From positions 496,001-560,000 of the forward strand of contig NZNV01000017.1 of assembly GCA_002695025.1 (NCBI GenBank): a stretch of DNA of 64,000 bases, read 5' to 3'. This document shows, piece after piece, positions 1 through 64,000 of this stretch. The stretch is from Owenweeksia sp. (GTDB lineage: Bacteria; Bacteroidota; Bacteroidia; Flavobacteriales; Schleiferiaceae). Made by a program: the position numbers and the translations under genes. Under the pieces are notes generated by a model that saw nothing but the letters and a program-made list of their open reading frames with translations, ran no database searches and had not been told where the DNA came from. Within the stretch, counting starts at the first letter, position 1. Each line of letters starts with the position of its first letter.

Positions 1-207
1 ACCATCCAGTATTTCATTAGTAGGCAAACACGCTTCCAGGTAAGAGATCATCAGGTTAATATCAGAGGTATCTCCCTGCCCGCAGGCCAGGATATCGTTA
101 AGGTCTTCCCGCAGGCTGCTTTTATTGAATTTGCGTTTAATAGGAGATCCACAGCCTATTACCCCCACAAGAACAAGACAACAACATATTTTACCAAAGT
201 GGGCCAT
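1..207 (-). CDS. Small lipoprotein, C-terminus cut off by window edge
   Basis: An ATG at 205-207 opens a minus-strand frame that stays open for 69 codons to the window edge. The first 20 or so residues form a lipoprotein signal peptide: a short positive start, a hydrophobic run rich in Cys, Leu and Val, and a lipobox-like VIGCGS near residue 20. The rest (lysine-rich, then a segment ending LPTNEILDG) matches no family I recognise. It starts 12 bases after the stop of the gene at 220-1080, so the two are probably co-transcribed. Product inferred to be an outer-membrane or periplasmic lipoprotein of unknown function. Confidence 0.6.
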   Translation of the reverse strand, partial: MAHFGKICCCLVLVGVIGCGSPIKRKFNKSSLREDLNDILACGQGDTSDINLMISYLEACLPTNEILDG

Positions 208-219
208 TATCATTGGAGC

Positions 220-1080
220 CTAGCTCCCCTTGTGATGGTGGTTGGTAAGGTTCATATCCTCCTGTACGGAGAATTCCGCTGCGATGCGTGTATTTCCCAT
301 AAATATGGCTCCCACATTATTGGCATGAATATGCGTGGTACCCCCGTGACGGGAGAAATAGGTTTTTTTTTCAGCCAACCCATGCATGTACATTTTGGCC
401 ATGGCAAAAAATAAATGACAATCCTGGGGCTCTAACAGTGGTTTTTCACTCCATCCAGGAGGAAGGGAGATATGAGGTCCGGGGTGGGGAGTATAAATAA
501 AAATAGGGGAGGAAATATTCTGTGCCCACTGTGAAGTTAGTTTCAGAGTGTCATCAGCGAAGGGTGACTGACCTAAAACCATTATGGCAAAAAGTACCTC
601 ATCAGGAAGATTCAGGATTTCCTCCCCATTAACTTTAATTGATCTTTGGATACACTCCATTTTGTTTAGTTCCGCTATTTTCTGGAGGTCCAGTGCAGAA
701 GCCTCATCTTCGGGAGTAAACAATATGGCCACACGGTCGGAGTCGGATCTCAGGCCTTGCAGTTCTTTTTCCCACTTATTAAAATGGTCATGGAAAGTGT
801 TAAAACTCTTATATCCTGCAAATTGGCAAAGGGTGTCAATATAGTCGCGATTAAAACCCAGTTCATACTTACCTTCCTTCAGAGCTTCCGTTACCTTATC
901 ATAAATGGACTCCCGCAAATAGCGATAAGAGAGGAACACCCCATGAGCTGTACGGGGTATTTCCCTTTGAATTTCTTTAGATAATATCTCGAACCCTTTT
1001 TTGTCAAGATTCCCTACACCGGCCTTGGAGGCCGCAGTAAGTAAAAGAGCATGGATTTCGTCTACCGCAAAAAGTGCCAT
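220..1080 (-). CDS. Hypothetical protein, 286 aa
   Basis: I do not recognise a named family. The protein has no signal peptide or membrane segment, so it is probably cytoplasmic. The N-terminal third (about residues 1-100) is helical, and the stretch around DYIDTLCQFAGYKSFNTF resembles the helix-turn-helix-like N-terminal modules seen in some Bacteroidota proteins. The remainder has alternating strand and helix character (VAILFTPEDEAS, VLFAIMVLG, SPIFIYTPH) compatible with an alpha/beta domain. It ends 12 bases before the small lipoprotein gene and begins 85 bases after the end of the LytTR regulator gene, so it may belong to the same transcript. Confidence 0.6.
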   Translation of the reverse strand: MALFAVDEIHALLLTAASKAGVGNLDKKGFEILSKEIQREIPRTAHGVFLSYRYLRESIYDKVTEALKEGKYELGFNRDYIDTLCQFAGYKSFNTFHDHFNKWEKELQGLRSDSDRVAILFTPEDEASALDLQKIAELNKMECIQRSIKVNGEEILNLPDEVLFAIMVLGQSPFADDTLKLTSQWAQNISSPIFIYTPHPGPHISLPPGWSEKPLLEPQDCHLFFAMAKMYMHGLAEKKTYFSRHGGTTHIHANNVGAIFMGNTRIAAEFSVQEDMNLTNHHHKGS

Positions 1081-1165
1081 TGGGTAATTGGTGATTTGGC
1101 ACCCAAGTAAGCCGGATTTACGGTAGAGGTAGGGGCTAACTTTCCGAAACCCTGAAAAATCCTTC

Positions 1166-1891
1166 CTAAACCTGCCGTATTCTTTTCAAAAACTCGGTTT
1201 TGAAATTTTCTCCGAGCGGTATGGAGACTTCCCCCTGCATATACAGGTCATTGGCGTCAAATTCCTTTACATGATGCAGGTTTACAGCGTACGACCGGTG
1301 TACCTGTAAAAAACGGTCTTGTGGTAAAGAGCGAAGGGTTTGCGCCATATTACTGCTCAAGTGCAGCATTCGCAGTTCTTCCGCTTCATCTTTTAAAGTA
1401 TACAGCTTGCAATAGGCACGGTCTGCCCGTAAGTAGCTAATGGATTTACAAAAAACCCTTTGTTTCCTGCCGTCACCGGTTTTTACTTTAACAAAAATAA
1501 AATCCTCGGGAGTGGCTCTGGCAGGTTGTCCTTCTGGCTGCAGTATCAGGTCTATGGTGTGGGCAAGAAGAGCCGCCCGGAAAGGCTTATTCATGAAATA
1601 AGCCCTGTGTTGTTTCTGGATTTTCTGTAGTAACCGGTCATCCTGGTCATCCGTCAGGTATAGCACCGGAATGGAATAGGACTGGTTTATGTGGGCGGCC
1701 AGCTCCACACCGTCCATCTTTCCGTTCAGGTGGATATCCATCAGGATAAGGTCCGGTTTTTCGTTTTCCATAACCATGATAGCCTCCTCTGGGCTATGCG
1801 TCACTATAGTGTCATACCCTCTGAAACCAAGGTCTTCAGAGATGTTTTCAGCGGTAAAAAGATCATCCTCCACAACCAGTATCCGGCTCAT
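1166..1891 (-). CDS. LytTR-family response regulator
   Basis: Two-component response regulator of 241 aa. An N-terminal CheY-like receiver (about residues 3-118) has the acidic pair D9/D10, the expected phospho-acceptor D52 in LILMDIHL, T80 and K102. A C-terminal LytTR DNA-binding domain (about residues 130-240) includes the typical FLQVHRSYAVNLHHVKEF stretch. It is divergent from the TPR histidine kinase gene, with 85 bases between the two starts as annotated, so that kinase is the likely partner (inference from adjacency). A -7-type box lies at 1913-1920 on this strand. The target genes cannot be read from the sequence. Confidence 0.92.
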   Translation of the reverse strand: MSRILVVEDDLFTAENISEDLGFRGYDTIVTHSPEEAIMVMENEKPDLILMDIHLNGKMDGVELAAHINQSYSIPVLYLTDDQDDRLLQKIQKQHRAYFMNKPFRAALLAHTIDLILQPEGQPARATPEDFIFVKVKTGDGRKQRVFCKSISYLRADRAYCKLYTLKDEAEELRMLHLSSNMAQTLRSLPQDRFLQVHRSYAVNLHHVKEFDANDLYMQGEVSIPLGENFKTEFLKRIRQV

Positions 1892-1912
1892 ACCTTTTAA
1901 CGTTTATCCTTC

Positions 1913-1920
1913 CAAAGATA
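1913..1920 (-). promoter_or_regulatory. -7 promoter box of the LytTR regulator gene
   Basis: Minus-strand TATCTTTG matches the Bacteroidota -7 consensus TAnnTTTG exactly, 21 bases upstream of the ATG. No clear TTG -33 element is seen at the usual distance. Confidence 0.5.
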
Positions 1921-1976
1921 GCCTGAATGAAGTATACATTCTCTACCTTGGACCCAGCATTTTAAGCCATTTTGTA

Positions 1977-3920
1977 TTGAGTAGTAGCTTCAAAACACTT
2001 CTATTTTTCTGGGTGCTAATGAGTTTGCCCGGAGTTTCAGGGGCCACTTCTTATCCCCTTTCGGGAAATTTATCCGCCCTTGGCGACAGCTTGCTTACGG
2101 AACGTGATTATGTTGATGCACTGATGGTATATCGTCTCGAACTCGGCAATGATGATGTACCTAAAGCCAGTGTATATATTAACATGGGTAAGGCCTTCTT
2201 TTATCTTCAGGAGCAGGATTCGGCCCTTTTTTATTATAAACAGGCTGCTGAATGGGCTTTGAGCAATAACAAGGATGAATTGCTGGGAATGGCTTATTTT
2301 AACCAGGGTTCAGTATATACTACGCAAGGGGACTATGCCGAGGGTATCGCCTATACCCGCAAGGCCTTACAAACCTTTAAGCAAATCGGGAAGGAATATG
2401 TGGTGGCCCAAGCCTTTTTTAACCTGGCACTGTTATATAAAAAGAACGCACTTTTTGATGAAGCCATAATCAACCTGGATTCTGCCCTTCAGCGCTTTGA
2501 AAAGAATGATAAGGACAAAATCGGACTGGCCAAGATATTCCAGTTGCTCGGAAATATTTATAGAGAGCAGGATGAAGATTCATTATCCCTGGAGTACCAT
2601 CAAAGGGCCCTTCAGTTGAAAGAGGAAATAGGCGATCAGCGGGGACTGTTTGCCTCCTATAATGATATCGGAAACACCTATCTTAAACTGTATGATTACC
2701 AACAAGCTCTCAATTATTACCAACGGGCCCTCCAGGCCGAGGATACCTTTTTTGTAAGCACCACCCTTGATAATATCGGTGAGACGTATTTCAGAATAAA
2801 GGATTATTCCCAGGCAGAACAATACTGGCAGCAGAGCTTAAGCCTACGTGAACGCATAGGAGATAAGCATGGTGTGGCCGCTACCTTAACCGAACTGGGT
2901 GAATTATATGTGGAAACGGAGAACTGGCAAAGGGCAGAGGAATTTCTAAAACAAGGGGGTGATCTTGCCCGCCAAAACGATTATAAGGAGATCTGGCTAT
3001 CCAATTACCAAAGCCTTAGTAAGCTGTACGAAAGGACTGGCCGGTTCCGGGAAGCCCTCAATCATTCCCGGATGGCTTCGGAACTACGTGAGGAAATATA
3101 CAACCAGACCCGAGAAAAGATATTGCAACGCATGAAGATTTCTTTGCGCCTCCGAGACTTTGAGAACCAGAACCAGGTTTTAATGGAAGAGGCCCAGTTG
3201 AACCGGTTGCAAGTGGAGCAGGAACGATCAGAAAAACGATGGATCTGGACCACACTGGCCATCATTGTTATTGGTGCATTATGGATCATCCTGCTCAGCT
3301 TGCGCAATGCCCGTTGGCAGAAAGCACGGAGCAGGGAAATACAACACCGCACCAAAAATTTTCTGCAAACCCTGGCTAATCTTTATGATTTTCAATCCAG
3401 GGGCTTGAATGATCCAGAAGCTAAGGCCCTGGTAATGGAAAGTGAGGGAAGGGTAAATGCTATGCTATTGATCCATAACTCACTATCCGGGCTTAGCAAC
3501 CGTGTGGAGATGAGTGCTTATCTCCAAAGGTTGGTGAAGGCGATTAAAGACTCTTTTGCTCCTGCATTACAGCATACAGACTTACAATTTTCAATTGAAG
3601 AACTCTATATGGATGCCGATCAGGCTACTCCGCTAGCTTTGATAGTTAATGAACTGGTTACCAATAGTTTTAAGTATGGTTTGCCAGGTTTGGAGTTACC
3701 TGCTTTAAAGGTGGCCTTAACCACTCAGGGTAAAAAAGAACTTTTACTGGAAATAACGGATAACGGAGGTGAAGGGAAAAGGAAAGCGTTCCGGCAGGAT
3801 TCCTATGGGCTCAGGATGGTTCACGTGTTTGCCCGTCAATTAGGGGGGAATTTTAAGCTTCACTTTAATGCCGGTGAAACCAGGGCTGAGGTGAGATTAA
3901 AAATAGGAACAGCCCCATAA
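1977..3920 (+). CDS. TPR-containing membrane sensor histidine kinase (HisKA_2 type)
   Basis: About 647 aa from the chosen start. The frame is open further upstream, but that part lies antisense to the response regulator gene. TTG at 1977 gives a good signal peptide (SSSFKTLLFFWVLMSLPGVSGA); the only ATG nearby (2019) would cut it off. After the signal peptide come about eight TPR units (roughly residues 30-380), a coiled coil, one membrane helix (about 420-441) and a kinase core. The H-box is HRTKNFLQTLANLY with the phospho-histidine near residue 457, followed by an HATPase domain with N-box VNELVTNSFKYG (about 557) and the ITDNGG motif. The probable partner is the divergent LytTR regulator. 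The signal is presumably sensed by the periplasmic TPR array. Confidence 0.85.
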   Translation: MSSSFKTLLFFWVLMSLPGVSGATSYPLSGNLSALGDSLLTERDYVDALMVYRLELGNDDVPKASVYINMGKAFFYLQEQDSALFYYKQAAEWALSNNKDELLGMAYFNQGSVYTTQGDYAEGIAYTRKALQTFKQIGKEYVVAQAFFNLALLYKKNALFDEAIINLDSALQRFEKNDKDKIGLAKIFQLLGNIYREQDEDSLSLEYHQRALQLKEEIGDQRGLFASYNDIGNTYLKLYDYQQALNYYQRALQAEDTFFVSTTLDNIGETYFRIKDYSQAEQYWQQSLSLRERIGDKHGVAATLTELGELYVETENWQRAEEFLKQGGDLARQNDYKEIWLSNYQSLSKLYERTGRFREALNHSRMASELREEIYNQTREKILQRMKISLRLRDFENQNQVLMEEAQLNRLQVEQERSEKRWIWTTLAIIVIGALWIILLSLRNARWQKARSREIQHRTKNFLQTLANLYDFQSRGLNDPEAKALVMESEGRVNAMLLIHNSLSGLSNRVEMSAYLQRLVKAIKDSFAPALQHTDLQFSIEELYMDADQATPLALIVNELVTNSFKYGLPGLELPALKVALTTQGKKELLLEITDNGGEGKRKAFRQDSYGLRMVHVFARQLGGNFKLHFNAGETRAEVRLKIGTAP

Positions 3921-3947
3921 AGATGAGGCCGTTCCCTTACTTAAAGC

Positions 3948-4334
3948 TTAAACAGATGGAATAGTAACAGGAAAGAAAACAGAGTCTGTTACATTCACAC
4001 CCTCAGTGGAGTATAACAGTTCATTTTCCTGATATATCCTCATGTAAAAGAAACCAGAAGATCCCGTTGGTAACAGGAAATTACCCTCATCATCGGTTTC
4101 GGTTGAGTCCAAAGGCACGGTGGATCCCTGGGCTACCAATACCACGAAAGCCGGGTATACAGGCGCGGACTCCTCATCATGAATATATCCCAGAATAAAA
4201 GGCTCATCGAGGTCTCCCTCTTTCTTTTCCGTAGTATCCCATTCTGCAGCCAGGTTTTTTTCCTTTTGACAACTGCTTAAACCAGCGGATAAGATCAGGG
4301 CAAAAGAGCATAATCTTAAAAATGGCGAATTCAT
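3948..4334 (-). CDS. Small lipoprotein with carboxypeptidase-regulatory-like fold
   Basis: 128 aa with a lipoprotein signal peptide (about residues 1-22) and lipobox LSSC. The mature part reads FILGYIHDEESAPVYPAFVVLVAQG and then DSTETDDEGNFLLPTGSSG. This is the pattern of a carboxypeptidase-D regulatory-like or prealbumin-like beta sandwich (a 'change over time' motif DxxGxF). Predicted to be anchored in the outer membrane or periplasm; function unknown. It converges on the histidine kinase gene with a 27-base gap. Confidence 0.7.
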   Translation of the reverse strand: MNSPFLRLCSFALILSAGLSSCQKEKNLAAEWDTTEKKEGDLDEPFILGYIHDEESAPVYPAFVVLVAQGSTVPLDSTETDDEGNFLLPTGSSGFFYMRIYQENELLYSTEGVNVTDSVFFPVTIPSV

Positions 4335-4364
4335 AAAATTTTAGTTTAAATGGTTTGTTTCAGT

Positions 4365-4560
4365 GAGTTAGGCTTAAGGCCATGCTGAGGTGTGCGGCCA
4401 ACCCATCGGGGGTTTCCGCTTATTAATGCCAGCCTTAAAGCCTGTTGAGGAAGCAATTCTGCTACGACCGGCTGTTCTGGCTTTTCCTCAATAGCCATAA
4501 AGCCAGGCGGCATGGATTGAAAAGGATCTTTCAGCGGTTCATGAACCCGCTTTTTTCCGG
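4365..4560 (+). ncRNA. Candidate structured small RNA with terminator
   Basis: The + strand can form a series of hairpins. The outer stem 4370-4380 pairs with 4432-4443 (one bulge) and encloses GCGG/CCGC (4394-4397 with 4416-4419) and AACCC/GGGTT (4400-4404 with 4410-4414). A second hairpin has an 8-bp perfect stem (4445-4452 with 4484-4491). Last comes the terminator-like AGCGGTT-CATG-AACCCGCT followed by six T (4533-4556). No recognised RNA family, and no clear promoter (a poor match ATGGTTTG sits at 4350-4357). It could instead be a repeated intergenic element. The hairpins are seen directly; that they form an RNA gene is inference. Confidence 0.3.
4533..4556 (+). terminator. Intrinsic terminator-like hairpin
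   Basis: Stem AGCGGTT / AACCCGCT (one bulged C) with a CATG loop, followed directly by TTTTTT on the + strand. No annotated + strand gene ends just upstream, which is part of the case for a small RNA here. Confidence 0.45.
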
Positions 4561-4567
4561 AAAGACA

Positions 4568-4620
4568 CACCCGGGTTTTTATGCATCAAAGCCCGGGTGA
4601 TGGTCCCTTGTCAAGGGATC
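4568..4620. repeat. Two adjacent inverted repeats
   Basis: CACCCGGG (4568-4575) pairs with CCCGGGTG (4592-4599) across a 16-base loop. It is followed by the near-palindrome TCCCTTG-T-CAAGGGA (4604-4618). No T-run follows on either strand. Function unknown. Confidence 0.5.
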
Positions 4621-5320
4621 TGAATTCAAATCTGAAACAAATGTAGGGGGAGGTTAAGGGGGCTTTTCTCCTATGTTTTTCAATGTTAGGATTATGTTTT
4701 AAGCCATGATAAAGTGAATGGTAGCGGGGTTCCCGCATAGAGGTAAGAGTTGTGGGGGAATTGGGCGTAATTCTTTCTGAACGAAAGAATACAGGACTTC
4801 ATTTGAAAGAAGTGTTCGAAGGGAATGGATACGTTTAGGAAAGGGCAGCGGTGAAAAATAGTCCGGGGTACTCCTGCGGTAGCCCATGTTTATCTTTAGT
4901 TAAATCAAAAGTGGAGCATGGAAACTATTTAGCACGTAGCATCCGCACCACTCAATGTTGCCCAGGGTTTTAGGACTCACCTTGTAAATAGTATAGCAAC
5001 ATGTGGCGGTTCATCCTGAAGCGGAGTGTTTTGGGGGCTTTAATGGGTGAAGGCTAAGGTTTGAGAAAACCAATGGCAATGGAAAGGCTGCCCGGAAAGA
5101 ATGAAAACACTTTGAGTTCAGAGGGAAACCATTATTTCCGCCTTGTTTCGGGTAAGTATTTATACCCCAAAACCAACGAATGGAACAAAGTGGCCAGTAA
5201 TCTAACAACTGATAAAGGCAACATTCGCAAAAGAAGGGTGAAGCGGCATGGGCACGTAGCGGGAATGAAGCTAAAAAACAACCTCCCTAAAAACTCAGAA
5301 GAATTATAGAAACTTTACTC
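4621..5320. other. Intergenic region without a convincing gene
   Basis: About 700 bases with only short open frames lacking family resemblance. Seen here: an inverted repeat CTATTT/AAATAG-type pair (ACTATTT 4924-4930, AAATAGT 4986-4992) overlapping a second imperfect stem (ATGTTGC 4955-4961 with GCAACAT 4996-5002, extended by CCAC/GTGG). A basic 82-codon frame lies at 5061-5309 on the + strand. The stretch may be decayed DNA from an older gene or element; nothing identifies it. Confidence 0.4.
5061..5309 (+). CDS. Doubtful 82-aa open frame
   Basis: ATG-started frame, Lys/Arg/Asn-rich and without recognisable motifs, signal peptide or membrane segment. It lies alone in a hairpin-rich intergenic stretch with no promoter box that I can see. 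It may be translated, but chance is an equally good explanation. Listed only because it is the longest free frame in this gap. Confidence 0.15.
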   Translation: MRKPMAMERLPGKNENTLSSEGNHYFRLVSGKYLYPKTNEWNKVASNLTTDKGNIRKRRVKRHGHVAGMKLKNNLPKNSEEL

Positions 5321-8062
5321 TTAGCGTTGGAGTACTACTTTTTGGGTTTTTACCATACTGTCTTCCTGCAGTATGAACAGGTAAATACCGTTAGGTTCAT
5401 TTTCCAGTTTTACAGGTGTTTCGGCTCCCGAGATCTCCTGCCTGGCCACCAACCGGCCGGTAAGATCAAATACGCTTAAGCTTGCTTTACCTATACCCTG
5501 TGTGGCCACTGTAAAATTACCTTGACCTGGATTAGGGTATATCTCGAAGCCATCCGTGATCACTTCTTTCTCCGGCTGTCCGATAACGTATTGTCTTCCT
5601 TTGTAAAAAGTAACTCCACCAGCATAGTTGCCCAGTAAGGCATCAATAAATCCGTCCTGATTCAGGTCGCCAAAAGCCGCGGCATTGCGATAACCATCAG
5701 CCATTACAATAGATGTGCGGTCAAAGGTTGGTGTTACCTTTAGCTTTATGTTGGGTCTTTTATTAATGGTTTGCAGCATGGGCATTTCGCAGCCATTGGA
5801 GTCCATTACATTGTAATTGGTTATGTCCCCGTAAGCATTTGAGGCATGTGAAGTAGAAGACATTTCCACATGAACCACAGGCCACTTACTTCCTGTCCAG
5901 TTGCCACGAAAGCAAATTTCAATGAGCAGGTTGGAGTGTCCATCCCATTCAAAATAGTCATCGTACCTTTTTAATTGGATTTCGTTCCAGCCCGGGCTCA
6001 GAGTAAACTGGTTGTCATAGACCACATTTTGCATGGGGGTGTCAAAGTTTGTGATATTGTTATAGCTTACATTTTGTAGGCTGAGGTTAAAATGTTGAAT
6101 GGTGTACGATACACCTCCGGGTGCCAAACGGGTAACATTCATGGAAAGATGGGTGATCTTACCGGCACTAAGTCCCGCTGCCTTAAGCTCAGAAGCGAGG
6201 ATCAACATGCGGTTCCGCCCACTTTTGTTAGTAGTGCCAAAGGGTGTTTCATTGGCGTCTGCACTTTCCAGGTTTCCATTGCCAATAGTTACTTCAGAAG
6301 AAGACGGGATAGACGAAATAGATGAAATACTATCAAACTGATAGACTCCAAGTTCACCGGAAACCATCATGTTAAGTACACCGTTATAACGGAAGAGGTA
6401 GGGAATACTGTAACCATTGGAAAGCTCCGTAACGTTTACACCTCCAAAAAAACTGTTAACGAGATTAAAGGAGGGGGAAGTGGGAGATTGGTTTTCATAA
6501 TAGCTTAAGGTTCCCCTGGTGTTACCGATCACCAGGTCCAGGTCGCCATCCTCGTTTACATCAATCAGAAAAGGGCTGGCATCTTTGCCAACGTCTATAT
6601 TGCTGATGCCTGCGGTAGTGAGGGTGAATGACGGATCTTGCAGTGTTCCCGTATTGGTAAAATAGTGCAGTTTTCCATCACTGTCTCCCACAATCATGTC
6701 CATATCATTATCCTGGTCCAGGTCACCGAAAGTGGGTATAAGGTTAAGTCCCAATCCATAACTGGAGATGTTGGCAAAGTTGGTATCCATCACGGTAAAC
6801 TCGGGATTCTGCACGGTACCGGTATTTTGGAGGTATACAAACCTCTGTTCCTGGCTGTTTGTGTTTGGACGATAGTAACCGTTAGCCAGAACAATGTCGT
6901 TCAGTCCGTCTGTATTTAAGTCAACGATCCGGGGTACGCAACCCTCACCGATGTCAATTTGTGTATTTCGAAGGAAGTTGGTTTCTGATCTTTCAAAATC
7001 GGGATCGGAATCGGTCCCTTTGTTCTTATAGACCCAAATATTGCTGCTGCTTACAAAACCCGTACTGTTCTTATAGGCATTGGGAACAGTAATGAGATCC
7101 CGCACTTGATCCCCGTCAATATCCTCGTAAAACATTCCGGGAAACAGGTCCATATCAATCGCCTGGTCGTAATTGGGAAAGTTTACGTCTTTAGAAGACA
7201 TGTAAGCACTATCTGCGGTGCCTGAATTGAAAAGCGCAATAACATTAGGCGTGGATACATCGGAAACCAAAAGGTCCTTCACGCCATCACCATCCAGGTC
7301 CAATGGCAGTACCGCACTGCCACTATGCTGGGTAGCTTCACCTTTATATTTGTGAGGCACGCACGAATTCAGGGTAATATCACTGCTGAAACCATCTTCC
7401 GAAAAATGGCCCCAACAAGCATGGTTGTAGTCGAATTGCAGCCCGCAGTTTTGTTTATTTTCTATCCAGCTAACGGTATTGTCAAGCGTTAAAAAAGTAA
7501 TAATATCCAGGTCACCATCATTATCCACATCCACTATTCCTGGAATATCACCGCCCTGGATGGCTATGGTAACAATGTTGTTGGTACCGGCCTTATATCC
7601 TTCCAGGTAGGTGGAACTATGGGCACGTGTAAAGGATGGCAACGCCCCGGAAGTAGTATTTTCATAAACAATGAACTTACCCTGAGAAGAAGTGAAAATA
7701 TCCTTCTTTCCATCACAGTTAAAATCTCTAAGCAAATAAAAACTGTCACCCTTTGGGAAGGAGTGACGGTACTCAGGAGCATAGGAATAAAGTGGGTTGC
7801 CGGCCGTTCCGGTGTTTAAAAAAGGAATAATACGCTGGCCGTTACTTTCATAGATCAGGAGGTCTTCAAGGCCATCATTATCCAGATCCATAGTGTTGAT
7901 TTGTGGAAAGTTAAGCCCTCCCGCCCACGGGTTGGACAGGGTATTGCCATTTTTGATAACCGGAACATCTGTAATCTCGTCAAAAGAGAAACCGTTTACC
8001 GGAGCTTGAGACCAGACCATCGTGGTCACTATTGAGAAAAGTAGAAATAGGAATAGGCGCAT
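5321..8062 (-). CDS. Secreted FG-GAP repeat protein with T9SS type A sorting domain
   Basis: 913 aa. A signal peptide of about 19 residues (MRLFLFLLFSIVTTMVWSQ) is followed by many FG-GAP/VCBS-type repeats with calcium-binding-like acidic loops such as DLDNDGLEDLLIYE, DVDNDGDLDIITF, DLDGDGVKDLLVSD and DVNEDGDLDLVIGN. These are spread over about residues 50-580 and recur near 790. Between them (about 610-770) is a beta-sandwich-like segment with LLIEICFRGNWTGS, a type common in Bacteroidota secreted proteins. The C-terminus (about 835-913) is a T9SS type A sorting domain: FEIYPNPGQGNFTV, VFDLTGRLV, NGIYLFIL. The expected location is the cell surface or secreted through the type IX system. Ligand unknown. 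Confidence 0.9.
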   Translation of the reverse strand: MRLFLFLLFSIVTTMVWSQAPVNGFSFDEITDVPVIKNGNTLSNPWAGGLNFPQINTMDLDNDGLEDLLIYESNGQRIIPFLNTGTAGNPLYSYAPEYRHSFPKGDSFYLLRDFNCDGKKDIFTSSQGKFIVYENTTSGALPSFTRAHSSTYLEGYKAGTNNIVTIAIQGGDIPGIVDVDNDGDLDIITFLTLDNTVSWIENKQNCGLQFDYNHACWGHFSEDGFSSDITLNSCVPHKYKGEATQHSGSAVLPLDLDGDGVKDLLVSDVSTPNVIALFNSGTADSAYMSSKDVNFPNYDQAIDMDLFPGMFYEDIDGDQVRDLITVPNAYKNSTGFVSSSNIWVYKNKGTDSDPDFERSETNFLRNTQIDIGEGCVPRIVDLNTDGLNDIVLANGYYRPNTNSQEQRFVYLQNTGTVQNPEFTVMDTNFANISSYGLGLNLIPTFGDLDQDNDMDMIVGDSDGKLHYFTNTGTLQDPSFTLTTAGISNIDVGKDASPFLIDVNEDGDLDLVIGNTRGTLSYYENQSPTSPSFNLVNSFFGGVNVTELSNGYSIPYLFRYNGVLNMMVSGELGVYQFDSISSISSIPSSSEVTIGNGNLESADANETPFGTTNKSGRNRMLILASELKAAGLSAGKITHLSMNVTRLAPGGVSYTIQHFNLSLQNVSYNNITNFDTPMQNVVYDNQFTLSPGWNEIQLKRYDDYFEWDGHSNLLIEICFRGNWTGSKWPVVHVEMSSTSHASNAYGDITNYNVMDSNGCEMPMLQTINKRPNIKLKVTPTFDRTSIVMADGYRNAAAFGDLNQDGFIDALLGNYAGGVTFYKGRQYVIGQPEKEVITDGFEIYPNPGQGNFTVATQGIGKASLSVFDLTGRLVARQEISGAETPVKLENEPNGIYLFILQEDSMVKTQKVVLQR

Positions 8063-8088
8063 TTTCAGAAAAAATTACTTTATCTAGT

Positions 8089-8096
8089 CAAAGATA
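8089..8096 (-). promoter_or_regulatory. -7 promoter box of the FG-GAP gene
   Basis: Minus-strand TATCTTTG, an exact TAnnTTTG match, 26 bases upstream of the ATG. No obvious -33 TTG. It sits in the divergent intergenic region shared with secDF. Confidence 0.5.
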
Positions 8097-8139
8097 CAAT
8101 CTAATACCAGAATGGCATGGATAGATAAGTTATCGGTCA

Positions 8140-8170
8140 TTGTGATTTATTGGTTGAAATTCTATATTTG
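8140..8170 (+). promoter_or_regulatory. Promoter of secDF
   Basis: TTG at 8140-8142, 20-base spacer, then TATATTTG at 8163-8170. This is an exact fit to the Bacteroidota -33/-7 pattern, giving a leader of roughly 35 bases. Confidence 0.65.
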
Positions 8171-8208
8171 CCGACTATTTTTTAAACCCAAGTAAACTTG
8201 CTGAACTG

Positions 8209-11200
8209 ATGCAGAATAAAGGAGTTATTCGATTGTTTGCGATAATTTTCGCCTTAGCCTGTCTTTACCAATTATCATTTACCTATGTTGCCAATAAGGT
8301 TGAAAATGACGCTGAAGAGTATGCTCAGGGCGATCTCGCTAAAAAGCAACGCTACCTGGACTCTATCAACAGTCAGACGGTGTACAACTTGGGTATTGAT
8401 GAATTTACCTATGCAGAGGTAAAGGAAAAAGAGATCAATCTTGGTCTTGACCTTCGTGGTGGTATGAACGTTATCCTGGAGGTTTCCGTGAAAGATATTC
8501 TTCGTGAACTTTCCAACGACCCCAGAAACCCTGTTCTCCAGGAGGCTTTCCAAAGAGCTGATAAAAAAGCAACTACAGGTCAGGATAACTACCTGTCTTC
8601 TTTCTTTGAATCATTGGAAGAAATCAAATCTGAAAAGAATCTGAATGTAAAATTGAGTGATCCCTCCCTGTTTGGTACCAAGGAACTGAACGATAAACTG
8701 GGTTTTAATGCAGAGGACAACCAGGTAAAAGAAGAATTGAATGGCCAGGTAAATGCGGCCGTGGAAAACGTTTATACGGTATTACGCGCCCGCATTGACC
8801 AGTTTGGTGTGGTTCAGCCCAATATTCAACGTCTTGATAATAGTGGCCGTATTTTAGTGGAGTTACCTGGTGTTAAGGATCCGGACCGTGTTAAAAAACT
8901 TTTACAGGCTACCGCAGAACTGGAGTTCTGGAATGTATATAATGGTTCGGAGCTGATAGGTTTTCTGAATGCTGCCAACGAAACATTGAAAACGATCGTG
9001 GAAAATCCACGGGCTAAAAAAGACAGCCTCAGCGGTAATGCGGTCAGTGAAGAAGAACTGGCGGATGACCTTAACATTACAGCAGTTGACGACCAAACGG
9101 ACAATATTGCACTTAAAGATACCGGCATTATTGATGCCAATGAAACGGATGGTATAGATTCTCTCCTGGTTGGCACCGAGGCAGACTCCTTGGCTGCCGA
9201 TAGTGCTGCAGCTACTACCTTTAATCCTCTTTACGAGGTAATGTTCCCCAACGTAAACTTCCAGACCGGAGAGCCTAATCCAGGTCCTATGGTAGGCTAT
9301 GCCTCAGTTAAGGATACAGGTAAGGTAAAAGAATACCTGAGCAACCCTAAGGTGAAAAACCTGCTTACCGGTAATGCACGTTACACTAAATTTCTTTGGA
9401 CTGCCAAGCCAGACGCTAACGGTCTTTTAGGCATTGTAGCGGTTCAGACCGACCGTAACCAGAAACCCATTTTAACCGGTGATGTGATCACCGATGCCCG
9501 TCAGGACTTTGATGAGCGTAACAGCGCCATTGTGTCTATGAACATGAACGCCCAGGGCGCCAAAAAATGGTCAAAAATTACCAGTGAAGCTTCCTCACAG
9601 GACCCTAAGAGGAGTGTAGCAGTAGTTCTTGATAACTATGTGTATTCTGCTCCAACTGTTCAGGGTGAGATCCCCAACGGTAGAACCCAGATCATGGGAG
9701 ATTTTACGGTTACCGAGGCACAGGATCTTGCCAACATCTTAAAAGCTGGTGCTTTACCGGCCCCTGCACGCATCATTCAGGCTGATATTGTAGGTCCTTC
9801 TCTGGGACAGGAAGCTATCAATGCCGGTCTGTGGTCATTTGGTATTGCCCTGCTGATAGTGATGTTGTACATGATCTTCTATTACAGCGGAGCTGGTATA
9901 GCCTCTGATGTTGCCCTTATTGTGAACATGTTCTTCATTTTCGGGGTACTGGCCTCTTTGGGAGCGGTACTTACTCTTCCCGGTATCGCAGGTATTGTGC
10001 TTACCATCGGTATGGCGGTAGATGCCAACGTTCTGATCTACGAAAGGATTCGTGAAGAACTATTACAGGGAAAAGGGTTGAAACTGGCTATTAAGGATGG
10101 TTATAGCAATGCTTTCAGCTCCATTATTGACGCTAACGTAACCACCCTGTTAACGGGTATTATCCTTTACTTATTCGGAACCGGACCTATCCGCGGTTTT
10201 GCCACTACTCTTATTATAGGTATCCTTACTTCTTTATTCTGCGCCATATTCATTACCAGGCTGATCTTCGAAGCCCGCCTGGATCGTAAGAAAGTAGTAA
10301 GCTTCTCCACCAATATAACCAAGGGGGCCTTCCGTAATTTCAATATAGATTTCCTTGGAAAACGTAAAGTTGCCTACTTGGTGAGCAGTCTTATTATTGT
10401 GGCTGGTATTGCCTCACTGGTAACGCGCGGGCTTAACTACGGTGTTGATTTTGTGGGTGGCCGTTCGTACCAGGTGCGTTTTGATCAGCCGGTAAGCTCT
10501 GTAGATATACAAACTTCTCTTGGTGATTATTTTGTGAACGAAGACGGTACTAAGGTTTATCCTGAAGTGAAGACCATTGGTGACGATAACCAGGTGGTTA
10601 TTACCACTAAGTATAAGATCTCCGAAACTGGCCCTGAGGTAGAAGAAGATATCAAAAACAGGCTTTATGAAGGAACCCAGCAGTACTACAACACAGTGCC
10701 GGATAAAGAAGCCTTTTTCTCAGAAGCTGGAGCTGCGGATATAGGTATTGTTGCTGAGCGCCAGGTAGGACCTACCATTGCTGATGATATCAAGAAATCA
10801 GCTATTTGGGCCATCCTGTTCTCCCTGGTGGTTATATTCCTGTACATCCTCGTGCGCTTTAGCAAGTGGCAGTTCAGCCTTGGTGCTGTAGCCGCAGCTT
10901 TCCATGATGTATTGGTTGTACTATCCCTGTTCTCTCTGTTGTATGGCTTCCTTCCTTTTTCACTGGAGATCGACCAGGCCTTTATTGCTGCTGTACTTAC
11001 CGTAATCGGGTATTCGTTGAATGATACCGTGGTGGTGTTTGACAGGATCAGGGAGTACCTGGGTATAAAAGGTAAACGCAAGGCCATGAACGTTGTGGTT
11101 AACGAAGCCTTGAACAGCACTCTTAGCCGTACGGTAAATACCTCATTGACTACCTTCTTTGTATTGCTTGTGATCTTTGCCTTTGGAGGTGAAGTGATCC

Positions 11201-11319
11201 GTGGCTTCATGTTTGCCTTGCTGATAGGTATCGTAGTAGGTACTTATTCATCGCTTTTCATTGCTACCCCGCTTATGTTGGATACTTTGAAAAAGACGGA
11301 TAAAGAGGGAGATGAATAA
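8209..11319 (+). CDS. secDF: Protein translocase subunit SecDF (fused SecD-SecF)
   Basis: 1036 aa, the usual length for the fused Bacteroidota form. It is an inner-membrane RND-type accessory of the Sec translocon that uses the proton gradient to help pull exported proteins into the periplasm. The SecD half has an N-terminal membrane helix, LGLDLRGGMNV near residue 80, a large periplasmic region to about 530, and a six-helix bundle containing GMAVDANVLIYERIREEL (about 603-620). The SecF half begins near 710 with LNYGVDFVGGRSYQV and has SLNDTVVVFDRIREYL in the second bundle. A segment at about 265-340 is rich in Asp, Ser and Ala and looks like a lineage-specific insert in the periplasmic part. 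It is followed by a strong terminator. Confidence 0.97.
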   Translation: MQNKGVIRLFAIIFALACLYQLSFTYVANKVENDAEEYAQGDLAKKQRYLDSINSQTVYNLGIDEFTYAEVKEKEINLGLDLRGGMNVILEVSVKDILRELSNDPRNPVLQEAFQRADKKATTGQDNYLSSFFESLEEIKSEKNLNVKLSDPSLFGTKELNDKLGFNAEDNQVKEELNGQVNAAVENVYTVLRARIDQFGVVQPNIQRLDNSGRILVELPGVKDPDRVKKLLQATAELEFWNVYNGSELIGFLNAANETLKTIVENPRAKKDSLSGNAVSEEELADDLNITAVDDQTDNIALKDTGIIDANETDGIDSLLVGTEADSLAADSAAATTFNPLYEVMFPNVNFQTGEPNPGPMVGYASVKDTGKVKEYLSNPKVKNLLTGNARYTKFLWTAKPDANGLLGIVAVQTDRNQKPILTGDVITDARQDFDERNSAIVSMNMNAQGAKKWSKITSEASSQDPKRSVAVVLDNYVYSAPTVQGEIPNGRTQIMGDFTVTEAQDLANILKAGALPAPARIIQADIVGPSLGQEAINAGLWSFGIALLIVMLYMIFYYSGAGIASDVALIVNMFFIFGVLASLGAVLTLPGIAGIVLTIGMAVDANVLIYERIREELLQGKGLKLAIKDGYSNAFSSIIDANVTTLLTGIILYLFGTGPIRGFATTLIIGILTSLFCAIFITRLIFEARLDRKKVVSFSTNITKGAFRNFNIDFLGKRKVAYLVSSLIIVAGIASLVTRGLNYGVDFVGGRSYQVRFDQPVSSVDIQTSLGDYFVNEDGTKVYPEVKTIGDDNQVVITTKYKISETGPEVEEDIKNRLYEGTQQYYNTVPDKEAFFSEAGAADIGIVAERQVGPTIADDIKKSAIWAILFSLVVIFLYILVRFSKWQFSLGAVAAAFHDVLVVLSLFSLLYGFLPFSLEIDQAFIAAVLTVIGYSLNDTVVVFDRIREYLGIKGKRKAMNVVVNEALNSTLSRTVNTSLTTFFVLLVIFAFGGEVIRGFMFALLIGIVVGTYSSLFIATPLMLDTLKKTDKEGDE

Positions 11320-11343
11320 AGCCAGATAAAATATAAATGTATA

Positions 11344-11372
11344 AGACCCCGCCTTTTCAGGCGGGGTTTTTT
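11344..11372 (+). terminator. Rho-independent terminator of secDF
   Basis: Perfect 7-bp stem CCCCGCC/GGCGGGG (11347-11353 with 11360-11366), loop TTTTCA, then six T. It separates secDF from the tatA-like gene and shows that the open frame upstream of 11403 is not coding. Confidence 0.9.
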
Positions 11373-11377
11373 CTTAG

Positions 11378-11385
11378 TACTTTTG
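11378..11385 (+). promoter_or_regulatory. Possible -7 box of the tatA-like gene
   Basis: TACTTTTG matches TAnnTTTG 18 bases upstream of the ATG at 11403 and directly after the secDF terminator. No -33 TTG is visible because the terminator occupies that position. Confidence 0.45.
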
Positions 11386-11402
11386 AAGCAAAATCTAAAT
11401 TG

Positions 11403-11684
11403 ATGACGGGGATTTTTTTGATCTTTAATATTGGAGGAGGAGAGATTTTTTTCATCTTGCTAATAGTGGTAATGCTTTTTGGAGCCGATAAGATCCCGGA
11501 AATTGCCCGGGGATTAGGAAAAGGCATTAAGGAGGTGCGCAATGCAGCTAATGATCTTAAAAATGAGATCAATAATTCCACAAAAGATGATGAAGACCTG
11601 AGAAAATTCAGGGAAAAAGTGGAGAAGGAAAAAAAGGATCTGGAAGAGATCGCAGGTTCTGTAAGACGTAAACTTGATCCTTAA
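11403..11684 (+). CDS. Sec-independent (twin-arginine) translocase TatA/TatB-like protein
   Basis: 93 aa from ATG 11403; the longer frame from 11337 would run through the secDF terminator. One N-terminal membrane helix (about residues 5-25) ends in the family-typical FG at the helix/amphipathic junction. It is followed by the amphipathic helix DKIPEIARGLGKGIKEVRNA and a charged, Lys/Glu-rich coiled tail. This is the TatA/TatB layout; TatA is the more likely assignment in Bacteroidota, but sequence alone does not separate TatA from TatB here. The product would form the Tat pore for folded proteins in the inner membrane. The caxA-like gene starts 2 bases after its stop, implying an operon. Confidence 0.85.
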   Translation: MTGIFLIFNIGGGEIFFILLIVVMLFGADKIPEIARGLGKGIKEVRNAANDLKNEINNSTKDDEDLRKFREKVEKEKKDLEEIAGSVRRKLDP

Positions 11685-11686
11685 CT

Positions 11687-12625
11687 ATGGCTTACCTTTA
11701 TCTGGTTGCCGGTATAATACTTTTACTTTTTGGTGGAGATTTCATCGTTAAGGGCTCCGTTGATCTTGCCCTCAGGATGCGCGTGTCTATCCTCGTAATC
11801 GGGATGACCGTGGTATCCTTTGCTACTTCAGCACCCGAACTCCTGGTAAGCCTTGATGCCGCGATGGACGGGTACACCGACATATCTTTTGGTAATGTTA
11901 TAGGGAGCAATATTGCCAATATTTCGCTTATACTGGGGCTTACGGCCCTTATCGTGCCACTTTCGGTACAAACCAAAACCTACAAACTGGATTGGTGGGT
12001 TATGATGGGAGTAACCCTGCTGCTGTTCCTTTTCCTTTATTTTGACCATATACTGGGACGTACCGAAGCAGTAATTATGATAGTTGGTCTACTGGCTTAT
12101 AATATCATGCAGATCCGTACATCCAGGAAATCAGATGCAAATTCTGATGTGGATGTTTCCACTTTGCGCAAGCCCTGGCTTACCATCCTTTTTCTGCTGT
12201 TGGGTGTAGCGGGATTGAAATTCGGAGCTGAATTCCTGATAGATGGGTCCGTGGTGCTGGCCAGGGAATGGGGAGTCAGTGAACGGGTTATTGGTATTAC
12301 CGTGGTGTCAGTAGGTACCAGCTTACCGGAACTGGCCGCTTCCCTGGTAGCCGCATTCAGGGGAGAGCCCGACCTTTCAGTGGGCAATCTCATCGGGTCC
12401 AATGTATTCAACGTACTGGCTGTTTTGGGTATTTCCGGCCTTATTGTAGATATTCCTCTGAACAATGAGGCCCTTTTAACCTTTGATTTTCCATGGCTCT
12501 TCGGGATATCCTTACTATTGTATCCCATGATGCGCTTCATCACCCGATCTATGATCACCCGCTGGGAAGGTTTGATCATGTTCCTGGCGTACCTTGCTTA
12601 TTTAGGGGGTGTGTTCTTTAATTAG
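11687..12625 (+). CDS. Calcium/sodium (CaCA superfamily) antiporter
   Basis: 312 aa integral membrane protein with about ten helices arranged as two inverted repeats. Each repeat carries the CaCA alpha motif: TSAPELLVSLDAA then FGNVIGSNIANISLILGL (about residues 46-88), and GTSLPELAASLVAA then VGNLIGSNVFNVLAVLGI (about 205-250). The acidic residue in each (S/L)PEL segment is expected to bind the cation. It belongs to the YrbG/CaxA-type exchangers of the inner membrane. It is co-directional with the tatA-like gene (2-base gap) and followed by a hairpin terminator. Confidence 0.93.
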   Translation: MAYLYLVAGIILLLFGGDFIVKGSVDLALRMRVSILVIGMTVVSFATSAPELLVSLDAAMDGYTDISFGNVIGSNIANISLILGLTALIVPLSVQTKTYKLDWWVMMGVTLLLFLFLYFDHILGRTEAVIMIVGLLAYNIMQIRTSRKSDANSDVDVSTLRKPWLTILFLLLGVAGLKFGAEFLIDGSVVLAREWGVSERVIGITVVSVGTSLPELAASLVAAFRGEPDLSVGNLIGSNVFNVLAVLGISGLIVDIPLNNEALLTFDFPWLFGISLLLYPMMRFITRSMITRWEGLIMFLAYLAYLGGVFFN

Positions 12626-12640
12626 GCATTTTTTTGGAGG

Positions 12641-12677
12641 TTACCCCCTTTTAAAAGAGGGGTGGTTTTTATTTTTT
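12641..12677 (+). terminator. Terminator after the antiporter gene
   Basis: ACCCCCTTTT pairs with AAAAGAGGGGT (one mismatch or bulge) and is followed by GG and a T-rich run. Confidence 0.65.
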
Positions 12678-12689
12678 ATCAACATTTTC

Positions 12690-12720
12690 TTGACTACCCC
12701 TGGTAAAATATTTTTCTTTG
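12690..12720 (+). promoter_or_regulatory. Promoter of glnN
   Basis: TTG at 12690-12692, 20-base spacer, TTTCTTTG at 12713-12720 (7 of 8 to TAnnTTTG). The ATG is 25 bases downstream. Confidence 0.5.
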
Positions 12721-12745
12721 CTGAAAATTTTAAAACCCATCTGTA

Positions 12746-14932
12746 ATGCCTTCTATTCGTTTTTCCGCTTTAAACACAACGCATGCCCGTCAGCCGATGG
12801 AGTATGATTCCGGAGACCAGAGAGTGTCTGAGATTTTCGGAGAATTTGTATTCAACAAACCCACCATGCGCGAATACATGACCCCTGAAGCTTTCAGGAG
12901 CGTGGCCAGTGCTATGGATAAGGGAACCAAAATTGATCGCGAGATTGCTGATCAGGTTGCATCAGGAATGAAGTCATGGGCTATCTCCAAAGGAGCTACC
13001 CACTACACGCACTGGTTTCAACCTTTAACCGGTGCTACCGCTGAAAAGCATGACTCCTTTTTTCAGCCTACTGAAGACGGAGGAGCTATAGAAAAATTTA
13101 CAGGAAACCTTTTGGTGCAGCAGGAACCCGATGCTTCAAGTTTCCCCAATGGGGGCATCCGCAATACCTTTGAAGCCCGGGGCTATACCGCATGGGATCC
13201 TACCAGCCCGGCTTTCATTATGGGAAGAACACTGTGTATTCCCACCATTTTTGTGGCGTATACCGGTGAAGCACTGGACCATAAAACACCTTTGCTCCGA
13301 GCCCTTCAGTCTGTTGATCAGGCAGCTACGGAAGTGTGCAGGTATTTTGATAAAAATGTGAAGAAGGTTACTTCCACCCTGGGATGGGAACAGGAGTATT
13401 TCCTGGTGGACACCGCTTTATTCCATGCCCGCCCTGATCTGAAACTTACCGGTCGCTCATTGTTCGGTCACGCTCCTGCTAAAGGTCAGCAATTGGATGA
13501 CCACTATTTTGGTTCAATCCCGGAACGGGTTCGCCATTTTATGCGCGAAATGGAATACGAATGCTACCGTTTGGGTATTCCGGTTACTACCCGCCACAAT
13601 GAAGTGGCGCCCAGCCAGTTTGAGCTTGCACCTATGTTCGAAGAGGCAAACATATCCGTAGACCATAACTCCTTAATTATGGATGTAATGGAAAAGGTGG
13701 CCCGTAGACATCACTTTAAAGTATTGTTGCACGAAAAACCGTTTGCCGGAGTTAACGGAAGTGGAAAACACAACAACTGGTCCTTAGCTACGGATACCGG
13801 GGTTAACCTGCTTAGCCCGGGCAAGAATCCCAAGAGCAACCTTCAGTTCATAACCTTCTTTATCAACTCAATAAAAGCGGTATATGACAATGCTGATTTG
13901 TTGCGGGCATCCATAGCTTCAGCTGGTAACGATCACCGCCTTGGAGCCAACGAAGCTCCTCCGGCCATTATCTCTGTATTTATAGGCAGCCAGCTTACTG
14001 AAACCTTGGATGCTTTGGAAAAACTGGAAAAAGGAAGCCTTTCTCCGGAGCAAAAAACAGAACTGAAACTCAATGTGGTAGGTAAGATCCCTGAGATCCT
14101 CCTGGATAATACGGATCGTAACCGTACTTCACCCTTTGCCTTTACCGGTAATAAATTTGAGTTCAGGGCCGTAGGTTCAAACGCCAACTGCGCCCAGCCT
14201 ATGACCATACTCAATACCATTATGGCCAACCAACTGAGGATCTTCAAAGGTGATGTGGATAAACTGATCAAGGGTGGTATGAAGAAGGATGATGCTATCT
14301 TTAATGTCCTCCGTGATTATATCAAGGAAAGTAAATCCATACGCTTTGAAGGTGACGGCTACAGCGATGATTGGGTTAAGGAAGCTGAAAAGAGAGGGTT
14401 GAACAACGTTAAGACCACGCCTCATGCCCTTGACTTTTATGTAACCAAAAAAGCGCTGGAGATATTTGAATCAAACGGTGTGATGAATAAAGTGGAGGTA
14501 GAAGCCCGCCATGAGATCATGCTGGAAGAATACCAGAAGAAAATACAGATTGAGAGCCGTGTGTTGGGCGATATTGCCGGAAACCACATTGTTCCTACCG
14601 CTATTAAGTACCAAAATCGCCTAATTGAGAACGTAAGAGGTCTCAAGGAGGTGTTGGATGACAAGGTTTTCCGTAAAGTGGCCAAGGAACAGCTGGAGAT
14701 GATCGAAGAAATATCCGAGCGTATTTCGGTGATTATTTCTGAAAAGGAAGCAATGATCGAAACCCGTAAAAAGCTTAATAAGCTTACCGATATGCGAAAA
14801 ATGGCTATCGGGTATTGCGAGGATGTAGTTCCTTTTCTCGATAAGATCCGCTACCAGTGTGATAAGCTGGAAATGCTTATTGATGATGAGTTGTGGCCGC
14901 TTCCCAAGTACAGGGAGTTACTCTTTAACTAG
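12746..14932 (+). CDS. glnN: Glutamine synthetase type III
   Basis: 728 aa, the typical length of the GSIII family, which is much longer than the approximately 470 aa of GSI. It makes glutamine from glutamate, ammonia and ATP in the cytoplasm. Visible features are the GSIII N-terminal region (FGEFVFNKPTMREYM), the metal-binding EQEYFLVD near residue 215, and HNEVAPSQFELAPMFEEAN near 285-303. NGSGKHNNWS (about 336-345) and the ENTLxRI-equivalent region NRTSPFAFTGNKFEFRAVGSNAN (about 455-477) follow. It stands alone with its own promoter and terminator. Nitrogen control is likely, but no specific operator is seen. Confidence 0.96.
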   Translation: MPSIRFSALNTTHARQPMEYDSGDQRVSEIFGEFVFNKPTMREYMTPEAFRSVASAMDKGTKIDREIADQVASGMKSWAISKGATHYTHWFQPLTGATAEKHDSFFQPTEDGGAIEKFTGNLLVQQEPDASSFPNGGIRNTFEARGYTAWDPTSPAFIMGRTLCIPTIFVAYTGEALDHKTPLLRALQSVDQAATEVCRYFDKNVKKVTSTLGWEQEYFLVDTALFHARPDLKLTGRSLFGHAPAKGQQLDDHYFGSIPERVRHFMREMEYECYRLGIPVTTRHNEVAPSQFELAPMFEEANISVDHNSLIMDVMEKVARRHHFKVLLHEKPFAGVNGSGKHNNWSLATDTGVNLLSPGKNPKSNLQFITFFINSIKAVYDNADLLRASIASAGNDHRLGANEAPPAIISVFIGSQLTETLDALEKLEKGSLSPEQKTELKLNVVGKIPEILLDNTDRNRTSPFAFTGNKFEFRAVGSNANCAQPMTILNTIMANQLRIFKGDVDKLIKGGMKKDDAIFNVLRDYIKESKSIRFEGDGYSDDWVKEAEKRGLNNVKTTPHALDFYVTKKALEIFESNGVMNKVEVEARHEIMLEEYQKKIQIESRVLGDIAGNHIVPTAIKYQNRLIENVRGLKEVLDDKVFRKVAKEQLEMIEEISERISVIISEKEAMIETRKKLNKLTDMRKMAIGYCEDVVPFLDKIRYQCDKLEMLIDDELWPLPKYRELLFN

Positions 14933-14955
14933 GCCCGTATACTAAGTTTACCGAA

Positions 14956-14998
14956 AAAGCCATCCTGTTTTGTGCTATACAGGATGGCTTTATTGTTT
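14956..14998 (+). terminator. Terminator of glnN
   Basis: Perfect 13-bp stem AAAGCCATCCTGT (14956-14968) / ACAGGATGGCTTT (14979-14991), 10-base loop, followed by a T-rich stretch. Confidence 0.85.
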
Positions 14999-15117
14999 TC
15001 AAATCTTATATTCGTGGCCATTCCTTTATTCCAGGCGCGATCAACTTTGTAATTCGCATTTCGAATAAATGATTATTTTAGCACGTTACTGCATAATTTA
15101 TTAGATAACTCAATATT

Positions 15118-17664
15118 ATGAGAATACCTTACTGGGGAGTATTTCTAATTGTATCTGTCTTATTTTCAACACCAAACTTCGCTCAAAAAGAAGATCCTGC
15201 TAAAGAAACCAAGGAAAAGGAGGAGCCACTCGATAAGGATGTGGAGAAAGCCTATGAAGCCTATGATGCTCATGAGTATACCTTGGCGATAGAATTGCTG
15301 AAAAGAGCACTTTCAGAAGTTAGTGGTCGTGAGGCCAAAACGGAGGTGTTGTTTAAGCTGGCGGAAAGCTACCGCAATATTAACGAGTATAAAGAAGCCG
15401 AACGCAATTACCAACGTGCCTATAAGCTAGGGTACAAGGATCCTGTAGCCCAGTTGTATTATGCAGATATGTTAAAGGCACAGGGGGAGTATGAAGAGGC
15501 TATTGAGGCTTATCAGGAATACAAAAAAGTAAACCCTACGGACCCGATGGGTGAAGTGGGTATAGAATCTACCCGTCAGGCCATTGCCTGGCAAAACAGC
15601 CCCACCCTCTACCAGGTAAGCAATATGAGTGGTATAAATACCCGCTACATGGACTTCAGTGCTATTTATGGAGGGGACAGACGGGAAAATGACGTTATCA
15701 TTTTTGCGTCTTCAAGAGAAGAAGCCACCGGAAGCAAGGAAGACGGGTGGACAGGTGAAACTTTCATGGATCTTTTTACGACTTCTGCTGAACGTAAAGG
15801 TCGTGGCCGCAGGCCTGGCCGTGGAAACGAGGATGATCTTCTTGACGTAACAGAATTAAAATGGTCCGTGCCCGTACCTATTGATGAGGAAGGTATTGTA
15901 AATACTGGTTTCAGTGAAGGTACAGCCTGTTATGACAGTCGTAAGAAGACCCTGTATTTTACCCGTTGCGTTCGTGAAAAGGACAAAAAATTAGGTTGCT
16001 CCATCTGGACTACTGAGCGTGTGGGGCAATCCTGGCGCCAACCAGAGCCTGTTATAATCGGTTCTGATACCAGTGCCAATGTGGGGCACCCCAGCCTTTC
16101 TCCGGATGATAATCTCCTGTATTTTGTATCTACAGAGTACAATTCTATGGGTGGACGTGATATTTACGTAACCAGTTTTGACCGGAGGAGCAAAACCTGG
16201 GATACACCTAAAAACCTTGGACCTAAAGTGAATACCGACAGGGATGAATACTACCCCTTTGCACATGATGATGGCTACCTGTATTTTTCTTCCAATGGTT
16301 TACCAGGTATGGGAGGACTGGATATTTTCCGTATCAAGGTTGGGGAGGATGGTATGCCCTTACCCGATGCCAAGGCAGAAAATATGCAGTTCCCTATCAA
16401 TACCAACTGGGATGATTTTCACCTCGTTTTTGAGCCAGAATCCACAAAGAGAGGTTTCCTTTCCAGCAACCGTAAAGGAGGTCAGGGTAGTGATGATATT
16501 TATGCCGTATTCAAAACACCTTTGGTTTTCAAACTGGAAGGTGTGGTTACCAACTCCAAAACATTGCAGCCCATTCCTGAAGCAACGGTGAAGCTGGATG
16601 GTTCAGACGGAACCAGTCTGGAAACTACAGCGGATAAGGATGGCTACTACCTGTTTGAGGAAGATAAGATCAAAGAAGATGTGAACTATAAGCTCACCTT
16701 CGAGAAGAAAAAGTTCATTACCAATACCGGGGATGTTACTACTATAGGCATTCCTATCTCAGCCTTTGAGTACTTGCCTTCGGAAATCAGATTCGTACAT
16801 ACCTTACGTTTGAATAAGGCTCTTGATCCTATTGAAGAACCCATTGTACTGCCTAACGTATTCTTTGATCTCGGCAAATGGGACCTGCGGCCTGAAGCCC
16901 GCAACTCACTGGATTCTGTGGTGATCATCATGAATAATAACCCCACCTTTGTTATTGAACTCCGTTCTCATACTGACTACCGTGATACGGAAGAAAGGAA
17001 CCGCGTACTGTCCCAGCACCGTGCGGATACCTGTGTTTCGTATCTCGTGTCCAAAGGTATACCTGCTGAGCGTATGGTGGCCAAAGGGATGGGAGAATCC
17101 GAACCTTTCAGGATCGGTGAAAACTATGATGGTTACGGATCTGATAAGTTGCCCAAGAACGTAACCCTTACCGAGCGGTACATCAAAACATTGAGCCCTG
17201 AACAGCAAGAGGTTGCTAACCAGATAAACCGGAGAACGGACTTTAAAGTACTTCGCGATGATTACGTTCCTGCCGGTGGTCTTGATAAGCCTGATGCGGT
17301 TAGCCCGAGTGAGATCCTCAAGCAGAAAGAAGCAGAGGCCAATGCTCCGGGTGAGATATACATCATTAAAGGGCGTGAAAGCTTTGGCGTGGTGGCTCGT
17401 AAGAATAATATTGATATACGTACCTTAAAAGAACTGAACGATGGCTTGCGCGGAGTGCGTCCCATAGAAGGTATGCAGCTTAAGGTTACCCCTGATGGTA
17501 ATTATGAAGAATGGGATGCCACCCATTACCGTATTGAGCGCAGAGGTCAGGACTTCAAAGACATTGCCCGTAAACTGGATATGGATGATGATGCTCTGGA
17601 AGAGCTCAATCCCGATGTGGATGACCGTGACCTGCAACCAGGTTTCTGGGTTCGTATAAAGTAG
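15118..17664 (+). CDS. OmpA-family envelope protein with TPR, beta-propeller and two LysM domains
   Basis: 848 aa. Signal peptide of about 22 residues (ends NFAQ), then TPR-like helices (about 35-150). A PD40/WD40-like propeller covers about 175-450 (repeats such as GHPSLSPDDNLLYFVS, YYPFAHDDGYLYFSSNG). A carboxypeptidase-regulatory-like fold lies near 475-540. The OmpA peptidoglycan-binding domain (about 578-690) has FFDLGKWDLRPEARNSLDSV and LSQHRADTCVSYLVSKG. Two LysM-like modules lie at the C-terminus (about 745-788 and 800-848). The TPR-propeller-CRD-OmpA order is that of the T9SS-associated protein PorE, but the double LysM end is extra, and PorE is a lipoprotein whereas this has no lipobox. 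Likely role: tying an outer-membrane or periplasmic complex to peptidoglycan. Confidence 0.88.
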   Translation: MRIPYWGVFLIVSVLFSTPNFAQKEDPAKETKEKEEPLDKDVEKAYEAYDAHEYTLAIELLKRALSEVSGREAKTEVLFKLAESYRNINEYKEAERNYQRAYKLGYKDPVAQLYYADMLKAQGEYEEAIEAYQEYKKVNPTDPMGEVGIESTRQAIAWQNSPTLYQVSNMSGINTRYMDFSAIYGGDRRENDVIIFASSREEATGSKEDGWTGETFMDLFTTSAERKGRGRRPGRGNEDDLLDVTELKWSVPVPIDEEGIVNTGFSEGTACYDSRKKTLYFTRCVREKDKKLGCSIWTTERVGQSWRQPEPVIIGSDTSANVGHPSLSPDDNLLYFVSTEYNSMGGRDIYVTSFDRRSKTWDTPKNLGPKVNTDRDEYYPFAHDDGYLYFSSNGLPGMGGLDIFRIKVGEDGMPLPDAKAENMQFPINTNWDDFHLVFEPESTKRGFLSSNRKGGQGSDDIYAVFKTPLVFKLEGVVTNSKTLQPIPEATVKLDGSDGTSLETTADKDGYYLFEEDKIKEDVNYKLTFEKKKFITNTGDVTTIGIPISAFEYLPSEIRFVHTLRLNKALDPIEEPIVLPNVFFDLGKWDLRPEARNSLDSVVIIMNNNPTFVIELRSHTDYRDTEERNRVLSQHRADTCVSYLVSKGIPAERMVAKGMGESEPFRIGENYDGYGSDKLPKNVTLTERYIKTLSPEQQEVANQINRRTDFKVLRDDYVPAGGLDKPDAVSPSEILKQKEAEANAPGEIYIIKGRESFGVVARKNNIDIRTLKELNDGLRGVRPIEGMQLKVTPDGNYEEWDATHYRIERRGQDFKDIARKLDMDDDALEELNPDVDDRDLQPGFWVRIK

Positions 17665-17683
17665 CGTCTTAAAATCTTTAAAT

Positions 17684-17720
17684 AGCGCTTTCGGTAGTCT
17701 GTACCGGGAGCGCTTTTTTT
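17684..17720 (+). terminator. Terminator of the OmpA/LysM gene
   Basis: 13-bp stem 17684-17696 / 17702-17714 (AGCGCTTTCGGTA with TACCGGGAGCGCT, two G-T pairs), loop GTCTG, followed by TTTTTT. It abuts the purM promoter box. Confidence 0.85.
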
Positions 17721-17727
17721 ATTTTTG
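17720..17727 (+). promoter_or_regulatory. -7 box of purM, 4 nt before the start codon
   Basis: TATTTTTG is an exact TAnnTTTG match; CAGA separates it from ATG 17732. Transcription would begin at or next to the start codon. The upstream -33 position is inside the terminator hairpin and holds no TTG. Confidence 0.45.
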
Positions 17728-17731
17728 CAGA

Positions 17732-18910
17732 ATGGATCAGACAACTTCACGTTATGGCGGAAGGGGCGTTTCAGCCCAGAAAGAAGATGTGCACGCAGCC
17801 ATCAAAAACCTGGATAAAGGTCTTTTTCCCAAGGCTTTTTGCAAGATCATCCCTGATTACCTCACCGGAAGTGAAGATCATTGTGTTGTTATGCATGCTG
17901 ATGGTGCCGGCACCAAGTCATCGTTGGCGTATATGTACTGGAAAGAAACCGGTGACCTATCTGTATGGAAGGGTATAGCGCAGGATGCACTGGTAATGAA
18001 TCTGGATGACCTGCTTTGCGTGGGAGCCGTAAACCAGCCCATACTCTTATCATCCACCATTGGACGTAATAAAAACCTGATACCCGGTGAAGTGATCACC
18101 GCCATTATTGAAGGTACACAGCAGCTGGCTGATGAGCTGAAGGAACATGGCGTGGAGATCATACTTACCGGAGGGGAAACCGCTGATGTGGGTGACCTGG
18201 TGCGGACCATTATAGTAGACAGCACCGTAACAACCCGCTTTAAGAGAAGCGAGGTTATTGACAACGGCAATATTAAAGCCGGAAATGTGATTGTGGGCCT
18301 GGCCAGTTACGGGCAGGCTACTTATGAAAAAGAGTATAACGGAGGCATGGGAAGTAATGGTCTCACCTCAGCGCGTCATGATGTATTCACCAAACAACTG
18401 GCTACAAAATACCCTGAGTCCTATGATTCCCTGGTTCCGGAAGAACTGGTATATTCAGGAAAAGCCGCTCTTACGGATGCTGTTGATAACAGTCCACTGG
18501 ATGCCGGTAAACTGGTGTTGTCACCCACACGGACGTATGCTCCGCTGATTAAGGCGATGCTGGATCAACACCGTGAAAATATAGACGGTATGGTACATTG
18601 CAGTGGCGGTGCGCAAACCAAAGTGTTGCACTTTGTGGATAACCTACACGTGATAAAGGATAATATGTTTCCTGTGCCTCCTTTGTTTGAACTGATCCAA
18701 CGATCCTCAGGATCGGATTGGAAGGAAATGTACCAGGTATTCAATATGGGGCACAGGATGGAACTGTATTGTGATGAATCCGTGGCTGAAGAATTGATCT
18801 CAATAGCCCGTAAGTTTGAGATTGAGGCCCGGATAGTGGGAAGAGTAGAGGATGCACCCGCTAAAAAGCTGACGATCCGCAGCGAAAAGGGCGAATTTAT
18901 TTACAGTTAA
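17732..18910 (+). CDS. purM: Phosphoribosylformylglycinamidine cyclo-ligase-like protein (PurM/AIR synthetase family)
   Basis: 392 aa. The family converts formylglycinamidine ribonucleotide to aminoimidazole ribonucleotide with ATP in purine synthesis. The N-terminus [20 protein letters not shown], then [16 protein letters not shown] (about 54-69), the ATP/Mg region [13 protein letters not shown] and [15 protein letters not shown] are characteristic of the longer Bacteroidota PurM form. That form differs from E. coli PurM (345 aa). The start is supported by conservation of the RGVSA region right after it. prfA follows 7 bases downstream and pyrF 3 bases after that, so purine and pyrimidine genes share a likely operon with a translation factor. 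Confidence 0.88.
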
Positions 18911-18917
18911 GGAAAGT

Positions 18918-19991
18918 ATGGAAGATAAGCTGAATGCTATTAAACAGCGGTTTGATGAGGTAAATGACCTGATCATACAGCCTGATGTTATTGCCGATCA
19001 ACAGCGATATATCAAGTTAAACAAGGAGTATAAGGAATTAGAGCCGCTGGTTCAGATTCGTAAGGAGTACCTGGAACTTAAATCAAATATTTCCGAAGCT
19101 AAAAATATAGTAAGTGCGGGAAATGATCCCGAGTTGAAGGAAATGGCCCTGATGGAGCTGGATGAAAATGAACCGGCTTTGGAAGAGTTGGAGGAGAAGA
19201 TCAAATGGATGCTGATCCCCAAAGATCCGGAGGATGAGAAGAATGCGATCCTCGAGATACGAGCCGGCACCGGAGGGGACGAGGCTTCGCTGTTTGCCGG
19301 AGATCTTTATAAAATGTATACCCGTTACATCGATCAGAAGGGTTGGAAATACCAGGTGGTAGACGTAAGCGAAGGTACCGTTGGTGGATATAAGGAAGTG
19401 GTGTTGGAAGTGACTGGTGATGATGTGTATGGAACCTTGAAGTTTGAATCAGGTGTGCACCGCGTACAGCGTGTTCCCGATACTGAAACTCAGGGGCGTG
19501 TTCATACCTCAGCGGCCACCGTGGCCGTACTGCCGGAGGCTGAGGAAGTGGATGTAGAACTTAATCCTGCTGATGTTGAAATGCAAACCTCCCGTTCAGG
19601 TGGAGCCGGTGGACAAAACGTGAATAAAGTAGAAACCAAGGTGCAGCTAACCCACAAACCTTCGGGTATTGTAGTGGTTTGCCAGGTAGAGCGTTCACAG
19701 TTGGCCAATCGCGAGCGTGCTATGCAGATGCTGCGGACCAAACTATACGAGCAGGAATTGCAAAAACACAATGAGCAGGTTTCCAGTCAGCGTAAATCCA
19801 TGGTGTCTACCGGTGACCGTTCGGCCAAGATCAGGACCTATAACTTTCCCCAGGGCCGGGTTACGGATCATCGTATCAACATGACCGTGTATAACCTTAC
19901 GGAGGTGCTGAATGGAGATGTGCAGCAATTTATTGATGAATTGAAAATGGCAGAGAATGCCGAACGCCTTAAGGAAGGCTCAGAAGCTTAA
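18918..19991 (+). CDS. prfA: Peptide chain release factor 1
   Basis: 357 aa, normal length for RF1, the class I factor that recognises UAA and UAG stop codons. The stop-codon tripeptide position has PDT ([14 protein letters not shown], around residue 185), fitting the PxT of RF1 rather than the SPF of RF2. The catalytic GGQ lies near 230 in [15 protein letters not shown]. The N-terminal [22 protein letters not shown] stretch is also typical. Located between purM and pyrF with very short gaps. Confidence 0.96.
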
Positions 19992-19994
19992 GAT

Positions 19995-20822
19995 ATGACC
20001 AGACAGGAACTGCAGGAACAGATACGGCTAAAGAAATCTATGTTGTGTGTAGGTCTTGATACGGACCTGGACAAGATTCCGAAGCATTTACTGGATACTG
20101 AAGATCCTGTTTTTGAATTTAATAAAGCAATTATTGATGCCACCCACCCGTATACAGTGGCTTACAAGCCCAATACCGCTTTTTATGAGGCCTACGGGGT
20201 AAAGGGATGGCAAAGCCTTGAAAAAACGGTGCAATACCTTAAAAAACACCACCCTGATATTTTCACCATTGCCGATGCCAAACGGGGCGATATTGGTAAC
20301 ACCTCATTGCGCTATGCAAAGGCCTTTCTGGAAACCATGGATTTTGACAGTATTACCGTGGCTCCCTATATGGGCTCAGACTCAGTAAAACCTTTTCTGG
20401 AGCCCAGGAATAAATGGGTCATACTTTTAGGCCTTACTTCTAACCCAGGGGCAACAGACTTTCAAACTGCAGCCTTGAATACCTACCATAAACCTGAGCC
20501 CGAAATGCTGTATCAGCGGGTTCTGCGGATCAGCAGAGAATGGGGCTCTGAGGATAACATGATGTATGTGGTGGGAGCAACCCAGTCTGAGTACCTGAAA
20601 AAGGTACGGGCCGTTATTCCTGAACACTTTCTTCTTATTCCCGGTGTGGGTGCTCAGGGAGGTAATATGCAGGAAGTTATTGAGAATGGGCTTGGCTCAT
20701 CCCCCAACTTGCTTATTAACTCCTCCAGGGGTATTATTTATGCTTCTCAGGAGCAGAATTTTGGGGAGGTTGCCGCCCGTGCCGCATCTACCTTGCAGCA
20801 GGAAATGGCCCGCTTTCTCTGA
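19995..20822 (+). CDS. pyrF: Orotidine 5'-phosphate decarboxylase
   Basis: 275 aa, the longer type 2 (PyrF family 2) enzyme. It decarboxylates OMP to UMP, the last step of de novo UMP synthesis. The catalytic Asp-Lys signature is in ADAKRGDIG (about residues 92-100). Other visible features are CVGLDTDLDKIP near the N-terminus and IPGVGAQGG and NSSRGIIYA near the C-terminus, which bind phosphate. Last gene of the purM-prfA-pyrF run; no clear terminator hairpin follows. Confidence 0.96.
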   Translation: MTRQELQEQIRLKKSMLCVGLDTDLDKIPKHLLDTEDPVFEFNKAIIDATHPYTVAYKPNTAFYEAYGVKGWQSLEKTVQYLKKHHPDIFTIADAKRGDIGNTSLRYAKAFLETMDFDSITVAPYMGSDSVKPFLEPRNKWVILLGLTSNPGATDFQTAALNTYHKPEPEMLYQRVLRISREWGSEDNMMYVVGATQSEYLKKVRAVIPEHFLLIPGVGAQGGNMQEVIENGLGSSPNLLINSSRGIIYASQEQNFGEVAARAASTLQQEMARFL

Positions 20823-21102
20823 ATCATCATATTTTTATATCTCCAGTATTTCGGTTCTGACAAGGCTTTTTATCGATTGTAAGGTAAAGTCGACAGAAAA
20901 GTCTTTAGTTGAATCCAAACCGATTCAGCTTTTACCTCGTTTATACTTCCAGGTGTAACACAAAGCGTAGAATTAATATTCTTTCTTTTTGTTATTAATC
21001 AATCATTTAAAATACGGTAAGGCAAATTAAGTTAGCTTGATTGAGCTCTTTCTGATAGCTTACCCATAAAATTTAATAAGCACACTTATCTGTAAGGAAA
21101 TT
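20823..21102. other. AT-rich intergenic region
   Basis: 280 bases upstream of the promoter at 21103 without a gene or terminator. Composition is clearly AT-rich toward 21000-21120. I see no repeat or RNA fold worth naming. Confidence 0.5.
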
Positions 21103-21131
21103 TTGACAAATGAAATTTTAAGGTATATTTG
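21103..21131 (+). promoter_or_regulatory. Promoter of the surface-protein operon
   Basis: TTG at 21103-21105 (within TTTTGACA), 18-base spacer, TATATTTG at 21124-21131 (exact TAnnTTTG). The start codon lies 39 bases downstream. Confidence 0.6.
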
Positions 21132-21170
21132 TAGGGTAAATACTACTGATTGTAAAAAGGGGGATACAAC

Positions 21171-22550
21171 TTGAACAACATTTACTTTTTCTTTCTTTTA
21201 CTTCTTCTGTTATGGAGTGCTCCGGGTTTAAGCCAAAAAGGAACTGAATTTTGGTTCGTGGCCCCGGAAGTAACCTCAGGATATGCTGATAGACCCATTT
21301 ATCTCAGGATTTCATCGTATGGGCAGCCGGCATCCGTAATTATTTCTCAGCCTGCGAATTCTGCCTTTGCGCCCATTACCGTTTCGCTGTTGTCCTATCA
21401 AACCCAAACGGTTAATCTCACCGCCAATATTGCCAGTATTGAAAATGCCCCGGCCAACACGGTGCTTAATTATGGACTTCTCATAGAAAGTACCAGTGAT
21501 ATCAGTGCATATTATGAAGTAGAGTCTACCGGAAACAACCCGGATATATTTACCCTTAAGGCCCATAACGCTATCGGTTTGAAATTTGTCATCCCGGCCC
21601 AGAGTTTTTGGGGAAATTCATCCGCCTATGTTCCAACTGCTTTCTCTGCTTTTGATATAGTGGCTACCAGTGATGGAACTACCGTAACCATTACACCATC
21701 TAATAATATTGTAGGGCATACAGCCAATGTTGCCTTTACTGTTTCCCTGAACAAAGGTCAAACCTACTCCGCCAGGGCAACCTCCAGGCAGGCAGCACTT
21801 CACCTGGCAGGGTCGGTGGTAAATAGCAACAAACCTATTGCGATTACTATTTCGGATGATGCAGTTACCAAGGCGTCCTATGGTTCCTGCGAAGATTTGC
21901 TTGGTGACCAGTTGGTGCCTTTAACCGTTATCGGGGATGAGTACATAGTGTCCAAGGGATACCTGGCGAAAAACCCGGGTCCATCACTGGCGGATAAGGT
22001 TTACATTACCGCTGCGCACAATGGTACTGACGTGTATCTGAACGGGTCGGGAGCTCCAGCCGCTTCGCTTAACAAGGGAGATACGTACGAGGTATCACTT
22101 ACGGCTAACGATCTGCATATACTGGCTACACAGAATGTATACGTACTTCATGTTACAGGGGTGGGTTGTGAAGCTGCCATGGCCGTGGTTCCCAGAATAG
22201 TTTGCAGCGGGTCTTCGGAAATCAGTTTTGTAAGAAGCTCCAGCCAGGATTTCTATTTGCTTTTGTTTGTTCCGGCCGGAGGACAGGGAAGCTTTGAAAT
22301 TAATGGTAATAAGCACATGGTGAGCTCCAGCAGCTTTAAATCCGTAATGAGTTCATTCGGCCAATGGAAAGTAGCCCGACTCAAATTTTCCAATACGGAT
22401 ATCGTAACCGGCAACCCCTATACCATTACCAATACTAATAAGCTCTTTCACGCAGCAATCATTAACGGAAACTCAGGATTTGGCTGTGTATACGGTTTCT
22501 TCTCAGATTTTGATATCGTACGGACAGATCCAATATTTCACTTTAAATAG
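21171..22550 (+). CDS. Secreted protein with IgGFc-binding-like N-terminal domain
   Basis: 459 aa from a TTG start at 21171, chosen because it gives a clean signal peptide (FFFLLLLLLWSAPGLSQ) and no ATG precedes it. The mature part starts KGTEFWFVAPEV and includes YYEVEST...DIFTLKAHNAIG and VIPAQSFWGN. This matches the IgGFc-binding protein N-terminal family, found in many Bacteroidota surface proteins. There is no T9SS sorting domain of type A or B; the protein ends FDIVRTDPIFHFK. First gene of a three-gene operon whose third gene has a type B sorting domain. Probable surface or extracellular structural/adhesive role; binding partner unknown. Confidence 0.75.
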   Translation: MNNIYFFFLLLLLLWSAPGLSQKGTEFWFVAPEVTSGYADRPIYLRISSYGQPASVIISQPANSAFAPITVSLLSYQTQTVNLTANIASIENAPANTVLNYGLLIESTSDISAYYEVESTGNNPDIFTLKAHNAIGLKFVIPAQSFWGNSSAYVPTAFSAFDIVATSDGTTVTITPSNNIVGHTANVAFTVSLNKGQTYSARATSRQAALHLAGSVVNSNKPIAITISDDAVTKASYGSCEDLLGDQLVPLTVIGDEYIVSKGYLAKNPGPSLADKVYITAAHNGTDVYLNGSGAPAASLNKGDTYEVSLTANDLHILATQNVYVLHVTGVGCEAAMAVVPRIVCSGSSEISFVRSSSQDFYLLLFVPAGGQGSFEINGNKHMVSSSSFKSVMSSFGQWKVARLKFSNTDIVTGNPYTITNTNKLFHAAIINGNSGFGCVYGFFSDFDIVRTDPIFHFK

Positions 22551-22627
22551 CTAAAGAACAAAATTTTATGAATATTAAATACGCGCTTAAACCTTCAAAA
22601 TTCACTCACTTATTAATTTCAAGAACT

Positions 22628-23248
22628 ATGAAATCGATTTTTATCTCTTTGGGACTTCTGTTTTCAGCGGCCATGATGGCTCAAACCACCTCAACAGCAA
22701 CTGATACGGTTTGTGCCGGTAGTCAGGATGTGGTATACGGTATCTTAAATCCAGATGCGTCCAGTACGTATACCTGGAGTTTATCAGACCCTGCAGCAGG
22801 AACTATTGATAACTCTATTGCTCCTAATGACAGTATTATACAAGTAGACTGGAGCTCCACACCCGGAACTTACACCCTGTATGCTATTGAAACAACAGGC
22901 GGAGGCTGTATCGGTGACTCGGTAATGCTGGATATTGTTATCAGTCCTCTTCCTACCGTGGTGGCTGTAGGCGATTCAGTATGTTCCAATACAGCTTCAC
23001 AAATGACATTGACCTTTACCGGTCAGGCTCCATGGATAATTGATTATACAGACGGAACCAATAACTATACGGATACCGCTACTACCAGCCCGCATACCGT
23101 TTCATTGCCACCTTATGCAACGACTACGAATATTACAGTGACAGGACTTACTGATGCTCAGGGCTGTGCAGCAGATCCAGCCGGATTGCCTTCAACGGTT
23201 ATCTATACCTTTGGTAAACCTACTACAGGAGCAATATTCCACTATTAA
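22628..23248 (+). CDS. Secreted Ig/PKD-like small protein
   Basis: 206 aa from ATG 22628, chosen because it begins a signal peptide (MKSIFISLGLLFSAAMMAQ); an upstream ATG at 22568 would bury it. The mature part has two Ig/PKD-like halves beginning DTVCAGSQDVVYGI and VAVGDSVCSNTASQM, the usual opening of Bacteroidota PKD-like domains. There is no T9SS sorting domain; the protein ends KPTTGAIFHY. It lies between the IgGFc-like gene and the type B sorting-domain gene (9-base gap to the latter). Inferred to be a partner in one exported complex. Confidence 0.7.
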   Translation: MKSIFISLGLLFSAAMMAQTTSTATDTVCAGSQDVVYGILNPDASSTYTWSLSDPAAGTIDNSIAPNDSIIQVDWSSTPGTYTLYAIETTGGGCIGDSVMLDIVISPLPTVVAVGDSVCSNTASQMTLTFTGQAPWIIDYTDGTNNYTDTATTSPHTVSLPPYATTTNITVTGLTDAQGCAADPAGLPSTVIYTFGKPTTGAIFHY

Positions 23249-23257
23249 TACAAGGAC

Positions 23258-24298
23258 TTGAAGCGTAAAGCAGTCATAGGGTTTATTGCACTCATGGCGC
23301 TTTACGCTCCCTTTGTAAGTGCGCAACTGTCGGTGCTGGATACCATTTGTATCGTAGGTAATCCATCACACCTGGCGGTGCCCGGTACTCCGGGTTCAAC
23401 TTACAACTGGAGCGTGAAAGGAGGTTCCATTATCTCTGGCCTCAGTACCAATGATATATTGGTGAAGTGGGGCGGGCAGCCAGGTTTCTATACGGTTTCT
23501 GTTACAGAGACCGATAGTAATGGCTGTGTGGGGGATCCCGTAGAGGCAATGGTTTACCTTTCACTTCCGGAACATGCACTTATCAACGGGCCGGACCGTG
23601 TTTGCCGTGGGGAGGAAGTAGTCCTCCAGGGGCGGGCCGGAGGTAATTTTGAATGGGTCGGAGGGAAGACCAAAGAGACCCTCCGACTCATTCCTCAAAA
23701 GGATACACTTATTTATCTGGTGGCCCTGAACGGACACTGTAAGAATGATACATTTTACCACCGCATAAGTGTGGTGGAACCGCCTATTGCTTCCTTGCAT
23801 GACCTTCCGGATACCATCCGCGTCAATACATCGGTAGATTTCTTTTATACAGGCACCTCGGCTGAAGAAGTACAGTGGATGATCAATGATCATGAAGCCG
23901 GAAACGGGTATTACCTGGCTCATCAGTTTACCAATGAAGGTGAACAGTGGATCACCCAAACCGTTAAATCCGGAAGTTGTATTGATACTTTAAAGCGTAA
24001 GGTATATGTAAGGGATGAATTTGCGGTACATATACCCAATGCTTTTACTCCTAACGGGGATGGACTTAATGATGTGTTCCTGTTTAAAGGAGTAGGTATG
24101 AAGCATTATGTAGCCCAGATCTATGACCGCTGGGGAACCTTGATTCATACCTGGACGGAGCAGGATGCATTGCAGGGATGGCCTGGGATCATTGACGGGC
24201 ATGATGCCAAACAAGATTCGTATCTATATAAAATAGTGGTGCAGGATTATCATGGCATAGAGCATAACTACCATGGCTATGTTACACTTATCCGTTAG
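23258..24298 (+). CDS. Secreted protein with gliding-motility-type (T9SS type B) C-terminal domain
   Basis: 346 aa from a TTG start (signal peptide KRKAVIGFIALMALYAPFVSAQ). PKD/Ig-like segments fill about residues 24-250 (LDTICIVGNPSHL, VTETDSNGCVGDPVEA, INGPDRVCRGEEVVLQG). The last 95 residues are a CHU_C/type B sorting domain: IPNAFTPNGDGLNDVF, IYDRWGTLIHTW, DSYLYKIVVQD. This domain directs export by the type IX system and often surface attachment or association with gliding machinery. It converges on the marR gene with a 1-base gap. Confidence 0.88.
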   Translation: MKRKAVIGFIALMALYAPFVSAQLSVLDTICIVGNPSHLAVPGTPGSTYNWSVKGGSIISGLSTNDILVKWGGQPGFYTVSVTETDSNGCVGDPVEAMVYLSLPEHALINGPDRVCRGEEVVLQGRAGGNFEWVGGKTKETLRLIPQKDTLIYLVALNGHCKNDTFYHRISVVEPPIASLHDLPDTIRVNTSVDFFYTGTSAEEVQWMINDHEAGNGYYLAHQFTNEGEQWITQTVKSGSCIDTLKRKVYVRDEFAVHIPNAFTPNGDGLNDVFLFKGVGMKHYVAQIYDRWGTLIHTWTEQDALQGWPGIIDGHDAKQDSYLYKIVVQDYHGIEHNYHGYVTLIR

Positions 24299-24299
24299 A

Positions 24300-24755
24300 T
24301 TATTCCCTTGCCCGGGCTTTGTCCAATAAGTTACTTAGTAGCCCGGCCTCTTCTTCTGAAAGGCTGCCCATATGGATTTCTATCTGTGAACTTTTAGCAT
24401 CAAGCTTATCCAAAAGGTCTAGCCCACTCCCGGTGATGCAGATATCCACCAGGCGTTTATCCATTTTACAGGTTTTTTTGGATACCAGTTCTTTCTTGAT
24501 CAGACGGTCTACAATGCGGGAAGTATCACTCATTTTATCGAGCATACGTTCCCTTATTTGCAAGGTGCTCAGCGGTGCAGGATAACTACCGCGTAAAATT
24601 CGCAATACGTTGAATTGTTGCAGAGTAAGATCGTCATCTGCAAGAAAGTCCCGCATTCGTTCCGAAAGCCAGTTATTGGTGTAGATAATGTTTATTGCCG
24701 CCTTTTGACGGTTACTCCTGAACTTGTCTTGTTTAATATCTTCAGATAGACCCAT
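24300..24755 (-). CDS. MarR-family transcriptional regulator
   Basis: 151 aa, cytoplasmic winged-helix DNA-binding protein. The central region reads DDDLTLQQFNVLRILRG, then LSTLQIRERMLDKMSDTSRIVDRLIKKELV (recognition helix and wing start, about 55-90) and KRLVDICITGSGLDLL. It lies downstream of yceI on the same strand with 60 bases between. The yceI upstream region carries repeated sites that could be its operator, so autoregulation together with control of yceI is likely (inference). Confidence 0.92.
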   Translation of the reverse strand: MGLSEDIKQDKFRSNRQKAAINIIYTNNWLSERMRDFLADDDLTLQQFNVLRILRGSYPAPLSTLQIRERMLDKMSDTSRIVDRLIKKELVSKKTCKMDKRLVDICITGSGLDLLDKLDAKSSQIEIHMGSLSEEEAGLLSNLLDKARARE

Positions 24756-24763
24756 ATATAAGA

Positions 24764-24796
24764 TTCTACCTTCCTTTGTTGAGAAGGAAGGTAGAA
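24764..24796 (-). repeat. 13-bp inverted repeat between yceI and marR
   Basis: TTCTACCTTCCTT (24764-24776) and its perfect complement AAGGAAGGTAGAA (24784-24796), 7-base loop. On the minus strand no U-run follows, so a terminator is weakly supported. A 7/8 match to the -7 box (TATCTTTC, minus 24794-24801) overlaps the upstream arm. It could be an operator or an attenuating hairpin. Confidence 0.6.
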
Positions 24797-24815
24797 AGAT
24801 AATTCAAAGTTTTAA

Positions 24816-25373
24816 TTATTGTTTGGCAAATTGGAGGTTGGCGGTAATTTCCACTTTTTTACCCACTGTAAAACCTCCGGCTTCAGTAAGCTGGTTCCAT
24901 TTTAATCCAAAATCAAAGCGGTCAATTTCTGTACTGGCGCGGAAACCCATTTTGTCATTACCATATCCATCCTTGGCTACCCCACCCCAGCGAACATCAA
25001 ACTCTACCGGCTTGGTGATGTCACGAATGGTAAGATCCCCGGTAAGGATGTACTTTCCTTTGGAGGTTTCGGAGATGGATACATTATCCAGTTTCAGGTA
25101 AGGATAGGTCTCAGAGTTAAAGAAATCATCACTTTTCAGGTGATTGTCACGCATTTCATTACGGGTATTTACAGATGCTGTTTCAACTTTGAAAGAGATC
25201 TTTGAATCTTCAAAGTTGCCGCTTGCATTGGTAAGGGTACCGTCAAATTTCTCAAAACTTCCGTTTACGTGAGAAATGACCAGGTGGTTCACGGTAAAGC
25301 CGATGTCGGTATGTACAGGATCAATAGTCCAGTTTCCTTTCAAGTCGATGTTTGTGTTTACTGTAGTTTCCAT
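24816..25373 (-). CDS. YceI family protein
   Basis: 185 aa from the ATG at 25371-25373; the longer frame would start inside the promoter and operator region. YceI proteins are lipocalin-like beta barrels that bind polyisoprenoid or amphiphilic molecules. Seen are WTIDPVHTDIGFTVNHLVIS near the start, VNTRNEMRDNHLKSDDFFNSE in the middle and LTIRDITKPVEFDVRWGG. No signal peptide is present, so this is the cytoplasmic version often paired with MarR regulators in Bacteroidota. Co-directional with marR. Confidence 0.92.
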   Translation of the reverse strand: METTVNTNIDLKGNWTIDPVHTDIGFTVNHLVISHVNGSFEKFDGTLTNASGNFEDSKISFKVETASVNTRNEMRDNHLKSDDFFNSETYPYLKLDNVSISETSKGKYILTGDLTIRDITKPVEFDVRWGGVAKDGYGNDKMGFRASTEIDRFDFGLKWNQLTEAGGFTVGKKVEITANLQFAKQ

Positions 25374-25390
25374 AGTTTTTAAATTTGGAG

Positions 25391-25398
25391 CAAATTTA
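25391..25398 (-). promoter_or_regulatory. -7 box of yceI
   Basis: Minus-strand TAAATTTG matches TAnnTTTG, 17 bases upstream of the yceI ATG. The repeats at 25400-25426 occupy the region directly upstream, where polymerase must bind. Confidence 0.5.
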
Positions 25399-25399
25399 A

Positions 25400-25426
25400 G
25401 TTTAAACATTGATGTTTAAACATTGA
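25400..25426. promoter_or_regulatory. Probable MarR operator: tandem repeat TTTAAACATTGA
   Basis: TTTAAACATTGA occurs at 25401-25412 and again at 25415-25426, a 14-base period. Each copy contains the palindrome GTTTAAAC (25400-25407 and 25414-25421). The position between the -7 and -33 regions of yceI suits a repressor site. Assignment to the neighbouring MarR protein is inference. Confidence 0.5.
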
Positions 25427-25463
25427 ATTGAAAATAATTTTTCTATCCCTTTATCAGAAACCT

Positions 25464-25507
25464 CTATTCCCCCTCAACTATTCCCCGGAATAATATTTTG
25501 TTATTCC
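25464..25507. repeat. Direct and inverted repeats upstream of mscS
   Basis: CTATTCCCC occurs at 25464-25472 and 25478-25486, again a 14-base period. It is followed by the inverted repeat GGAATAA (25487-25493) / TTATTCC (25501-25507). Possible regulatory site for the mscS gene; no binding protein can be named. Confidence 0.4.
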
Positions 25508-25538
25508 TTTGTCCAAGCAAGAATAACGCTTTGTAGAG

Positions 25539-26414
25539 ATGAATGAATGGCTTGATTTAAAGGGGCATATACTGTTGGAAATAGGCATAATTGCTATAGC
25601 TACTACACTATTTGCTGTGATGGTAAGGAAGATAGGTGACAAGCTTCTCAAACGGCTTTCGCGGCATGATGAATTAGATCTTACCAATTACCGCTTTTTC
25701 CAGCATATTCTTACGGCCCTCATCATTATTGTAGGATCAGGGCTGATCATATTTATGATACCCGGGCTTAAACATGTTGCTAAAACCTTGATCACTGGTG
25801 CCGGAATACTGGCCATCATTGTGGGTTTTGCCTCCCAGCAGGCCCTGTCCAACGTTGTAGGGGGGATTTTTATCGTGATATTTAAACCGTACAGGATTGG
25901 GGATATTATCACCATTAAGGACACTTTGGCCGGAACCGTAGAGGATATTAGTCTACGGCATACCGTAATACGGAACTTTGAGAACAAGCGAATTATAATT
26001 CCCAACTCGGTTATCAGCAATGAGGTGGTGGTGAACTCTAATTTTAGCGATAGCCTGATCTGCAAATGGATCAACTTTTCAATTTCCTATACCAGCGATA
26101 TTGATAAGGCACGCGAGATTGTGCGCGAAGAAGCTATGAAGCATCCCCTGTATCGCGATAACCGAAGTGAGGAGGAAAAAGTCAATGGCGACCCTTCGGT
26201 AAAGGTAAGAGTACTGGAATTGGGTGAGTATAGCATCAACATGCGCGCCTGGGTTTGGGCTTCTAATCCCTCAGATGCTTTTGTGATGGGTTGTGATGTG
26301 CTGGAAAGCATTAAAAAAAGGTTTGATGCCGAAGGCATAGAAATACCATACCCTTACCGTAATCTTATTGTTAAGAACCCGGAGAATAAGCCAGGTTCTA
26401 CACTGTCCGACTAA
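25539..26414 (+). CDS. Small-conductance mechanosensitive channel (MscS family)
   Basis: 291 aa, close to the minimal MscS length. Three membrane helices lie in the first 120 residues. The pore-lining third helix reads GAGILAIIVGFASQQALSNVVGG and is followed by IFIVIFKPYRIGDIITI, the family hallmark leading into the beta domain. The C-terminal cytoplasmic vestibule (to about 280) has RIIIPNSVISNEVVVN. It is expected to open under membrane tension and release solutes during hypo-osmotic shock. Confidence 0.94.
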   Translation: MNEWLDLKGHILLEIGIIAIATTLFAVMVRKIGDKLLKRLSRHDELDLTNYRFFQHILTALIIIVGSGLIIFMIPGLKHVAKTLITGAGILAIIVGFASQQALSNVVGGIFIVIFKPYRIGDIITIKDTLAGTVEDISLRHTVIRNFENKRIIIPNSVISNEVVVNSNFSDSLICKWINFSISYTSDIDKAREIVREEAMKHPLYRDNRSEEEKVNGDPSVKVRVLELGEYSINMRAWVWASNPSDAFVMGCDVLESIKKRFDAEGIEIPYPYRNLIVKNPENKPGSTLSD

Positions 26415-26435
26415 TCTTTTTCTCCTTCCGTTTTT

Positions 26436-26443
26436 TATCTTTA
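26436..26443 (+). promoter_or_regulatory. -7-like box 4 nt before the DUF2851 start
   Basis: TATCTTTA (7 of 8 to TAnnTTTG), then GAGG, then ATG 26448. No clear -33 TTG. Confidence 0.35.
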
Positions 26444-26447
26444 GAGG

Positions 26448-27728
26448 ATGACAGAGGATTTCCTGCATTACTTGTGGCGCTTTAAAAAATTCAATACGCT
26501 TTCTTTAAAAACAACTTCTGGTGAGCCGGTAGTGATACTGCAGGGTGGTATGGTAAACACGGATGCAGGCCCCGATTTCAGTGATGCCCGTATCAGTATA
26601 GGCGAGCAATTATGGGCCGGTAATGTGGAGATCCATATCCGCAGTTCGGATTGGGACCGGCATGCTCACCAAAAGGATAAGGCTTATACGAATGTAATCC
26701 TTCACGTGGTGTACGAGCACGATTCGGAAATTAAAAATGCCAATGGCCATATTTTACCCACGCTTCAACTGAAGGGGCTTTTTGATGAAAAACTTTACTG
26801 GAGCTATGAACGCCTGCTCAATAATCAAACCCTTATTCCCTGTGAAAACCACTTGGCCTATACCGAAGAGTTGATCAAGGAAAACCAGGTAGAAAGATCT
26901 GTAATTGAGCGTTTGGCCGGCAAGTCAAATACCATAAACGGTTGGCTGCGGCAAAACCAGGGCGACTGGAACGCTACTTTTTATCAATGGCTTGGTCGTG
27001 GTTTCGGACTTAAGGTTAATGCAGAACCTATGTTTATGCTGGCCAGGGCAGTTCCTTGGCAGGTGGTGCTTAAAAATCACACACGGCTGGAGTACCTGGA
27101 GGCACTCTTTTTTGGAGTAGCGGGTATGCTGGATGATCCTCAGGATGAATATATGGAGCTGCTGGCCCGGGATTTTCAATTCCTGCAACACAAATACGAG
27201 TTATCCGTTCTGGACAAGCATATTTGGAAATACTCCCGCCTCAGGCCTGCAGCTTTTCCTACTTTGCGCATCGCCCAACTGGCGGCATTGTTGCATGAAC
27301 ATGAAACACTCTTCGCTAAATTTATAAAGGCCGGTACCATTGATCAGGTCCGGGAGATGTTACACCCCAAGGTATCGGGTTACTGGAATTCACACTATCG
27401 TTTTGGAGTACGCACTGATACGCATACTTTGGGAGAAGTTGGGAAGGATTTCAGGGAAGTATTGATCATTAATGTACTGATCCCCTTTTTGTTCGTATAT
27501 GGCATGGCGCGGGACGAACCCTTCTATAAACAAAGAGCAATAGATCTGCTGGACCAGATGGGGCCAGAGAACAACAAGATTACCCGCATGTATCAAAAAT
27601 TAGGATTCGAAAATACATCGGCCTTTCACTCGCAGGGCCTTATACAGCTGAACAGCCAGCATTGCAAGCCTAAAAAATGCTTAAATTGCGCCATCGGAAT
27701 TGATGTATTGAAGAAAGAAAATGATTAA
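26448..27728 (+). CDS. DUF2851 family protein
   Basis: 426 aa cytoplasmic protein of a conserved but uncharacterised Bacteroidota family. Family-typical features are the N-terminus EDFLHYLWRFKKFN, the stretch GGMVNTDAGPDFSDARISIG (about 30-49), WAGNVEIHIRSSDWDRHAH, and YTNVILHVVYEHD. The C-terminus has a small cysteine cluster CKPKKCLNCAIG, possibly a metal site. Function unknown. Its last 8 bases overlap the start of the PspC-like gene, suggesting translational coupling. Confidence 0.9.
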   Translation: MTEDFLHYLWRFKKFNTLSLKTTSGEPVVILQGGMVNTDAGPDFSDARISIGEQLWAGNVEIHIRSSDWDRHAHQKDKAYTNVILHVVYEHDSEIKNANGHILPTLQLKGLFDEKLYWSYERLLNNQTLIPCENHLAYTEELIKENQVERSVIERLAGKSNTINGWLRQNQGDWNATFYQWLGRGFGLKVNAEPMFMLARAVPWQVVLKNHTRLEYLEALFFGVAGMLDDPQDEYMELLARDFQFLQHKYELSVLDKHIWKYSRLRPAAFPTLRIAQLAALLHEHETLFAKFIKAGTIDQVREMLHPKVSGYWNSHYRFGVRTDTHTLGEVGKDFREVLIINVLIPFLFVYGMARDEPFYKQRAIDLLDQMGPENNKITRMYQKLGFENTSAFHSQGLIQLNSQHCKPKKCLNCAIGIDVLKKEND

Positions 27729-27942
27729 CAAGATCAGGGATTATTGTGAAAGACGTGGATTTGAGGTTTGCAATCGCCTCGGAGACCGCATCGGCATACG
27801 CCCTTCTGTAGTAAGGTTGTACTTCATTTATATTTCTTTTATTACCATGGGTTCGCCTTTGCTGCTCTACTTTTTCCTGGCTTTCTGGATCAGGGCTAAG
27901 GATTATGTGCAAAGCTCCCGTACTTCCGTGCTAGATCTTTAA
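27721..27942 (+). CDS. PspC-domain-like small membrane protein
   Basis: 73 aa. It has the PspC layout: an N-terminal cytoplasmic segment (ERRGFEVCNRLGDRIGIRPSVVRLYFIYISF) running into one hydrophobic segment (TMGSPLLLYFFLAFWI) and a short polar tail. PspC proteins are inner-membrane proteins first known from the phage-shock (envelope stress) response. It overlaps the DUF2851 gene by 8 bases and precedes the potassium channel gene by 3 bases, so it is part of that operon. A second, shorter relative lies on the far side of the channel gene. Confidence 0.75.
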   Translation: MINKIRDYCERRGFEVCNRLGDRIGIRPSVVRLYFIYISFITMGSPLLLYFFLAFWIRAKDYVQSSRTSVLDL

Positions 27943-27945
27943 TAA

Positions 27946-28959
27946 GTGGGGCACGTTAAAGTATTTCGCAAGCTTTATTTCACGGCCCTTATTCTGTTTA
28001 TCCTCATTGCGGTAGGTGTTCTTGGGTTTATGATCATTGAGGATTATAACCTGTCAGAAGCTATCTACATGACCATTCTCACCCTCAGTACCGTGGGTTT
28101 TAACGAAGTGCGGCCTCTATCTGCAGAAGGCAGGGCCTTTACCTCAATTTTGATCATCAGTAGCTTTGGTACCTTTGCTTACGGTATTTCTGTAATTTCA
28201 CGCTCCATTCTGACCGGAGAACTTGGCCAGTATTTTAAATTATATCGCCTGGAAAAGAGCATTCAAAATCTAAGTGATCATACCATTATCTGCGGCTACG
28301 GGCGTAATGGAAGGCGTGCGGCCAAAAAACTGAAGGCCTACGGTCAAAAGTTTGTGGTTATTGAAAATGATGAGGAGATCATCAATAAACACCTGTTGGA
28401 CGAAGGTATTCTCTACATCCTGGGAGATGCTACCCTGGATGCTGTACTGGAGAAGGCTGGAGCCCACAAAGCAAAGTCCATTCTTTCTACTTTAAGTAAA
28501 GATGCTGATAATCTTTATGTGGTGATCACCGCAAGGTCAGTCAATTCACGTATCCGTATTATTTCAAGAGCCTCCAATGAAAGTGCAGAGAAAAAACTGA
28601 AAATAGCGGGTGCTGACGCGGTAGTAATGCCCGAAGGAGTAGGAGGAGCCCACATGGCTACCCTGGTTGTCTCGCCACATATTGTGGAATTCCTGGATTT
28701 TATTTCTATAGAGGGAAGTAGTAAGATTAACCTTGAAGAAGTTGAAGTAAGTAAGCTTACCGATGGCATGGAAGGGGTAAAGCTTAAGGATCTCGGCTTG
28801 CGTCAGAAAACAGGCTGCAGCATTATAGGGCTTCGCACCCCGCAAGGGGATTATCTTATCAATCCTGGTGGTGAAATGGTACTTCCCAAAAACAGCAAAT
28901 TGTTCGTTTTGGGAAACCCTGAGGAAATAAAATCATTGTATAAAATATTAAGTGAATGA
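27946..28959 (+). CDS. Two-helix potassium channel with RCK (TrkA-N) domain
   Basis: 337 aa from a GTG start. Layout as in MthK-like channels: helix 1 (about 8-28), pore loop with selectivity filter STVGF near 49-53 (the residue after F is N rather than the common D or G), helix 2 (about 66-86). An RCK Rossmann domain follows, starting TIICGYGRNGRRAAKKL (about 112-128), then an RCK-C part ending near 337 (GCSIIGLRTPQGDYLINPGG). Predicted ligand-gated K+ channel of the inner membrane. Flanked by two PspC-like genes; the downstream one overlaps its stop codon. Confidence 0.92.
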   Translation: MGHVKVFRKLYFTALILFILIAVGVLGFMIIEDYNLSEAIYMTILTLSTVGFNEVRPLSAEGRAFTSILIISSFGTFAYGISVISRSILTGELGQYFKLYRLEKSIQNLSDHTIICGYGRNGRRAAKKLKAYGQKFVVIENDEEIINKHLLDEGILYILGDATLDAVLEKAGAHKAKSILSTLSKDADNLYVVITARSVNSRIRIISRASNESAEKKLKIAGADAVVMPEGVGGAHMATLVVSPHIVEFLDFISIEGSSKINLEEVEVSKLTDGMEGVKLKDLGLRQKTGCSIIGLRTPQGDYLINPGGEMVLPKNSKLFVLGNPEEIKSLYKILSE

Positions 28960-29114
28960 CAGAGGGTAAATTATTAGGGGTATGCGCCTGGCTCGCAGAC
29001 CGGTTTGACATTGACGTAAGTATGCTACGGTTGATATTTGTAATAGCCACCATTGTGGGTGTGGGTTCTCCTATACTGATCTATCTGATCCTGGCCCTCG
29101 TAAAACCCAAATAA
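28956..29114 (+). CDS. Second, minimal PspC-like protein (52 aa)
   Basis: ATG at 28956 overlaps the stop of the channel gene (ATGA), a usual sign of translational coupling. The product is MTEGKLLGVCAWLADRFDID, then VSMLRLIFVIATIVGVGSPILIYLILALVKPK. This is a near-perfect minimal PspC domain: GVCAWLADRFDID-x-S-x-LR matches the family pattern G(V/I)xxGLAxxxxxDxxxxR. One or two membrane segments. It is shorter and closer to the canonical PspC than the 73-aa copy upstream of the channel. Predicted inner-membrane protein; role presumably in envelope stress or channel modulation. Confidence 0.8.
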   Translation: MTEGKLLGVCAWLADRFDIDVSMLRLIFVIATIVGVGSPILIYLILALVKPK

Positions 29115-29121
29115 TTTAAGA

Positions 29122-30024
29122 ATGATGAAGATTTTAGTGACTGGATCCAACGGTTTATTAGGACAAAAGCTGGTTAATAAACTGAAAGTTGATCCGGAAG
29201 TTGAACTTATTGCCACGGCCCGGGGAGCCAATCGTCTCCAAGAGCAGTTCGGTTATACGTATGCCGCTATGGACATTACTTCTTACCGTGAGGTAATGCA
29301 GGTGATGGATCAACACCAACCCGATGTGGTGATCAATACTGCGGCTATGACCAATGTGGATGCCTGTGAAACAGAACCGGATAAGTGTGACGAACTGAAC
29401 ATTGAAGCGGTAAAGTATCTGCTGGAAGCTTGTGAAAAGCACAACTCACACCTGGTTCATCTTTCAACCGATTTTATCTTTAACGGTAAGGAGGGACCTT
29501 ATGACGAAGAAGCGGTTCCGGACCCTTTGAGCCATTACGGTGCATCCAAACTAACCGCTGAAAAACTGGTTAGTGGAAGTCCTGTTTCCTGGTCTATCAT
29601 TCGTACAGTATTGGTGTATGGAGTGGCCGAGGAAATGAGCCGTTCCAACATTGTGCTATGGGCTAAAGGCGCTTTGGAAAAAGAACAGCAAATCAGGGTA
29701 GTGGACGATCAGTTCCGTTCACCTACACTGGCAGAGGATCTGGCCGATGGTTGCATTCTGGCGGCTAAGAAAAAGGCACAAGGTATCTACAATATTTCCG
29801 GTAAAGACCAAATGAGTATCCTGGACCTGGTTTGGAAAGTAGCTGATTTCTGGAAGCTGGATAAAAGTGTGATCACAGCCGTGAAATCCTCAACCTTATC
29901 TCAACCGGCAAAACGCCCCCCTATAACCGGATTTATCCTGGATAAAGCCATCACGGAATTAGGCTATACACCGCATTCCTTTGAAGAAGGTTTGAAAATA
30001 GTAGATGATCAATTGAACGGGTAA
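29122..30024 (+). CDS. dTDP-4-dehydrorhamnose reductase-like (RmlD family) SDR
   Basis: 300 aa, extended short-chain dehydrogenase. NAD(P)-binding GSNGLLGQ lies at 8-15 and the catalytic Tyr-Lys pair in HYGASKLTAEK (Y about 138, K about 142). NTAAMTNVDACETEPDKC and LSTDFIFNGKEGPYDE are typical of RmlD-like reductases. The family makes dTDP-L-rhamnose, but no rmlA, rmlB or rmlC gene is next to it here. It may therefore act on another nucleotide sugar; the exact substrate is not fixed by sequence. Possibly last gene of the operon starting at DUF2851. Confidence 0.85.
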   Translation: MMKILVTGSNGLLGQKLVNKLKVDPEVELIATARGANRLQEQFGYTYAAMDITSYREVMQVMDQHQPDVVINTAAMTNVDACETEPDKCDELNIEAVKYLLEACEKHNSHLVHLSTDFIFNGKEGPYDEEAVPDPLSHYGASKLTAEKLVSGSPVSWSIIRTVLVYGVAEEMSRSNIVLWAKGALEKEQQIRVVDDQFRSPTLAEDLADGCILAAKKKAQGIYNISGKDQMSILDLVWKVADFWKLDKSVITAVKSSTLSQPAKRPPITGFILDKAITELGYTPHSFEEGLKIVDDQLNG

Positions 30025-30030
30025 TCCGCT

Positions 30031-30846
30031 TTATTTTTTCTTGTTCTTGTCTTGAAAGTCCAGTGATTTTACACCAAGGGCTTGCAGGAACTGTTTAGCC
30101 CTGATCTTTACAGCTTCCTTAGCACCGGTTACCACCTTTTTAGTAAAAGGTTCGTCTGGTCGGCTACGGAATTTGGAGTCACGATATTTAAATCCTTCAC
30201 CAATTTCTGTATAGTAGTAGGTATAGAATGATTTACGGGTTTCGCCCTCAGGAACATTTATTTTGGAGTACCCATGGGGTGAATTATCATCGGTATAGAA
30301 GATCACCGCGCGGTTGTGATTAGGAGCAATGCGTTGGTGCATGGTTTTCATTTCCTTATCCCAAAGTTCCAGGTGACCACCGTATTCGTCCTTCCACTCT
30401 TTATTGAGGTATATAAGAAGGTTAATGCGTCTCCACAGGCCGGCTTCAGGGTTCATGTTTACATCCACATGAACGTCCACATAACTACCATCGGCACCCT
30501 GGTGTACACCTGAACCCAGGGAATCCCGGGTAGTACGAAGATCTTCAACTCCGGTTACTTCAATCATCCACTGGCAAAATTCAGGGCTGCCTACTACCTC
30601 CCGCACTTTGCTGAAGGCCGGGTGCCATCTTTCAAAGTGGTAGTCTTCCGCTTTATTCTCGTTTAAGCTTTTGCGTTTAACGTTGAGAGAATCTATGCTG
30701 GGGAAGTTGCTGTACAACTGATCCGCTATTTCCTGATCGAGGAAATTGTCCAAAGCCAAGTGCCGGCAGGGAATGGCTGTATCGAATTGATGGCGTAGTT
30801 TGGCGCGCGCTTCAGGTGATGTGTATGTGGGGTTAATTAAATCCAT
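30031..30846 (-). CDS. 2OG-Fe(II) oxygenase family protein
   Basis: 271 aa, prolyl-4-hydroxylase-like cupin fold. The iron ligands are visible as H126 and D128 in YVDVHVDVN and H191 in SPHGYS; R204 in GETRKSF is placed to bind 2-oxoglutarate. INLLIYLNKEW and YGGHLELWD between them are typical of this family. Enzymes of this type hydroxylate protein side chains or small molecules; the substrate is unknown. It converges on the RmlD-like gene (6-base gap). A -7 box is present at 30865-30872. Confidence 0.88.
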   Translation of the reverse strand: MDLINPTYTSPEARAKLRHQFDTAIPCRHLALDNFLDQEIADQLYSNFPSIDSLNVKRKSLNENKAEDYHFERWHPAFSKVREVVGSPEFCQWMIEVTGVEDLRTTRDSLGSGVHQGADGSYVDVHVDVNMNPEAGLWRRINLLIYLNKEWKDEYGGHLELWDKEMKTMHQRIAPNHNRAVIFYTDDNSPHGYSKINVPEGETRKSFYTYYYTEIGEGFKYRDSKFRSRPDEPFTKKVVTGAKEAVKIRAKQFLQALGVKSLDFQDKNKKK

Positions 30847-30864
30847 GTCTTCATTTCAGGATAT

Positions 30865-30872
30865 CAAAGTTA
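30865..30872 (-). promoter_or_regulatory. -7 box of the 2OG oxygenase gene
   Basis: Minus-strand TAACTTTG, exact TAnnTTTG, 18 bases upstream of the ATG. No -33 TTG at standard spacing. Confidence 0.45.
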
Positions 30873-30894
30873 CAAATAGCCATAGTTTCTCGCA

Positions 30895-31680
30895 TTAGTT
30901 TTTCCTGATGAGTTTATAAAAGAGTCCTGGTAGTACCGCATGAAAAGGAACGGCCAACAGCTCCTTATTACCTATATACGTATGGAATTTGGAACTACGG
31001 ATAGCCTTCATCAATTTTTCAGCAAAAACATCTGCGGGCATACCATTTTCCTGGGCTGGGCTGTTGGTGTTCATTTTAGAACCATCGGGTTTCAGTGAAT
31101 TAAGAGTAACGCTGGTTTTAATGAAACCTGGACTTACTACCTGCAACTTAACGGGTGAATTGATCAATTCTTCTTTCAGGCTTTCATAATATAAGGTTAA
31201 AGCTCCTTTGGAGGCCGAATAAGCTGCCAGCTTGGGCTGCCCAAATTTTCCTGCAATGCTGCTGATGGCCATGATCTGCCCCTTTCCTGCTTCCAGCATT
31301 TTAGGCAGCAGGTGTTTGGTGAGGGCTATATTTCCAAAGTAATTGATCTCAAAAAGCTTACGCTCCACCCTTTCATCGGTTTCCAATGCATTGCCGAATT
31401 GCCCAATGCCTCCGTTATTCACCAGTATGTCAATGGAGCCAAACGTTTTCCAGGCGGCATCCACCCATTCATGGGCCTGACTGTTTTGTTCCAGGTCCAG
31501 GGGAAGTATCCTGATGTTCTCAGGATGGGTACATTCGCTTTTTACGCGTTCCAGTTCCTCGAGTCTTCTTGCTGAAAGGATAAGTTGTACATTTTGCGAG
31601 GCCAGCTTTTTGGCCAGTGCTTCACCTATTCCGGAGGATGCTCCGGTGATCCAAATGGTCTTACCCGTGAAATATTCCAT
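30895..31680 (-). CDS. Short-chain dehydrogenase/reductase
   Basis: 261 aa classical SDR. The cofactor motif TGASSGIG (12-19), NNGG (88-91), the catalytic Ser near 140-141, and Y154-K158 in YSASK are all intact. NADP preference is plausible from SARR after strand 2. The C-terminal tail is hydrophobic (VPFHAVLPGLFYKLIRK) and may touch the membrane. Substrate unknown. It is followed 48 bases later by the 2OG oxygenase gene on the same strand. Confidence 0.9.
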   Translation of the reverse strand: MEYFTGKTIWITGASSGIGEALAKKLASQNVQLILSARRLEELERVKSECTHPENIRILPLDLEQNSQAHEWVDAAWKTFGSIDILVNNGGIGQFGNALETDERVERKLFEINYFGNIALTKHLLPKMLEAGKGQIMAISSIAGKFGQPKLAAYSASKGALTLYYESLKEELINSPVKLQVVSPGFIKTSVTLNSLKPDGSKMNTNSPAQENGMPADVFAEKLMKAIRSSKFHTYIGNKELLAVPFHAVLPGLFYKLIRKN

Positions 31681-31697
31681 ATTTTTGATTTAAGGAA

Positions 31698-31726
31698 TTG
31701 TAACTTCTAAAATTCTATTATCTTTG
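31698..31726 (+). promoter_or_regulatory. Promoter of rpmH
   Basis: TTG at 31698-31700, 18-base spacer, TATCTTTG at 31719-31726 (exact match), 44 bases before the rpmH ATG. Confidence 0.65.
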
Positions 31727-31770
31727 CAGGCCGAATTCAGAGCGTCAAATTGAGGTAAAGATATATTGAA

Positions 31771-31929
31771 ATGAAAAGAACTTATCAACCTTCGAATAGA
31801 AAAAGAAAGAACAAGCACGGTTTCCGTGAAAGAATGGCTTCCGCCAATGGTCGTAAAGTATTGGCTTCCCGCAGGGCCAAAGGCCGTAAAAGGTTAACCG
31901 TTTCTGACGAGGGAAACTATAAAGGTTAA
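31771..31929 (+). CDS. rpmH: 50S ribosomal protein L34
   Basis: 52 aa. The N-terminus [20 protein letters not shown], then [22 protein letters not shown], is the unmistakable L34 sequence. A short acidic tail ([10 protein letters not shown]) follows, as in many Bacteroidota. Structural protein of the large ribosomal subunit. It is isolated between its own promoter and terminator; the usual neighbours dnaA and rnpA are not here. Confidence 0.97.
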
Positions 31930-31956
31930 GATGTTCTTCTTATTTAAGAATAATTG

Positions 31957-31987
31957 AGGTGTTGCCGGTGGTAACACCTTTTTTTTT
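31957..31987 (+). terminator. Terminator of rpmH
   Basis: 10-bp stem AGGTGTTGCC (31957-31966) / GGTAACACCT (31970-31979) with a GGT loop and one G-T pair, followed by at least eight T. Confidence 0.92.
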
Positions 31988-32037
31988 GCCAAATGGCTTC
32001 TTATCATTAAACACACTACTACACAATAGCTTAGAAT

Positions 32038-34884
32038 ATGCCCAAAGATCAATCCATCAAATCGGTACTTATCATCGGAAGCGGACCCATTATTATTGGT
32101 CAGGCCTGTGAGTTTGATTATTCCGGCTCTCAGGCATCACGCTCCCTCCGGGAAGAAAGGATAGAGGTGACCCTCATCAATTCTAACCCCGCTACAATTA
32201 TGACGGATAAGGTAGTGGCTGATAATATTTACCTGCTTCCTCTGGAGGTGGATTCCATACGCCAGGTACTGTCCGAGCATAAGATTGATGCTGTACTCCC
32301 TACTATGGGAGGACAAACAGCGCTTAACCTTTGTATAGAGGCAGATAAACAAGGTGTATGGGAGGAGTATGGCGTAAAGATCATCGGTGTGGACATCGAT
32401 GCGATCAACATTACAGAAGACCGGGAGGAGTTCCGCGTTCTCATGGAAAAGATCGGTATCCCGATGGCGCCTTCCAAAACCGCCACATCCTTCCTGAGAG
32501 GTAAATCCATTGCCCAGGATTTTGGGTTTCCTTTATGTATCAGGGCGTCCTACACACTTGGGGGTACCGGGGCAACTTTTGTGCATACCAAGGACGAATT
32601 TGAAGAAGCTCTTTCCCGGGGTCTTGAAGTTTCACCCATCCATGAGGTGATGATCGATAAGGCACTTTTAGGGTGGAAGGAATATGAGCTTGAGCTGTTG
32701 CGTGATGCCAATGATAATGTGATCATCATCTGCTCCATCGAAAATATGGATCCGATGGGTATCCATACCGGAGACTCCATTACCGTTGCTCCCGCTATGA
32801 CCCTTTCGGATACCACCTATCAGAAAATGAGGGATATGGCAATCAGGATGATGCGCTCCATCGGGACTTTTGCCGGGGGCTGCAATGTGCAGTTTGCGGT
32901 AAGCAACGATGAAAAGGAAGATATTGTAGCCATTGAGATCAACCCTCGTGTGTCACGATCTTCTGCATTGGCCTCGAAGGCTACGGGTTATCCCATTGCC
33001 AAAATAGCGGCCAAACTCGCCATAGGCTATAACCTGGACGAACTTTTCAACCAGATTACCAAGACTACTACAGCCTATTTTGAGCCTACACTGGATTATG
33101 TAATAGTTAAGATACCGCGTTGGAACTTTGAGAAGTTTGAAGGTGCCGACCGAAGGCTGGGCATACAGATGAAGTCGGTAGGAGAGGTGATGGGTATTGG
33201 CCGTTCTTTCCAGGAAGCTTTGCAAAAAGCTGCCCAGTCGTTGGAGATCAAACGTAACGGACTGGGAGCGGATGGCCGTGGTTATACAGATCAGGACCGG
33301 GTGCTGGAAATGCTGGATAAAGCCAGCTGGAACCGGGTGTTTGTAATTTATGATGCCATCCAGTTGGGAATACCTCTAAGAAGGATACACGATATCACCA
33401 AGATCGATATGTGGTTCCTGAAGCAGATCGAGGAGTTGGTGCATATCCACCATGAGATTGAAAAATACAATGTAGAAACCTTACCTCGCGAATTGTTGCT
33501 GGACGCCAAGATGAAGGGTTTTGCAGACCGTCAGATCGCCCACATGGTAGGTTGCCTGGAAAGCGAGATACATACCAAACGGACCGAGTCCGGTATACAA
33601 AGAGTTTGGAAGCTGGTGGATACCTGTGCTGCCGAGTTTCAGGCACAAACTCCCTATTACTATTCCACTTTTGAAATGGAGGTGGAGGATGGCGGAAAAC
33701 GCTTTTCTGAAAACGAAAGTGTACATACCGATAAGCCTAAAGTAGTAGTGCTTGGATCCGGCCCTAACCGTATAGGTCAGGGTATTGAATTTGACTATTG
33801 CTGTGTGCACGGTGTTCTGGCTGCACGAGAGTGTGGTTATGAAACGATCATGATCAATTGCAACCCTGAAACGGTTTCCACGGATTTCGATACCGCGGAT
33901 AAGCTGTACTTCGAACCGGTTTTCTGGGAGCACATTTATGATATTATACTGCATGAAAAACCGGAAGGTGTGATCGTGCAACTAGGAGGGCAAACCGCCC
34001 TTAAGCTGGCTGAGAAGCTCAATAAATATGGTATCCCTATCCTGGGAACCAGCTTTGATGCCCTTGACCTGGCCGAAGACCGTGGTCGTTTCTCAGAATT
34101 GTTGAAGGATAACAATATCCCATATCCTGAATTCGGGGTTATCACCAATGCTGATGAAGCAAGGGAACTGGCCGATAAATTGGGCTTTCCGATCCTGGTA
34201 AGGCCGTCCTATGTACTAGGTGGTCAAGGGATGAAGATCGTGATCAACCAGGATGAACTGGAACATCACGTGATTGAGCTTTTCAAATCAATACCGGGCA
34301 ACCGCGTTCTGCTGGATCATTACCTGGATGGTGCTATTGAAGCGGAAGCGGATGCGATATGTGATGGCGAGGACGTCTACATCATCGGTATTATGGAGCA
34401 CGTAGAGCCCTGTGGTATACATTCAGGAGATAGTAACGCCACCCTTCCACCGTTCAATCTGGGCGACCTAATAGTTCACCAGATAGAGGAGCATACCCGT
34501 AAAATAGCTATGGCTTTGGGTACGGTAGGTCTTATCAACATCCAGTTTGCCATTAAGGATGACCAGGTGTACATCATAGAGGCCAATCCGAGGGCTTCAC
34601 GTACCGTGCCTTTTATTGCAAAAGCCTATGACGAGCCCTATGTGAACTATGCTACAAAGGTGATGTTAAGGAAAAATAAACTGAAGGATTTTGAGTTTAA
34701 TCCTAAACGTGGAGGATGGGCCATCAAGCAGCCTGTCTTTTCTTTTGAGAAGTTTCACAAGGTAAACAAGGCGTTAGGGCCTGAGATGAAATCTACCGGG
34801 GAAAAGATATACTTTATCAAGGATTTGGGAGACCCGGTATTTAAAAAGATCTATTCCGAACGCAACCTGTATTTAAGTAAATAA
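32038..34884 (+). CDS. carB: Carbamoyl-phosphate synthase large subunit
   Basis: 948 aa. With the small subunit it makes carbamoyl phosphate from glutamine, bicarbonate and two ATP for pyrimidine and arginine synthesis. Two homologous halves are seen. The first has a dinucleotide-like start SVLIIGSGPIIIGQACEFDY and an ATP-grasp around 130-330 (FPLCIRASYTLGGTGATFVH, AIEINPRVSRSSALASKATGYP). The second repeats this from about 560 (VVVLGSGPNRIGQGIEFDYC, FPILVRPSYVLGGQGMKIV, IIEANPRASRTVPF). It ends soon after the second ATP-grasp; the C-terminal MGS-like allosteric domain of the approximately 1070-aa E. coli enzyme is missing. DUF4834 follows 4 bases later. Confidence 0.96.
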   Translation: MPKDQSIKSVLIIGSGPIIIGQACEFDYSGSQASRSLREERIEVTLINSNPATIMTDKVVADNIYLLPLEVDSIRQVLSEHKIDAVLPTMGGQTALNLCIEADKQGVWEEYGVKIIGVDIDAINITEDREEFRVLMEKIGIPMAPSKTATSFLRGKSIAQDFGFPLCIRASYTLGGTGATFVHTKDEFEEALSRGLEVSPIHEVMIDKALLGWKEYELELLRDANDNVIIICSIENMDPMGIHTGDSITVAPAMTLSDTTYQKMRDMAIRMMRSIGTFAGGCNVQFAVSNDEKEDIVAIEINPRVSRSSALASKATGYPIAKIAAKLAIGYNLDELFNQITKTTTAYFEPTLDYVIVKIPRWNFEKFEGADRRLGIQMKSVGEVMGIGRSFQEALQKAAQSLEIKRNGLGADGRGYTDQDRVLEMLDKASWNRVFVIYDAIQLGIPLRRIHDITKIDMWFLKQIEELVHIHHEIEKYNVETLPRELLLDAKMKGFADRQIAHMVGCLESEIHTKRTESGIQRVWKLVDTCAAEFQAQTPYYYSTFEMEVEDGGKRFSENESVHTDKPKVVVLGSGPNRIGQGIEFDYCCVHGVLAARECGYETIMINCNPETVSTDFDTADKLYFEPVFWEHIYDIILHEKPEGVIVQLGGQTALKLAEKLNKYGIPILGTSFDALDLAEDRGRFSELLKDNNIPYPEFGVITNADEARELADKLGFPILVRPSYVLGGQGMKIVINQDELEHHVIELFKSIPGNRVLLDHYLDGAIEAEADAICDGEDVYIIGIMEHVEPCGIHSGDSNATLPPFNLGDLIVHQIEEHTRKIAMALGTVGLINIQFAIKDDQVYIIEANPRASRTVPFIAKAYDEPYVNYATKVMLRKNKLKDFEFNPKRGGWAIKQPVFSFEKFHKVNKALGPEMKSTGEKIYFIKDLGDPVFKKIYSERNLYLSK

Positions 34885-34888
34885 CACA

Positions 34889-35137
34889 GTGGGTTTTATA
34901 TTATTTGCACTTTTCTTTTACCTGATCTATTTCCTGGTAAAGTACTTGTTCATCAAGCCATTCAGGGAAGGTTATGCTGCACATGGCCGCAGGCCAAGAG
35001 GAACCAATTGGTACCAATCCAGTAACACTTTCCAAAAAAGACAGGAAGGGGAAGTAACTATTACCTATACCCCGGATCAACATAGGAACGGTGGTAAGAA
35101 GGTGGGGGATTACGTGGATTACGAGGAGGTGGATTAA
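34889..35137 (+). CDS. DUF4834 family small membrane protein
   Basis: 82 aa from a GTG start. One N-terminal membrane helix (FILFALFFYLIYFLVKYLF) is followed by KPFREGYAAHGRRP and a polar tail ending in an acidic cluster (DYVDYEEVD). This is the layout of the uncharacterised Bacteroidota family DUF4834. It lies 4 bases after carB and is probably co-transcribed. Function unknown. Confidence 0.75.
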   Translation: MGFILFALFFYLIYFLVKYLFIKPFREGYAAHGRRPRGTNWYQSSNTFQKRQEGEVTITYTPDQHRNGGKKVGDYVDYEEVD

Positions 35138-35176
35138 GCCATTTAACAATACGGTGAGTGTTATGAAGGCAGTTTT

Positions 35177-36568
35177 TTACTCTCTCATCCCGGCTTTATC
35201 GTAAAGCTGCTCTTTCCGGATAGGAGTTCCTGAAATAAGATTTTTATAGAATTCAGGTAATTGATGCAGGTATTCCTGTTTTCGGTATTCCGCATTCTTA
35301 AGCCTGAAATTATCAAAGATCCAGGTGGTCTTCTTGAATTTGGGAAGACTGAGAAATAGAGGTCTGTAATAAACCAAAGCTCCCGCTCTCATCAGGAAGG
35401 TCATAAACTGGTATTTGCCTTTGCGGAAATACCTGGGTTCAGTAGCTTCTGACATGGTTTTCTCAAGATACCAGGCTGCTCGCACGTGATTTAAACCATC
35501 GTTGCAACCTATAGTATAGGCAACTACTTCCTGCCGGGCTTTTATTTTATCGTCAGCATCAAAACGGCTTATTTTTCCGGTTTGGTAAAACTCATCGATC
35601 AGTGATTGGGCCTCCTTTCCGTTTTGGATGAGAACAGTTCCTTTATAGGTAGGGTCCCGGTTGAAATCAGGGTCTGGATTGATGAAAATAGTTGGTTTAT
35701 ATCCCATCATCCAGGCTTCCATGGCGGTGGTGGACTCAAAGCTCATCCATATATCGGATATGCTGATAAGGTCATGGATATTGGTGGTACGGTCATTTAC
35801 GTACCAAACATTCTCGTAGTGTTGAAGCCGGTTCATTTCATTCTGGCCTTCTACTGTAATGGATGGATTGGCCTCATTGGGGTGCCGTTTAAGAACAAAG
35901 AGCGTGTCCGGGTTGTTTTCGATAAGGGTTTTGAGTACCTCTTCTACTTCAAACATCTGCTTTTCCATCCATTTAAGGCCGGAGCGGTCACCTTTAAAAT
36001 AATGAAGCATTTCCTCCACTCCCTGCTCATTGGAAAGTTTACCGAATGCCCAGCCGGCATATCCAATTACCTTTTTGAAATGGCCTTTGCCAATGTTTTG
36101 CAGGAACGTTTCCTTTTGAGCAAAGTCAAAGACCTTATAACGATCAAAACCGGTAGCTCCCGTAAAAACAATACGATTGGCAATTTCTGGGAGTTCAGAC
36201 CGCAGAAAATCCCTGGTCCGCTCGGACCAGCAGCAGATGTACTTCTGATAAAATATCTTATCGGTATTGTATCCCCAATAGTAAAAACTACCATCGGTGC
36301 GGATATTCCCCTCGGACATCAAGGCAAAAACAGGAATATTCTGTTGATGGGCATATTGGGAGATCTCAAAGTATAGCTTGGAACCTACTGTATTAGGAAG
36401 TATTACCAGGTCAGGTTTTGAACGGAACATGATATCCAGGTCCCAGGTAAAGCCCAGGCTTACTCTGGCGTTCAGGAAAAGCTCTGCGAAGGCTATTACA
36501 GGTGTGAGGATTTCCACGTCACGCCCTGAATCACTATCTATAAAGCAAAGGATATGTTTTTTATCCAT
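35177..36568 (-). CDS. Surface carbohydrate biosynthesis protein (probable GT-B glycosyltransferase)
   Basis: 463 aa, no signal peptide. Starts KKHILCFIDSDSGRDVEIL; contains LVILPNTVGSKLYFEI, FALMSEGNI, VFTGATGFDRYKVF and later FVLKRHPNE and DIWMSFESTTAMEAWMMG. The last two resemble the donor-binding half of GT-B enzymes of the capsule/teichoic-acid polymerase type. It overlaps the upstream glycosyltransferase gene by 8 bases and so is in its operon. Proximity to the pseudaminic acid genes makes it a candidate sugar transferase for that glycan, but no specificity can be read from sequence. Confidence 0.65.
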   Translation of the reverse strand: MDKKHILCFIDSDSGRDVEILTPVIAFAELFLNARVSLGFTWDLDIMFRSKPDLVILPNTVGSKLYFEISQYAHQQNIPVFALMSEGNIRTDGSFYYWGYNTDKIFYQKYICCWSERTRDFLRSELPEIANRIVFTGATGFDRYKVFDFAQKETFLQNIGKGHFKKVIGYAGWAFGKLSNEQGVEEMLHYFKGDRSGLKWMEKQMFEVEEVLKTLIENNPDTLFVLKRHPNEANPSITVEGQNEMNRLQHYENVWYVNDRTTNIHDLISISDIWMSFESTTAMEAWMMGYKPTIFINPDPDFNRDPTYKGTVLIQNGKEAQSLIDEFYQTGKISRFDADDKIKARQEVVAYTIGCNDGLNHVRAAWYLEKTMSEATEPRYFRKGKYQFMTFLMRAGALVYYRPLFLSLPKFKKTTWIFDNFRLKNAEYRKQEYLHQLPEFYKNLISGTPIRKEQLYDKAGMRE

Positions 36569-37850
36569 TTTGGATCATTTCTTTGAGGAGATCAGAAATT
36601 TTGCTGATTTGATTTTCACTCGAAAATTGCTCTATTCCATCCGGGTTAAAACTTTTCCATTCTTCGTTCAATAGGTCTGAAAGAAAAAGCCGAATGCCCT
36701 CCGTGTCATTGTAATTTAAAACCTTACCAGTTCCGGTGTTTTGCAGGATGTGATCTGCATCACTTCCGGGCAAACCCAGGCCCATTATGGGCTTCTTAAC
36801 CCTTAAGTATTCGTATAGTTTACCGGGCAGGCGGCCCATTGCATTATCAGCTTTGTTCAGCAATAGGAGTTGAAGATCGCATTCCATGAGCTTTTTAAGC
36901 ATGGCCTTACGCTCTATATTTCCTTTAAACAACACTACCTTCTCAAGGCCTAGCTGATGTACCTGCTCTTTTAATTCATAATCAACCGGTCCGTAAAAGA
37001 GAACTTCAATTTTTTGATCCGGAAGTTGCTTTACAAGCAGGTTTATTTGGTCTATAAATGCATTTGGCAGGCGGTCAAAGCCCACGGTGCCCGCATGGAT
37101 TATTGTAAAGGTGCCGGGATCAGGATCAGGAGAGATATCTTTAAAATCATCCTCATCGTAACCCCAGTATACTACACTCACATTTTGGGCTCCTATACTT
37201 TCAAGGTCCTTTTTCCAGCTGGGGCTTACTATGGTAATGTGTTTGGCAGTACGAAATACTGATTGCTCCATTTTTTTATGAATCCAATCGGCCGGACCGC
37301 TGATCTTCATCATTTTGTAGTAATCAACCTGAGTCCAGGGATCCTGGAAGTCAGCCAACCACGGAATATTGAATTTTTTGGAGAGGCGTGCAGCAATAAC
37401 CGTATTGGTATGAGGTGGGCCATCGGTTAAAAGCACATGCACCGGTTTCCTCCTCAGGTACTGGCTTAATCGTTTTACGGAAGGCCTGATCCACAGAGCG
37501 CGGGCATCAGGTATAAAGAAATTAGCCCGTACCCATATAGATAAGCTGTCAACAATTGAACTTTTTTTATCCCGCTGATAGACGGGATTAGCCGAATCGT
37601 CAGGTTTGCGCCCGCTAAGCTTTTTGAAGGCCGCAAAAGGTTCGAGGATCTTGCCTCTTATAACTTCAATCTCTTCCGGAATATCACGTAAATTCCCTTC
37701 GTCAATAAGGGGGTAATCGGCATTTTCAGGAGCGTAAACCACAACCTCCCAACCCATTTGGTGCAGATACTTGGCAAATTTAAGGGAACGCAATACCGAA
37801 ATCCCACCAGCGGGAGGCCAGTAATAGGATATAATAAGTACCCTCTTCAT
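36561..37850 (-). CDS. Glycosyltransferase, GT4-like
   Basis: 429 aa, cytoplasmic. The N-terminal acceptor domain begins RVLIISYYWPPAGGISVLRS, common in WcaI-like and GT4 enzymes, with LLTDGPPHTNTVIAARLSKK. The C-terminal donor domain has FTIIHAGTVGFDRLPNAF, EVLFYGPVDYELKEQV and LPGKLYEYLRVKKPIMGL, including the E-x-x-G/YEY nucleotide-sugar region. Predicted to add a sugar to a surface polysaccharide or lipid-linked oligosaccharide. Its ATG overlaps the end of the YfhO-like gene by 1 base. Confidence 0.88.
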   Translation of the reverse strand: MKRVLIISYYWPPAGGISVLRSLKFAKYLHQMGWEVVVYAPENADYPLIDEGNLRDIPEEIEVIRGKILEPFAAFKKLSGRKPDDSANPVYQRDKKSSIVDSLSIWVRANFFIPDARALWIRPSVKRLSQYLRRKPVHVLLTDGPPHTNTVIAARLSKKFNIPWLADFQDPWTQVDYYKMMKISGPADWIHKKMEQSVFRTAKHITIVSPSWKKDLESIGAQNVSVVYWGYDEDDFKDISPDPDPGTFTIIHAGTVGFDRLPNAFIDQINLLVKQLPDQKIEVLFYGPVDYELKEQVHQLGLEKVVLFKGNIERKAMLKKLMECDLQLLLLNKADNAMGRLPGKLYEYLRVKKPIMGLGLPGSDADHILQNTGTGKVLNYNDTEGIRLFLSDLLNEEWKSFNPDGIEQFSSENQISKISDLLKEMIQNG

Positions 37851-40333
37851 TAGTCTTCAATGGGGTTCTGCTTTTTCCTGGATGATCGGTTTGTGAAAAA
37901 TATGATTAATCCTATACCTATAACCAGGATTATGCTGGCTGTGAGATCAATTTTTTCACCTGCGATGTAGGTCCTGGGTTCAAAGCGGAAGGTAATGGTA
38001 TGCTGCCCCGGAGGGATCTTCATGGCCCGCAGCAAGTAGTTTACCCGGAAGTGATCCACCTTTTTGTCATCTACATAAGCCTGCCATGCCTGATTTTCAG
38101 GTTTATAATAGATCTCTGAAAAAACGGCCAAAGCTTCACTTCCTATTACATTAGCAGAATAGGTGAGTTCATTAGGGCTGTAACTGGTCAGTTCTATGGT
38201 GTTGGAGGGGTTGGAAGGTCCTGTTCCTTGTGCGTTGGTAGCAAACTCTTCATGCACAACGGCAGTATTACCAGCATTCAGGCCGGTTAGGGCTGCCATC
38301 TCCTCATCAGCAGTATTGACCAGCTTTATGGAGTCTACAAACCAGGCATTACCAAGGGCTCCAGGGTTCCGCAGTGCAACCGGAGGCTGTCCCTGTTGTC
38401 CACCTTGTATTACCCATTTGGTGTTGAGCATATTAAAGGCAGCCATATTTTGTTTGCTGAGTTGATTCTCTATGAGATCCTGATAACGCTGCAGCTTGGC
38501 GCCATGGTAACCACCTATGGAATGAAAGAAATAAGAAGTGTACGAATCTGAGGTGAGGGAGGTAGTAGCATTCCAAACCCGATAGTGAAGATCTTTTTCA
38601 TTTTGAAGGATCTGTTGGTCGGCAGCACTGGGTTGGCTGAAAGTATTGGCGTAGTTTTTCTCTGTAATGAATTGGTCGCTCCCCAACTGGTCCCGGTCAA
38701 AATAAAGCAAGTCTCCAATCATCAGTATGCCCAGCCCTGCCGCCAGGTAGGTGTATTTTAGCTTATTGGAGTTGTACATCCACAACAGGCCAAAGGAAAT
38801 AGCAATAAGAATGAAGGATTTGAAGGCAGAACCCCTGAAAAGGCTTTTCCGGGTGTCTTCCAGCATTCCCATATCAAAGCCCTGTTGTTGGAGATTAGCA
38901 TCCCGTAGACCTGAAAAATCAATCAGTGAGGGGCCGAATAATGCAAGAGCCAGGATAGGGCCTGCCGAGAAATAAAGGGATCGTAAGAGTATTTTTTTCT
39001 TTTCTTCAGCACTCAGCTCTGATTTAATAAACCGATCAATTCCCAAAATACCTACAAAAGGCAGAAGCATAAACAGTATGACCAAAGACATACTGGGTAC
39101 CCTGAATTTATTGACTAAAGGAAAGTGATCATACATTATCCTGTTGAAAGTCTCAAAATGGTAGCCCCAGGCCATGAAAAGTGATAATAGTGCTGATAAT
39201 ATAACCCATAAGCGGGTAGGCCCTCTGAGGAAGAATAATCCAAGTATAAAAAGAAAAAGGAGGGGGGCGCTGGCATAATAGGCTCCGTTTACAAGACTCT
39301 GCTCGCCCCAGTATAGTACAGAACCTGAATATTGGTTGGTGACCTCGTCCAGTTTATCACGGCTTATTCCTTGTTGTTGCAGGCTTCTGGAGAGGAATTC
39401 ATACACTTCGGTACCCTCGTAATTTTCTTTGGCACCCCCTCCCATAATCTGTGGAACAAATATCCCCATAGTCTCAAGGGGGCTGTAGGACCATGACATG
39501 GCATAGTCAAAATCAAGACCTTTTTTATTTTCTTTACTGGCCAGTTCAGATTTACCTCCGCGCATGCTTTCCTGAGAATAAGTATAAGTACTCCAGATGT
39601 TACCCAAGTTAGGGGCCACACCAATGAGTCCGGCCACAAGTAAAACCGCTGAAGTTTTCAGAAAGTTACCCATTGAACCTTCCCTGATTGCATGGATGAG
39701 GTAGGCCAGGGCAATGAAAAAGGCAATGAAAAGGGTATAGAAAGTGATCTGAAAGTGATTGGCAAAAATGCTCCATCCTGCAAATAAGGCGGTAAACAAG
39801 GCCCCTTGCCATAGTTTTCCACGATAAGCCATGGTAATACCCATTAACAGCCCTACAGAATAACCTGCCACCAATACCTTAAGGTTATGCCCCGCTGCAA
39901 AGGAGATTATAAAAAAGCCGGAAAACGCGAATAAAATTGCCCCTGTTGCCGCCAGCCATGTTTTAACATTGAAGCTGAGTAAAAATCCAAAGAAGCAGAG
40001 CAGGAGAGTGGCAATAATGTAAATACTGGTGCTGCTCCCCATGTTGAGACCTTTAGAGGCCACGTAATGCAAATAAGTGAAAACGTTGTTGGGGTACCCT
40101 ACACCCAACTGAAAAGTAGGCATTCCGCTAAACATAGCATTGGTCCAGAGAGCCTCTTTACCGGTCTCTTCACGGAATTCGTTCATTTCCTTTTGCTTGG
40201 CCTTACCTCCCATGATGTCGTCCTGGGCAATGACTTTACCGGTTAGGGTGGGGAAAAAGTAAATAATGTTTATGGCCAGCAGCGCTATAACTGCCAGAAT
40301 AACGCCCTTGTTGTTAGTGAAAAATGAATTCAT
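37850..40333 (-). CDS. YfhO family membrane protein
   Basis: 827 aa from the ATG at 40331-40333 (MNSFFTNNKG); a slightly longer frame to 40360 exists but adds only a short N-terminal tail. About 12-14 membrane helices, with large outer loops containing QDDIMGGKAKQKEMNEFREETG and PTFQLGVGYPNNVF. The C-terminal half is soluble-like (about 560-780) before one last helix and the basic end RSSRKKQNPIED. YfhO proteins are GT-C-like and are linked to glycosylation of cell-wall or lipid polymers. It heads an operon with the two glycosyltransferase-type genes downstream. Confidence 0.85.
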   Translation of the reverse strand: MNSFFTNNKGVILAVIALLAINIIYFFPTLTGKVIAQDDIMGGKAKQKEMNEFREETGKEALWTNAMFSGMPTFQLGVGYPNNVFTYLHYVASKGLNMGSSTSIYIIATLLLCFFGFLLSFNVKTWLAATGAILFAFSGFFIISFAAGHNLKVLVAGYSVGLLMGITMAYRGKLWQGALFTALFAGWSIFANHFQITFYTLFIAFFIALAYLIHAIREGSMGNFLKTSAVLLVAGLIGVAPNLGNIWSTYTYSQESMRGGKSELASKENKKGLDFDYAMSWSYSPLETMGIFVPQIMGGGAKENYEGTEVYEFLSRSLQQQGISRDKLDEVTNQYSGSVLYWGEQSLVNGAYYASAPLLFLFILGLFFLRGPTRLWVILSALLSLFMAWGYHFETFNRIMYDHFPLVNKFRVPSMSLVILFMLLPFVGILGIDRFIKSELSAEEKKKILLRSLYFSAGPILALALFGPSLIDFSGLRDANLQQQGFDMGMLEDTRKSLFRGSAFKSFILIAISFGLLWMYNSNKLKYTYLAAGLGILMIGDLLYFDRDQLGSDQFITEKNYANTFSQPSAADQQILQNEKDLHYRVWNATTSLTSDSYTSYFFHSIGGYHGAKLQRYQDLIENQLSKQNMAAFNMLNTKWVIQGGQQGQPPVALRNPGALGNAWFVDSIKLVNTADEEMAALTGLNAGNTAVVHEEFATNAQGTGPSNPSNTIELTSYSPNELTYSANVIGSEALAVFSEIYYKPENQAWQAYVDDKKVDHFRVNYLLRAMKIPPGQHTITFRFEPRTYIAGEKIDLTASIILVIGIGLIIFFTNRSSRKKQNPIED

Positions 40334-40410
40334 GCTTAGAGCTTGTATTAACACTCGCAATAATAGTCAAAATAAAACGGTTACTGTGGAAGTGGAAAAT
40401 GTAAATATTT

Positions 40411-40418
40411 TATTTTAG
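40411..40418 (+). promoter_or_regulatory. -7-like box 4 nt before the sulfotransferase start
   Basis: TATTTTAG (7 of 8 to TAnnTTTG), then CCCG, then ATG 40423. No -33 TTG seen. Confidence 0.35.
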
Positions 40419-40422
40419 CCCG

Positions 40423-41277
40423 ATGGGAAAAAACCTGAGATGGCCTGATTTTATTATAGGAGGCGCCCCAAAGTGCGGTACCAGCTCGCTTTATTTTTGG
40501 CTCTCAGCTCATCCTGAAATTTGTGGTTCAAAACTCAAGGAAACCTTTTTTTTTGCGGATGAGGTGAACCGTTTTAATCAGCAGGCCAATATCATTGAAA
40601 AGCCAATAGAGGAATATTGCCGCTATTTTACACATTGTCCGGCTCATACTAAAGCTTTTGAAGCTACTGCGCATTACCTCTACTATGATAATGCCCGCAT
40701 TATGCTCAAAGACCTGCCCACCAAACCTAAAATGATCTTCATCTTCAGGGAGCCTGCTGCACAGATGTACAGCCATTACCGCATGGTGCGGTATCGCATA
40801 AAAACTTACCAGGGTACTTTTAAGGATTATGTTGATAATAAGGATACCTGGTTCTATATTGAGTATGCCAAATACTTAAAGCCCTGGTTGAAAGAGTGGG
40901 GCGCTGACAGGATAAAAGTGCTCCTTTTTGAGGAGCTGATGAGCTCAAAGGAGAAAACCATGTGTGATATTGCCGAATTTTTAGAAGTGGACCCTGCTTT
41001 TTTCAAATCTTTTGACTTTGAACACCGCAATGAAACCGTAGCTATTAAGAGCAGTTTTCTGCATAAACTCGGCCTGCGCTTGCAACCCCTGATAGGTCAC
41101 CGGCTTCAAAAACTCCTCTTACCGCTCTACTTGAAAATCAACAGTTCTGACCTTAAAGGAAAAACGGATGAAGAACGGCAGTCATTGCAATCTTTCAAAC
41201 CTGTATCAGAGAGAATTACCCGTGAACTACAGGAACTGCTGCCCGAGCTGGATCTTTCTTACTGGGATAAAAGGTAA
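40423..41277 (+). CDS. Sulfotransferase family protein
   Basis: 284 aa, no signal peptide. The 5'-phosphosulfate-binding loop is PKCGTSSLY (16-24). The 3'-phosphate-binding region is seen as IFIFREPAAQMYSHYRM (about 105-121), with KVLLFEELMSSKEKT further on. Such enzymes move sulfate from PAPS to a hydroxyl of a sugar or other acceptor in the cytoplasm or at the inner membrane. The flippase gene starts at its last base, so the sulfated acceptor is probably a surface glycan precursor (inference from context). Confidence 0.85.
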   Translation: MGKNLRWPDFIIGGAPKCGTSSLYFWLSAHPEICGSKLKETFFFADEVNRFNQQANIIEKPIEEYCRYFTHCPAHTKAFEATAHYLYYDNARIMLKDLPTKPKMIFIFREPAAQMYSHYRMVRYRIKTYQGTFKDYVDNKDTWFYIEYAKYLKPWLKEWGADRIKVLLFEELMSSKEKTMCDIAEFLEVDPAFFKSFDFEHRNETVAIKSSFLHKLGLRLQPLIGHRLQKLLLPLYLKINSSDLKGKTDEERQSLQSFKPVSERITRELQELLPELDLSYWDKR

Positions 41278-42770
41278 TGGGTCTTGTAGCAAAACAGAGC
41301 CTTTATAGCTTCGCTAGCTCCTATGCCGGAATGGCATTAGGAATGCTAAATAAAATATTCTTGTTTCCTCTCGTATTTAAGGAAAATGATCAGTATTGGG
41401 GTTTACTTGAAACTTTTTTAGCCATTGCTACTATTATAGGATCCATGGGGCATTTTGGTATGCCTGGTGTTCTAAAGAGGTTTCTACCAGGAATTGAGAA
41501 AGGGAGTAAGAATTTAGTTGGTTTTACCCTGTTACTCAGTAGTGTGGGATGTATTATACTCCTGATAATCCTGTTTTTTGGAAAACCTCTAGTAGTTGAC
41601 TTTTTTGCATCAGGTGCTGATGAAGGAATGTTTTCAGCATATTATGGACTCTTGCTTCTGTTGGTTGGTATAATGCTGTTTTTCGATTATTTTTCGGCTA
41701 TACTGATATCTAATTTTAAGTCACACCTTCCAATATTTCTTAATAATGTAGTTTTTAGAGTTGGGGTTTCTTTATGCATAGCAGCTTTATACGTTTTTAG
41801 CTTTTCTCTGGAGACGTTTCTCTATCTCTATATTCTGCTATACTTGCTGAATTTATTGATCGCCATTATCTATTTGGCCAAATTAAGATTAATTGGTTTT
41901 AAACTTAACTTCAACCTTCCAGAACGATCGAGTTACCTTCAGTTTGGTTTTTTTTCAGTTTTAGCAGGTTCTTCAGGCTGGTTGATCAATTACTTGGATA
42001 CCATTTTCGTTTTTAAATTAATAGGCTCTGCCTTAGTTCCTATTTTGGCTATTTCAAAAAATATGGTGAGCCTGGTGCATGTTCCGGCCAGAGCCGTAGT
42101 AAATGCTAGTGTACCACTAATTTCTAAAGCATGGCAAAATAATGACAAGGCAGCTCTGGAGTCTATATACAAAAAATCTGCAATTACTGAAATTGTTATA
42201 GGTGGTGCGCTATTTCTGGCTATCTGGATAAATGTTGACTTCATTATATCCCTCATTCCGGATGAAAAGGGTGGTAATTCATACGCAATGGTGAAGTATG
42301 TACTGCTTATTCTGGGAGTGGGCCGCCTTATAGATCTTGCAGCAGGAGCCAATGGTGCTATAATTTCAAACTCTAAATATTATCGCTACACACTGGCAGC
42401 CAATGTTGGACTCATTATCTTGGTCATAATTCTTAATTTATGGCTTACTCCAATATTCGGAGTGGTAGGCGCTGCGATTGCATTAGGGATGGCGCTTGCT
42501 ATTAATAATGCAGCTATGGTGATTTTCTTATGGAAAGTGGAACGTATTCAGCCTTTTTCAAAAAGTCACTTGATCACTTTTGTAATCTATCTCACAATAG
42601 TGGCTACACTTAGTCATCCCTTTGAAATAAATATGTGGGTGGATCTTATAATCAGGAACTTATTATATGTGTTATTTGTCTCCGTGCTCCTTTTCTATTT
42701 TAAACCGGTGCCAGAATTAGTGCAATTGGCCCAAAGAGTAAAGCAAAAGTTATTCTTTGCGGGTAGATAA
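41277..42770 (+). CDS. Polysaccharide/oligosaccharide flippase (MOP superfamily, Wzx-like)
   Basis: 497 aa with about 12-14 membrane helices and the N-terminal pattern of polysaccharide flippases (QSLYSFASSYAGMALGMLNKIFLFPLVF). The helix segments around 350-390 carry the typical GANGAIISNSKYYRYTLAAN. It is expected to move lipid-linked glycan from the cytoplasmic to the periplasmic face of the inner membrane. Base composition is clearly more AT-rich than carB or glnN (one 60-base line, 41341-41400, is 30 % G+C), suggesting import of this gene. It overlaps the sulfotransferase gene by 1 base. Confidence 0.88.
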   Translation: MGLVAKQSLYSFASSYAGMALGMLNKIFLFPLVFKENDQYWGLLETFLAIATIIGSMGHFGMPGVLKRFLPGIEKGSKNLVGFTLLLSSVGCIILLIILFFGKPLVVDFFASGADEGMFSAYYGLLLLLVGIMLFFDYFSAILISNFKSHLPIFLNNVVFRVGVSLCIAALYVFSFSLETFLYLYILLYLLNLLIAIIYLAKLRLIGFKLNFNLPERSSYLQFGFFSVLAGSSGWLINYLDTIFVFKLIGSALVPILAISKNMVSLVHVPARAVVNASVPLISKAWQNNDKAALESIYKKSAITEIVIGGALFLAIWINVDFIISLIPDEKGGNSYAMVKYVLLILGVGRLIDLAAGANGAIISNSKYYRYTLAANVGLIILVIILNLWLTPIFGVVGAAIALGMALAINNAAMVIFLWKVERIQPFSKSHLITFVIYLTIVATLSHPFEINMWVDLIIRNLLYVLFVSVLLFYFKPVPELVQLAQRVKQKLFFAGR

Positions 42771-42831
42771 AGAGGTAAGCCTTTATTTTCTTTGTACAGA
42801 GCCTATATTCCAAATATATTAGCAATCTTAA

Positions 42832-42847
42832 TTTCAGAGCTCTGAAA
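42832..42847. promoter_or_regulatory. 16-bp perfect palindrome upstream of pseB
   Basis: TTTCAGAGCTCTGAAA reads the same on both strands, 24 bases before the pseB start. It could bind a dimeric regulator; no regulator gene is adjacent. Confidence 0.4.
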
Positions 42848-42860
42848 GAGCTGTCTTAAC

Positions 42861-42865
42861 AGGAG
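42861..42865 (+). promoter_or_regulatory. Shine-Dalgarno sequence of pseB
   Basis: AGGAG six bases before ATG 42872. A strong SD is unusual beside the other genes of this window, most of which show none. Confidence 0.5.
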
Positions 42866-42871
42866 TTTTTT

Positions 42872-43888
42872 ATGCTGGACTTAAACAATAAGTCGATATT
42901 GATCACCGGTGGTACCGGTTCTTTGGGGAAGGCTCTTACCCAAAACATTCTTGAAAAGTGGCCTCGTATCAAACGATTGGTTATCTATTCTCGCGATGAG
43001 CAAAAGCAGTTCCAGATGGCACAGGAGTTTCCGCCTGCCAGGTATCCCCAAATTCGCTTTTTTATTGGTGATGTGCGGGACTTTGAGCGTTTAAAGCGGG
43101 CTATGAAGGGTATTGAATACGTGATCCATGCTGCGGCCATGAAACATGTACCCATAGCTGAATACAACCCTATGGAGTGCGTGAAGACGAATATTCTGGG
43201 GGCTGAAAATGTGATCAATGCCTGCCTGGAAACCGATGTGGAAAATGTGGTGGCCTTATCCACGGATAAAGCTGCGGCTCCCATCAACCTTTACGGAGCT
43301 ACGAAATTGGCCTCTGACAAACTTTTTGTAGCGGCAAACAATATAAAAGGATGGAATCCGATTAAGTTTTCTGTGGTGCGCTATGGCAATGTGATGGGCT
43401 CTAACGGTTCCGTAATCCCTTTCTTCCTGCAAAGACGTAGGGAAGGTATTCTGCCAATAACCGATCCGCAGATGACCCGCTTTAATATTTCCCTGCAGGG
43501 GGGGGTGGATATGGTTTTATACGCCATGGAAAATGCCTGGGGGGGCGAAATATTCGTCCCTAAGATCCCATCGTACAAGATTACCGATGTTGCCGAGGCC
43601 ATTGGCCCTGAATGTGAAAAACCAGTAATCGGAATTCGGCCGGGAGAGAAGATCCATGAGGAAATGATTACGTCTTCTGATTCGTTTTTTACGTATGACT
43701 GTGGCAAGTATTACACGATTTTACCACAGTTGCCCCGCTTTAAACTGGATGAATTTATCTCCCATTTTAACGCTCAGAAGGTAGAGCAGGGGTTTAAATA
43801 TAATTCGGGTGAAAACCATGAATGGGTTACTGTGGAAGAGTTAAGACAGTTGATTCGTGAACATGTGGACCCTACTTTTCAAGAATAA
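42872..43888 (+). CDS. pseB: UDP-N-acetylglucosamine 4,6-dehydratase (inverting)
   Basis: 338 aa extended SDR, first enzyme of pseudaminic acid synthesis. It converts UDP-GlcNAc to the 4-keto-6-deoxy L-arabino sugar. The NADP motif GGTGSLG is at 13-19. The catalytic D132, K133 and Y141 in TDKAAAPINLYGATK sit at the same numbers as in the well-studied Helicobacter enzyme (FlaA1). AAMKHVPIAEYNPMEC and VRYGNVMGSNGSVIPFF are typical. First gene of the pse operon, with an SD and an upstream palindrome; pseC follows after 3 bases. Confidence 0.96.
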   Translation: MLDLNNKSILITGGTGSLGKALTQNILEKWPRIKRLVIYSRDEQKQFQMAQEFPPARYPQIRFFIGDVRDFERLKRAMKGIEYVIHAAAMKHVPIAEYNPMECVKTNILGAENVINACLETDVENVVALSTDKAAAPINLYGATKLASDKLFVAANNIKGWNPIKFSVVRYGNVMGSNGSVIPFFLQRRREGILPITDPQMTRFNISLQGGVDMVLYAMENAWGGEIFVPKIPSYKITDVAEAIGPECEKPVIGIRPGEKIHEEMITSSDSFFTYDCGKYYTILPQLPRFKLDEFISHFNAQKVEQGFKYNSGENHEWVTVEELRQLIREHVDPTFQE

Positions 43889-43891
43889 TTT

Positions 43892-45046
43892 ATGAAAAAC
43901 ATCCCATACGGACGTCAGGAAATAACCAAGGCAGATGAGGAAGCCGTACTGGAAACCCTACGTTCTGATTTTTTAACCCAGGGCCCTAAGATTGCGGAGT
44001 TTGAAAAGGCTTTTGCGGAGTACGTAGGAAGCCAGTATGCCGTAGCGGTTTCAAACGGTACTGCGGCTTTACATCTTTGTGCTATGGCCTTGGGTGTAAA
44101 ACCCGGGGATAAGGTAATCACCACTCCCATCACTTTTGCGGCCTCGGCCAATTGCATAAAGTATTGTGGTGGAGAGGTAGCCTTTGCGGATATTGATCCG
44201 GAGACTTTTTTAATGGATATAGCAAAAGTAAAGGAGCTCCTGGAATCTCATCCCAAAGGCACTTTTAAGGGTATAGTTCCTGTGGATTTTACCGGCTTTC
44301 CGGTAAACCTGGAAGGGTTAAGAGCGTTGGCAGATGAGTATGATCTCTGGATTATTGAGGATGCCTGTCATGCCCCGGGAGCTTATTTTATGGACAGTAA
44401 TCACCAAAAACAACTGTGTGGTAATGGTCGTTTTGCCGAACTGGCCATTTTTTCATTTCACCCGGTAAAGCATATCGCAGCGGGAGAAGGGGGAATGATC
44501 ACCACCAATGATGAAGCCCTTTATCAAAAATTACTAATGCTGCGTACGCACGGAATAACTAAAGATCCATCACTCCTGGAGAAGAATGAGGGTGGGTGGT
44601 ATTATGAAATGCAGGATCTGGGGTATAATTACCGCATAACAGATTTTCAGGCAGCTTTAGGCCTGAGCCAGTTAGGCCGGGCAGAAGCTAATCTTGAAAA
44701 AAGGCGTGATATTGCTCATAGATACGATAAAGCCTTTGCAGGAACATCCATTGGGTTACAGGAGCAAGCTCAGGAATATTCCAATGCGTTTCATCTATAT
44801 GTAATACGGGTTAATGACCGCAAGGGCTTATATGATCATTTACGGGAAAACGGCATCTATGCCCAGGTTCATTATATTCCTGTTCACACCTTGCCTTACT
44901 ACAGGCAGTTTGGCTGGAAGGAAGGAGACTTGCCCCTGGCCGAAAAATATTATTCCGAATGTTTGAGTTTACCTATGTACCCTTCGCTTACTGCTGAAGA
45001 TCAGCAGTATGTAATCGATCGGGTTCTGGAGTTTGTGGATCGATGA
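43892..45046 (+). CDS. pseC: UDP-4-amino-4,6-dideoxy-N-acetyl-beta-L-altrosamine transaminase
   Basis: 384 aa, DegT/DnrJ/EryC1/StrS aminotransferase. It transfers an amino group from glutamate to C4 of the PseB product using PLP. The PLP lysine is K193 in SFHPVKHIAAGEGG; D157 in IIEDACHAPGA binds the PLP nitrogen. VSNGTAALHLCAMALG near 53-69 and the C-terminal YYSECLSLPMYPSLT are family features. The product is the substrate for the next N4-acylation, done by PseH in other bacteria. It overlaps pseF by 4 bases. Confidence 0.95.
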   Translation: MKNIPYGRQEITKADEEAVLETLRSDFLTQGPKIAEFEKAFAEYVGSQYAVAVSNGTAALHLCAMALGVKPGDKVITTPITFAASANCIKYCGGEVAFADIDPETFLMDIAKVKELLESHPKGTFKGIVPVDFTGFPVNLEGLRALADEYDLWIIEDACHAPGAYFMDSNHQKQLCGNGRFAELAIFSFHPVKHIAAGEGGMITTNDEALYQKLLMLRTHGITKDPSLLEKNEGGWYYEMQDLGYNYRITDFQAALGLSQLGRAEANLEKRRDIAHRYDKAFAGTSIGLQEQAQEYSNAFHLYVIRVNDRKGLYDHLRENGIYAQVHYIPVHTLPYYRQFGWKEGDLPLAEKYYSECLSLPMYPSLTAEDQQYVIDRVLEFVDR

Positions 45047-45729
45047 AATCACTGGCTGTCATACCTGCACGGGGAGGAAGTAAGCGCATTCCGCGCAAGA
45101 ACATCAAAGAGTTTTTAGGAAAACCAATCATTGCTTATTCCATTGAAGTAGCTCTTAACTCAGGTTTGTTTGATGAGGTAATGGTATCTACCGATGATGA
45201 AGAAATTGCAAAGGTGGCCAAAAAATATGGAGCTAAAGTTCCATTTATGCGAAGCAGCGAAAATGCGGATGATCATTCATCAACCGCAGATGTTATTGTA
45301 GAAGTGATAACTTCTTATGAGAGCCAAAATAGATCTTTTGATTTTATCTGTTGCATATATCCTACGGCTCCTCTGATTAAAGAGAACAATCTGCATGAAG
45401 CAAAATCGCTATTAGTAGATAATTATTTTACTACGGTTTTGCCAGTTACCCCTTTCAGTTATCCAATTTGGCGTTCGTTAAAACTGGAAGGAAACAAGGT
45501 AAAAATGAATTGGCCGGAGCATCTGAATTCCCGTTCGCAGGATCTACCTCTTGCTTATCATGACGCGGGACAGTTTTACTGGTTGGATTGTAAAAAATTT
45601 TTAGCGGACCCGAGATTATTTTCGGAAATGAGCGGGGCTATAATATTAGCCGAGACCGAGGTGCAGGATATTGATAATGAGTCAGATTGGAAGATAGCTG
45701 AAGCTAAATATCAACTTAGTGATTCCTAA
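45043..45729 (+). CDS. pseF: Pseudaminic acid cytidylyltransferase
   Basis: 228 aa. It activates pseudaminic acid with CTP to CMP-pseudaminic acid. The nucleotide-binding start IPARGGSKRIPRKNIKEFLGKPI, then MVSTDDEEIA, and the central CCIYPTAPL are typical of CMP-sialate-type synthetases. DAGQFYWLD and the PseF-type spacing favour the pseudaminic branch, as does the gene context. It overlaps pseC (4 bases) and pseG (11 bases). Confidence 0.93.
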   Translation: MKSLAVIPARGGSKRIPRKNIKEFLGKPIIAYSIEVALNSGLFDEVMVSTDDEEIAKVAKKYGAKVPFMRSSENADDHSSTADVIVEVITSYESQNRSFDFICCIYPTAPLIKENNLHEAKSLLVDNYFTTVLPVTPFSYPIWRSLKLEGNKVKMNWPEHLNSRSQDLPLAYHDAGQFYWLDCKKFLADPRLFSEMSGAIILAETEVQDIDNESDWKIAEAKYQLSDS

Positions 45730-46702
45730 ACAGATAAAAATACGTGTTGACGGAAATGGGCAAATCGGTTTGGGACATGTTGTGCGGTGTTTGTCCTTAG
45801 CACACATGTTGAAAAATGACTTTAAGATCACCTTTAACCTTCGAATATCCAATGACTTTACCGGGAACTATATTGACAGCGAAGGTTTTGAAGTAAATAT
45901 TCTCAAAGATGAATTTACCTTCATCAGTTCTTTAAAAGCTTCGGATATTGTTGTGTTGGATGGCTATCATTTTGATATTGAATATCAGCATCAGGTAAAA
46001 TCCAGAGCTAAGTTGTTCTATATAGATGACTTTGGAAGGGGAGAGTATGATGTGGATTCAATTCTGAATCATGCGCCAGGCATTTCACAAAAGGACTATA
46101 GCACGAATCCTGAAACCCGTTTCTTATTAGGTCCTTCTTATGCGCTATTGAGGCCAGCTTTCTTGGAACCAAGTCATGTGCGGCCTGGTATTCCAATAAA
46201 AAATATACTGATATGCTTTGGTGGAGCTGATCCTCAAAATTTAACCTTATCGACTCTTCAGGCTCTTCATCGTAAAGATCTGTCTTTTACCATAATTATA
46301 GGAGGTGCTTATGCCTTTCAATCGGAATTGATAGCCTATATAGACCGGCTTAAAGTAGACGTTAAAATACTGCAGAATATAGGTGCACCGGACATGAAAA
46401 GAGAAATGGAATCCTCAGATCTTGTGGTTGTGCCAAGTAGTGGGATATTGTTTGAAGCCATAGCGGTTGGAGTGCCAATCATTAGTGGCTATTACGTAGA
46501 TAACCAGAAGACTATATACGAGGGTTTTAAAAAGAAACAGGTTTTTGAAGATGCCGGTAACTTTGAGCAGGAAAAGTTGCTAAATTGTATGAGTAATCTA
46601 TCGGAAACTAAAATTTTGAGTATCCTAAAAAATCAATCTGAATGTATAGATGGGTTATCGGGCGAGCGAATTTTGGAGCATTTTAAATCCCTTGCCTCAT
46701 GA
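45719..46702 (+). CDS. pseG: UDP-2,4-diacylamino-2,4,6-trideoxy-altropyranose hydrolase
   Basis: 327 aa from a GTG start that overlaps the end of pseF. PseG removes UDP from the diacylamino sugar to give the free hexose for PseI. The start KIRVDGNGQIGLGHVVRCLSLA is the family signature with the catalytic His in GLGH (about residue 19). The GT-B-like second half has ILICFGGADPQNLTLSTL and LVVVPSSGILFEAIAVGVP. The 4-acyl group here may be formyl rather than acetyl (see the next gene), so the enzyme would have to accept it. AT-rich composition. Confidence 0.92.
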   Translation: MIPKQIKIRVDGNGQIGLGHVVRCLSLAHMLKNDFKITFNLRISNDFTGNYIDSEGFEVNILKDEFTFISSLKASDIVVLDGYHFDIEYQHQVKSRAKLFYIDDFGRGEYDVDSILNHAPGISQKDYSTNPETRFLLGPSYALLRPAFLEPSHVRPGIPIKNILICFGGADPQNLTLSTLQALHRKDLSFTIIIGGAYAFQSELIAYIDRLKVDVKILQNIGAPDMKREMESSDLVVVPSSGILFEAIAVGVPIISGYYVDNQKTIYEGFKKKQVFEDAGNFEQEKLLNCMSNLSETKILSILKNQSECIDGLSGERILEHFKSLAS

Positions 46703-47562
46703 GGTTGGGTTTTTTGGCATCAGGTAAGCTTGGGTATGAAGTTTTAAATCGCTTTGTACACGATTATAAACCTGTCTTTATTGCTACTGATAGTAGTTCA
46801 CAAAACATAGTAAAGCTGGCCGGAGATTCGGATATTCCACTATTTAAGGGAAATCCAAGGAAAGGAAATCTACTGGCATTTCTGGAGACCCATGCTATAC
46901 AGGCCGATTTGGTCTTATCCATAAATTATCTCTTTCTTATTGAATCTGATCTGATTAGGCGTTTTCCCCATATTGTAAATTTCCATGGGAGCTTACTTCC
47001 CAAATACCGTGGGCGAACACCCCATGTCTGGGCGATCATTAATGGCGAAATGAAAACCGGAGTTACAGCACATCTTATTGATGAGGGGTGTGATACCGGG
47101 GATATTGTTTTACAAAATGAAGTTCCCGTCCAAGCTGAAGATACAGGAGCTGATATTTTACAAAAATTTGAGAATCTTTACCCCGACATGGTCAGTGGGG
47201 TAATTGAGAAATTCTCTACCCAAAACGTTGAGCTTAGGAAGCAGGATAATAGCAAAGCAACTTTTTTTGGTAAAAGAACACCTGCCGATGGCCTTATTGA
47301 TTGGAACTGGCAAAAAGATCGAATCAGGAATTGGGTGAGGGCTCAGGCAGCACCTTATCCGGGAGCATTCAGTTGGTATCAAGAAAAAAAGATCGTAATC
47401 GATAAGGTAGATGATTCAGATCTGGGGTTTAATCAGGATGACCCTAATGGGTTAATACTTGAAACCAGCCCGGTTCCCGTAATAAAGTGTCCTAATGGGG
47501 CAATTAAGTTAATGAGTATCAGAGAAGGGATATCCCTCAAAAAAAACGATGTATTAAAATGA
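46699..47562 (+). CDS. Formyltransferase-like protein in the PseH position
   Basis: 287 aa, methionyl-tRNA formyltransferase-like fold using 10-formyl-tetrahydrofolate. The catalytic triad N94, H96 and D132 is intact in VNFHGSLLPKYRGRTPHVWA and IDEGCDTGD, with the same spacing as in ArnA. The C-terminal part (about 205-287) is an Fmt-C-like beta domain (NWVRAQAAPYPGAFSW). It is not the housekeeping Fmt: it is translationally coupled inside the pse operon (4-base overlap with pseG and with pseI). No GNAT-type PseH lies in the cluster. Inferred reaction: N-formylation of the 4-amino group made by PseC. Known relatives formylate other amino sugars. Confidence 0.8.
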   Translation: MRLGFLASGKLGYEVLNRFVHDYKPVFIATDSSSQNIVKLAGDSDIPLFKGNPRKGNLLAFLETHAIQADLVLSINYLFLIESDLIRRFPHIVNFHGSLLPKYRGRTPHVWAIINGEMKTGVTAHLIDEGCDTGDIVLQNEVPVQAEDTGADILQKFENLYPDMVSGVIEKFSTQNVELRKQDNSKATFFGKRTPADGLIDWNWQKDRIRNWVRAQAAPYPGAFSWYQEKKIVIDKVDDSDLGFNQDDPNGLILETSPVPVIKCPNGAIKLMSIREGISLKKNDVLK

Positions 47563-48602
47563 TTGAAATAGGTGGTTTTACAGTGTCTGATGAGAGCCCA
47601 TCTTTTATTATCGCGGAGCTTTCGGCTAATCATAACCATGATAAACAAATAGCTATTGACACCATAAGAGCGGCAAAAAAAGCTGGTGCTGACGCCATAA
47701 AGCTGCAAACGTATACCCCTGATACCATCACTATAGATTGTGATAATAAATACTTTCAAATTGATCAGGGAACGCTTTGGGATGGCAGGACCTTATATGA
47801 TTTGTATAAGCAAGCTTACACTCCCTGGGAGTGGCATAAGGAGCTTTTTGCAGTTGCTAAAGAGGAGGGACTTGTTTGTTTCTCTTCACCTTTTGATAAA
47901 ACCGCGGTAGATTTACTTGAAGAGCTACATACTCCAGCTTACAAAATTGCTTCTTTTGAAATACAGGATATCCCACTCATAGAATATGTGGCGTCAAAAA
48001 AGAAACCTGTGATTATCAGTACGGGTATAGCCACCTTTGAAGATATTGAGTTGGCCGTGGAAACCTGCCGCAAAGCCGGTAATGAAGATATTATTATCCT
48101 TAAATGTACTTCTGCCTACCCCGCCCCCATTGAATTAGCTAACCTTAGAACCATGCTGGACATGAAGGACAAATTTGGGGTTCAGGTAGGACTTTCAGAC
48201 CATACCGAGGGCAATACGGTTCCAATTGTGGCTACTTCGCTGGGAGGAAAAGTTATTGAAAAACACTTTATTTTGGACCGTAGCATTGGTGGACCAGATG
48301 CCGATTTCTCATTAGACCCTACCGGTTTTAAGTCGATGGTTGATGCCGTAAGAGACGCTGAGAAGGCACTCGGGAAAGTGACTTATGAATTGAGTGAAAA
48401 AGTCCAAAAAAATCGAAAGTTTGCCCGATCCTTATTTGTGGTAAAGAATATAAAAAAGGGTGAGGTATTCACCGAGGAAAATGTTCGCTCCATCAGGCCA
48501 GGTTATGGATTGCATCCGAAACATCTGAACCAGGTGCTCGGGAAAAGGTCAACGATGAATATTGACAGAGGAACACCTCTTGGTACTTTACATTTTACTT
48601 AA
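47559..48602 (+). CDS. pseI: Pseudaminic acid synthase
   Basis: 347 aa, NeuB-family enzyme condensing the 6-deoxy-diacylamino-altrose with phosphoenolpyruvate to the nine-carbon acid. The TIM-barrel part has FIIAELSANHNHDKQIAIDTI near 18-38, KLQTYTPDTIT, CFSSPFDKTAVDLLEEL and KCTSAYPAPIELANL. The C-terminal antifreeze-like SAF domain (about 285-347) has RSLFVVKNIKKGEVFTEENV and RPGYGLHPK. Last gene of the pse operon; its end overlaps the convergent DUF2147 gene by 8 bases. Confidence 0.95.
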   Translation: MIEIGGFTVSDESPSFIIAELSANHNHDKQIAIDTIRAAKKAGADAIKLQTYTPDTITIDCDNKYFQIDQGTLWDGRTLYDLYKQAYTPWEWHKELFAVAKEEGLVCFSSPFDKTAVDLLEELHTPAYKIASFEIQDIPLIEYVASKKKPVIISTGIATFEDIELAVETCRKAGNEDIIILKCTSAYPAPIELANLRTMLDMKDKFGVQVGLSDHTEGNTVPIVATSLGGKVIEKHFILDRSIGGPDADFSLDPTGFKSMVDAVRDAEKALGKVTYELSEKVQKNRKFARSLFVVKNIKKGEVFTEENVRSIRPGYGLHPKHLNQVLGKRSTMNIDRGTPLGTLHFT

Positions 48603-49035
48603 CCCTGGTCCAGATAGTGCTGCGGCCAATCAGGGAAAAGCCTATGAAGCCTTTAAGGTATAAAGTGTTCTCATTTTCCAGCCTTGCAAACATAGAGTAG
48701 GTGTCACCACCACGAGGGTCATAGATTTCTCCTTCATTCCACTCTTTTTCATCAGCATCCCATTCCAGGTCGGTTAATATGTTAATACCTTCAATAGGGC
48801 GGTTGCGGAGTTTTGAGTCGGGGTTTTGGGAGTCAAGCTTGGGTGAGCTACCATCTTCATTCTTATTATTCTTTATCCAGAGGATCTTACCGTAGTATTT
48901 ATCTCCTTTCTTGTAGATCTGAACTTTGCTATCCTTTTTTTCGGTAAGCCACGTGCCAAGAATGGCATCACCGGATTGGGCAAAGCCGCTTAAAGTTCCC
49001 ACCAATAGTAAAAAGCTTGCAAAAAGTGTTCTCAT
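48595..49035 (-). CDS. DUF2147 family exported protein
   Basis: 146 aa with a signal peptide of about 19 residues (RTLFASFLLLVGTLSGFAQ). The mature part has GDAILGTWLTEKKDSKVQIYKKGDKYYGKI and NLEWD-like stretches, with the C-terminal YLKGFIGFSLIGRSTIWTRV; this is the DUF2147 pattern (a lipocalin-like small barrel). Predicted periplasmic; function unknown. It is 3 bases downstream of the YihY gene end and on the same strand, so likely in that operon. Confidence 0.88.
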   Translation of the reverse strand: MRTLFASFLLLVGTLSGFAQSGDAILGTWLTEKKDSKVQIYKKGDKYYGKILWIKNNKNEDGSSPKLDSQNPDSKLRNRPIEGINILTDLEWDADEKEWNEGEIYDPRGGDTYSMFARLENENTLYLKGFIGFSLIGRSTIWTRVK

Positions 49036-49038
49036 AAT

Positions 49039-49980
49039 TTAGTCGTTAAAATGGTTTTCAATTTCTGGTTTTTCCGTTTTTGCCGATGTCTTGGCAAAGG
49101 CGATGCTAGCGTTCAGTTCAAAGCCAATGATCAACACCAAGGCATTAATATAGATCCACAACAAGATAACAATTAGTGTTCCAATAGACCCGTAAAGCTT
49201 ATTGTACTGTGAAAAATGGCTGACGTAATAACTGAAACCTATCGAACTGAGGATGATCAGCATTGTAGCCAGGATAGCTCCCGGAGATATAAATCGCCAC
49301 TCGCGGTTTTTGGAAGGTCCAAAATTGTAAAGAAAAGCAATAACCACCAGCACCAGGAAAACCAGTATCAGGAAGCGGGTAGAATCAATAATGAAGGGTG
49401 AAATAACATCCAGATGCAGAAAAAGCAGCAGTGAGTTAAGTACCGAAGAGCTGAATATAAGCAAGGTTACTACCAGGATGAACATGATAGAGAGCAGGGC
49501 GGTAAGGCCAATAGCCACCAGTTGCTGCCGCCAGAAACTACGGGTTTCCAATTGATGAACGGTATCGTTAAAATTGGAAATAAGTGAGTTAATGCCGTTG
49601 GTAGCAAAGATCAGGGCGAAAAAGAAACCGAAAGACAGCAAGTCCGGTCTCCGGTTTTTAAGGATATCCTCTATGGTGCTACGGGTGGCTTCATACGTAT
49701 CCGGAGGCAATACCCTTCGGAATATTTCAAATATTTCCTCTTCCAAACCATGTATGGGGAAGAAGGCGATCATCGAAAAAAGAAAGATAATACCGGGGAA
49801 AAGAGCCAGGAAGAAACTATACGATATGCTGGCGGCCCTATTGGTTACACGCCCTTTGGCAATTCCCTTGAAAAAGAAAGTAGCCACATCATAAAGGCTC
49901 AGCCCTTCAAACAGTGGCAATGCCACTTCGCGTGAACGTTCTTCTATAGCATGCCATATGTTAAGCAAACGTTGCAGCAT
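49039..49980 (-). CDS. YihY/BrkB family inner membrane protein
   Basis: 313 aa with about six membrane helices. Features: the family start FFFKGIAKGRVTNRAASISYSFFLALFPGIIFLFSM (about 32-68), NGINSLISNFNDTVH, the PSKNREWRFISPGAI stretch, and SIGTLIVILLWIYINALVLIIGFELNASIA near the end. Despite older labels (ribonuclease BN), the family is an uncharacterised membrane protein group. Short basic N-terminus, acidic C-terminus. Adjacent to nadC on the same strand (4-base gap). Confidence 0.9.
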   Translation of the reverse strand: MLQRLLNIWHAIEERSREVALPLFEGLSLYDVATFFFKGIAKGRVTNRAASISYSFFLALFPGIIFLFSMIAFFPIHGLEEEIFEIFRRVLPPDTYEATRSTIEDILKNRRPDLLSFGFFFALIFATNGINSLISNFNDTVHQLETRSFWRQQLVAIGLTALLSIMFILVVTLLIFSSSVLNSLLLFLHLDVISPFIIDSTRFLILVFLVLVVIAFLYNFGPSKNREWRFISPGAILATMLIILSSIGFSYYVSHFSQYNKLYGSIGTLIVILLWIYINALVLIIGFELNASIAFAKTSAKTEKPEIENHFND

Positions 49981-49984
49981 CTTG

Positions 49985-50833
49985 TCAAATGGCCTTCAGG
50001 CTTAGATCCAGGCTTTTTACAGAATGTGTTAGAGCTCCCACAGAGATAAAGTCCACACCTGTTTCAGCGTAGGCGCGAATGGTCTTTTCGGTAATGCCTC
50101 CTGAAGATTCCGTTTCCAGCTTTCGGTTAACGAGCTCTACGGCTTTATAGGTTTCTTCAACGGTAAAATTATCAAACATAACCCGGTCTACACCACCAGT
50201 ATCCAGAACCTCCTTCAGTTCGTTCATGTTCCGGGTTTCCACTTCAATGGGAATGGTCAGCCCTTTTTCCGCCATATATATGCGGGCCTTTTCTATAGCG
50301 GGTTTGATGCCCCCGGCAAAGTCTATGTGATTATCCTTTAGCATGATCATATCATACAGGCCCATGCGGTGATTTTGGCCGCCACCCATGCGCACGGCCA
50401 TTTTTTCCAGGAAACGTAAATTGGGGGTGGTTTTACGGGTGTCCAGGATAATGGCCCGGGTGCCCTTTATCAGCTCTGCCATTTTAGCCGTTTGGGTGGC
50501 AATGCCACTCATGCGTTGTAAGACATTGAGGGCCAGTCTTTCACCTCGTAAGAGTGATCTTTCCGGACCTTCTGCCCGTAAGGCAATGTCACCGTGCCGG
50601 ACTTTCACCCCATCCTGCAATAGTAATTGCACATCAACCGAAGGATCAACTTTCCGGAATATTTCCCGGGCAATTTCAAGGCCGGCTATGACTCCATTTT
50701 CCTTTACCAGAAGTTGTACAGCGCCCCTTGCGGAGGCAGGTATACAACAATTGCTGCTATGATCACCGTTGCCAACGTCTTCTGCGATAGCTTTTTCGAT
50801 GAAATCATTTAGATAGTCGCGGAATTCTAACAT
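49985..50833 (-). CDS. nadC: Nicotinate-nucleotide pyrophosphorylase (carboxylating)
   Basis: 282 aa from the ATG at 50831-50833; a TTG three codons upstream (50842) is possible. It converts quinolinate and PRPP to nicotinate mononucleotide, CO2 and PPi in NAD synthesis. AEDVGNGDHSSNCCIPA near the N-terminus, LNVLQRMSGIATQTA, ILDTRKTTPNLRFLEKMAV and GGGQNHRMGLYDMIMLKDNH are all family signatures with the phosphoribosyl-binding Lys, Arg and His. Divergent from rlmH. Confidence 0.95.
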   Translation of the reverse strand: MLEFRDYLNDFIEKAIAEDVGNGDHSSNCCIPASARGAVQLLVKENGVIAGLEIAREIFRKVDPSVDVQLLLQDGVKVRHGDIALRAEGPERSLLRGERLALNVLQRMSGIATQTAKMAELIKGTRAIILDTRKTTPNLRFLEKMAVRMGGGQNHRMGLYDMIMLKDNHIDFAGGIKPAIEKARIYMAEKGLTIPIEVETRNMNELKEVLDTGGVDRVMFDNFTVEETYKAVELVNRKLETESSGGITEKTIRAYAETGVDFISVGALTHSVKSLDLSLKAI

Positions 50834-50874
50834 ATGGTGCAAAGTACTTAACTTTTACCCCAAGATTCAACGCA

Positions 50875-51348
50875 GTGAAGATACTTTTAACGGAAACCGG
50901 TAAAACCAAAGATCCCAGCATCCGGAAACTGGTACAGGAATACGATTCCCGCATCAATCACTACCTGGGATTTTCCATAAAAACCATTCCTGACCTGAAA
51001 AATACCCGTAATCTTTCTCCGGAACAGGTGAAACAAAGGGAAGCGGAGCAGATACTGCGTGATATAGAACCTTCTGATCACGTAATACTATTGGATGAAA
51101 ATGGAAAGCAACGTTCTTCAGTGGATTTTGCGGATCACCTGCAGAACCTTATGAACCGGGGCCTTAAACAGCTCATATTTGTAATAGGAGGGGCTTATGG
51201 TTTTGACGAGTCTGTATACAGCCGGGCCAATGAAAGGATAAGCCTTTCCAAAATGACGTTTTCACACCAAATGGTGCGGGTGATATTTACCGAACAGCTT
51301 TACAGGGCATTTACCATACTTAGGAACGAACCATACCATCATCAATAA
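50875..51348 (+). CDS. rlmH: 23S rRNA (pseudouridine1915-N3)-methyltransferase
   Basis: 157 aa, the normal length for RlmH, a small SPOUT methyltransferase acting on helix 69 of 23S rRNA in the 70S ribosome. GTG start. Trefoil-knot features: ILLDENGKQRSSVDFADHL, LIFVIGGAYGFDESVYSRA (SAM loop) and the C-terminal MTFSHQMVRVIFTEQLYRAF with NEPYHH. The stop overlaps the ATG of the next gene (TAATG). Confidence 0.96.
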   Translation: MKILLTETGKTKDPSIRKLVQEYDSRINHYLGFSIKTIPDLKNTRNLSPEQVKQREAEQILRDIEPSDHVILLDENGKQRSSVDFADHLQNLMNRGLKQLIFVIGGAYGFDESVYSRANERISLSKMTFSHQMVRVIFTEQLYRAFTILRNEPYHHQ

Positions 51349-52040
51349 TGAAAAGGAGTGCAGGGTATTTTATAGTGGAACTCATCATAGTAACCCTTGG
51401 GGTAAGCTTTTCCCTGTTGATGAATGAGCTGCGCGAGCAAAGGCAAAAGCAGGAGCGGGAGATAGAGATTCTCAAGGTGATTCAGTCTAACCTGGAAATG
51501 GACTCTGTTAATCTTTGGCGTCACCAGTATGCTTTGAGGATATTCCAGCAAAGTGCTTTGAAGATGAGGGAAGTAACCCACGAAACACCTTTGGACTCAT
51601 TGGATAAGTACCTGGACTGTGTTACCTCTTATAGCATGTTCAACATGGTGGATGTGGGCTTCCAGGAACTCAGGTCCGGGAACTTGCAACTGGTATTGAG
51701 TAATGATTCTCTCAATTTGAGTATAATCCGTTATTATACCGATATGCGGAGTTACGTAGAAGAATGGAATAATATTGATCGCCAGTTCATATTAAATTCA
51801 CTCATCCCCTATGTGGTGGAAAATTTTCCAGCGCTTGCCATCGAAGAGCAGCCTCGCTTTGCCGTAAAGGAGTTTCCGCCTCAAGATTTGTTGCAATCCT
51901 CTCACTTTCAAAACTTATTGGCCAATTATGTGATCTATAAGAAGGGGGTATATATGCTTAGTGATGCACATAAGGCTTTTTTGGCTCAACTCCGAAAAAG
52001 CCTGGATAAAGAAATCAAAAGACTGCAAGAAGAAATATGA
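51348..52040 (+). CDS. DUF6090-like membrane-anchored protein
   Basis: 230 aa. One N-terminal membrane helix (AGYFIVELIIVTLGVSFSLLM) is followed at once by NELREQRQKQEREIEILKVIQSNLEMD, a coiled or helical start typical of the Bacteroidota family DUF6090. The rest is helical and acidic with GFQELRSGNLQLVLSND. Function unknown. It is coupled to rlmH by a 1-base overlap and to rdgB by a 4-base overlap, so it sits inside a housekeeping operon. Confidence 0.7.
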   Translation: MKRSAGYFIVELIIVTLGVSFSLLMNELREQRQKQEREIEILKVIQSNLEMDSVNLWRHQYALRIFQQSALKMREVTHETPLDSLDKYLDCVTSYSMFNMVDVGFQELRSGNLQLVLSNDSLNLSIIRYYTDMRSYVEEWNNIDRQFILNSLIPYVVENFPALAIEEQPRFAVKEFPPQDLLQSSHFQNLLANYVIYKKGVYMLSDAHKAFLAQLRKSLDKEIKRLQEEI

Positions 52041-52621
52041 ACTTGATATTTGCCACGCATAACCAACATAAGGCTAAGGAACTTAAAGCCATTTTACCCG
52101 AGGGTTACTCCCTACAATCCCTCACCGAGCTGGGGATGCATGAGGACATCCCGGAAACAGGAACCACTCTTGAGGAAAATGCCCTTATAAAGGCACGATA
52201 CTTATACCAGCACAAGGGAGAGGCCTGCTTTGCTGATGACACTGGGCTGGAAGTGGAAGCACTGGATGGCGCTCCCGGGGTTTATTCAGCGCGTTATGCC
52301 GGAGAAGAAGCGGATGCGGCTGCCAACATTCAAAAATTGCTGGAGGCACTGGGAGAAAAACTGGACCGCCAGGCGCGTTTCCGTACCGTAATAGCTTACA
52401 TTGATGAGAGGGGGCAGGAGCATCTTTTTGAAGGCGTGGTTAAAGGGCGTATTACCATAACAGAGCAGGGTAGTGATGGCTTTGGTTACGACCCGGTATT
52501 CCAGCCGGAAGGTTACCATCAGACCTTTGCACAAATGAGCGCTTCCGAGAAAAATGAGATCAGCCACCGTGGGAAGGCTGTCCGTCAGTTCATTCGTTTT
52601 CTTCGGGACCAAAAAAGCTGA
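52037..52621 (+). CDS. rdgB: XTP/dITP diphosphatase (non-canonical purine NTP pyrophosphatase)
   Basis: 194 aa, usual length. It removes dITP and XTP so that they are not built into DNA. Motifs: FATHNQHKAKELKAIL at the N-terminus, FADDTGLEVEALDGAPGVYSARYAG (about 67-91), and GFGYDPVFQPEG (about 151-162). The last part, SHRGKAVRQF, is also typical. Its 3' end overlaps the convergent rsmD gene by 32 bases. Confidence 0.95.
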   Translation: MNLIFATHNQHKAKELKAILPEGYSLQSLTELGMHEDIPETGTTLEENALIKARYLYQHKGEACFADDTGLEVEALDGAPGVYSARYAGEEADAAANIQKLLEALGEKLDRQARFRTVIAYIDERGQEHLFEGVVKGRITITEQGSDGFGYDPVFQPEGYHQTFAQMSASEKNEISHRGKAVRQFIRFLRDQKS

Positions 52622-53138
52622 AACGCACGTTCCCGTATTTACGGCTGGACTGAAAGTAAGGAAGTTCCGAAAGGTCTGAACGGCTTTGGTGTTCTATTAC
52701 CAAAAGGCCATCTTCACGTACCATCTTTTTGAGAAATATCTTGTCCACTAATTTATCGTAGTACTCAAAGTCGTAGGGCGGGTCTGCAAAAATCAGGTCG
52801 TAGGTGTTAAAATCACGATCCAGGAAGGTAAACACATCGGATAGCACCGGAAACAATCCGTCTGTTTGCAATACTTCCGAAGTTTTATCGATAAAACGCA
52901 CACATAACTTGGAGCTGTCTACGGCTATAATATCCGTACATCCGCGGCTGGCCAGCTCGTAAGAGATATTGCCCGTACCACTGAACAAGTCAAGGGCTTT
53001 GAGCTCATCAAAATAAAAGTGGTTGTTCAGGATGTTGAAAAGAGATTCCTTGGCCATATCCGTAGTAGGTCGCACCGGAAGGTTCTTTGGCGCCATAATA
53101 CGTTTGCCGCGATATTTTCCACTGATGATCCGTATCAT
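52590..53138 (-). CDS. rsmD: 16S rRNA (guanine966-N2)-methyltransferase
   Basis: 182 aa, normal length. MIRIISGKYRGKRI at the start, PTTDMAKESLFNIL, the SAM-binding LDLFSGTGNISYELASRG and the catalytic DPPYDF (motif IV) identify RsmD. It acts on assembled small-subunit particles. It overlaps the upstream DUF3822 gene by 4 bases and converges on rdgB. Confidence 0.95.
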   Translation of the reverse strand: MIRIISGKYRGKRIMAPKNLPVRPTTDMAKESLFNILNNHFYFDELKALDLFSGTGNISYELASRGCTDIIAVDSSKLCVRFIDKTSEVLQTDGLFPVLSDVFTFLDRDFNTYDLIFADPPYDFEYYDKLVDKIFLKKMVREDGLLVIEHQSRSDLSELPYFQSSRKYGNVRFSFFGPEENE

Positions 53139-53995
53139 AGGCTGCCGGCTAAAAGTATGTGGGTTCGGAATTGCTCTTTACTGAGATCCGGTGAGAGTTT
53201 GAAAGCCTTGGCAATGGGCAAAGGCTCTACAGTACCGATATATTCGCTTAACAAAGTATATAGTTTTTTACCCTTAGGGGCTTTACCGGCTACCCTCAGG
53301 TTTATTTCCGGAGCCAGTATCCGGTTTTGTTCCAATGCAAAAAGCAGGTAATAAAGCAGGTCTTCCTCCACGGCATAGGTAAACTGGTTGTAAAAAACCG
53401 GCCTGCCGTTCATAGAAAGGTAGAATTCTGCGTAGTTGTGTTCCACATACAGGAGAGCAAAAACCTCGTCATGTTCATATAACTGGGAGAGGCCGTGCAA
53501 AGCGGTGCTGCTGTGTATGAGTTGATGTTCATCAAAATTATGCTTCACCCAATCCTGTAACACGCCAGGAACCAGGTATACCGATATGATGTGTGGTTTG
53601 GTCCATACATCAGACGCTACATTTTCATCCTTAGAAGGCCGGCAGGTTAACTCCAGGGCTTTGTAGGCCTTACCTTCCTCATAGAGCTCCTGTGGTACTA
53701 AACTTACTTTGGAGCCTGACCATATCCATTGTAGTGATAAGGACTCTTCAAGATTAAATTCAAGGGTAAGGAGATTTTTTTCAATAAAAGCCAGGGACTG
53801 GTGAGGATCGGTAGTAGCTGGCCATTCAAAATCCGCAATGGCCAACACATTCTGCCGGTCATGCCCCATTATGAGAATACCCATGCCATCCTTCCTGAGA
53901 TTAATTACAGAATGGCATTGCGTAATGCGGTTTTGGTCTAAAGAAGGATCCTTATAAAAATGGCTGAAGTCGATATTATTACTTCCAGTTTCCAC
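53135..53995 (-). CDS. DUF3822 family protein
   Basis: 286 aa cytoplasmic protein of a Bacteroidota family of unknown function. The fold looks actin/ASKHA-like in two halves: residues FYNQFTYAVEEDLLYYLLFALEQNRI and LYVEHNYAEFYLSMNGRPVF are characteristic. Its tight coupling to rsmD (4-base overlap) and to the upstream membrane protein (17-base overlap) is a conserved-looking arrangement. No activity can be assigned. Confidence 0.85.
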   Translation of the reverse strand: METGSNNIDFSHFYKDPSLDQNRITQCHSVINLRKDGMGILIMGHDRQNVLAIADFEWPATTDPHQSLAFIEKNLLTLEFNLEESLSLQWIWSGSKVSLVPQELYEEGKAYKALELTCRPSKDENVASDVWTKPHIISVYLVPGVLQDWVKHNFDEHQLIHSSTALHGLSQLYEHDEVFALLYVEHNYAEFYLSMNGRPVFYNQFTYAVEEDLLYYLLFALEQNRILAPEINLRVAGKAPKGKKLYTLLSEYIGTVEPLPIAKAFKLSPDLSKEQFRTHILLAGSL

Positions 53996-54587
53996 TTAAA
54001 GTGGGTTCAGTAAGCGAGCCAACGGTAAGGGCATATTCCTTATCGATGAACTGATCGTATTTTTTCCACACGTCCCCAAAGATCTGTTCGTTGGTAGCCT
54101 TAGCCTCAAATACGGGAACAATAACATCGTTCACCTTGATCTTGGTAGCGCTCATTTCAAACTCCTTACCTTCTGTGGTAGGGATATAACGAAGTTGGGA
54201 AGCGTCAAAATCTTCGCCAAACAAATTCTTCTTCACCGGTTGGTATCCCAAAAGCTTGGTCACGATAGTATCCTTTACCATTTCCTGTTGGTAAGTTTTA
54301 TTGTAGTAGGTAAAAGAGGAATCCTTACGCTCAATGATACTCTGTTTACCGGTATCTACAAAAGCTATAAGGCCGTTAAAATCATCCGCAAACTTGCTGT
54401 ATTCAGCCCGATAGGCCTTCTGGGCATCGCGAATTTGCTCAAGGCGGTTTTGTACCAGGGTATACCTTTTGGTTTTAAGCTTTTCAAATTGAATAGGCTC
54501 CTGGATGATGGAGTACAGAAGGTAGCCAAGATAAATAATTACTACCGCTAGAACGATTTTAAGAATGAGCGAAACCTTAGAATCCAT
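53979..54587 (-). CDS. Hypothetical membrane-anchored protein, 202 aa
   Basis: One N-terminal membrane helix (about 7-27, SLILKIVLAVVIIYLGYLLYSI) is followed by FEKLKTKRYTLVQNRLEQIRDAQKAYRAEYSKFADDF. That pattern (helix, then a long amphipathic helix) resembles a type IV pilin-like N-terminus, though no prepilin cleavage site is seen. The rest is mixed alpha/beta. I know it only as a conserved Bacteroidota hypothetical that precedes DUF3822. First gene of the rsmD operon. Confidence 0.6.
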   Translation of the reverse strand: MDSKVSLILKIVLAVVIIYLGYLLYSIIQEPIQFEKLKTKRYTLVQNRLEQIRDAQKAYRAEYSKFADDFNGLIAFVDTGKQSIIERKDSSFTYYNKTYQQEMVKDTIVTKLLGYQPVKKNLFGEDFDASQLRYIPTTEGKEFEMSATKIKVNDVIVPVFEAKATNEQIFGDVWKKYDQFIDKEYALTVGSLTEPTLSGNWK

Positions 54588-54678
54588 AATGCTTTTGGCG
54601 AGTTTTTATTTTGCGTTGCGCACAAATCTACAACTTTTTTTTATTGACTAAATTGTTTTAGTTGGTGGCCTGAGGCCT

Positions 54679-54686
54679 TATTTTTG
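54679..54686 (+). promoter_or_regulatory. -7 box of the helicase gene, 4 nt before the start codon
   Basis: TATTTTTG, exact TAnnTTTG; GCAG separates it from GTG 54691. A TTG at 54653-54655 lies 23 bases upstream of the box. Confidence 0.45.
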
Positions 54687-54690
54687 GCAG

Positions 54691-56118
54691 GTGGATGTTA
54701 TTCAGAAAAAGAAGCTTTATCAAAGCCTGTCAGAGAACTTCCAGTTTGAACCTACCTTTGATCAGGAAACGGCCCTGACCCGGCTTTCAGAATTCTGTCT
54801 TCGTATGGATCCGGATGAGGTTTTTCTTCTCAAGGGCTATGCGGGAACGGGAAAGACTACTATTATCAAGTCGCTGGTAAAGACCTTGCCTGATTTTAAG
54901 CGTAAAGTGGTTCTCCTGGCTCCTACCGGCAGAGCGGCTAAGGTTATGACCCAATATTCAGGAAAAAAGGCATCCACTATACACCGCCATATTTTTAAGC
55001 CTACCCGTGATAAGAAAGGAGGCATGAGTTTCCGTCTCAAGGAAAATAAATCCACACACACCATTTTTGTGGTGGATGAGGCCTCCATGATCCAGGACAG
55101 CAGCAATGATTTTAGCCTTATTTCGGGCGGACTTCTCCATGACCTGATAGAGTATGTACGGAAAGGTGTGAACTGCAAACTGATCCTGATAGGAGATAAC
55201 GCCCAGTTACCACCTGTGGGTACTGATGAAAGCCCGGCACTGGATGCCAATTACCTGGGCGCTACTTTCCGTAAGTCCTGTGTAGAGGTGGAGCTAAAGC
55301 AGGTGATGCGACAAGGCAGTGATTCCGGGATATTGGAAAACGCCACCACATTACGTACAATGCAACGCGAAGAGCAGTTCCGTATACCCCGCTTTGAAGT
55401 GCAGGATGACTTTGTGCGATTGCTGGAGGGGTATGAGGTGGAAGATGCCCTGCAGGCTTCCTTTCGGGACGAAGGCCGGGAAGGTACTTCCATTATTGTA
55501 CGGTCTAACAAAAGAGCCAACCTGTTTAACCAGCAGATCCGTAGGCGTATACTCTGGCAGGAGGATGAGATATCACCGGGCGATTACCTGATGGTGGTAA
55601 AGAATAACTACTTCTGGCTTTCCCCTACTTCCAGGGCCGGCTTTATTGCCAATGGTGATATTATTGAGCTACTGGAAATATACGAGTACAAAGATCTGTA
55701 TGACCTCCGGTTTGTGCGGGTTAAGGTACGAATGGTGGACTATGATGATATGGAGCCTTTCGAAACGGTGCTGATGCTCAATGTTTTGGATATGCCGGCT
55801 CCCTCATTGCCCTGGGAGGAATCATCCAAATTATACTATAAGGTGCTGGAAGATTATGCCGATATCCCTCAAAAATACAAACGACATCAAAAGGTACAGG
55901 CCAATCCCTATTTCAACGCCCTCCAGGTAAAATTTGCCTATGCTATAACCTGTCACAAGGCGCAGGGCGGACAGTGGAAGAACGTTTTTATTGAGCAACC
56001 CTGGCTGCCTACAGGAGAGGTGGATATGGATTACCTGCGATGGCTGTATACTGCAGTAACCAGGGCTCAATCCAGGGTATATCTTATGGGTTTTAAGGAT
56101 GATTATTTTACCCAATGA
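54691..56118 (+). CDS. RecD-like ATP-dependent DNA helicase (SF1)
   Basis: 475 aa from a GTG start. Superfamily 1 motifs are in order: Walker A GYAGTGKTT (49-57), LAPTGRAAKVM (motif Ia), Walker B FVVDEASMI (about 125-133), GDNAQLPPVG (motif III), VRSNKRANLFNQQIR (motif IV). Near the C-terminus are AITCHKAQGGQWKNVFIE and YTAVTRAQSRVYLMG (motifs V and VI). This is the short RecD2/exodeoxyribonuclease V alpha-like helicase without the N-terminal extension of RecD2. Expected role is DNA repair or recombination. Confidence 0.9.
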   Translation: MDVIQKKKLYQSLSENFQFEPTFDQETALTRLSEFCLRMDPDEVFLLKGYAGTGKTTIIKSLVKTLPDFKRKVVLLAPTGRAAKVMTQYSGKKASTIHRHIFKPTRDKKGGMSFRLKENKSTHTIFVVDEASMIQDSSNDFSLISGGLLHDLIEYVRKGVNCKLILIGDNAQLPPVGTDESPALDANYLGATFRKSCVEVELKQVMRQGSDSGILENATTLRTMQREEQFRIPRFEVQDDFVRLLEGYEVEDALQASFRDEGREGTSIIVRSNKRANLFNQQIRRRILWQEDEISPGDYLMVVKNNYFWLSPTSRAGFIANGDIIELLEIYEYKDLYDLRFVRVKVRMVDYDDMEPFETVLMLNVLDMPAPSLPWEESSKLYYKVLEDYADIPQKYKRHQKVQANPYFNALQVKFAYAITCHKAQGGQWKNVFIEQPWLPTGEVDMDYLRWLYTAVTRAQSRVYLMGFKDDYFTQ

Positions 56119-56187
56119 TGTCGGGATTTACTATTCATGCATAACGATTGTTTTTTCGTCTAACTCTTTTCGTTCTATTTTGGCTTT

Positions 56188-56195
56188 AAATTTTG
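56188..56195 (+). promoter_or_regulatory. -7-like box 4 nt before the acyltransferase start
   Basis: AAATTTTG (7 of 8 to TAnnTTTG), then GGGT, then GTG 56200. Confidence 0.25.
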
Positions 56196-56199
56196 GGGT

Positions 56200-56763
56200 G
56201 TGAAGAAAATTCTGGCTAAAATTTTCCTGGGAATCACAGGTTGGAAAATACCCGTGGATGAAGAGCAGATACAACGAATGAAACATTCGGTTATGGTAGC
56301 TGCGCCCCATACTTCAAACTGGGATTTTCCATTTGCCCTGGCCGCCTTCTGGAAGATGGGGGTAGACCTCAGATACTTTATAAAAAGCGAATATACGCGC
56401 GGCCCCTTTGGATGGTTCTTCAAATGGACGGGTGCTTTGGGTGTAGATCGTTCCAGGCAAAAGAATCAGCTTACCGATTATGCCATAGAGTTGCTCCGTA
56501 AACATCATGACCTGGTCATACTGGTGCCGGCAGAAGGAAGCCGTAAACCGGCTCCGAAATGGCGCACTGGGTTTTACAGGATTGCCAACGAGGCTGAGGT
56601 GCCCATCAGTATGGGGTACCTGGATTATGAGAAGAAGATAGGTGGTGTTCTCGGGGTGTTTGAGCCGTCCGGGGATTTTGAAAAAGATATGCATTTCATA
56701 CAGGAGCAATACCGTCCCATTAAGGGTAAGCACCCTGAAAATTACAATCCACAAATATTCTAG
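56200..56763 (+). CDS. 1-acyl-sn-glycerol-3-phosphate acyltransferase-like (PlsC/LPLAT)
   Basis: 187 aa from a GTG start. The catalytic HX4D motif is H37-D42 in APHTSNWDFPFAL. Acceptor-binding features are GALGVDRSR (about 80-88), VPAEGSRKPAPKWRTGFYRIA (about 110-130) and VPISMGYLDY. Relatives acylate lysophosphatidic acid or other lipids at the inner membrane. The protein is shorter than E. coli PlsC (245 aa) and belongs to the compact Bacteroidota subgroup. It is isolated between the helicase gene and the TPR-HTH pair. Confidence 0.85.
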   Translation: MKKILAKIFLGITGWKIPVDEEQIQRMKHSVMVAAPHTSNWDFPFALAAFWKMGVDLRYFIKSEYTRGPFGWFFKWTGALGVDRSRQKNQLTDYAIELLRKHHDLVILVPAEGSRKPAPKWRTGFYRIANEAEVPISMGYLDYEKKIGGVLGVFEPSGDFEKDMHFIQEQYRPIKGKHPENYNPQIF

Positions 56764-56868
56764 GCTAAAAATACCTTAACCGCTGATAGCGGGTTTGGAA
56801 CGTACTTCTTATATGCTTCCCGGTATTTGCTACAAATTGCGGATATTGCGATTAAAGATACTGTTTGA

Positions 56869-58497
56869 GTGCATGTTTCTCCGTATTTGAAAGGGTTTGT
56901 GAAGAGGGCGTATCCTATAGTTTTTGTCATAGGCGCGTGGTTTGGTATTCAGACCAGGGCATTTTCTCAATCCTATAATCCTTACCACCTTGTTCAACTA
57001 TCGGTGGAGAGCCCTGATCTGGCTTTAGCAAAGGCCAATCAAGCCCTGGAGCTTTATGAAGAACCCGTTGCAGAAAGAAACTATGCCTTGCTATGCAAGG
57101 GCCTGGTATTTACCATGAATAAGGTTACACCTTATGCCGTTAAGTACCTGGATATGGCCCGCGAGGCCTTTGAGGATTCTGGGGATAGGTATGGGTTGGC
57201 CTACACTTTTTATGCTTATGCAATTCTTAAGAATGAGGCTGCAAGTAAAGGCCACTTTGATAGTGCCATTGCAGTAGTGCCGGATAGTGCGCTACAACTT
57301 CGTATCCGTTTGTTGAGAGCTGCAGCGGGTTTTTACAGCCGTGACCTGGATCTTGAAAAGGCTGAGGATTTGCTTCAAAAGAGTATTATGCTGGCATTAG
57401 AAATGGGAGATAGCATCCTTATTGCCCATCAATATATGCACCTGCTGGACCATTACCTTACCCACCATCAGTGGGACCAGCTCAAAGCCACCGAGGTATA
57501 CCTGAAAGATAGTTTCCAGGGTAAGAAGTTTGTCTTTTTAAATCAGGAACTGCGCTACGCTCATGCCTATAAGCTGGTAGAGAGTTCAAAGTTCGGACCT
57601 GCCAGGAGGGAGCTTATGGATCTGCTCCAGCCTTTTAATGAACCGGAATACCTGTATAAAATACACCAACTGATCAAGCGGATAGCCATTGCTACAAACA
57701 ATTACCAGGATGCCATTTTTCATTATAAAAAAGCGGATTCCTTAAGATTGGCAGGGGAGGAACAGGTACAGAATAGCCTTAGCCTGATGGAAACCGAACA
57801 TGAAAGTAAACTGAAAGAAGAGCGTTTGGACTTTTTGAAATCCAGTGCCGAAACGGATTTTTATACGCGGGTAGCCTTAATCCTTTTGATTGGCTTAACA
57901 TTTATCCTGGGGCTCAATATTTACTATTTCCAGAGAAAGAGAATAGTCAGCCTGAAGCAAATTCGCATTAATGAACAGAACCAGGCTGAGGTGGAACGCA
58001 AAATGCTGGAATCAAAACTTAAGCATGAGCGCTTAATGCGATCTGACCTGGACCAGGAAGTACAGAACGTGAAAGGGGAATTACAGGATTTTTCAGAGAA
58101 CTTTATCCGAAACGATCAATTGCTACATGATCTGAGGGCGAAGTTCAGGAAACTGAGAAGAAACGTTTCTGACCCTGGGCAAAAAGAGGAGCTTGACGAG
58201 TTGAGCTTATACCTTCAGCAAAGTCTTAACCATGACCCGTCCAGGCGCGCATTTGTGGAAAATGCCCTTAAAATGGATGATGAGTTCCTCTTCAAGCTTC
58301 AATCCCGTTTTCCCCAGCTTACCGAGCAGGATATCCATCTCCTGGTATTTATTATGCTGGGCGTGAGTAGTAAAGAGTTGGCGGGTATCTATAATATTGA
58401 GCCGGCCAGTATTATGACCAAGCGATACCGCCTGCGCAAGAAACTGGAAATGGACAACGATCAGACCTTTGAAGATTTCATACAGGAAAACCTATGA
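56869..58497 (+). CDS. TPR - membrane helix - HTH regulator, first of two paralogues
   Basis: 542 aa if GTG 56869 is used; GTG 56899 (VKRAYPIVFVIGAW...) would give a more normal signal peptide and is equally plausible. After the signal peptide (ends RAFSQ) come TPR-like helices (about 40-300), one membrane helix (about 331-350, VALILLIGLTFILGLNIYYF) and a coiled coil (about 355-420). A C-terminal LuxR-like helix-turn-helix follows (about 475-540: LTEQDIHLLVFIMLGVSSKELAGIYNI then SIMTKRYRLRKKL). So the sensor is outside and the DNA-binding part inside the inner membrane. The next gene overlaps by 4 bases. Confidence 0.8.
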   Translation: MHVSPYLKGFVKRAYPIVFVIGAWFGIQTRAFSQSYNPYHLVQLSVESPDLALAKANQALELYEEPVAERNYALLCKGLVFTMNKVTPYAVKYLDMAREAFEDSGDRYGLAYTFYAYAILKNEAASKGHFDSAIAVVPDSALQLRIRLLRAAAGFYSRDLDLEKAEDLLQKSIMLALEMGDSILIAHQYMHLLDHYLTHHQWDQLKATEVYLKDSFQGKKFVFLNQELRYAHAYKLVESSKFGPARRELMDLLQPFNEPEYLYKIHQLIKRIAIATNNYQDAIFHYKKADSLRLAGEEQVQNSLSLMETEHESKLKEERLDFLKSSAETDFYTRVALILLIGLTFILGLNIYYFQRKRIVSLKQIRINEQNQAEVERKMLESKLKHERLMRSDLDQEVQNVKGELQDFSENFIRNDQLLHDLRAKFRKLRRNVSDPGQKEELDELSLYLQQSLNHDPSRRAFVENALKMDDEFLFKLQSRFPQLTEQDIHLLVFIMLGVSSKELAGIYNIEPASIMTKRYRLRKKLEMDNDQTFEDFIQENL

Positions 58498-60119
58498 GAA
58501 GGTACATGCTCATAGCGTTTCTTTCAGGCTTTCTTTCGGGTCAGTCTCAAGACCAGGATGAAATTTCGAAAGTGGCCGAGTGGAAAGGGGAGGTGGAACA
58601 CAAGCTACAAAGCTCTCCTGATTCGGCTCTTACCTTTCTGAACAGCATCGTACAGTCTTCATTATATCGCAATGATAAGAGCTTACAGGCCTGGGTAGCT
58701 AAGCGAAAAGGTACCCTGTTTATGTACATCGGTGATAACGAAAGGGCCATCTCCTACTATCTACAGGCTCGTGAGTTGTATGAAGGCATAAAGGATACGC
58801 TGGGTCTGGCAGGGGTTTACATGAATTTTGGGAATGTGGCCGGTAATGTGGTGGAGGAAATACAAAATTACAGGACCAGTATTAAGCTTTATAAAGAGGT
58901 TAATGACAGCACCGGCATAGCTCGTAACCTGGTTAATATTGGATCGGTGTACCTGGATAACGGAGAGTTGGATTCTGCTGAATTTTACTTTAAAAAATCC
59001 TATGAGCTTGCCGCTGATATGAAATATGGCCAGGTGGTTAGAAGCAGCTTGCTGAACCTGGGAACGGTCATGGCCAGTAAAGGTGAGCTGGAAAAAGGTA
59101 TCCAAAACCTGAAGAAAGCCTTAAAGCTGTATAAAGAAAGTGACGAACTGATGGGGGTGGTGTTCGGCAACTATCACCTGGGCAGGTTTATGATGGAGTC
59201 CGGGTTTATGGATTCATGCCGGTACTACATTACACAAACGCTGAATGCCAGTCAGGGCTCCCTTCCGCGTATTGAGATGTATAGCCACGAATTGCTGTAT
59301 GTGGTGGCCCTGGAGCTTAAAAATTATGAGGAAGCATACCGACAATTAATGGTAAGGGACAGCATTCGTGACGTATTGGATATGGAGGGAAAGCAGGAAC
59401 TTTTTAAAAGGATGAAAGCTGAGTATGATGTGCAAACGCAGGAACGGAAAATAGAAGAACTACAACTTTCAGCCGAAAAGGATTTTTTCCTGAAACTCCT
59501 TTACCTGGGTGTTTTCGTCCTTATTGCCGCCCTGGCTTTATACCTGTATTTTTCGCTTAAGGATAAAAGAAGAAAAGCCAGGGAACTATTAAAGCAGGAC
59601 CGGAAATACAAGGCCTCCAGGCAAAAACTATTGGAGAGTGAGCTGGAAAACACCCGTCTGGAGCAGCAAACTTTACAGGAAAGACTCAAGATCCAGAAAA
59701 AGAGCCTGGCCGAGTTTGCTCTCACCTTTGTGCAAAATGATGAGATTTTCAACAAGGTAAAATCCGGCTTTGGCAATATTGAAAAGAAGGGGAGTCAGTC
59801 TGCCCAGCTTAAGGAAGTTTCAGGATGGCTGGGTAAGCTGGAAGAGCAAAGCGGGGACAGGGAAGAGTTTTTGCGTAAATCTGAGCAATTGACTGAGGGT
59901 TTCCTGGAAGACCTTTTGGCTCAGTTACCCGAATTAACCCAGAAGGAGGTACAATTATTACTGTTGATAATGCTCAAACTTAGCTATAAGGAAATAGCTG
60001 TTTTGATGGGGATAAAACCTGCCAGCGTAAACATGAAGCGGTATCATCTGCGAAAAAAGCTAGGTTTGGGTAAAGGAGAGTCCTTTGAGTTCTTTATACG
60101 GGAGAAATTATACGGATAA
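58494..60119 (+). CDS. TPR - membrane helix - HTH regulator, second paralogue
   Basis: 541 aa, same layout as the gene before it. Signal peptide (MLIAFLSGFLSGQSQ), TPR array (about 45-300; repeats such as GLAGVYMNFGNVAGN, GIARNLVNIGSVYLDNGELDSAEFYFKKS), membrane helix (about 333-352, FLKLLYLGVFVLIAALALYLYF) and coiled coil. The HTH is LTQKEVQLLLLIMLKLSYKEIAVLMGI then SVNMKRYHLRKKLGLG. Recognition helices differ between the two copies, so they may bind different sites or form a heterodimer. ATG overlaps the stop of the first copy (ATGA), and a terminator follows, so the two form a bicistronic unit. Confidence 0.82.
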   Translation: MRRYMLIAFLSGFLSGQSQDQDEISKVAEWKGEVEHKLQSSPDSALTFLNSIVQSSLYRNDKSLQAWVAKRKGTLFMYIGDNERAISYYLQARELYEGIKDTLGLAGVYMNFGNVAGNVVEEIQNYRTSIKLYKEVNDSTGIARNLVNIGSVYLDNGELDSAEFYFKKSYELAADMKYGQVVRSSLLNLGTVMASKGELEKGIQNLKKALKLYKESDELMGVVFGNYHLGRFMMESGFMDSCRYYITQTLNASQGSLPRIEMYSHELLYVVALELKNYEEAYRQLMVRDSIRDVLDMEGKQELFKRMKAEYDVQTQERKIEELQLSAEKDFFLKLLYLGVFVLIAALALYLYFSLKDKRRKARELLKQDRKYKASRQKLLESELENTRLEQQTLQERLKIQKKSLAEFALTFVQNDEIFNKVKSGFGNIEKKGSQSAQLKEVSGWLGKLEEQSGDREEFLRKSEQLTEGFLEDLLAQLPELTQKEVQLLLLIMLKLSYKEIAVLMGIKPASVNMKRYHLRKKLGLGKGESFEFFIREKLYG

Positions 60120-60121
60120 AA

Positions 60122-60146
60122 AAAGCGCGGTTAAAAACCGCGCTTT
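60122..60146. terminator. Bidirectional terminator
   Basis: Perfect 11-bp stem AAAGCGCGGTT (60122-60132) / AACCGCGCTTT (60136-60146) with a 3-base loop. On the minus strand it is followed by seven or more T, so it strongly ends the large gene 60171 onward. On the plus strand the T-run is short. Confidence 0.8.
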
Positions 60147-60170
60147 CAAATAGTAGTATGAGGAAACTAA

Positions 60171-63100
60171 CTACTGTTTATAAATTTGTCGGGTCCATGC
60201 TCCTCGGTCCGATTCGAGTAGAATGATATACATACCGGCTGGGTAACCCTCTAGGGAGACCTTTTCCTGGAAAAGTGCCCCTACGTGGTCCCAGGCTTCA
60301 TGTTTTATAAGTTGTCCCTGGGCATTGATCATGCGCATACGGATGCTTGAGGTCTGGGGTTGGCGCCAGTCAATATGAATATTGTCCATTGCAGGGTTGG
60401 GATAAATATCCAGGTCGCCATCCATACTTTCATCAAGTCCGATATTTATGAAAAAGGTAAGGGTATCGGAAGTTTTGCCGCATTGGTTGTATGCTGTAAC
60501 AATTACATCCACGGGCCCGTTGGAGGTGTAGGTATGGGAACTGGTAAAGCCGGTGTCCTGAACGCCACCACCAAAATCCCAAACAATGTAGCTGGTTTGT
60601 GTAGAGCCACCCCCATTCAATACAACGGTTTGATCTGTAGGGGTATTGGTTATGCTTGAGGTTACCTGTAAAACGGGTACGGGTACCGAATCTGTAGTAA
60701 CGGTATGGGGGCCGCTTACTATGCTGGTATCGCTGCCGTTACAGATGGTATACGTATATACGTCATAACTGGTGCCGGCTTGCAGTCCGGCAATGGAAAC
60801 GGTGGGAGCGGATTTGGTCAGCAACTGGCCTGATCCGATTGTAAATCCTGCCTGACCGTATTCCACAACTGAGGCAATGGTATCAGCAAAATTCACATCT
60901 ATCTGGTCACAGCCCTGCACTGCCACATTAGTTACCGTAGAAGCCAGGCAGTTCTTATAAGGACTGATACAGAAGTCGTCTATGTAAAAATCATCGTTAT
61001 TACCCCCAATAAGACCATACGCGGCAAAAAAGCCGATGGCATCAATAGTAGCAGTAGTATGTGCCATGCCTTGGGTATATTTCCAACCGGCATTGATGTT
61101 CGTGCCATCAACCAGCATCCAGGTTGTATCATTATCCAGATCAATAATGTGCTGCATCTGTATCCAGGTATCGTGCATAAAGCTGAACTGAGCCAGAGTA
61201 TCGGTTATAAGGCCTTGATTATTAAATACGGCAGCCGTTCCCTGCGATGAGAAGAACACATTGAAGCCGGTTCCAAAATTCAGGAAATTCTGGTAAACAG
61301 AATAGTTACCGGTGAAGCTGGGTGTTACATTTATAGCAAGGCTGAACACGTATGCCCCAGAATCAAGGTCATCAATATCTGCAATAGAAGAAGATATACC
61401 AATGGTAAAAGGAGGATAGAAGTGTACCGACTGTGTGCCACTATACGCTTTGCTATCCGTTATCTCCGTAGCATCACTGATGTAGCTGAAGGGTTCCGGT
61501 TGGAACAGTGCAGACTGATCTTTAAAGGGCCCTGGGGTATATACTTCAAAGTCTTCACAAAGTGCCGGAGGGGTAAAGAAGCGTATGGGACCGAAGTACA
61601 TGCTACTGTCCGGGTTACAATTACTGCGGATATAGAACTCGTAAGGCCGGTTAACCTTGGGCAAATGAAGTTGTAGTGAATCATAGATAGTGGTCAAAAT
61701 AGTACCTGTGCCGGGGATAAAGCCTCCATAACCATACTCGATGATATAAGAAGAACTTCCGTTACTGGTCCAGCTAAGCAGTGCGGTGGAATCACTTACC
61801 ACGGAAGTGTCTACCGTGAAATTAGTGGGTTCCAGGCAGGCCGGAATGAGTTCGTAATTAAACTCATCCATAAATATTTCCCGGTTATTGGGATTATGAG
61901 CATTAGTGTTCCCATGCATAAACGCCACATTCTTATCCGTACCATTATAGCCGTTGGCCGTGGTAAGCTCCAGCAAATACGTGGAGTAATAGGCATTAGG
62001 AATGATAGTGTCTATAGGATGGAAGTTTGTATCGGCAAAAGGTCGGGATATGGTACCTACATAAAGTACTTCAGGGGCGTTCCCGGATCTTTTCAATTGC
62101 ATGCGTATACGCTTATTGCCCTGCGGAAGATCAGAGAAGGTAGGTGATATGGCGATAAGAGTATTGGAAAAGCCACCATTGTTCATGTAGAGGCAATTGG
62201 GTTCGGAATAAGAGTCCAGGGTGTTAAGGGTCTTAACCTCTGCCGTTGGCCCCAGGGCTATCACATCCCAGCAGTAAGGCGCCTCCCCATCTACATCTGC
62301 ATCATAATCTGTAAAATAAGGAGCGGTATAAGGGGCGCAGAGCGTAGTGAAATTATAGGCCAGGGAATAATCGCTGGAGTCTGAAGCACCGCATTTGGCT
62401 TTTACGAGGAATTGGTAATCGGTAAAAGCCTGAAGGGTATCAAGGGTAAGGCTGGTTCCACTTACGGAAATTTTAGTACCACCTGTGCTGGAAGGCCCTT
62501 GATAAAAACCGGATCGTCCAAACCATACCTCGTAGGTTTGGGGAGTTCCTGTTCCGCCCCAGCTTATAGTTGCGCTGGTGTCACTGATGGTTGAAATGTC
62601 AATATTGGTGATCATGATGCAACTGGGTGCCTCATCCACAGAGAACTCATCAATAGCAATATCGGCTCCGCCAAACCCGGCACTCACCGTCCTGAAACGG
62701 ACCTGTGTGGTACCCAGGGTATCGGGTAAGGCTACCCCTATTTTAGAGTAAGGTGAGCTGGAAGCTAACTGCGGCTGTACCGTAATGTGGAGCAATGGCC
62801 CCCAGGTTACACTGTCCACACGGTATTCCACGTGCAGATCGGTCATATTGGTTCCGTAGCGGTGGAAATAGAATTCCAGGTATGGGTTGGTGAGATAAGT
62901 GAGATCCAGGTAGGGAGACATGACTGTAGCGGTGTCAAAGCGATTGCCCAGGCTGCTGTGTGTAAACAGGTAGTTTCCGGAACCTGAAACATCGGAATCG
63001 GGACCGGTAAAGCTGCTGGGTGTTGAACCCTCACCCACACTCCAACTGTAATTGTGGTAGTTGTCAGGGTTACGGCTCCAGCAATTATTGATGCGATCAT

Positions 63101-64000
63101 CGGTATTGGAATACCCTTCTCCAGCCAACCAGCTTGGTCCGTCAAAATTCTCGTAATACGGAGTGGGTAAACTGCCACAGGAGGTTCGAAAGATAAAGGG
63201 TCCCGACCAATAGCTGAATCCGCTGGCGCAGCTATCAACCAGGTAAACATCATATTCGGTATCCGAGTTAAGGTTGGTCAATACCATTGAAGTGGCCGTG
63301 GTATAAACAGAATCATAGGTTCCTCCATTATCCCTGAAACCTTTGGGACCATAAATAACCTTGGTTTTTAATCCTGCACCATTCAACCAGTTTATATGGG
63401 CACTGACGCTATCCTTTTGCACAAGGTTAATGGAGGTGATAGGGGGAGCCAAACAATCCGTTTTAAACTCATAGTTGAAATTATCAATGTAGAGGTTGGC
63501 GTAGGGATCTGAGCTATTTCCTGAGATCAATGCTATATGATGGTGGTCAGAAGGTATAAGGCTGGTGTCCAGTGCTATAATGTATTCGAGATAGGATGGG
63601 TAATTCCTGTCTGGATTGGAAGAAAGGAGGTAAATGCTATCCTGCTGAACAAAAGTTTCGGGGTGCAGCGGAGAGGTTACAGTACCGATGATCAGGGAGC
63701 TGTTACCTCTGGTTGATGAGGCCACAAAACGCAGTTGATGCTCATCGGCATCCAGGTCCGAGAAGGGCGGGGAGCAGGTCATGGTAAGGTTTCCGGCTGC
63801 ATTGTTGCCATTGTTTTGAAAATAAAGCACATGAGGTGCTGAAAAAGGTACGGTTCGGGCCCGTTGATCCACCCGGATATAGTTTTGATCATCTCCTTTC
63901 AAAACGTTTCTCCAACATTCGGCTTCCATTCCGGAAGCATCCTTATCAAAACTTGTGGTATAAGGCGCGGTGAAGGGGCTACAAAGAGTTTTAAAAGTGT
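60171..64000 (-). CDS. Large modular secreted protein with T9SS type A sorting domain (N-terminus outside window)
   Basis: At least 1276 codons; the frame stays open from the apparent ATG at 63929 to the window edge. The codons upstream of it (LCSPFTAPYTTSFDKDASG) continue the repeat pattern of the protein, so the true start lies beyond the window. Two kinds of module alternate. The first are MAM- or jelly-roll-like blocks starting C-x-P-Y-T-A-P-Y and containing a CW pair. The second are fibronectin III-like blocks (ITNIDISTISDTSATISWGGTG, TDYQFLVKAKCG). Near the end is a PKD-like domain (WDFGGGVQDTGFTSSHTY), then the type A sorting domain (LDIYPNPAMDNIHIDW, YPAGMYIILLES). Expected on the cell surface or secreted; probably adhesive. 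Confidence 0.88.
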   Translation of the reverse strand, partial: TFKTLCSPFTAPYTTSFDKDASGMEAECWRNVLKGDDQNYIRVDQRARTVPFSAPHVLYFQNNGNNAAGNLTMTCSPPFSDLDADEHQLRFVASSTRGNSSLIIGTVTSPLHPETFVQQDSIYLLSSNPDRNYPSYLEYIIALDTSLIPSDHHHIALISGNSSDPYANLYIDNFNYEFKTDCLAPPITSINLVQKDSVSAHINWLNGAGLKTKVIYGPKGFRDNGGTYDSVYTTATSMVLTNLNSDTEYDVYLVDSCASGFSYWSGPFIFRTSCGSLPTPYYENFDGPSWLAGEGYSNTDDRINNCWSRNPDNYHNYSWSVGEGSTPSSFTGPDSDVSGSGNYLFTHSSLGNRFDTATVMSPYLDLTYLTNPYLEFYFHRYGTNMTDLHVEYRVDSVTWGPLLHITVQPQLASSSPYSKIGVALPDTLGTTQVRFRTVSAGFGGADIAIDEFSVDEAPSCIMITNIDISTISDTSATISWGGTGTPQTYEVWFGRSGFYQGPSSTGGTKISVSGTSLTLDTLQAFTDYQFLVKAKCGASDSSDYSLAYNFTTLCAPYTAPYFTDYDADVDGEAPYCWDVIALGPTAEVKTLNTLDSYSEPNCLYMNNGGFSNTLIAISPTFSDLPQGNKRIRMQLKRSGNAPEVLYVGTISRPFADTNFHPIDTIIPNAYYSTYLLELTTANGYNGTDKNVAFMHGNTNAHNPNNREIFMDEFNYELIPACLEPTNFTVDTSVVSDSTALLSWTSNGSSSYIIEYGYGGFIPGTGTILTTIYDSLQLHLPKVNRPYEFYIRSNCNPDSSMYFGPIRFFTPPALCEDFEVYTPGPFKDQSALFQPEPFSYISDATEITDSKAYSGTQSVHFYPPFTIGISSSIADIDDLDSGAYVFSLAINVTPSFTGNYSVYQNFLNFGTGFNVFFSSQGTAAVFNNQGLITDTLAQFSFMHDTWIQMQHIIDLDNDTTWMLVDGTNINAGWKYTQGMAHTTATIDAIGFFAAYGLIGGNNDDFYIDDFCISPYKNCLASTVTNVAVQGCDQIDVNFADTIASVVEYGQAGFTIGSGQLLTKSAPTVSIAGLQAGTSYDVYTYTICNGSDTSIVSGPHTVTTDSVPVPVLQVTSSITNTPTDQTVVLNGGGSTQTSYIVWDFGGGVQDTGFTSSHTYTSNGPVDVIVTAYNQCGKTSDTLTFFINIGLDESMDGDLDIYPNPAMDNIHIDWRQPQTSSIRMRMINAQGQLIKHEAWDHVGALFQEKVSLEGYPAGMYIILLESDRGAWTRQIYKQ

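Follow-up and report, generated by a model that had tools for sequence, protein, structure and literature searches.

A predicted formyltransferase in the acetyltransferase slot of pseudaminic acid operons across Bacteroidota

Pseudaminic acids are bacterial relatives of sialic acid displayed on flagella, capsules, and O-antigens, and the acyl group at their N7 position differs between strains. A 64-kb stretch of DNA from Owenweeksia sp. (hereafter the window) carries a pseudaminic acid operon in which a formyltransferase (FT) occupies the slot expected for the acetyltransferase PseH. Which acyl group, then, does this operon install? We consider it highly probable that the operon makes CMP-5-acetamido-7-formamido-pseudaminic acid, with the FT formylating the 4-amino group made by PseC. 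The operon and its upstream neighbors are laid out as follows.

40423..41277, + strand: sulfotransferase-like protein of 284 aa, opening the co-directional run (Pfam Sulfotransfer_1, 50.5 bits)
41277..42770, + strand: Wzx/MATE-type flippase-like membrane protein, 497 aa (Pfam MatE, 31.8 bits, cut-off 24.9)
42872..43888, + strand: pseB, inverting UDP-GlcNAc 4,6-dehydratase (TIGR03589, 505 bits, cut-off 408)
43892..45046, + strand: pseC, aminotransferase making the 4-amino group (TIGR03588, 486 bits, cut-off 424)
45043..45729, + strand: pseF, CMP-pseudaminic acid synthetase (TIGR03584, 308 bits, cut-off 206)
45719..46702, + strand: pseG, UDP-sugar hydrolase, 327 aa (TIGR03590, 190 bits, cut-off 154)
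46699..47562, + strand: FT of 287 aa occupying the acyltransferase slot (PF00551 and PF02911; residues N94, H96, D132)
47559..48602, + strand: pseI, pseudaminic acid synthase (TIGR03586, 529 bits, cut-off 340)

PseB, PseC, PseF, PseG, and PseI, encoded within positions 42872-48602, all score above their NCBIfam equivalog cut-offs. An earlier note on this DNA had described these genes as all present and in overlapping order; their presence is confirmed, but overlap holds for only four of the five junctions. The reading frames overlap by 4 bases at pseC-pseF and 11 bases at pseF-pseG, and the FT overlaps both pseG and pseI by 4 bases, as the note had stated, whereas a 3-base gap separates pseB from pseC. 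Further upstream, the sulfotransferase-like and flippase-like reading frames overlap by 1 base, and the latter ends 101 bases before pseB. The adjacent flippase would be expected to export the product, and the sulfotransferase-like protein may be tied to the sugar, by position alone.

The FT contains both domains of its superfamily, namely Formyl_trans_N (95.9 bits, cut-off 26.1) and Formyl_trans_C (44 bits, cut-off 21.1). The N94-H96-D132 triad and the HGSLLPKYRGR motif that the earlier note had read in the protein are both there. All three residues of the triad are invariant in the 71 rows of alignment A2, which comprises the window protein and 70 of the 80 named FTs (the best 80 of 139), restricted to unfused proteins of 270-300 aa. 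As counted on a sequence alignment, they correspond to N102, H104, and D140 of ArnA, which we take to be its catalytic residues.

The order in which the Pse enzymes act is established. PseB and PseC would convert UDP-GlcNAc into UDP-4-amino-4,6-dideoxy-beta-L-AltNAc, and the FT would transfer a formyl group from 10-formyl-tetrahydrofolate to the 4-amino group, where PseH would place an acetyl group. PseG would then strip UDP, PseI would add a three-carbon unit from PEP, and PseF would form the CMP sugar. In this scheme, N4 of the altrosamine would become N7 of the nine-carbon acid, and N2, already acetylated in UDP-GlcNAc, would become N5. The substrate, formyl donor, and product of the FT are all predicted. 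In the available sections of one account, PseH is placed before PseG (PMC6388019).

An alternative that we regard as unlikely is that the organism makes ordinary di-N-acetyl pseudaminic acid through an unrecognized GNAT encoded elsewhere, with the FT acting on another sugar and travelling with the operon. The genome offers some room for this: the contig carries another nonulosonic acid locus at a distance of about 97 kb, and the PseH model TIGR03585 gave seven weak matches in the whole genome, which is 99.99% complete. All seven fell short of the 93.1-bit cut-off, and the highest-scoring one, a GNAT at 54.8 bits, adjoins an ORF read by eye as dapF and lies outside any sugar locus. Against an alignment of Bacteroidota PseH sequences, this genome reached at most 26.8 bits, compared with 128-193 bits in three control genomes. 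Three modelled GNAT classes gave no match within the window, so that the claim of no GNAT-like pseH stands for the window and, at the model cut-off, for the genome. Whole-genome searches of ten FT genomes likewise gave no strong PseH (38 bits at best, versus 128-193 in the three controls); all ten contained weak GNAT matches of 20-38 bits at E 0.001 or better.

The distribution of the FT also speaks against a bystander. Relatives with at least 50% identity were found in six of 395 sampled Bacteroidota genomes, the window genome included, and each of these six is no more than 100 bases from a match to PseI. Among 57 sampled Bacteroidota PseI loci, 36 encode a PseH-type GNAT and six the FT (window included), and none encodes both (hypergeometric P 0.0015, kinship ignored). 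A PseH-type GNAT was called at a limit of 50 bits in the locus counts and 100 bits for the PseI tree described below; the counts omit L081 and L079, the latter being the second, NeuB-type locus of this genome. Furthermore, PseG-FT fusions in two relatives (L125 and L128, with Pfam domains seen for L128) mirror the PseG-GNAT fusions. An FT that only accompanied the operon would show neither this exclusion across 57 loci nor a fusion to PseG.

A motif scan extended the comparison to 139 stretches encoding an FT relative, the best 80 of which are the named loci. In these best 80 of 139, pathway genes lie beside the FT in every case and PseI is directly downstream of it in 74, and PseG carries a GNAT in 0 of 43 cases, against 27 of the 46 PseG proteins from the sampled PseI loci. 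The window PseG also lacks the C-terminal GNAT (PseH) domain common in Bacteroidota PseG.

FT and PseH-type GNAT have been exchanged repeatedly. On the best PseI tree, which has 129 rows, there are 12 changes between the two, and the well-supported branches force at least six gains or losses of the FT. The tree omits L082 and L114 (on the same contigs as L035 and L044, judged by length), L085 and L160 (without PseI in the stretch), L089 and L117 (PseI below the score limit), and L146 and L157 (PseI shorter than 300 aa). Among the PseI columns listed, no residue tracked the switch over six independent pairs, and the columns that best distinguish FT from GNAT loci follow kinship. Because there are only six such pairs, hardly any residue test could reach significance. 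Exclusion at the locus, repeated exchange on the tree, and fusions of both enzymes to PseG support the proposal that the FT fills the PseH slot.

Could the FT instead formylate some other amine of the same sugar, such as an extra C8 amino group or an N5 freed by deacetylation? Some FT loci would accommodate this: a GNAT of a different class occurs within the examined stretch in 17 of the 80 named loci (best 80 of 139), and L025 has one inside the pse operon itself together with extra aminotransferase-like ORFs. Flexibacter maritimus is described as a source of a nonulosonic acid with an 8-amino group (PMC3210612). Between pseB and pseI of the window operon, however, there is no additional aminotransferase and no deacetylase or GNAT, and the only amine made there is therefore that of PseC. 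We judge this alternative very unlikely for the window and favor formylation of the PseC-made amine. Other departures among the best 80 of 139 loci include L118, the one locus in which a PseH-type GNAT (124 bits) is fused to the FT itself, and L100, L106, and L109, with weak GNAT matches at 33-44 bits.

By sequence, the closest solved relative of the FT is ArnA (119.6 bits over residues 6-277), which is a UDP-4-amino-sugar formyltransferase as well. The AF2 model of the FT (pLDDT 95.9) superposes on the ArnA formyltransferase domain 2bln with Z 30.0 and an rmsd of 2.1 over 280 residues at 27% identity. Neither equivalog model claims the protein: it scores 133.7 bits against that of Fmt, TIGR00460 (cut-off 201.5), and 169 bits against that of ArnA (cut-off 777), the FT having only 287 aa. 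On the FT tree, 23 pse-linked FTs form one clade with support of 97/96; alignment A3 comprises 34 of 35 eligible rows, L129 being left out as the same as L126. That the FT is a duplicated methionyl-tRNA formyltransferase with no role in a sugar pathway is hardly credible, since, although its model fold is equally near Fmt (Z 30.4) and ArnA in a tie, its sequence is farther from Fmt (86.1 bits), the pse-linked clade stands apart from the Bacteroidota genome copies, including the Fmt-like copy of this genome (L001), and position and fusions tie the FT to Pse genes. A transfer of L001 itself into the operon was also considered and rejected, as L001 groups with the other Bacteroidota genome copies. 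Two further formyltransferase families found in Pse loci (L067, L068, L076) fall outside the FT clade and were not counted as the same enzyme.

Some FT loci vary at a second step. Among the named loci (best 80 of 139), PseG is missing in 36 of 80 and a GNAT-fold protein of about 185 aa stands in its place. In a set of 136 loci, which still contains the duplicates L082/L035, L114/L044, and L129/L126, PseG occurs in 88, the GNAT-fold protein in 44, both in none, and neither in four. No PseG match at E 1e-8 was found in any of 19 genomes with the GNAT-fold protein that were searched whole. One copy of this protein is encoded at L116:7447-8001. Among FT-type strains, Fulvivirga marina (L084) and Gelidibacter maritimus (L130) have PseG, and Algoriphagus yeomjeoni (L088) has the PseG substitute. 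As the best Foldseek match of this protein is H. pylori PseH, the FT is not clearly the sole candidate acyltransferase in those 36 loci. Two initial CoA-loop patterns failed to tell it apart from the ‘other GNAT’ class, the loose one matching 4/44 versus 5/21 and the strict one 0 versus 0; a central GxG pattern, chosen afterwards, succeeds. We tentatively raise the possibility of two plug-in slots, one for acylation (PseH-type GNAT or FT) and one for hydrolysis (PseG or a GNAT-fold protein without a CoA loop). If so, a GNAT fold would have been turned into a UDP-sugar hydrolase, of which we know of no example. The window locus is of the PseG form, and is free of complications of this type and of those seen in L118 and L025.

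Formylation at this step has a probable precedent in PseJ, which we take to be an enzyme of Anoxybacillus kamchatkensis that formylates the PseC product. Structures of a formyltransferase of this name are in the PDB (6ci2, 6ci4, 6ci5, 6edk). PseJ and the FT share the Formyl_trans_N core (54.2 bits over FT residues 69-151, 83 residues), but the PseJ chain has 217 aa, whereas the FT, at 287 aa, also contains a C-terminal Formyl_trans_C domain and is nearer to ArnA (over 272 residues). The FT lies outside PseJ both in sequence family and in lacking its short single-domain form. The two very probably catalyze the same reaction and are likely to be of separate origin, the FT tree having been built without PseJ. 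PseJ is not among the 50 matches listed in a VIA-align structure comparison of the FT, which excludes nothing.

The FT resembles the N-terminal formyltransferase domain of ArnA in two-domain architecture, catalytic triad, and a similar FG-[KR]-R-TP stretch. Unlike ArnA, it has no decarboxylase domain and is encoded in a pse operon, and a different sugar is expected. With PseH (TIGR03585) it shares the step and the place in the operon, but PseH has an unrelated fold and uses acetyl-CoA instead of formyl-tetrahydrofolate.

The predicted sugar itself, 7-formamido-pseudaminic acid, is described from a polysaccharide of Pseudoalteromonas distincta KMM 638, and the available part of the source names no formyltransferase gene (PMC3210612). 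Likewise, 5-N-formyl-legionaminic acid is described in Halorubrum sp. PV6, where one such gene is suggested (PMC6137143); neither organism belongs to the Bacteroidota. In the flagellin island of Geobacillus PSS1, as far as the accessible sections describe it, fmt3 resembles the FT as a formyltransferase inferred in an acetyltransferase slot, but belongs to a dTDP-3-oxo-6-deoxy-D-galactose pathway rather than that of pseudaminic acid (PMC5109656). No description of a Bacteroidota operon of this design was found in the literature searched, with subscription journals mostly outside it, or in the available parts of PMC3210612, PMC6137143, PMC5109656, PMC7281560, PMC9966250, PMC6388019, and PMC13317340. 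The suggestion in the earlier note that the design is unreported in Bacteroidota holds to this extent, but the design is widespread (139 stretches) and its chemistry already known. What appears to be new, on sequence grounds, is an ArnA-like two-domain clade that spans Bacteroidota and has repeatedly been exchanged with PseH.

If this reading is correct, one could tell from the genome sequence alone whether a member of the Bacteroidota displays the formyl or the acetyl form, since FT and GNAT are almost never found together at one locus. The ArnA-type enzyme would be a candidate tool for producing formyl-pseudaminic acid. In addition, the at least six well-supported natural swaps would provide a means of asking what purpose the extra methyl group serves.

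The formyltransferase (FT) of 287 aa lies in an operon whose genes all run in one direction:

40423 to 48602: eight co-directional open reading frames, in order sulfotransferase-like, MATE/Wzx-like flippase, pseB, pseC, pseF, pseG, FT and pseI
40423 to 42770: the sulfotransferase and flippase genes that lead the operon
46699 to 47562, plus strand: FT

All five pse genes score above their NCBIfam cut-offs and FT contains PF00551 and PF02911, likewise above cut-off in a Pfam scan, which confirms the observation of the earlier note that five pse genes are accompanied by a formyltransferase. The 4-base overlaps that it described are found at both FT junctions, with pseG and with pseI. Its overlapping gene order holds for pseG, FT and pseI, but not for pseB and pseC, which are separated by 3 bases. 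ORF and Pfam inspection recognised no pseudaminyltransferase beside the operon. A further nonulosonic acid locus of this genome lies outside the window (L079; contig 21, about 439-445 kb). Part of a larger polysaccharide cluster, it encodes a NeuB-type synthase, a cytidylyltransferase and, as read by eye, a NeuC-like epimerase.

The N94, H96 and D132 triad noted previously is present in FT and unvarying in all 71 aligned rows (70 of the 80 named relatives plus the window). By sequence, the top solved relative is the ArnA formyltransferase domain (119.6 bits, residues 6-277); PDB entries named ‘formyltransferase PseJ’ score up to 54.6 bits over about residues 69-151. The AlphaFold model (mean pLDDT 95.9) places FT in a tie between Fmt (4iqf; Z 30.4, rmsd 2.1, 282 residues, 21% identity) and ArnA (2bln; Z 30.0, rmsd 2.1, 280 residues, 27% identity). 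In a tree of 43 formyltransferases, which left out PseJ and has long branches outside the FT clade, the 23 pse-linked FTs form one clade (support 97/96, 99% of 200 bootstrap trees), from which ArnA, the Bacteroidota genome copies and two further kinds of formyltransferase found at Pse loci stand apart. These two other families occur at the Pse loci L067, L068 and L076; in L067 and L068, the formyltransferase adjoins an ORF that by eye resembles a PIG-L/LmbE deacetylase, and the locus also contains a PseG-GNAT fusion.

FT and PseH-type GNATs exclude each other at PseI places sampled across the phylum. In a draw of 395 Bacteroidota genomes, PseI exceeded its cut-off in 56, at 57 places, all of which were fetched. 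PseH-type GNATs occur at 36 places, FT at six (window included), both at none and neither at 15 (hypergeometric P 0.0015, kinship ignored); the 15 have GNATs of other kinds, a different formyltransferase or nothing that could be recognised. Searching the same 395 genomes with FT yielded six genomes at 50% identity or more, with FT adjoining PseI in all six, and six more at 34-43% identity, with proteins that the tree places outside the FT clade.

The genome search proposed in the earlier note agreed with its report that PseH is missing: TIGR03585 gave seven matches across the whole genome, none over the cut-off (best 54.8 bits versus 93.1). Seven GNATs scanned from related Pse loci, PseH-type and others, also fell below it. 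Because this general model is weak for Bacteroidota, a Bacteroidota PseH set was built. Of 46 sampled PseG proteins, 27 continue into a GNAT domain, making a single polypeptide of about 470-530 aa, and eight such fused GNATs were aligned as the query, one row being supplied by one of the three control genomes. The controls scored 128, 170 and 193 bits, versus at most 38.1 bits in ten FT genomes (26.8 in the window’s). Some match at E 0.001 appeared in all thirteen genomes, so weak GNAT relatives are everywhere.

A single motif scan across the GTDB species genomes picked up 139 stretches with a gene for an FT relative. The best 80 were kept; they include L126 and L129, which are copies, and two contigs also among the 57 PseI places (L082 = L035, L114 = L044). 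Most are Bacteroidota sequences; one contig each is labelled Chloroflexi, Margulisbacteria and Kiritimatiellae, and one carries just the label ‘bacterium’. All 80 have at least one pathway gene beside FT, and in 74 PseI follows within 200 bases; the other six comprise two contig ends lacking PseI (L085, L160), a reversed order (L089), longer gaps (L145, L148) and an overlap that the count missed (L083). PseG is present in 43 of these loci, a GNAT-fold substitute in 36 and neither in one, a truncated contig. None of the 43 PseG proteins bears a PseH domain and two are fused to FT, as is one substitute. L118 is an exception: a single protein (L118:8001-9365) has a PseH-type GNAT (124 bits) with an RGKG loop fused behind FT. 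It may act on two different amines, or select either formyl or acetyl as the group to transfer. Three others (L100, L106, L109) give weak GNAT matches of 33-44 bits. Another GNAT class lies within the stretch examined in 17 of the 80. At L025, L031 and L041 there is a further GNAT, accompanied by ORFs that by eye resemble aldo/keto reductase, SpsF and aminomutase; these loci may make an 8-amino pseudaminic acid like the 8-amino nonulosonic acid reported for Flexibacter maritimus (PMC3210612).

Repeated exchange is indicated by the PseI tree, whose 129 rows comprise 77 FT, 35 GNAT, one both and 16 other; since rows were gathered partly by FT, this balance is not natural. The best tree has at least 12 FT/GNAT state changes, and well-supported branches alone force at least six FT gains or losses. 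Six is the safer figure, because support is poor for many inner branches of this quickly built tree, 46 of 125 being open.

The substitute, of about 185 aa, also alternates with PseG. Among 136 PseI loci (including a few duplicates), 88 have PseG only, 44 the substitute only (for example L116:7447-8001, L030, L031, L037, L088, L154), none both and four neither. It stands at the hydrolase’s position, before FT or GNAT, at nearly all loci; in L148 the order is reversed. Whole-genome searches at E 1e-8 found no PseG in 19 of 19 substitute-carrying genomes (6 + 13, the completeness of the 13 not being given) and detected it in eight of eight PseG-type genomes (5 + 3). The substitute is predicted to have a GNAT fold (pLDDT 94.6), with H. 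pylori PseH as top Foldseek match, although spermidine acetyltransferases have Z scores just as close. Only one of 44 substitutes has the central GxG of the CoA loop, which 35 of 38 PseH domains possess, as do 19 of 21 GNATs of the other class; this pattern was picked once two earlier ones had failed to tell the classes apart.

PseC leaves one free amine, at C4 of altrosamine, and FT is the one recognised N-acyltransferase in the operon. From homology, position, exclusion and exchange, we infer that FT formylates this amine, after which PseG, PseI and PseF would yield 5-acetamido-7-formamido-pseudaminic acid. This comparative evidence supports the product first proposed from the sequence, and the 14 Da difference predicted for it is right, acetyl and formyl differing by one CH2. 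PseJ of Anoxybacillus reportedly formylates the PseC product. PseJ has solved structures in the PDB, and the reaction is probably already known. The chemistry is known: the usual acyl groups of nonulosonic acids include N-formyl (PMC6388019), the predicted sugar is present in Pseudoalteromonas distincta KMM 638 (PMC3210612), and Halorubrum sp. PV6 has 5-N-formyl-legionaminic acid, its suggested formyltransferase gene being unproven (PMC6137143). The literature searched on formyl/formyltransferase and pseudaminic acid gave no description of the Bacteroidota FT clade or its repeated swap with PseH; what is new is this enzyme clade and the pattern of exchange between FT and PseH.
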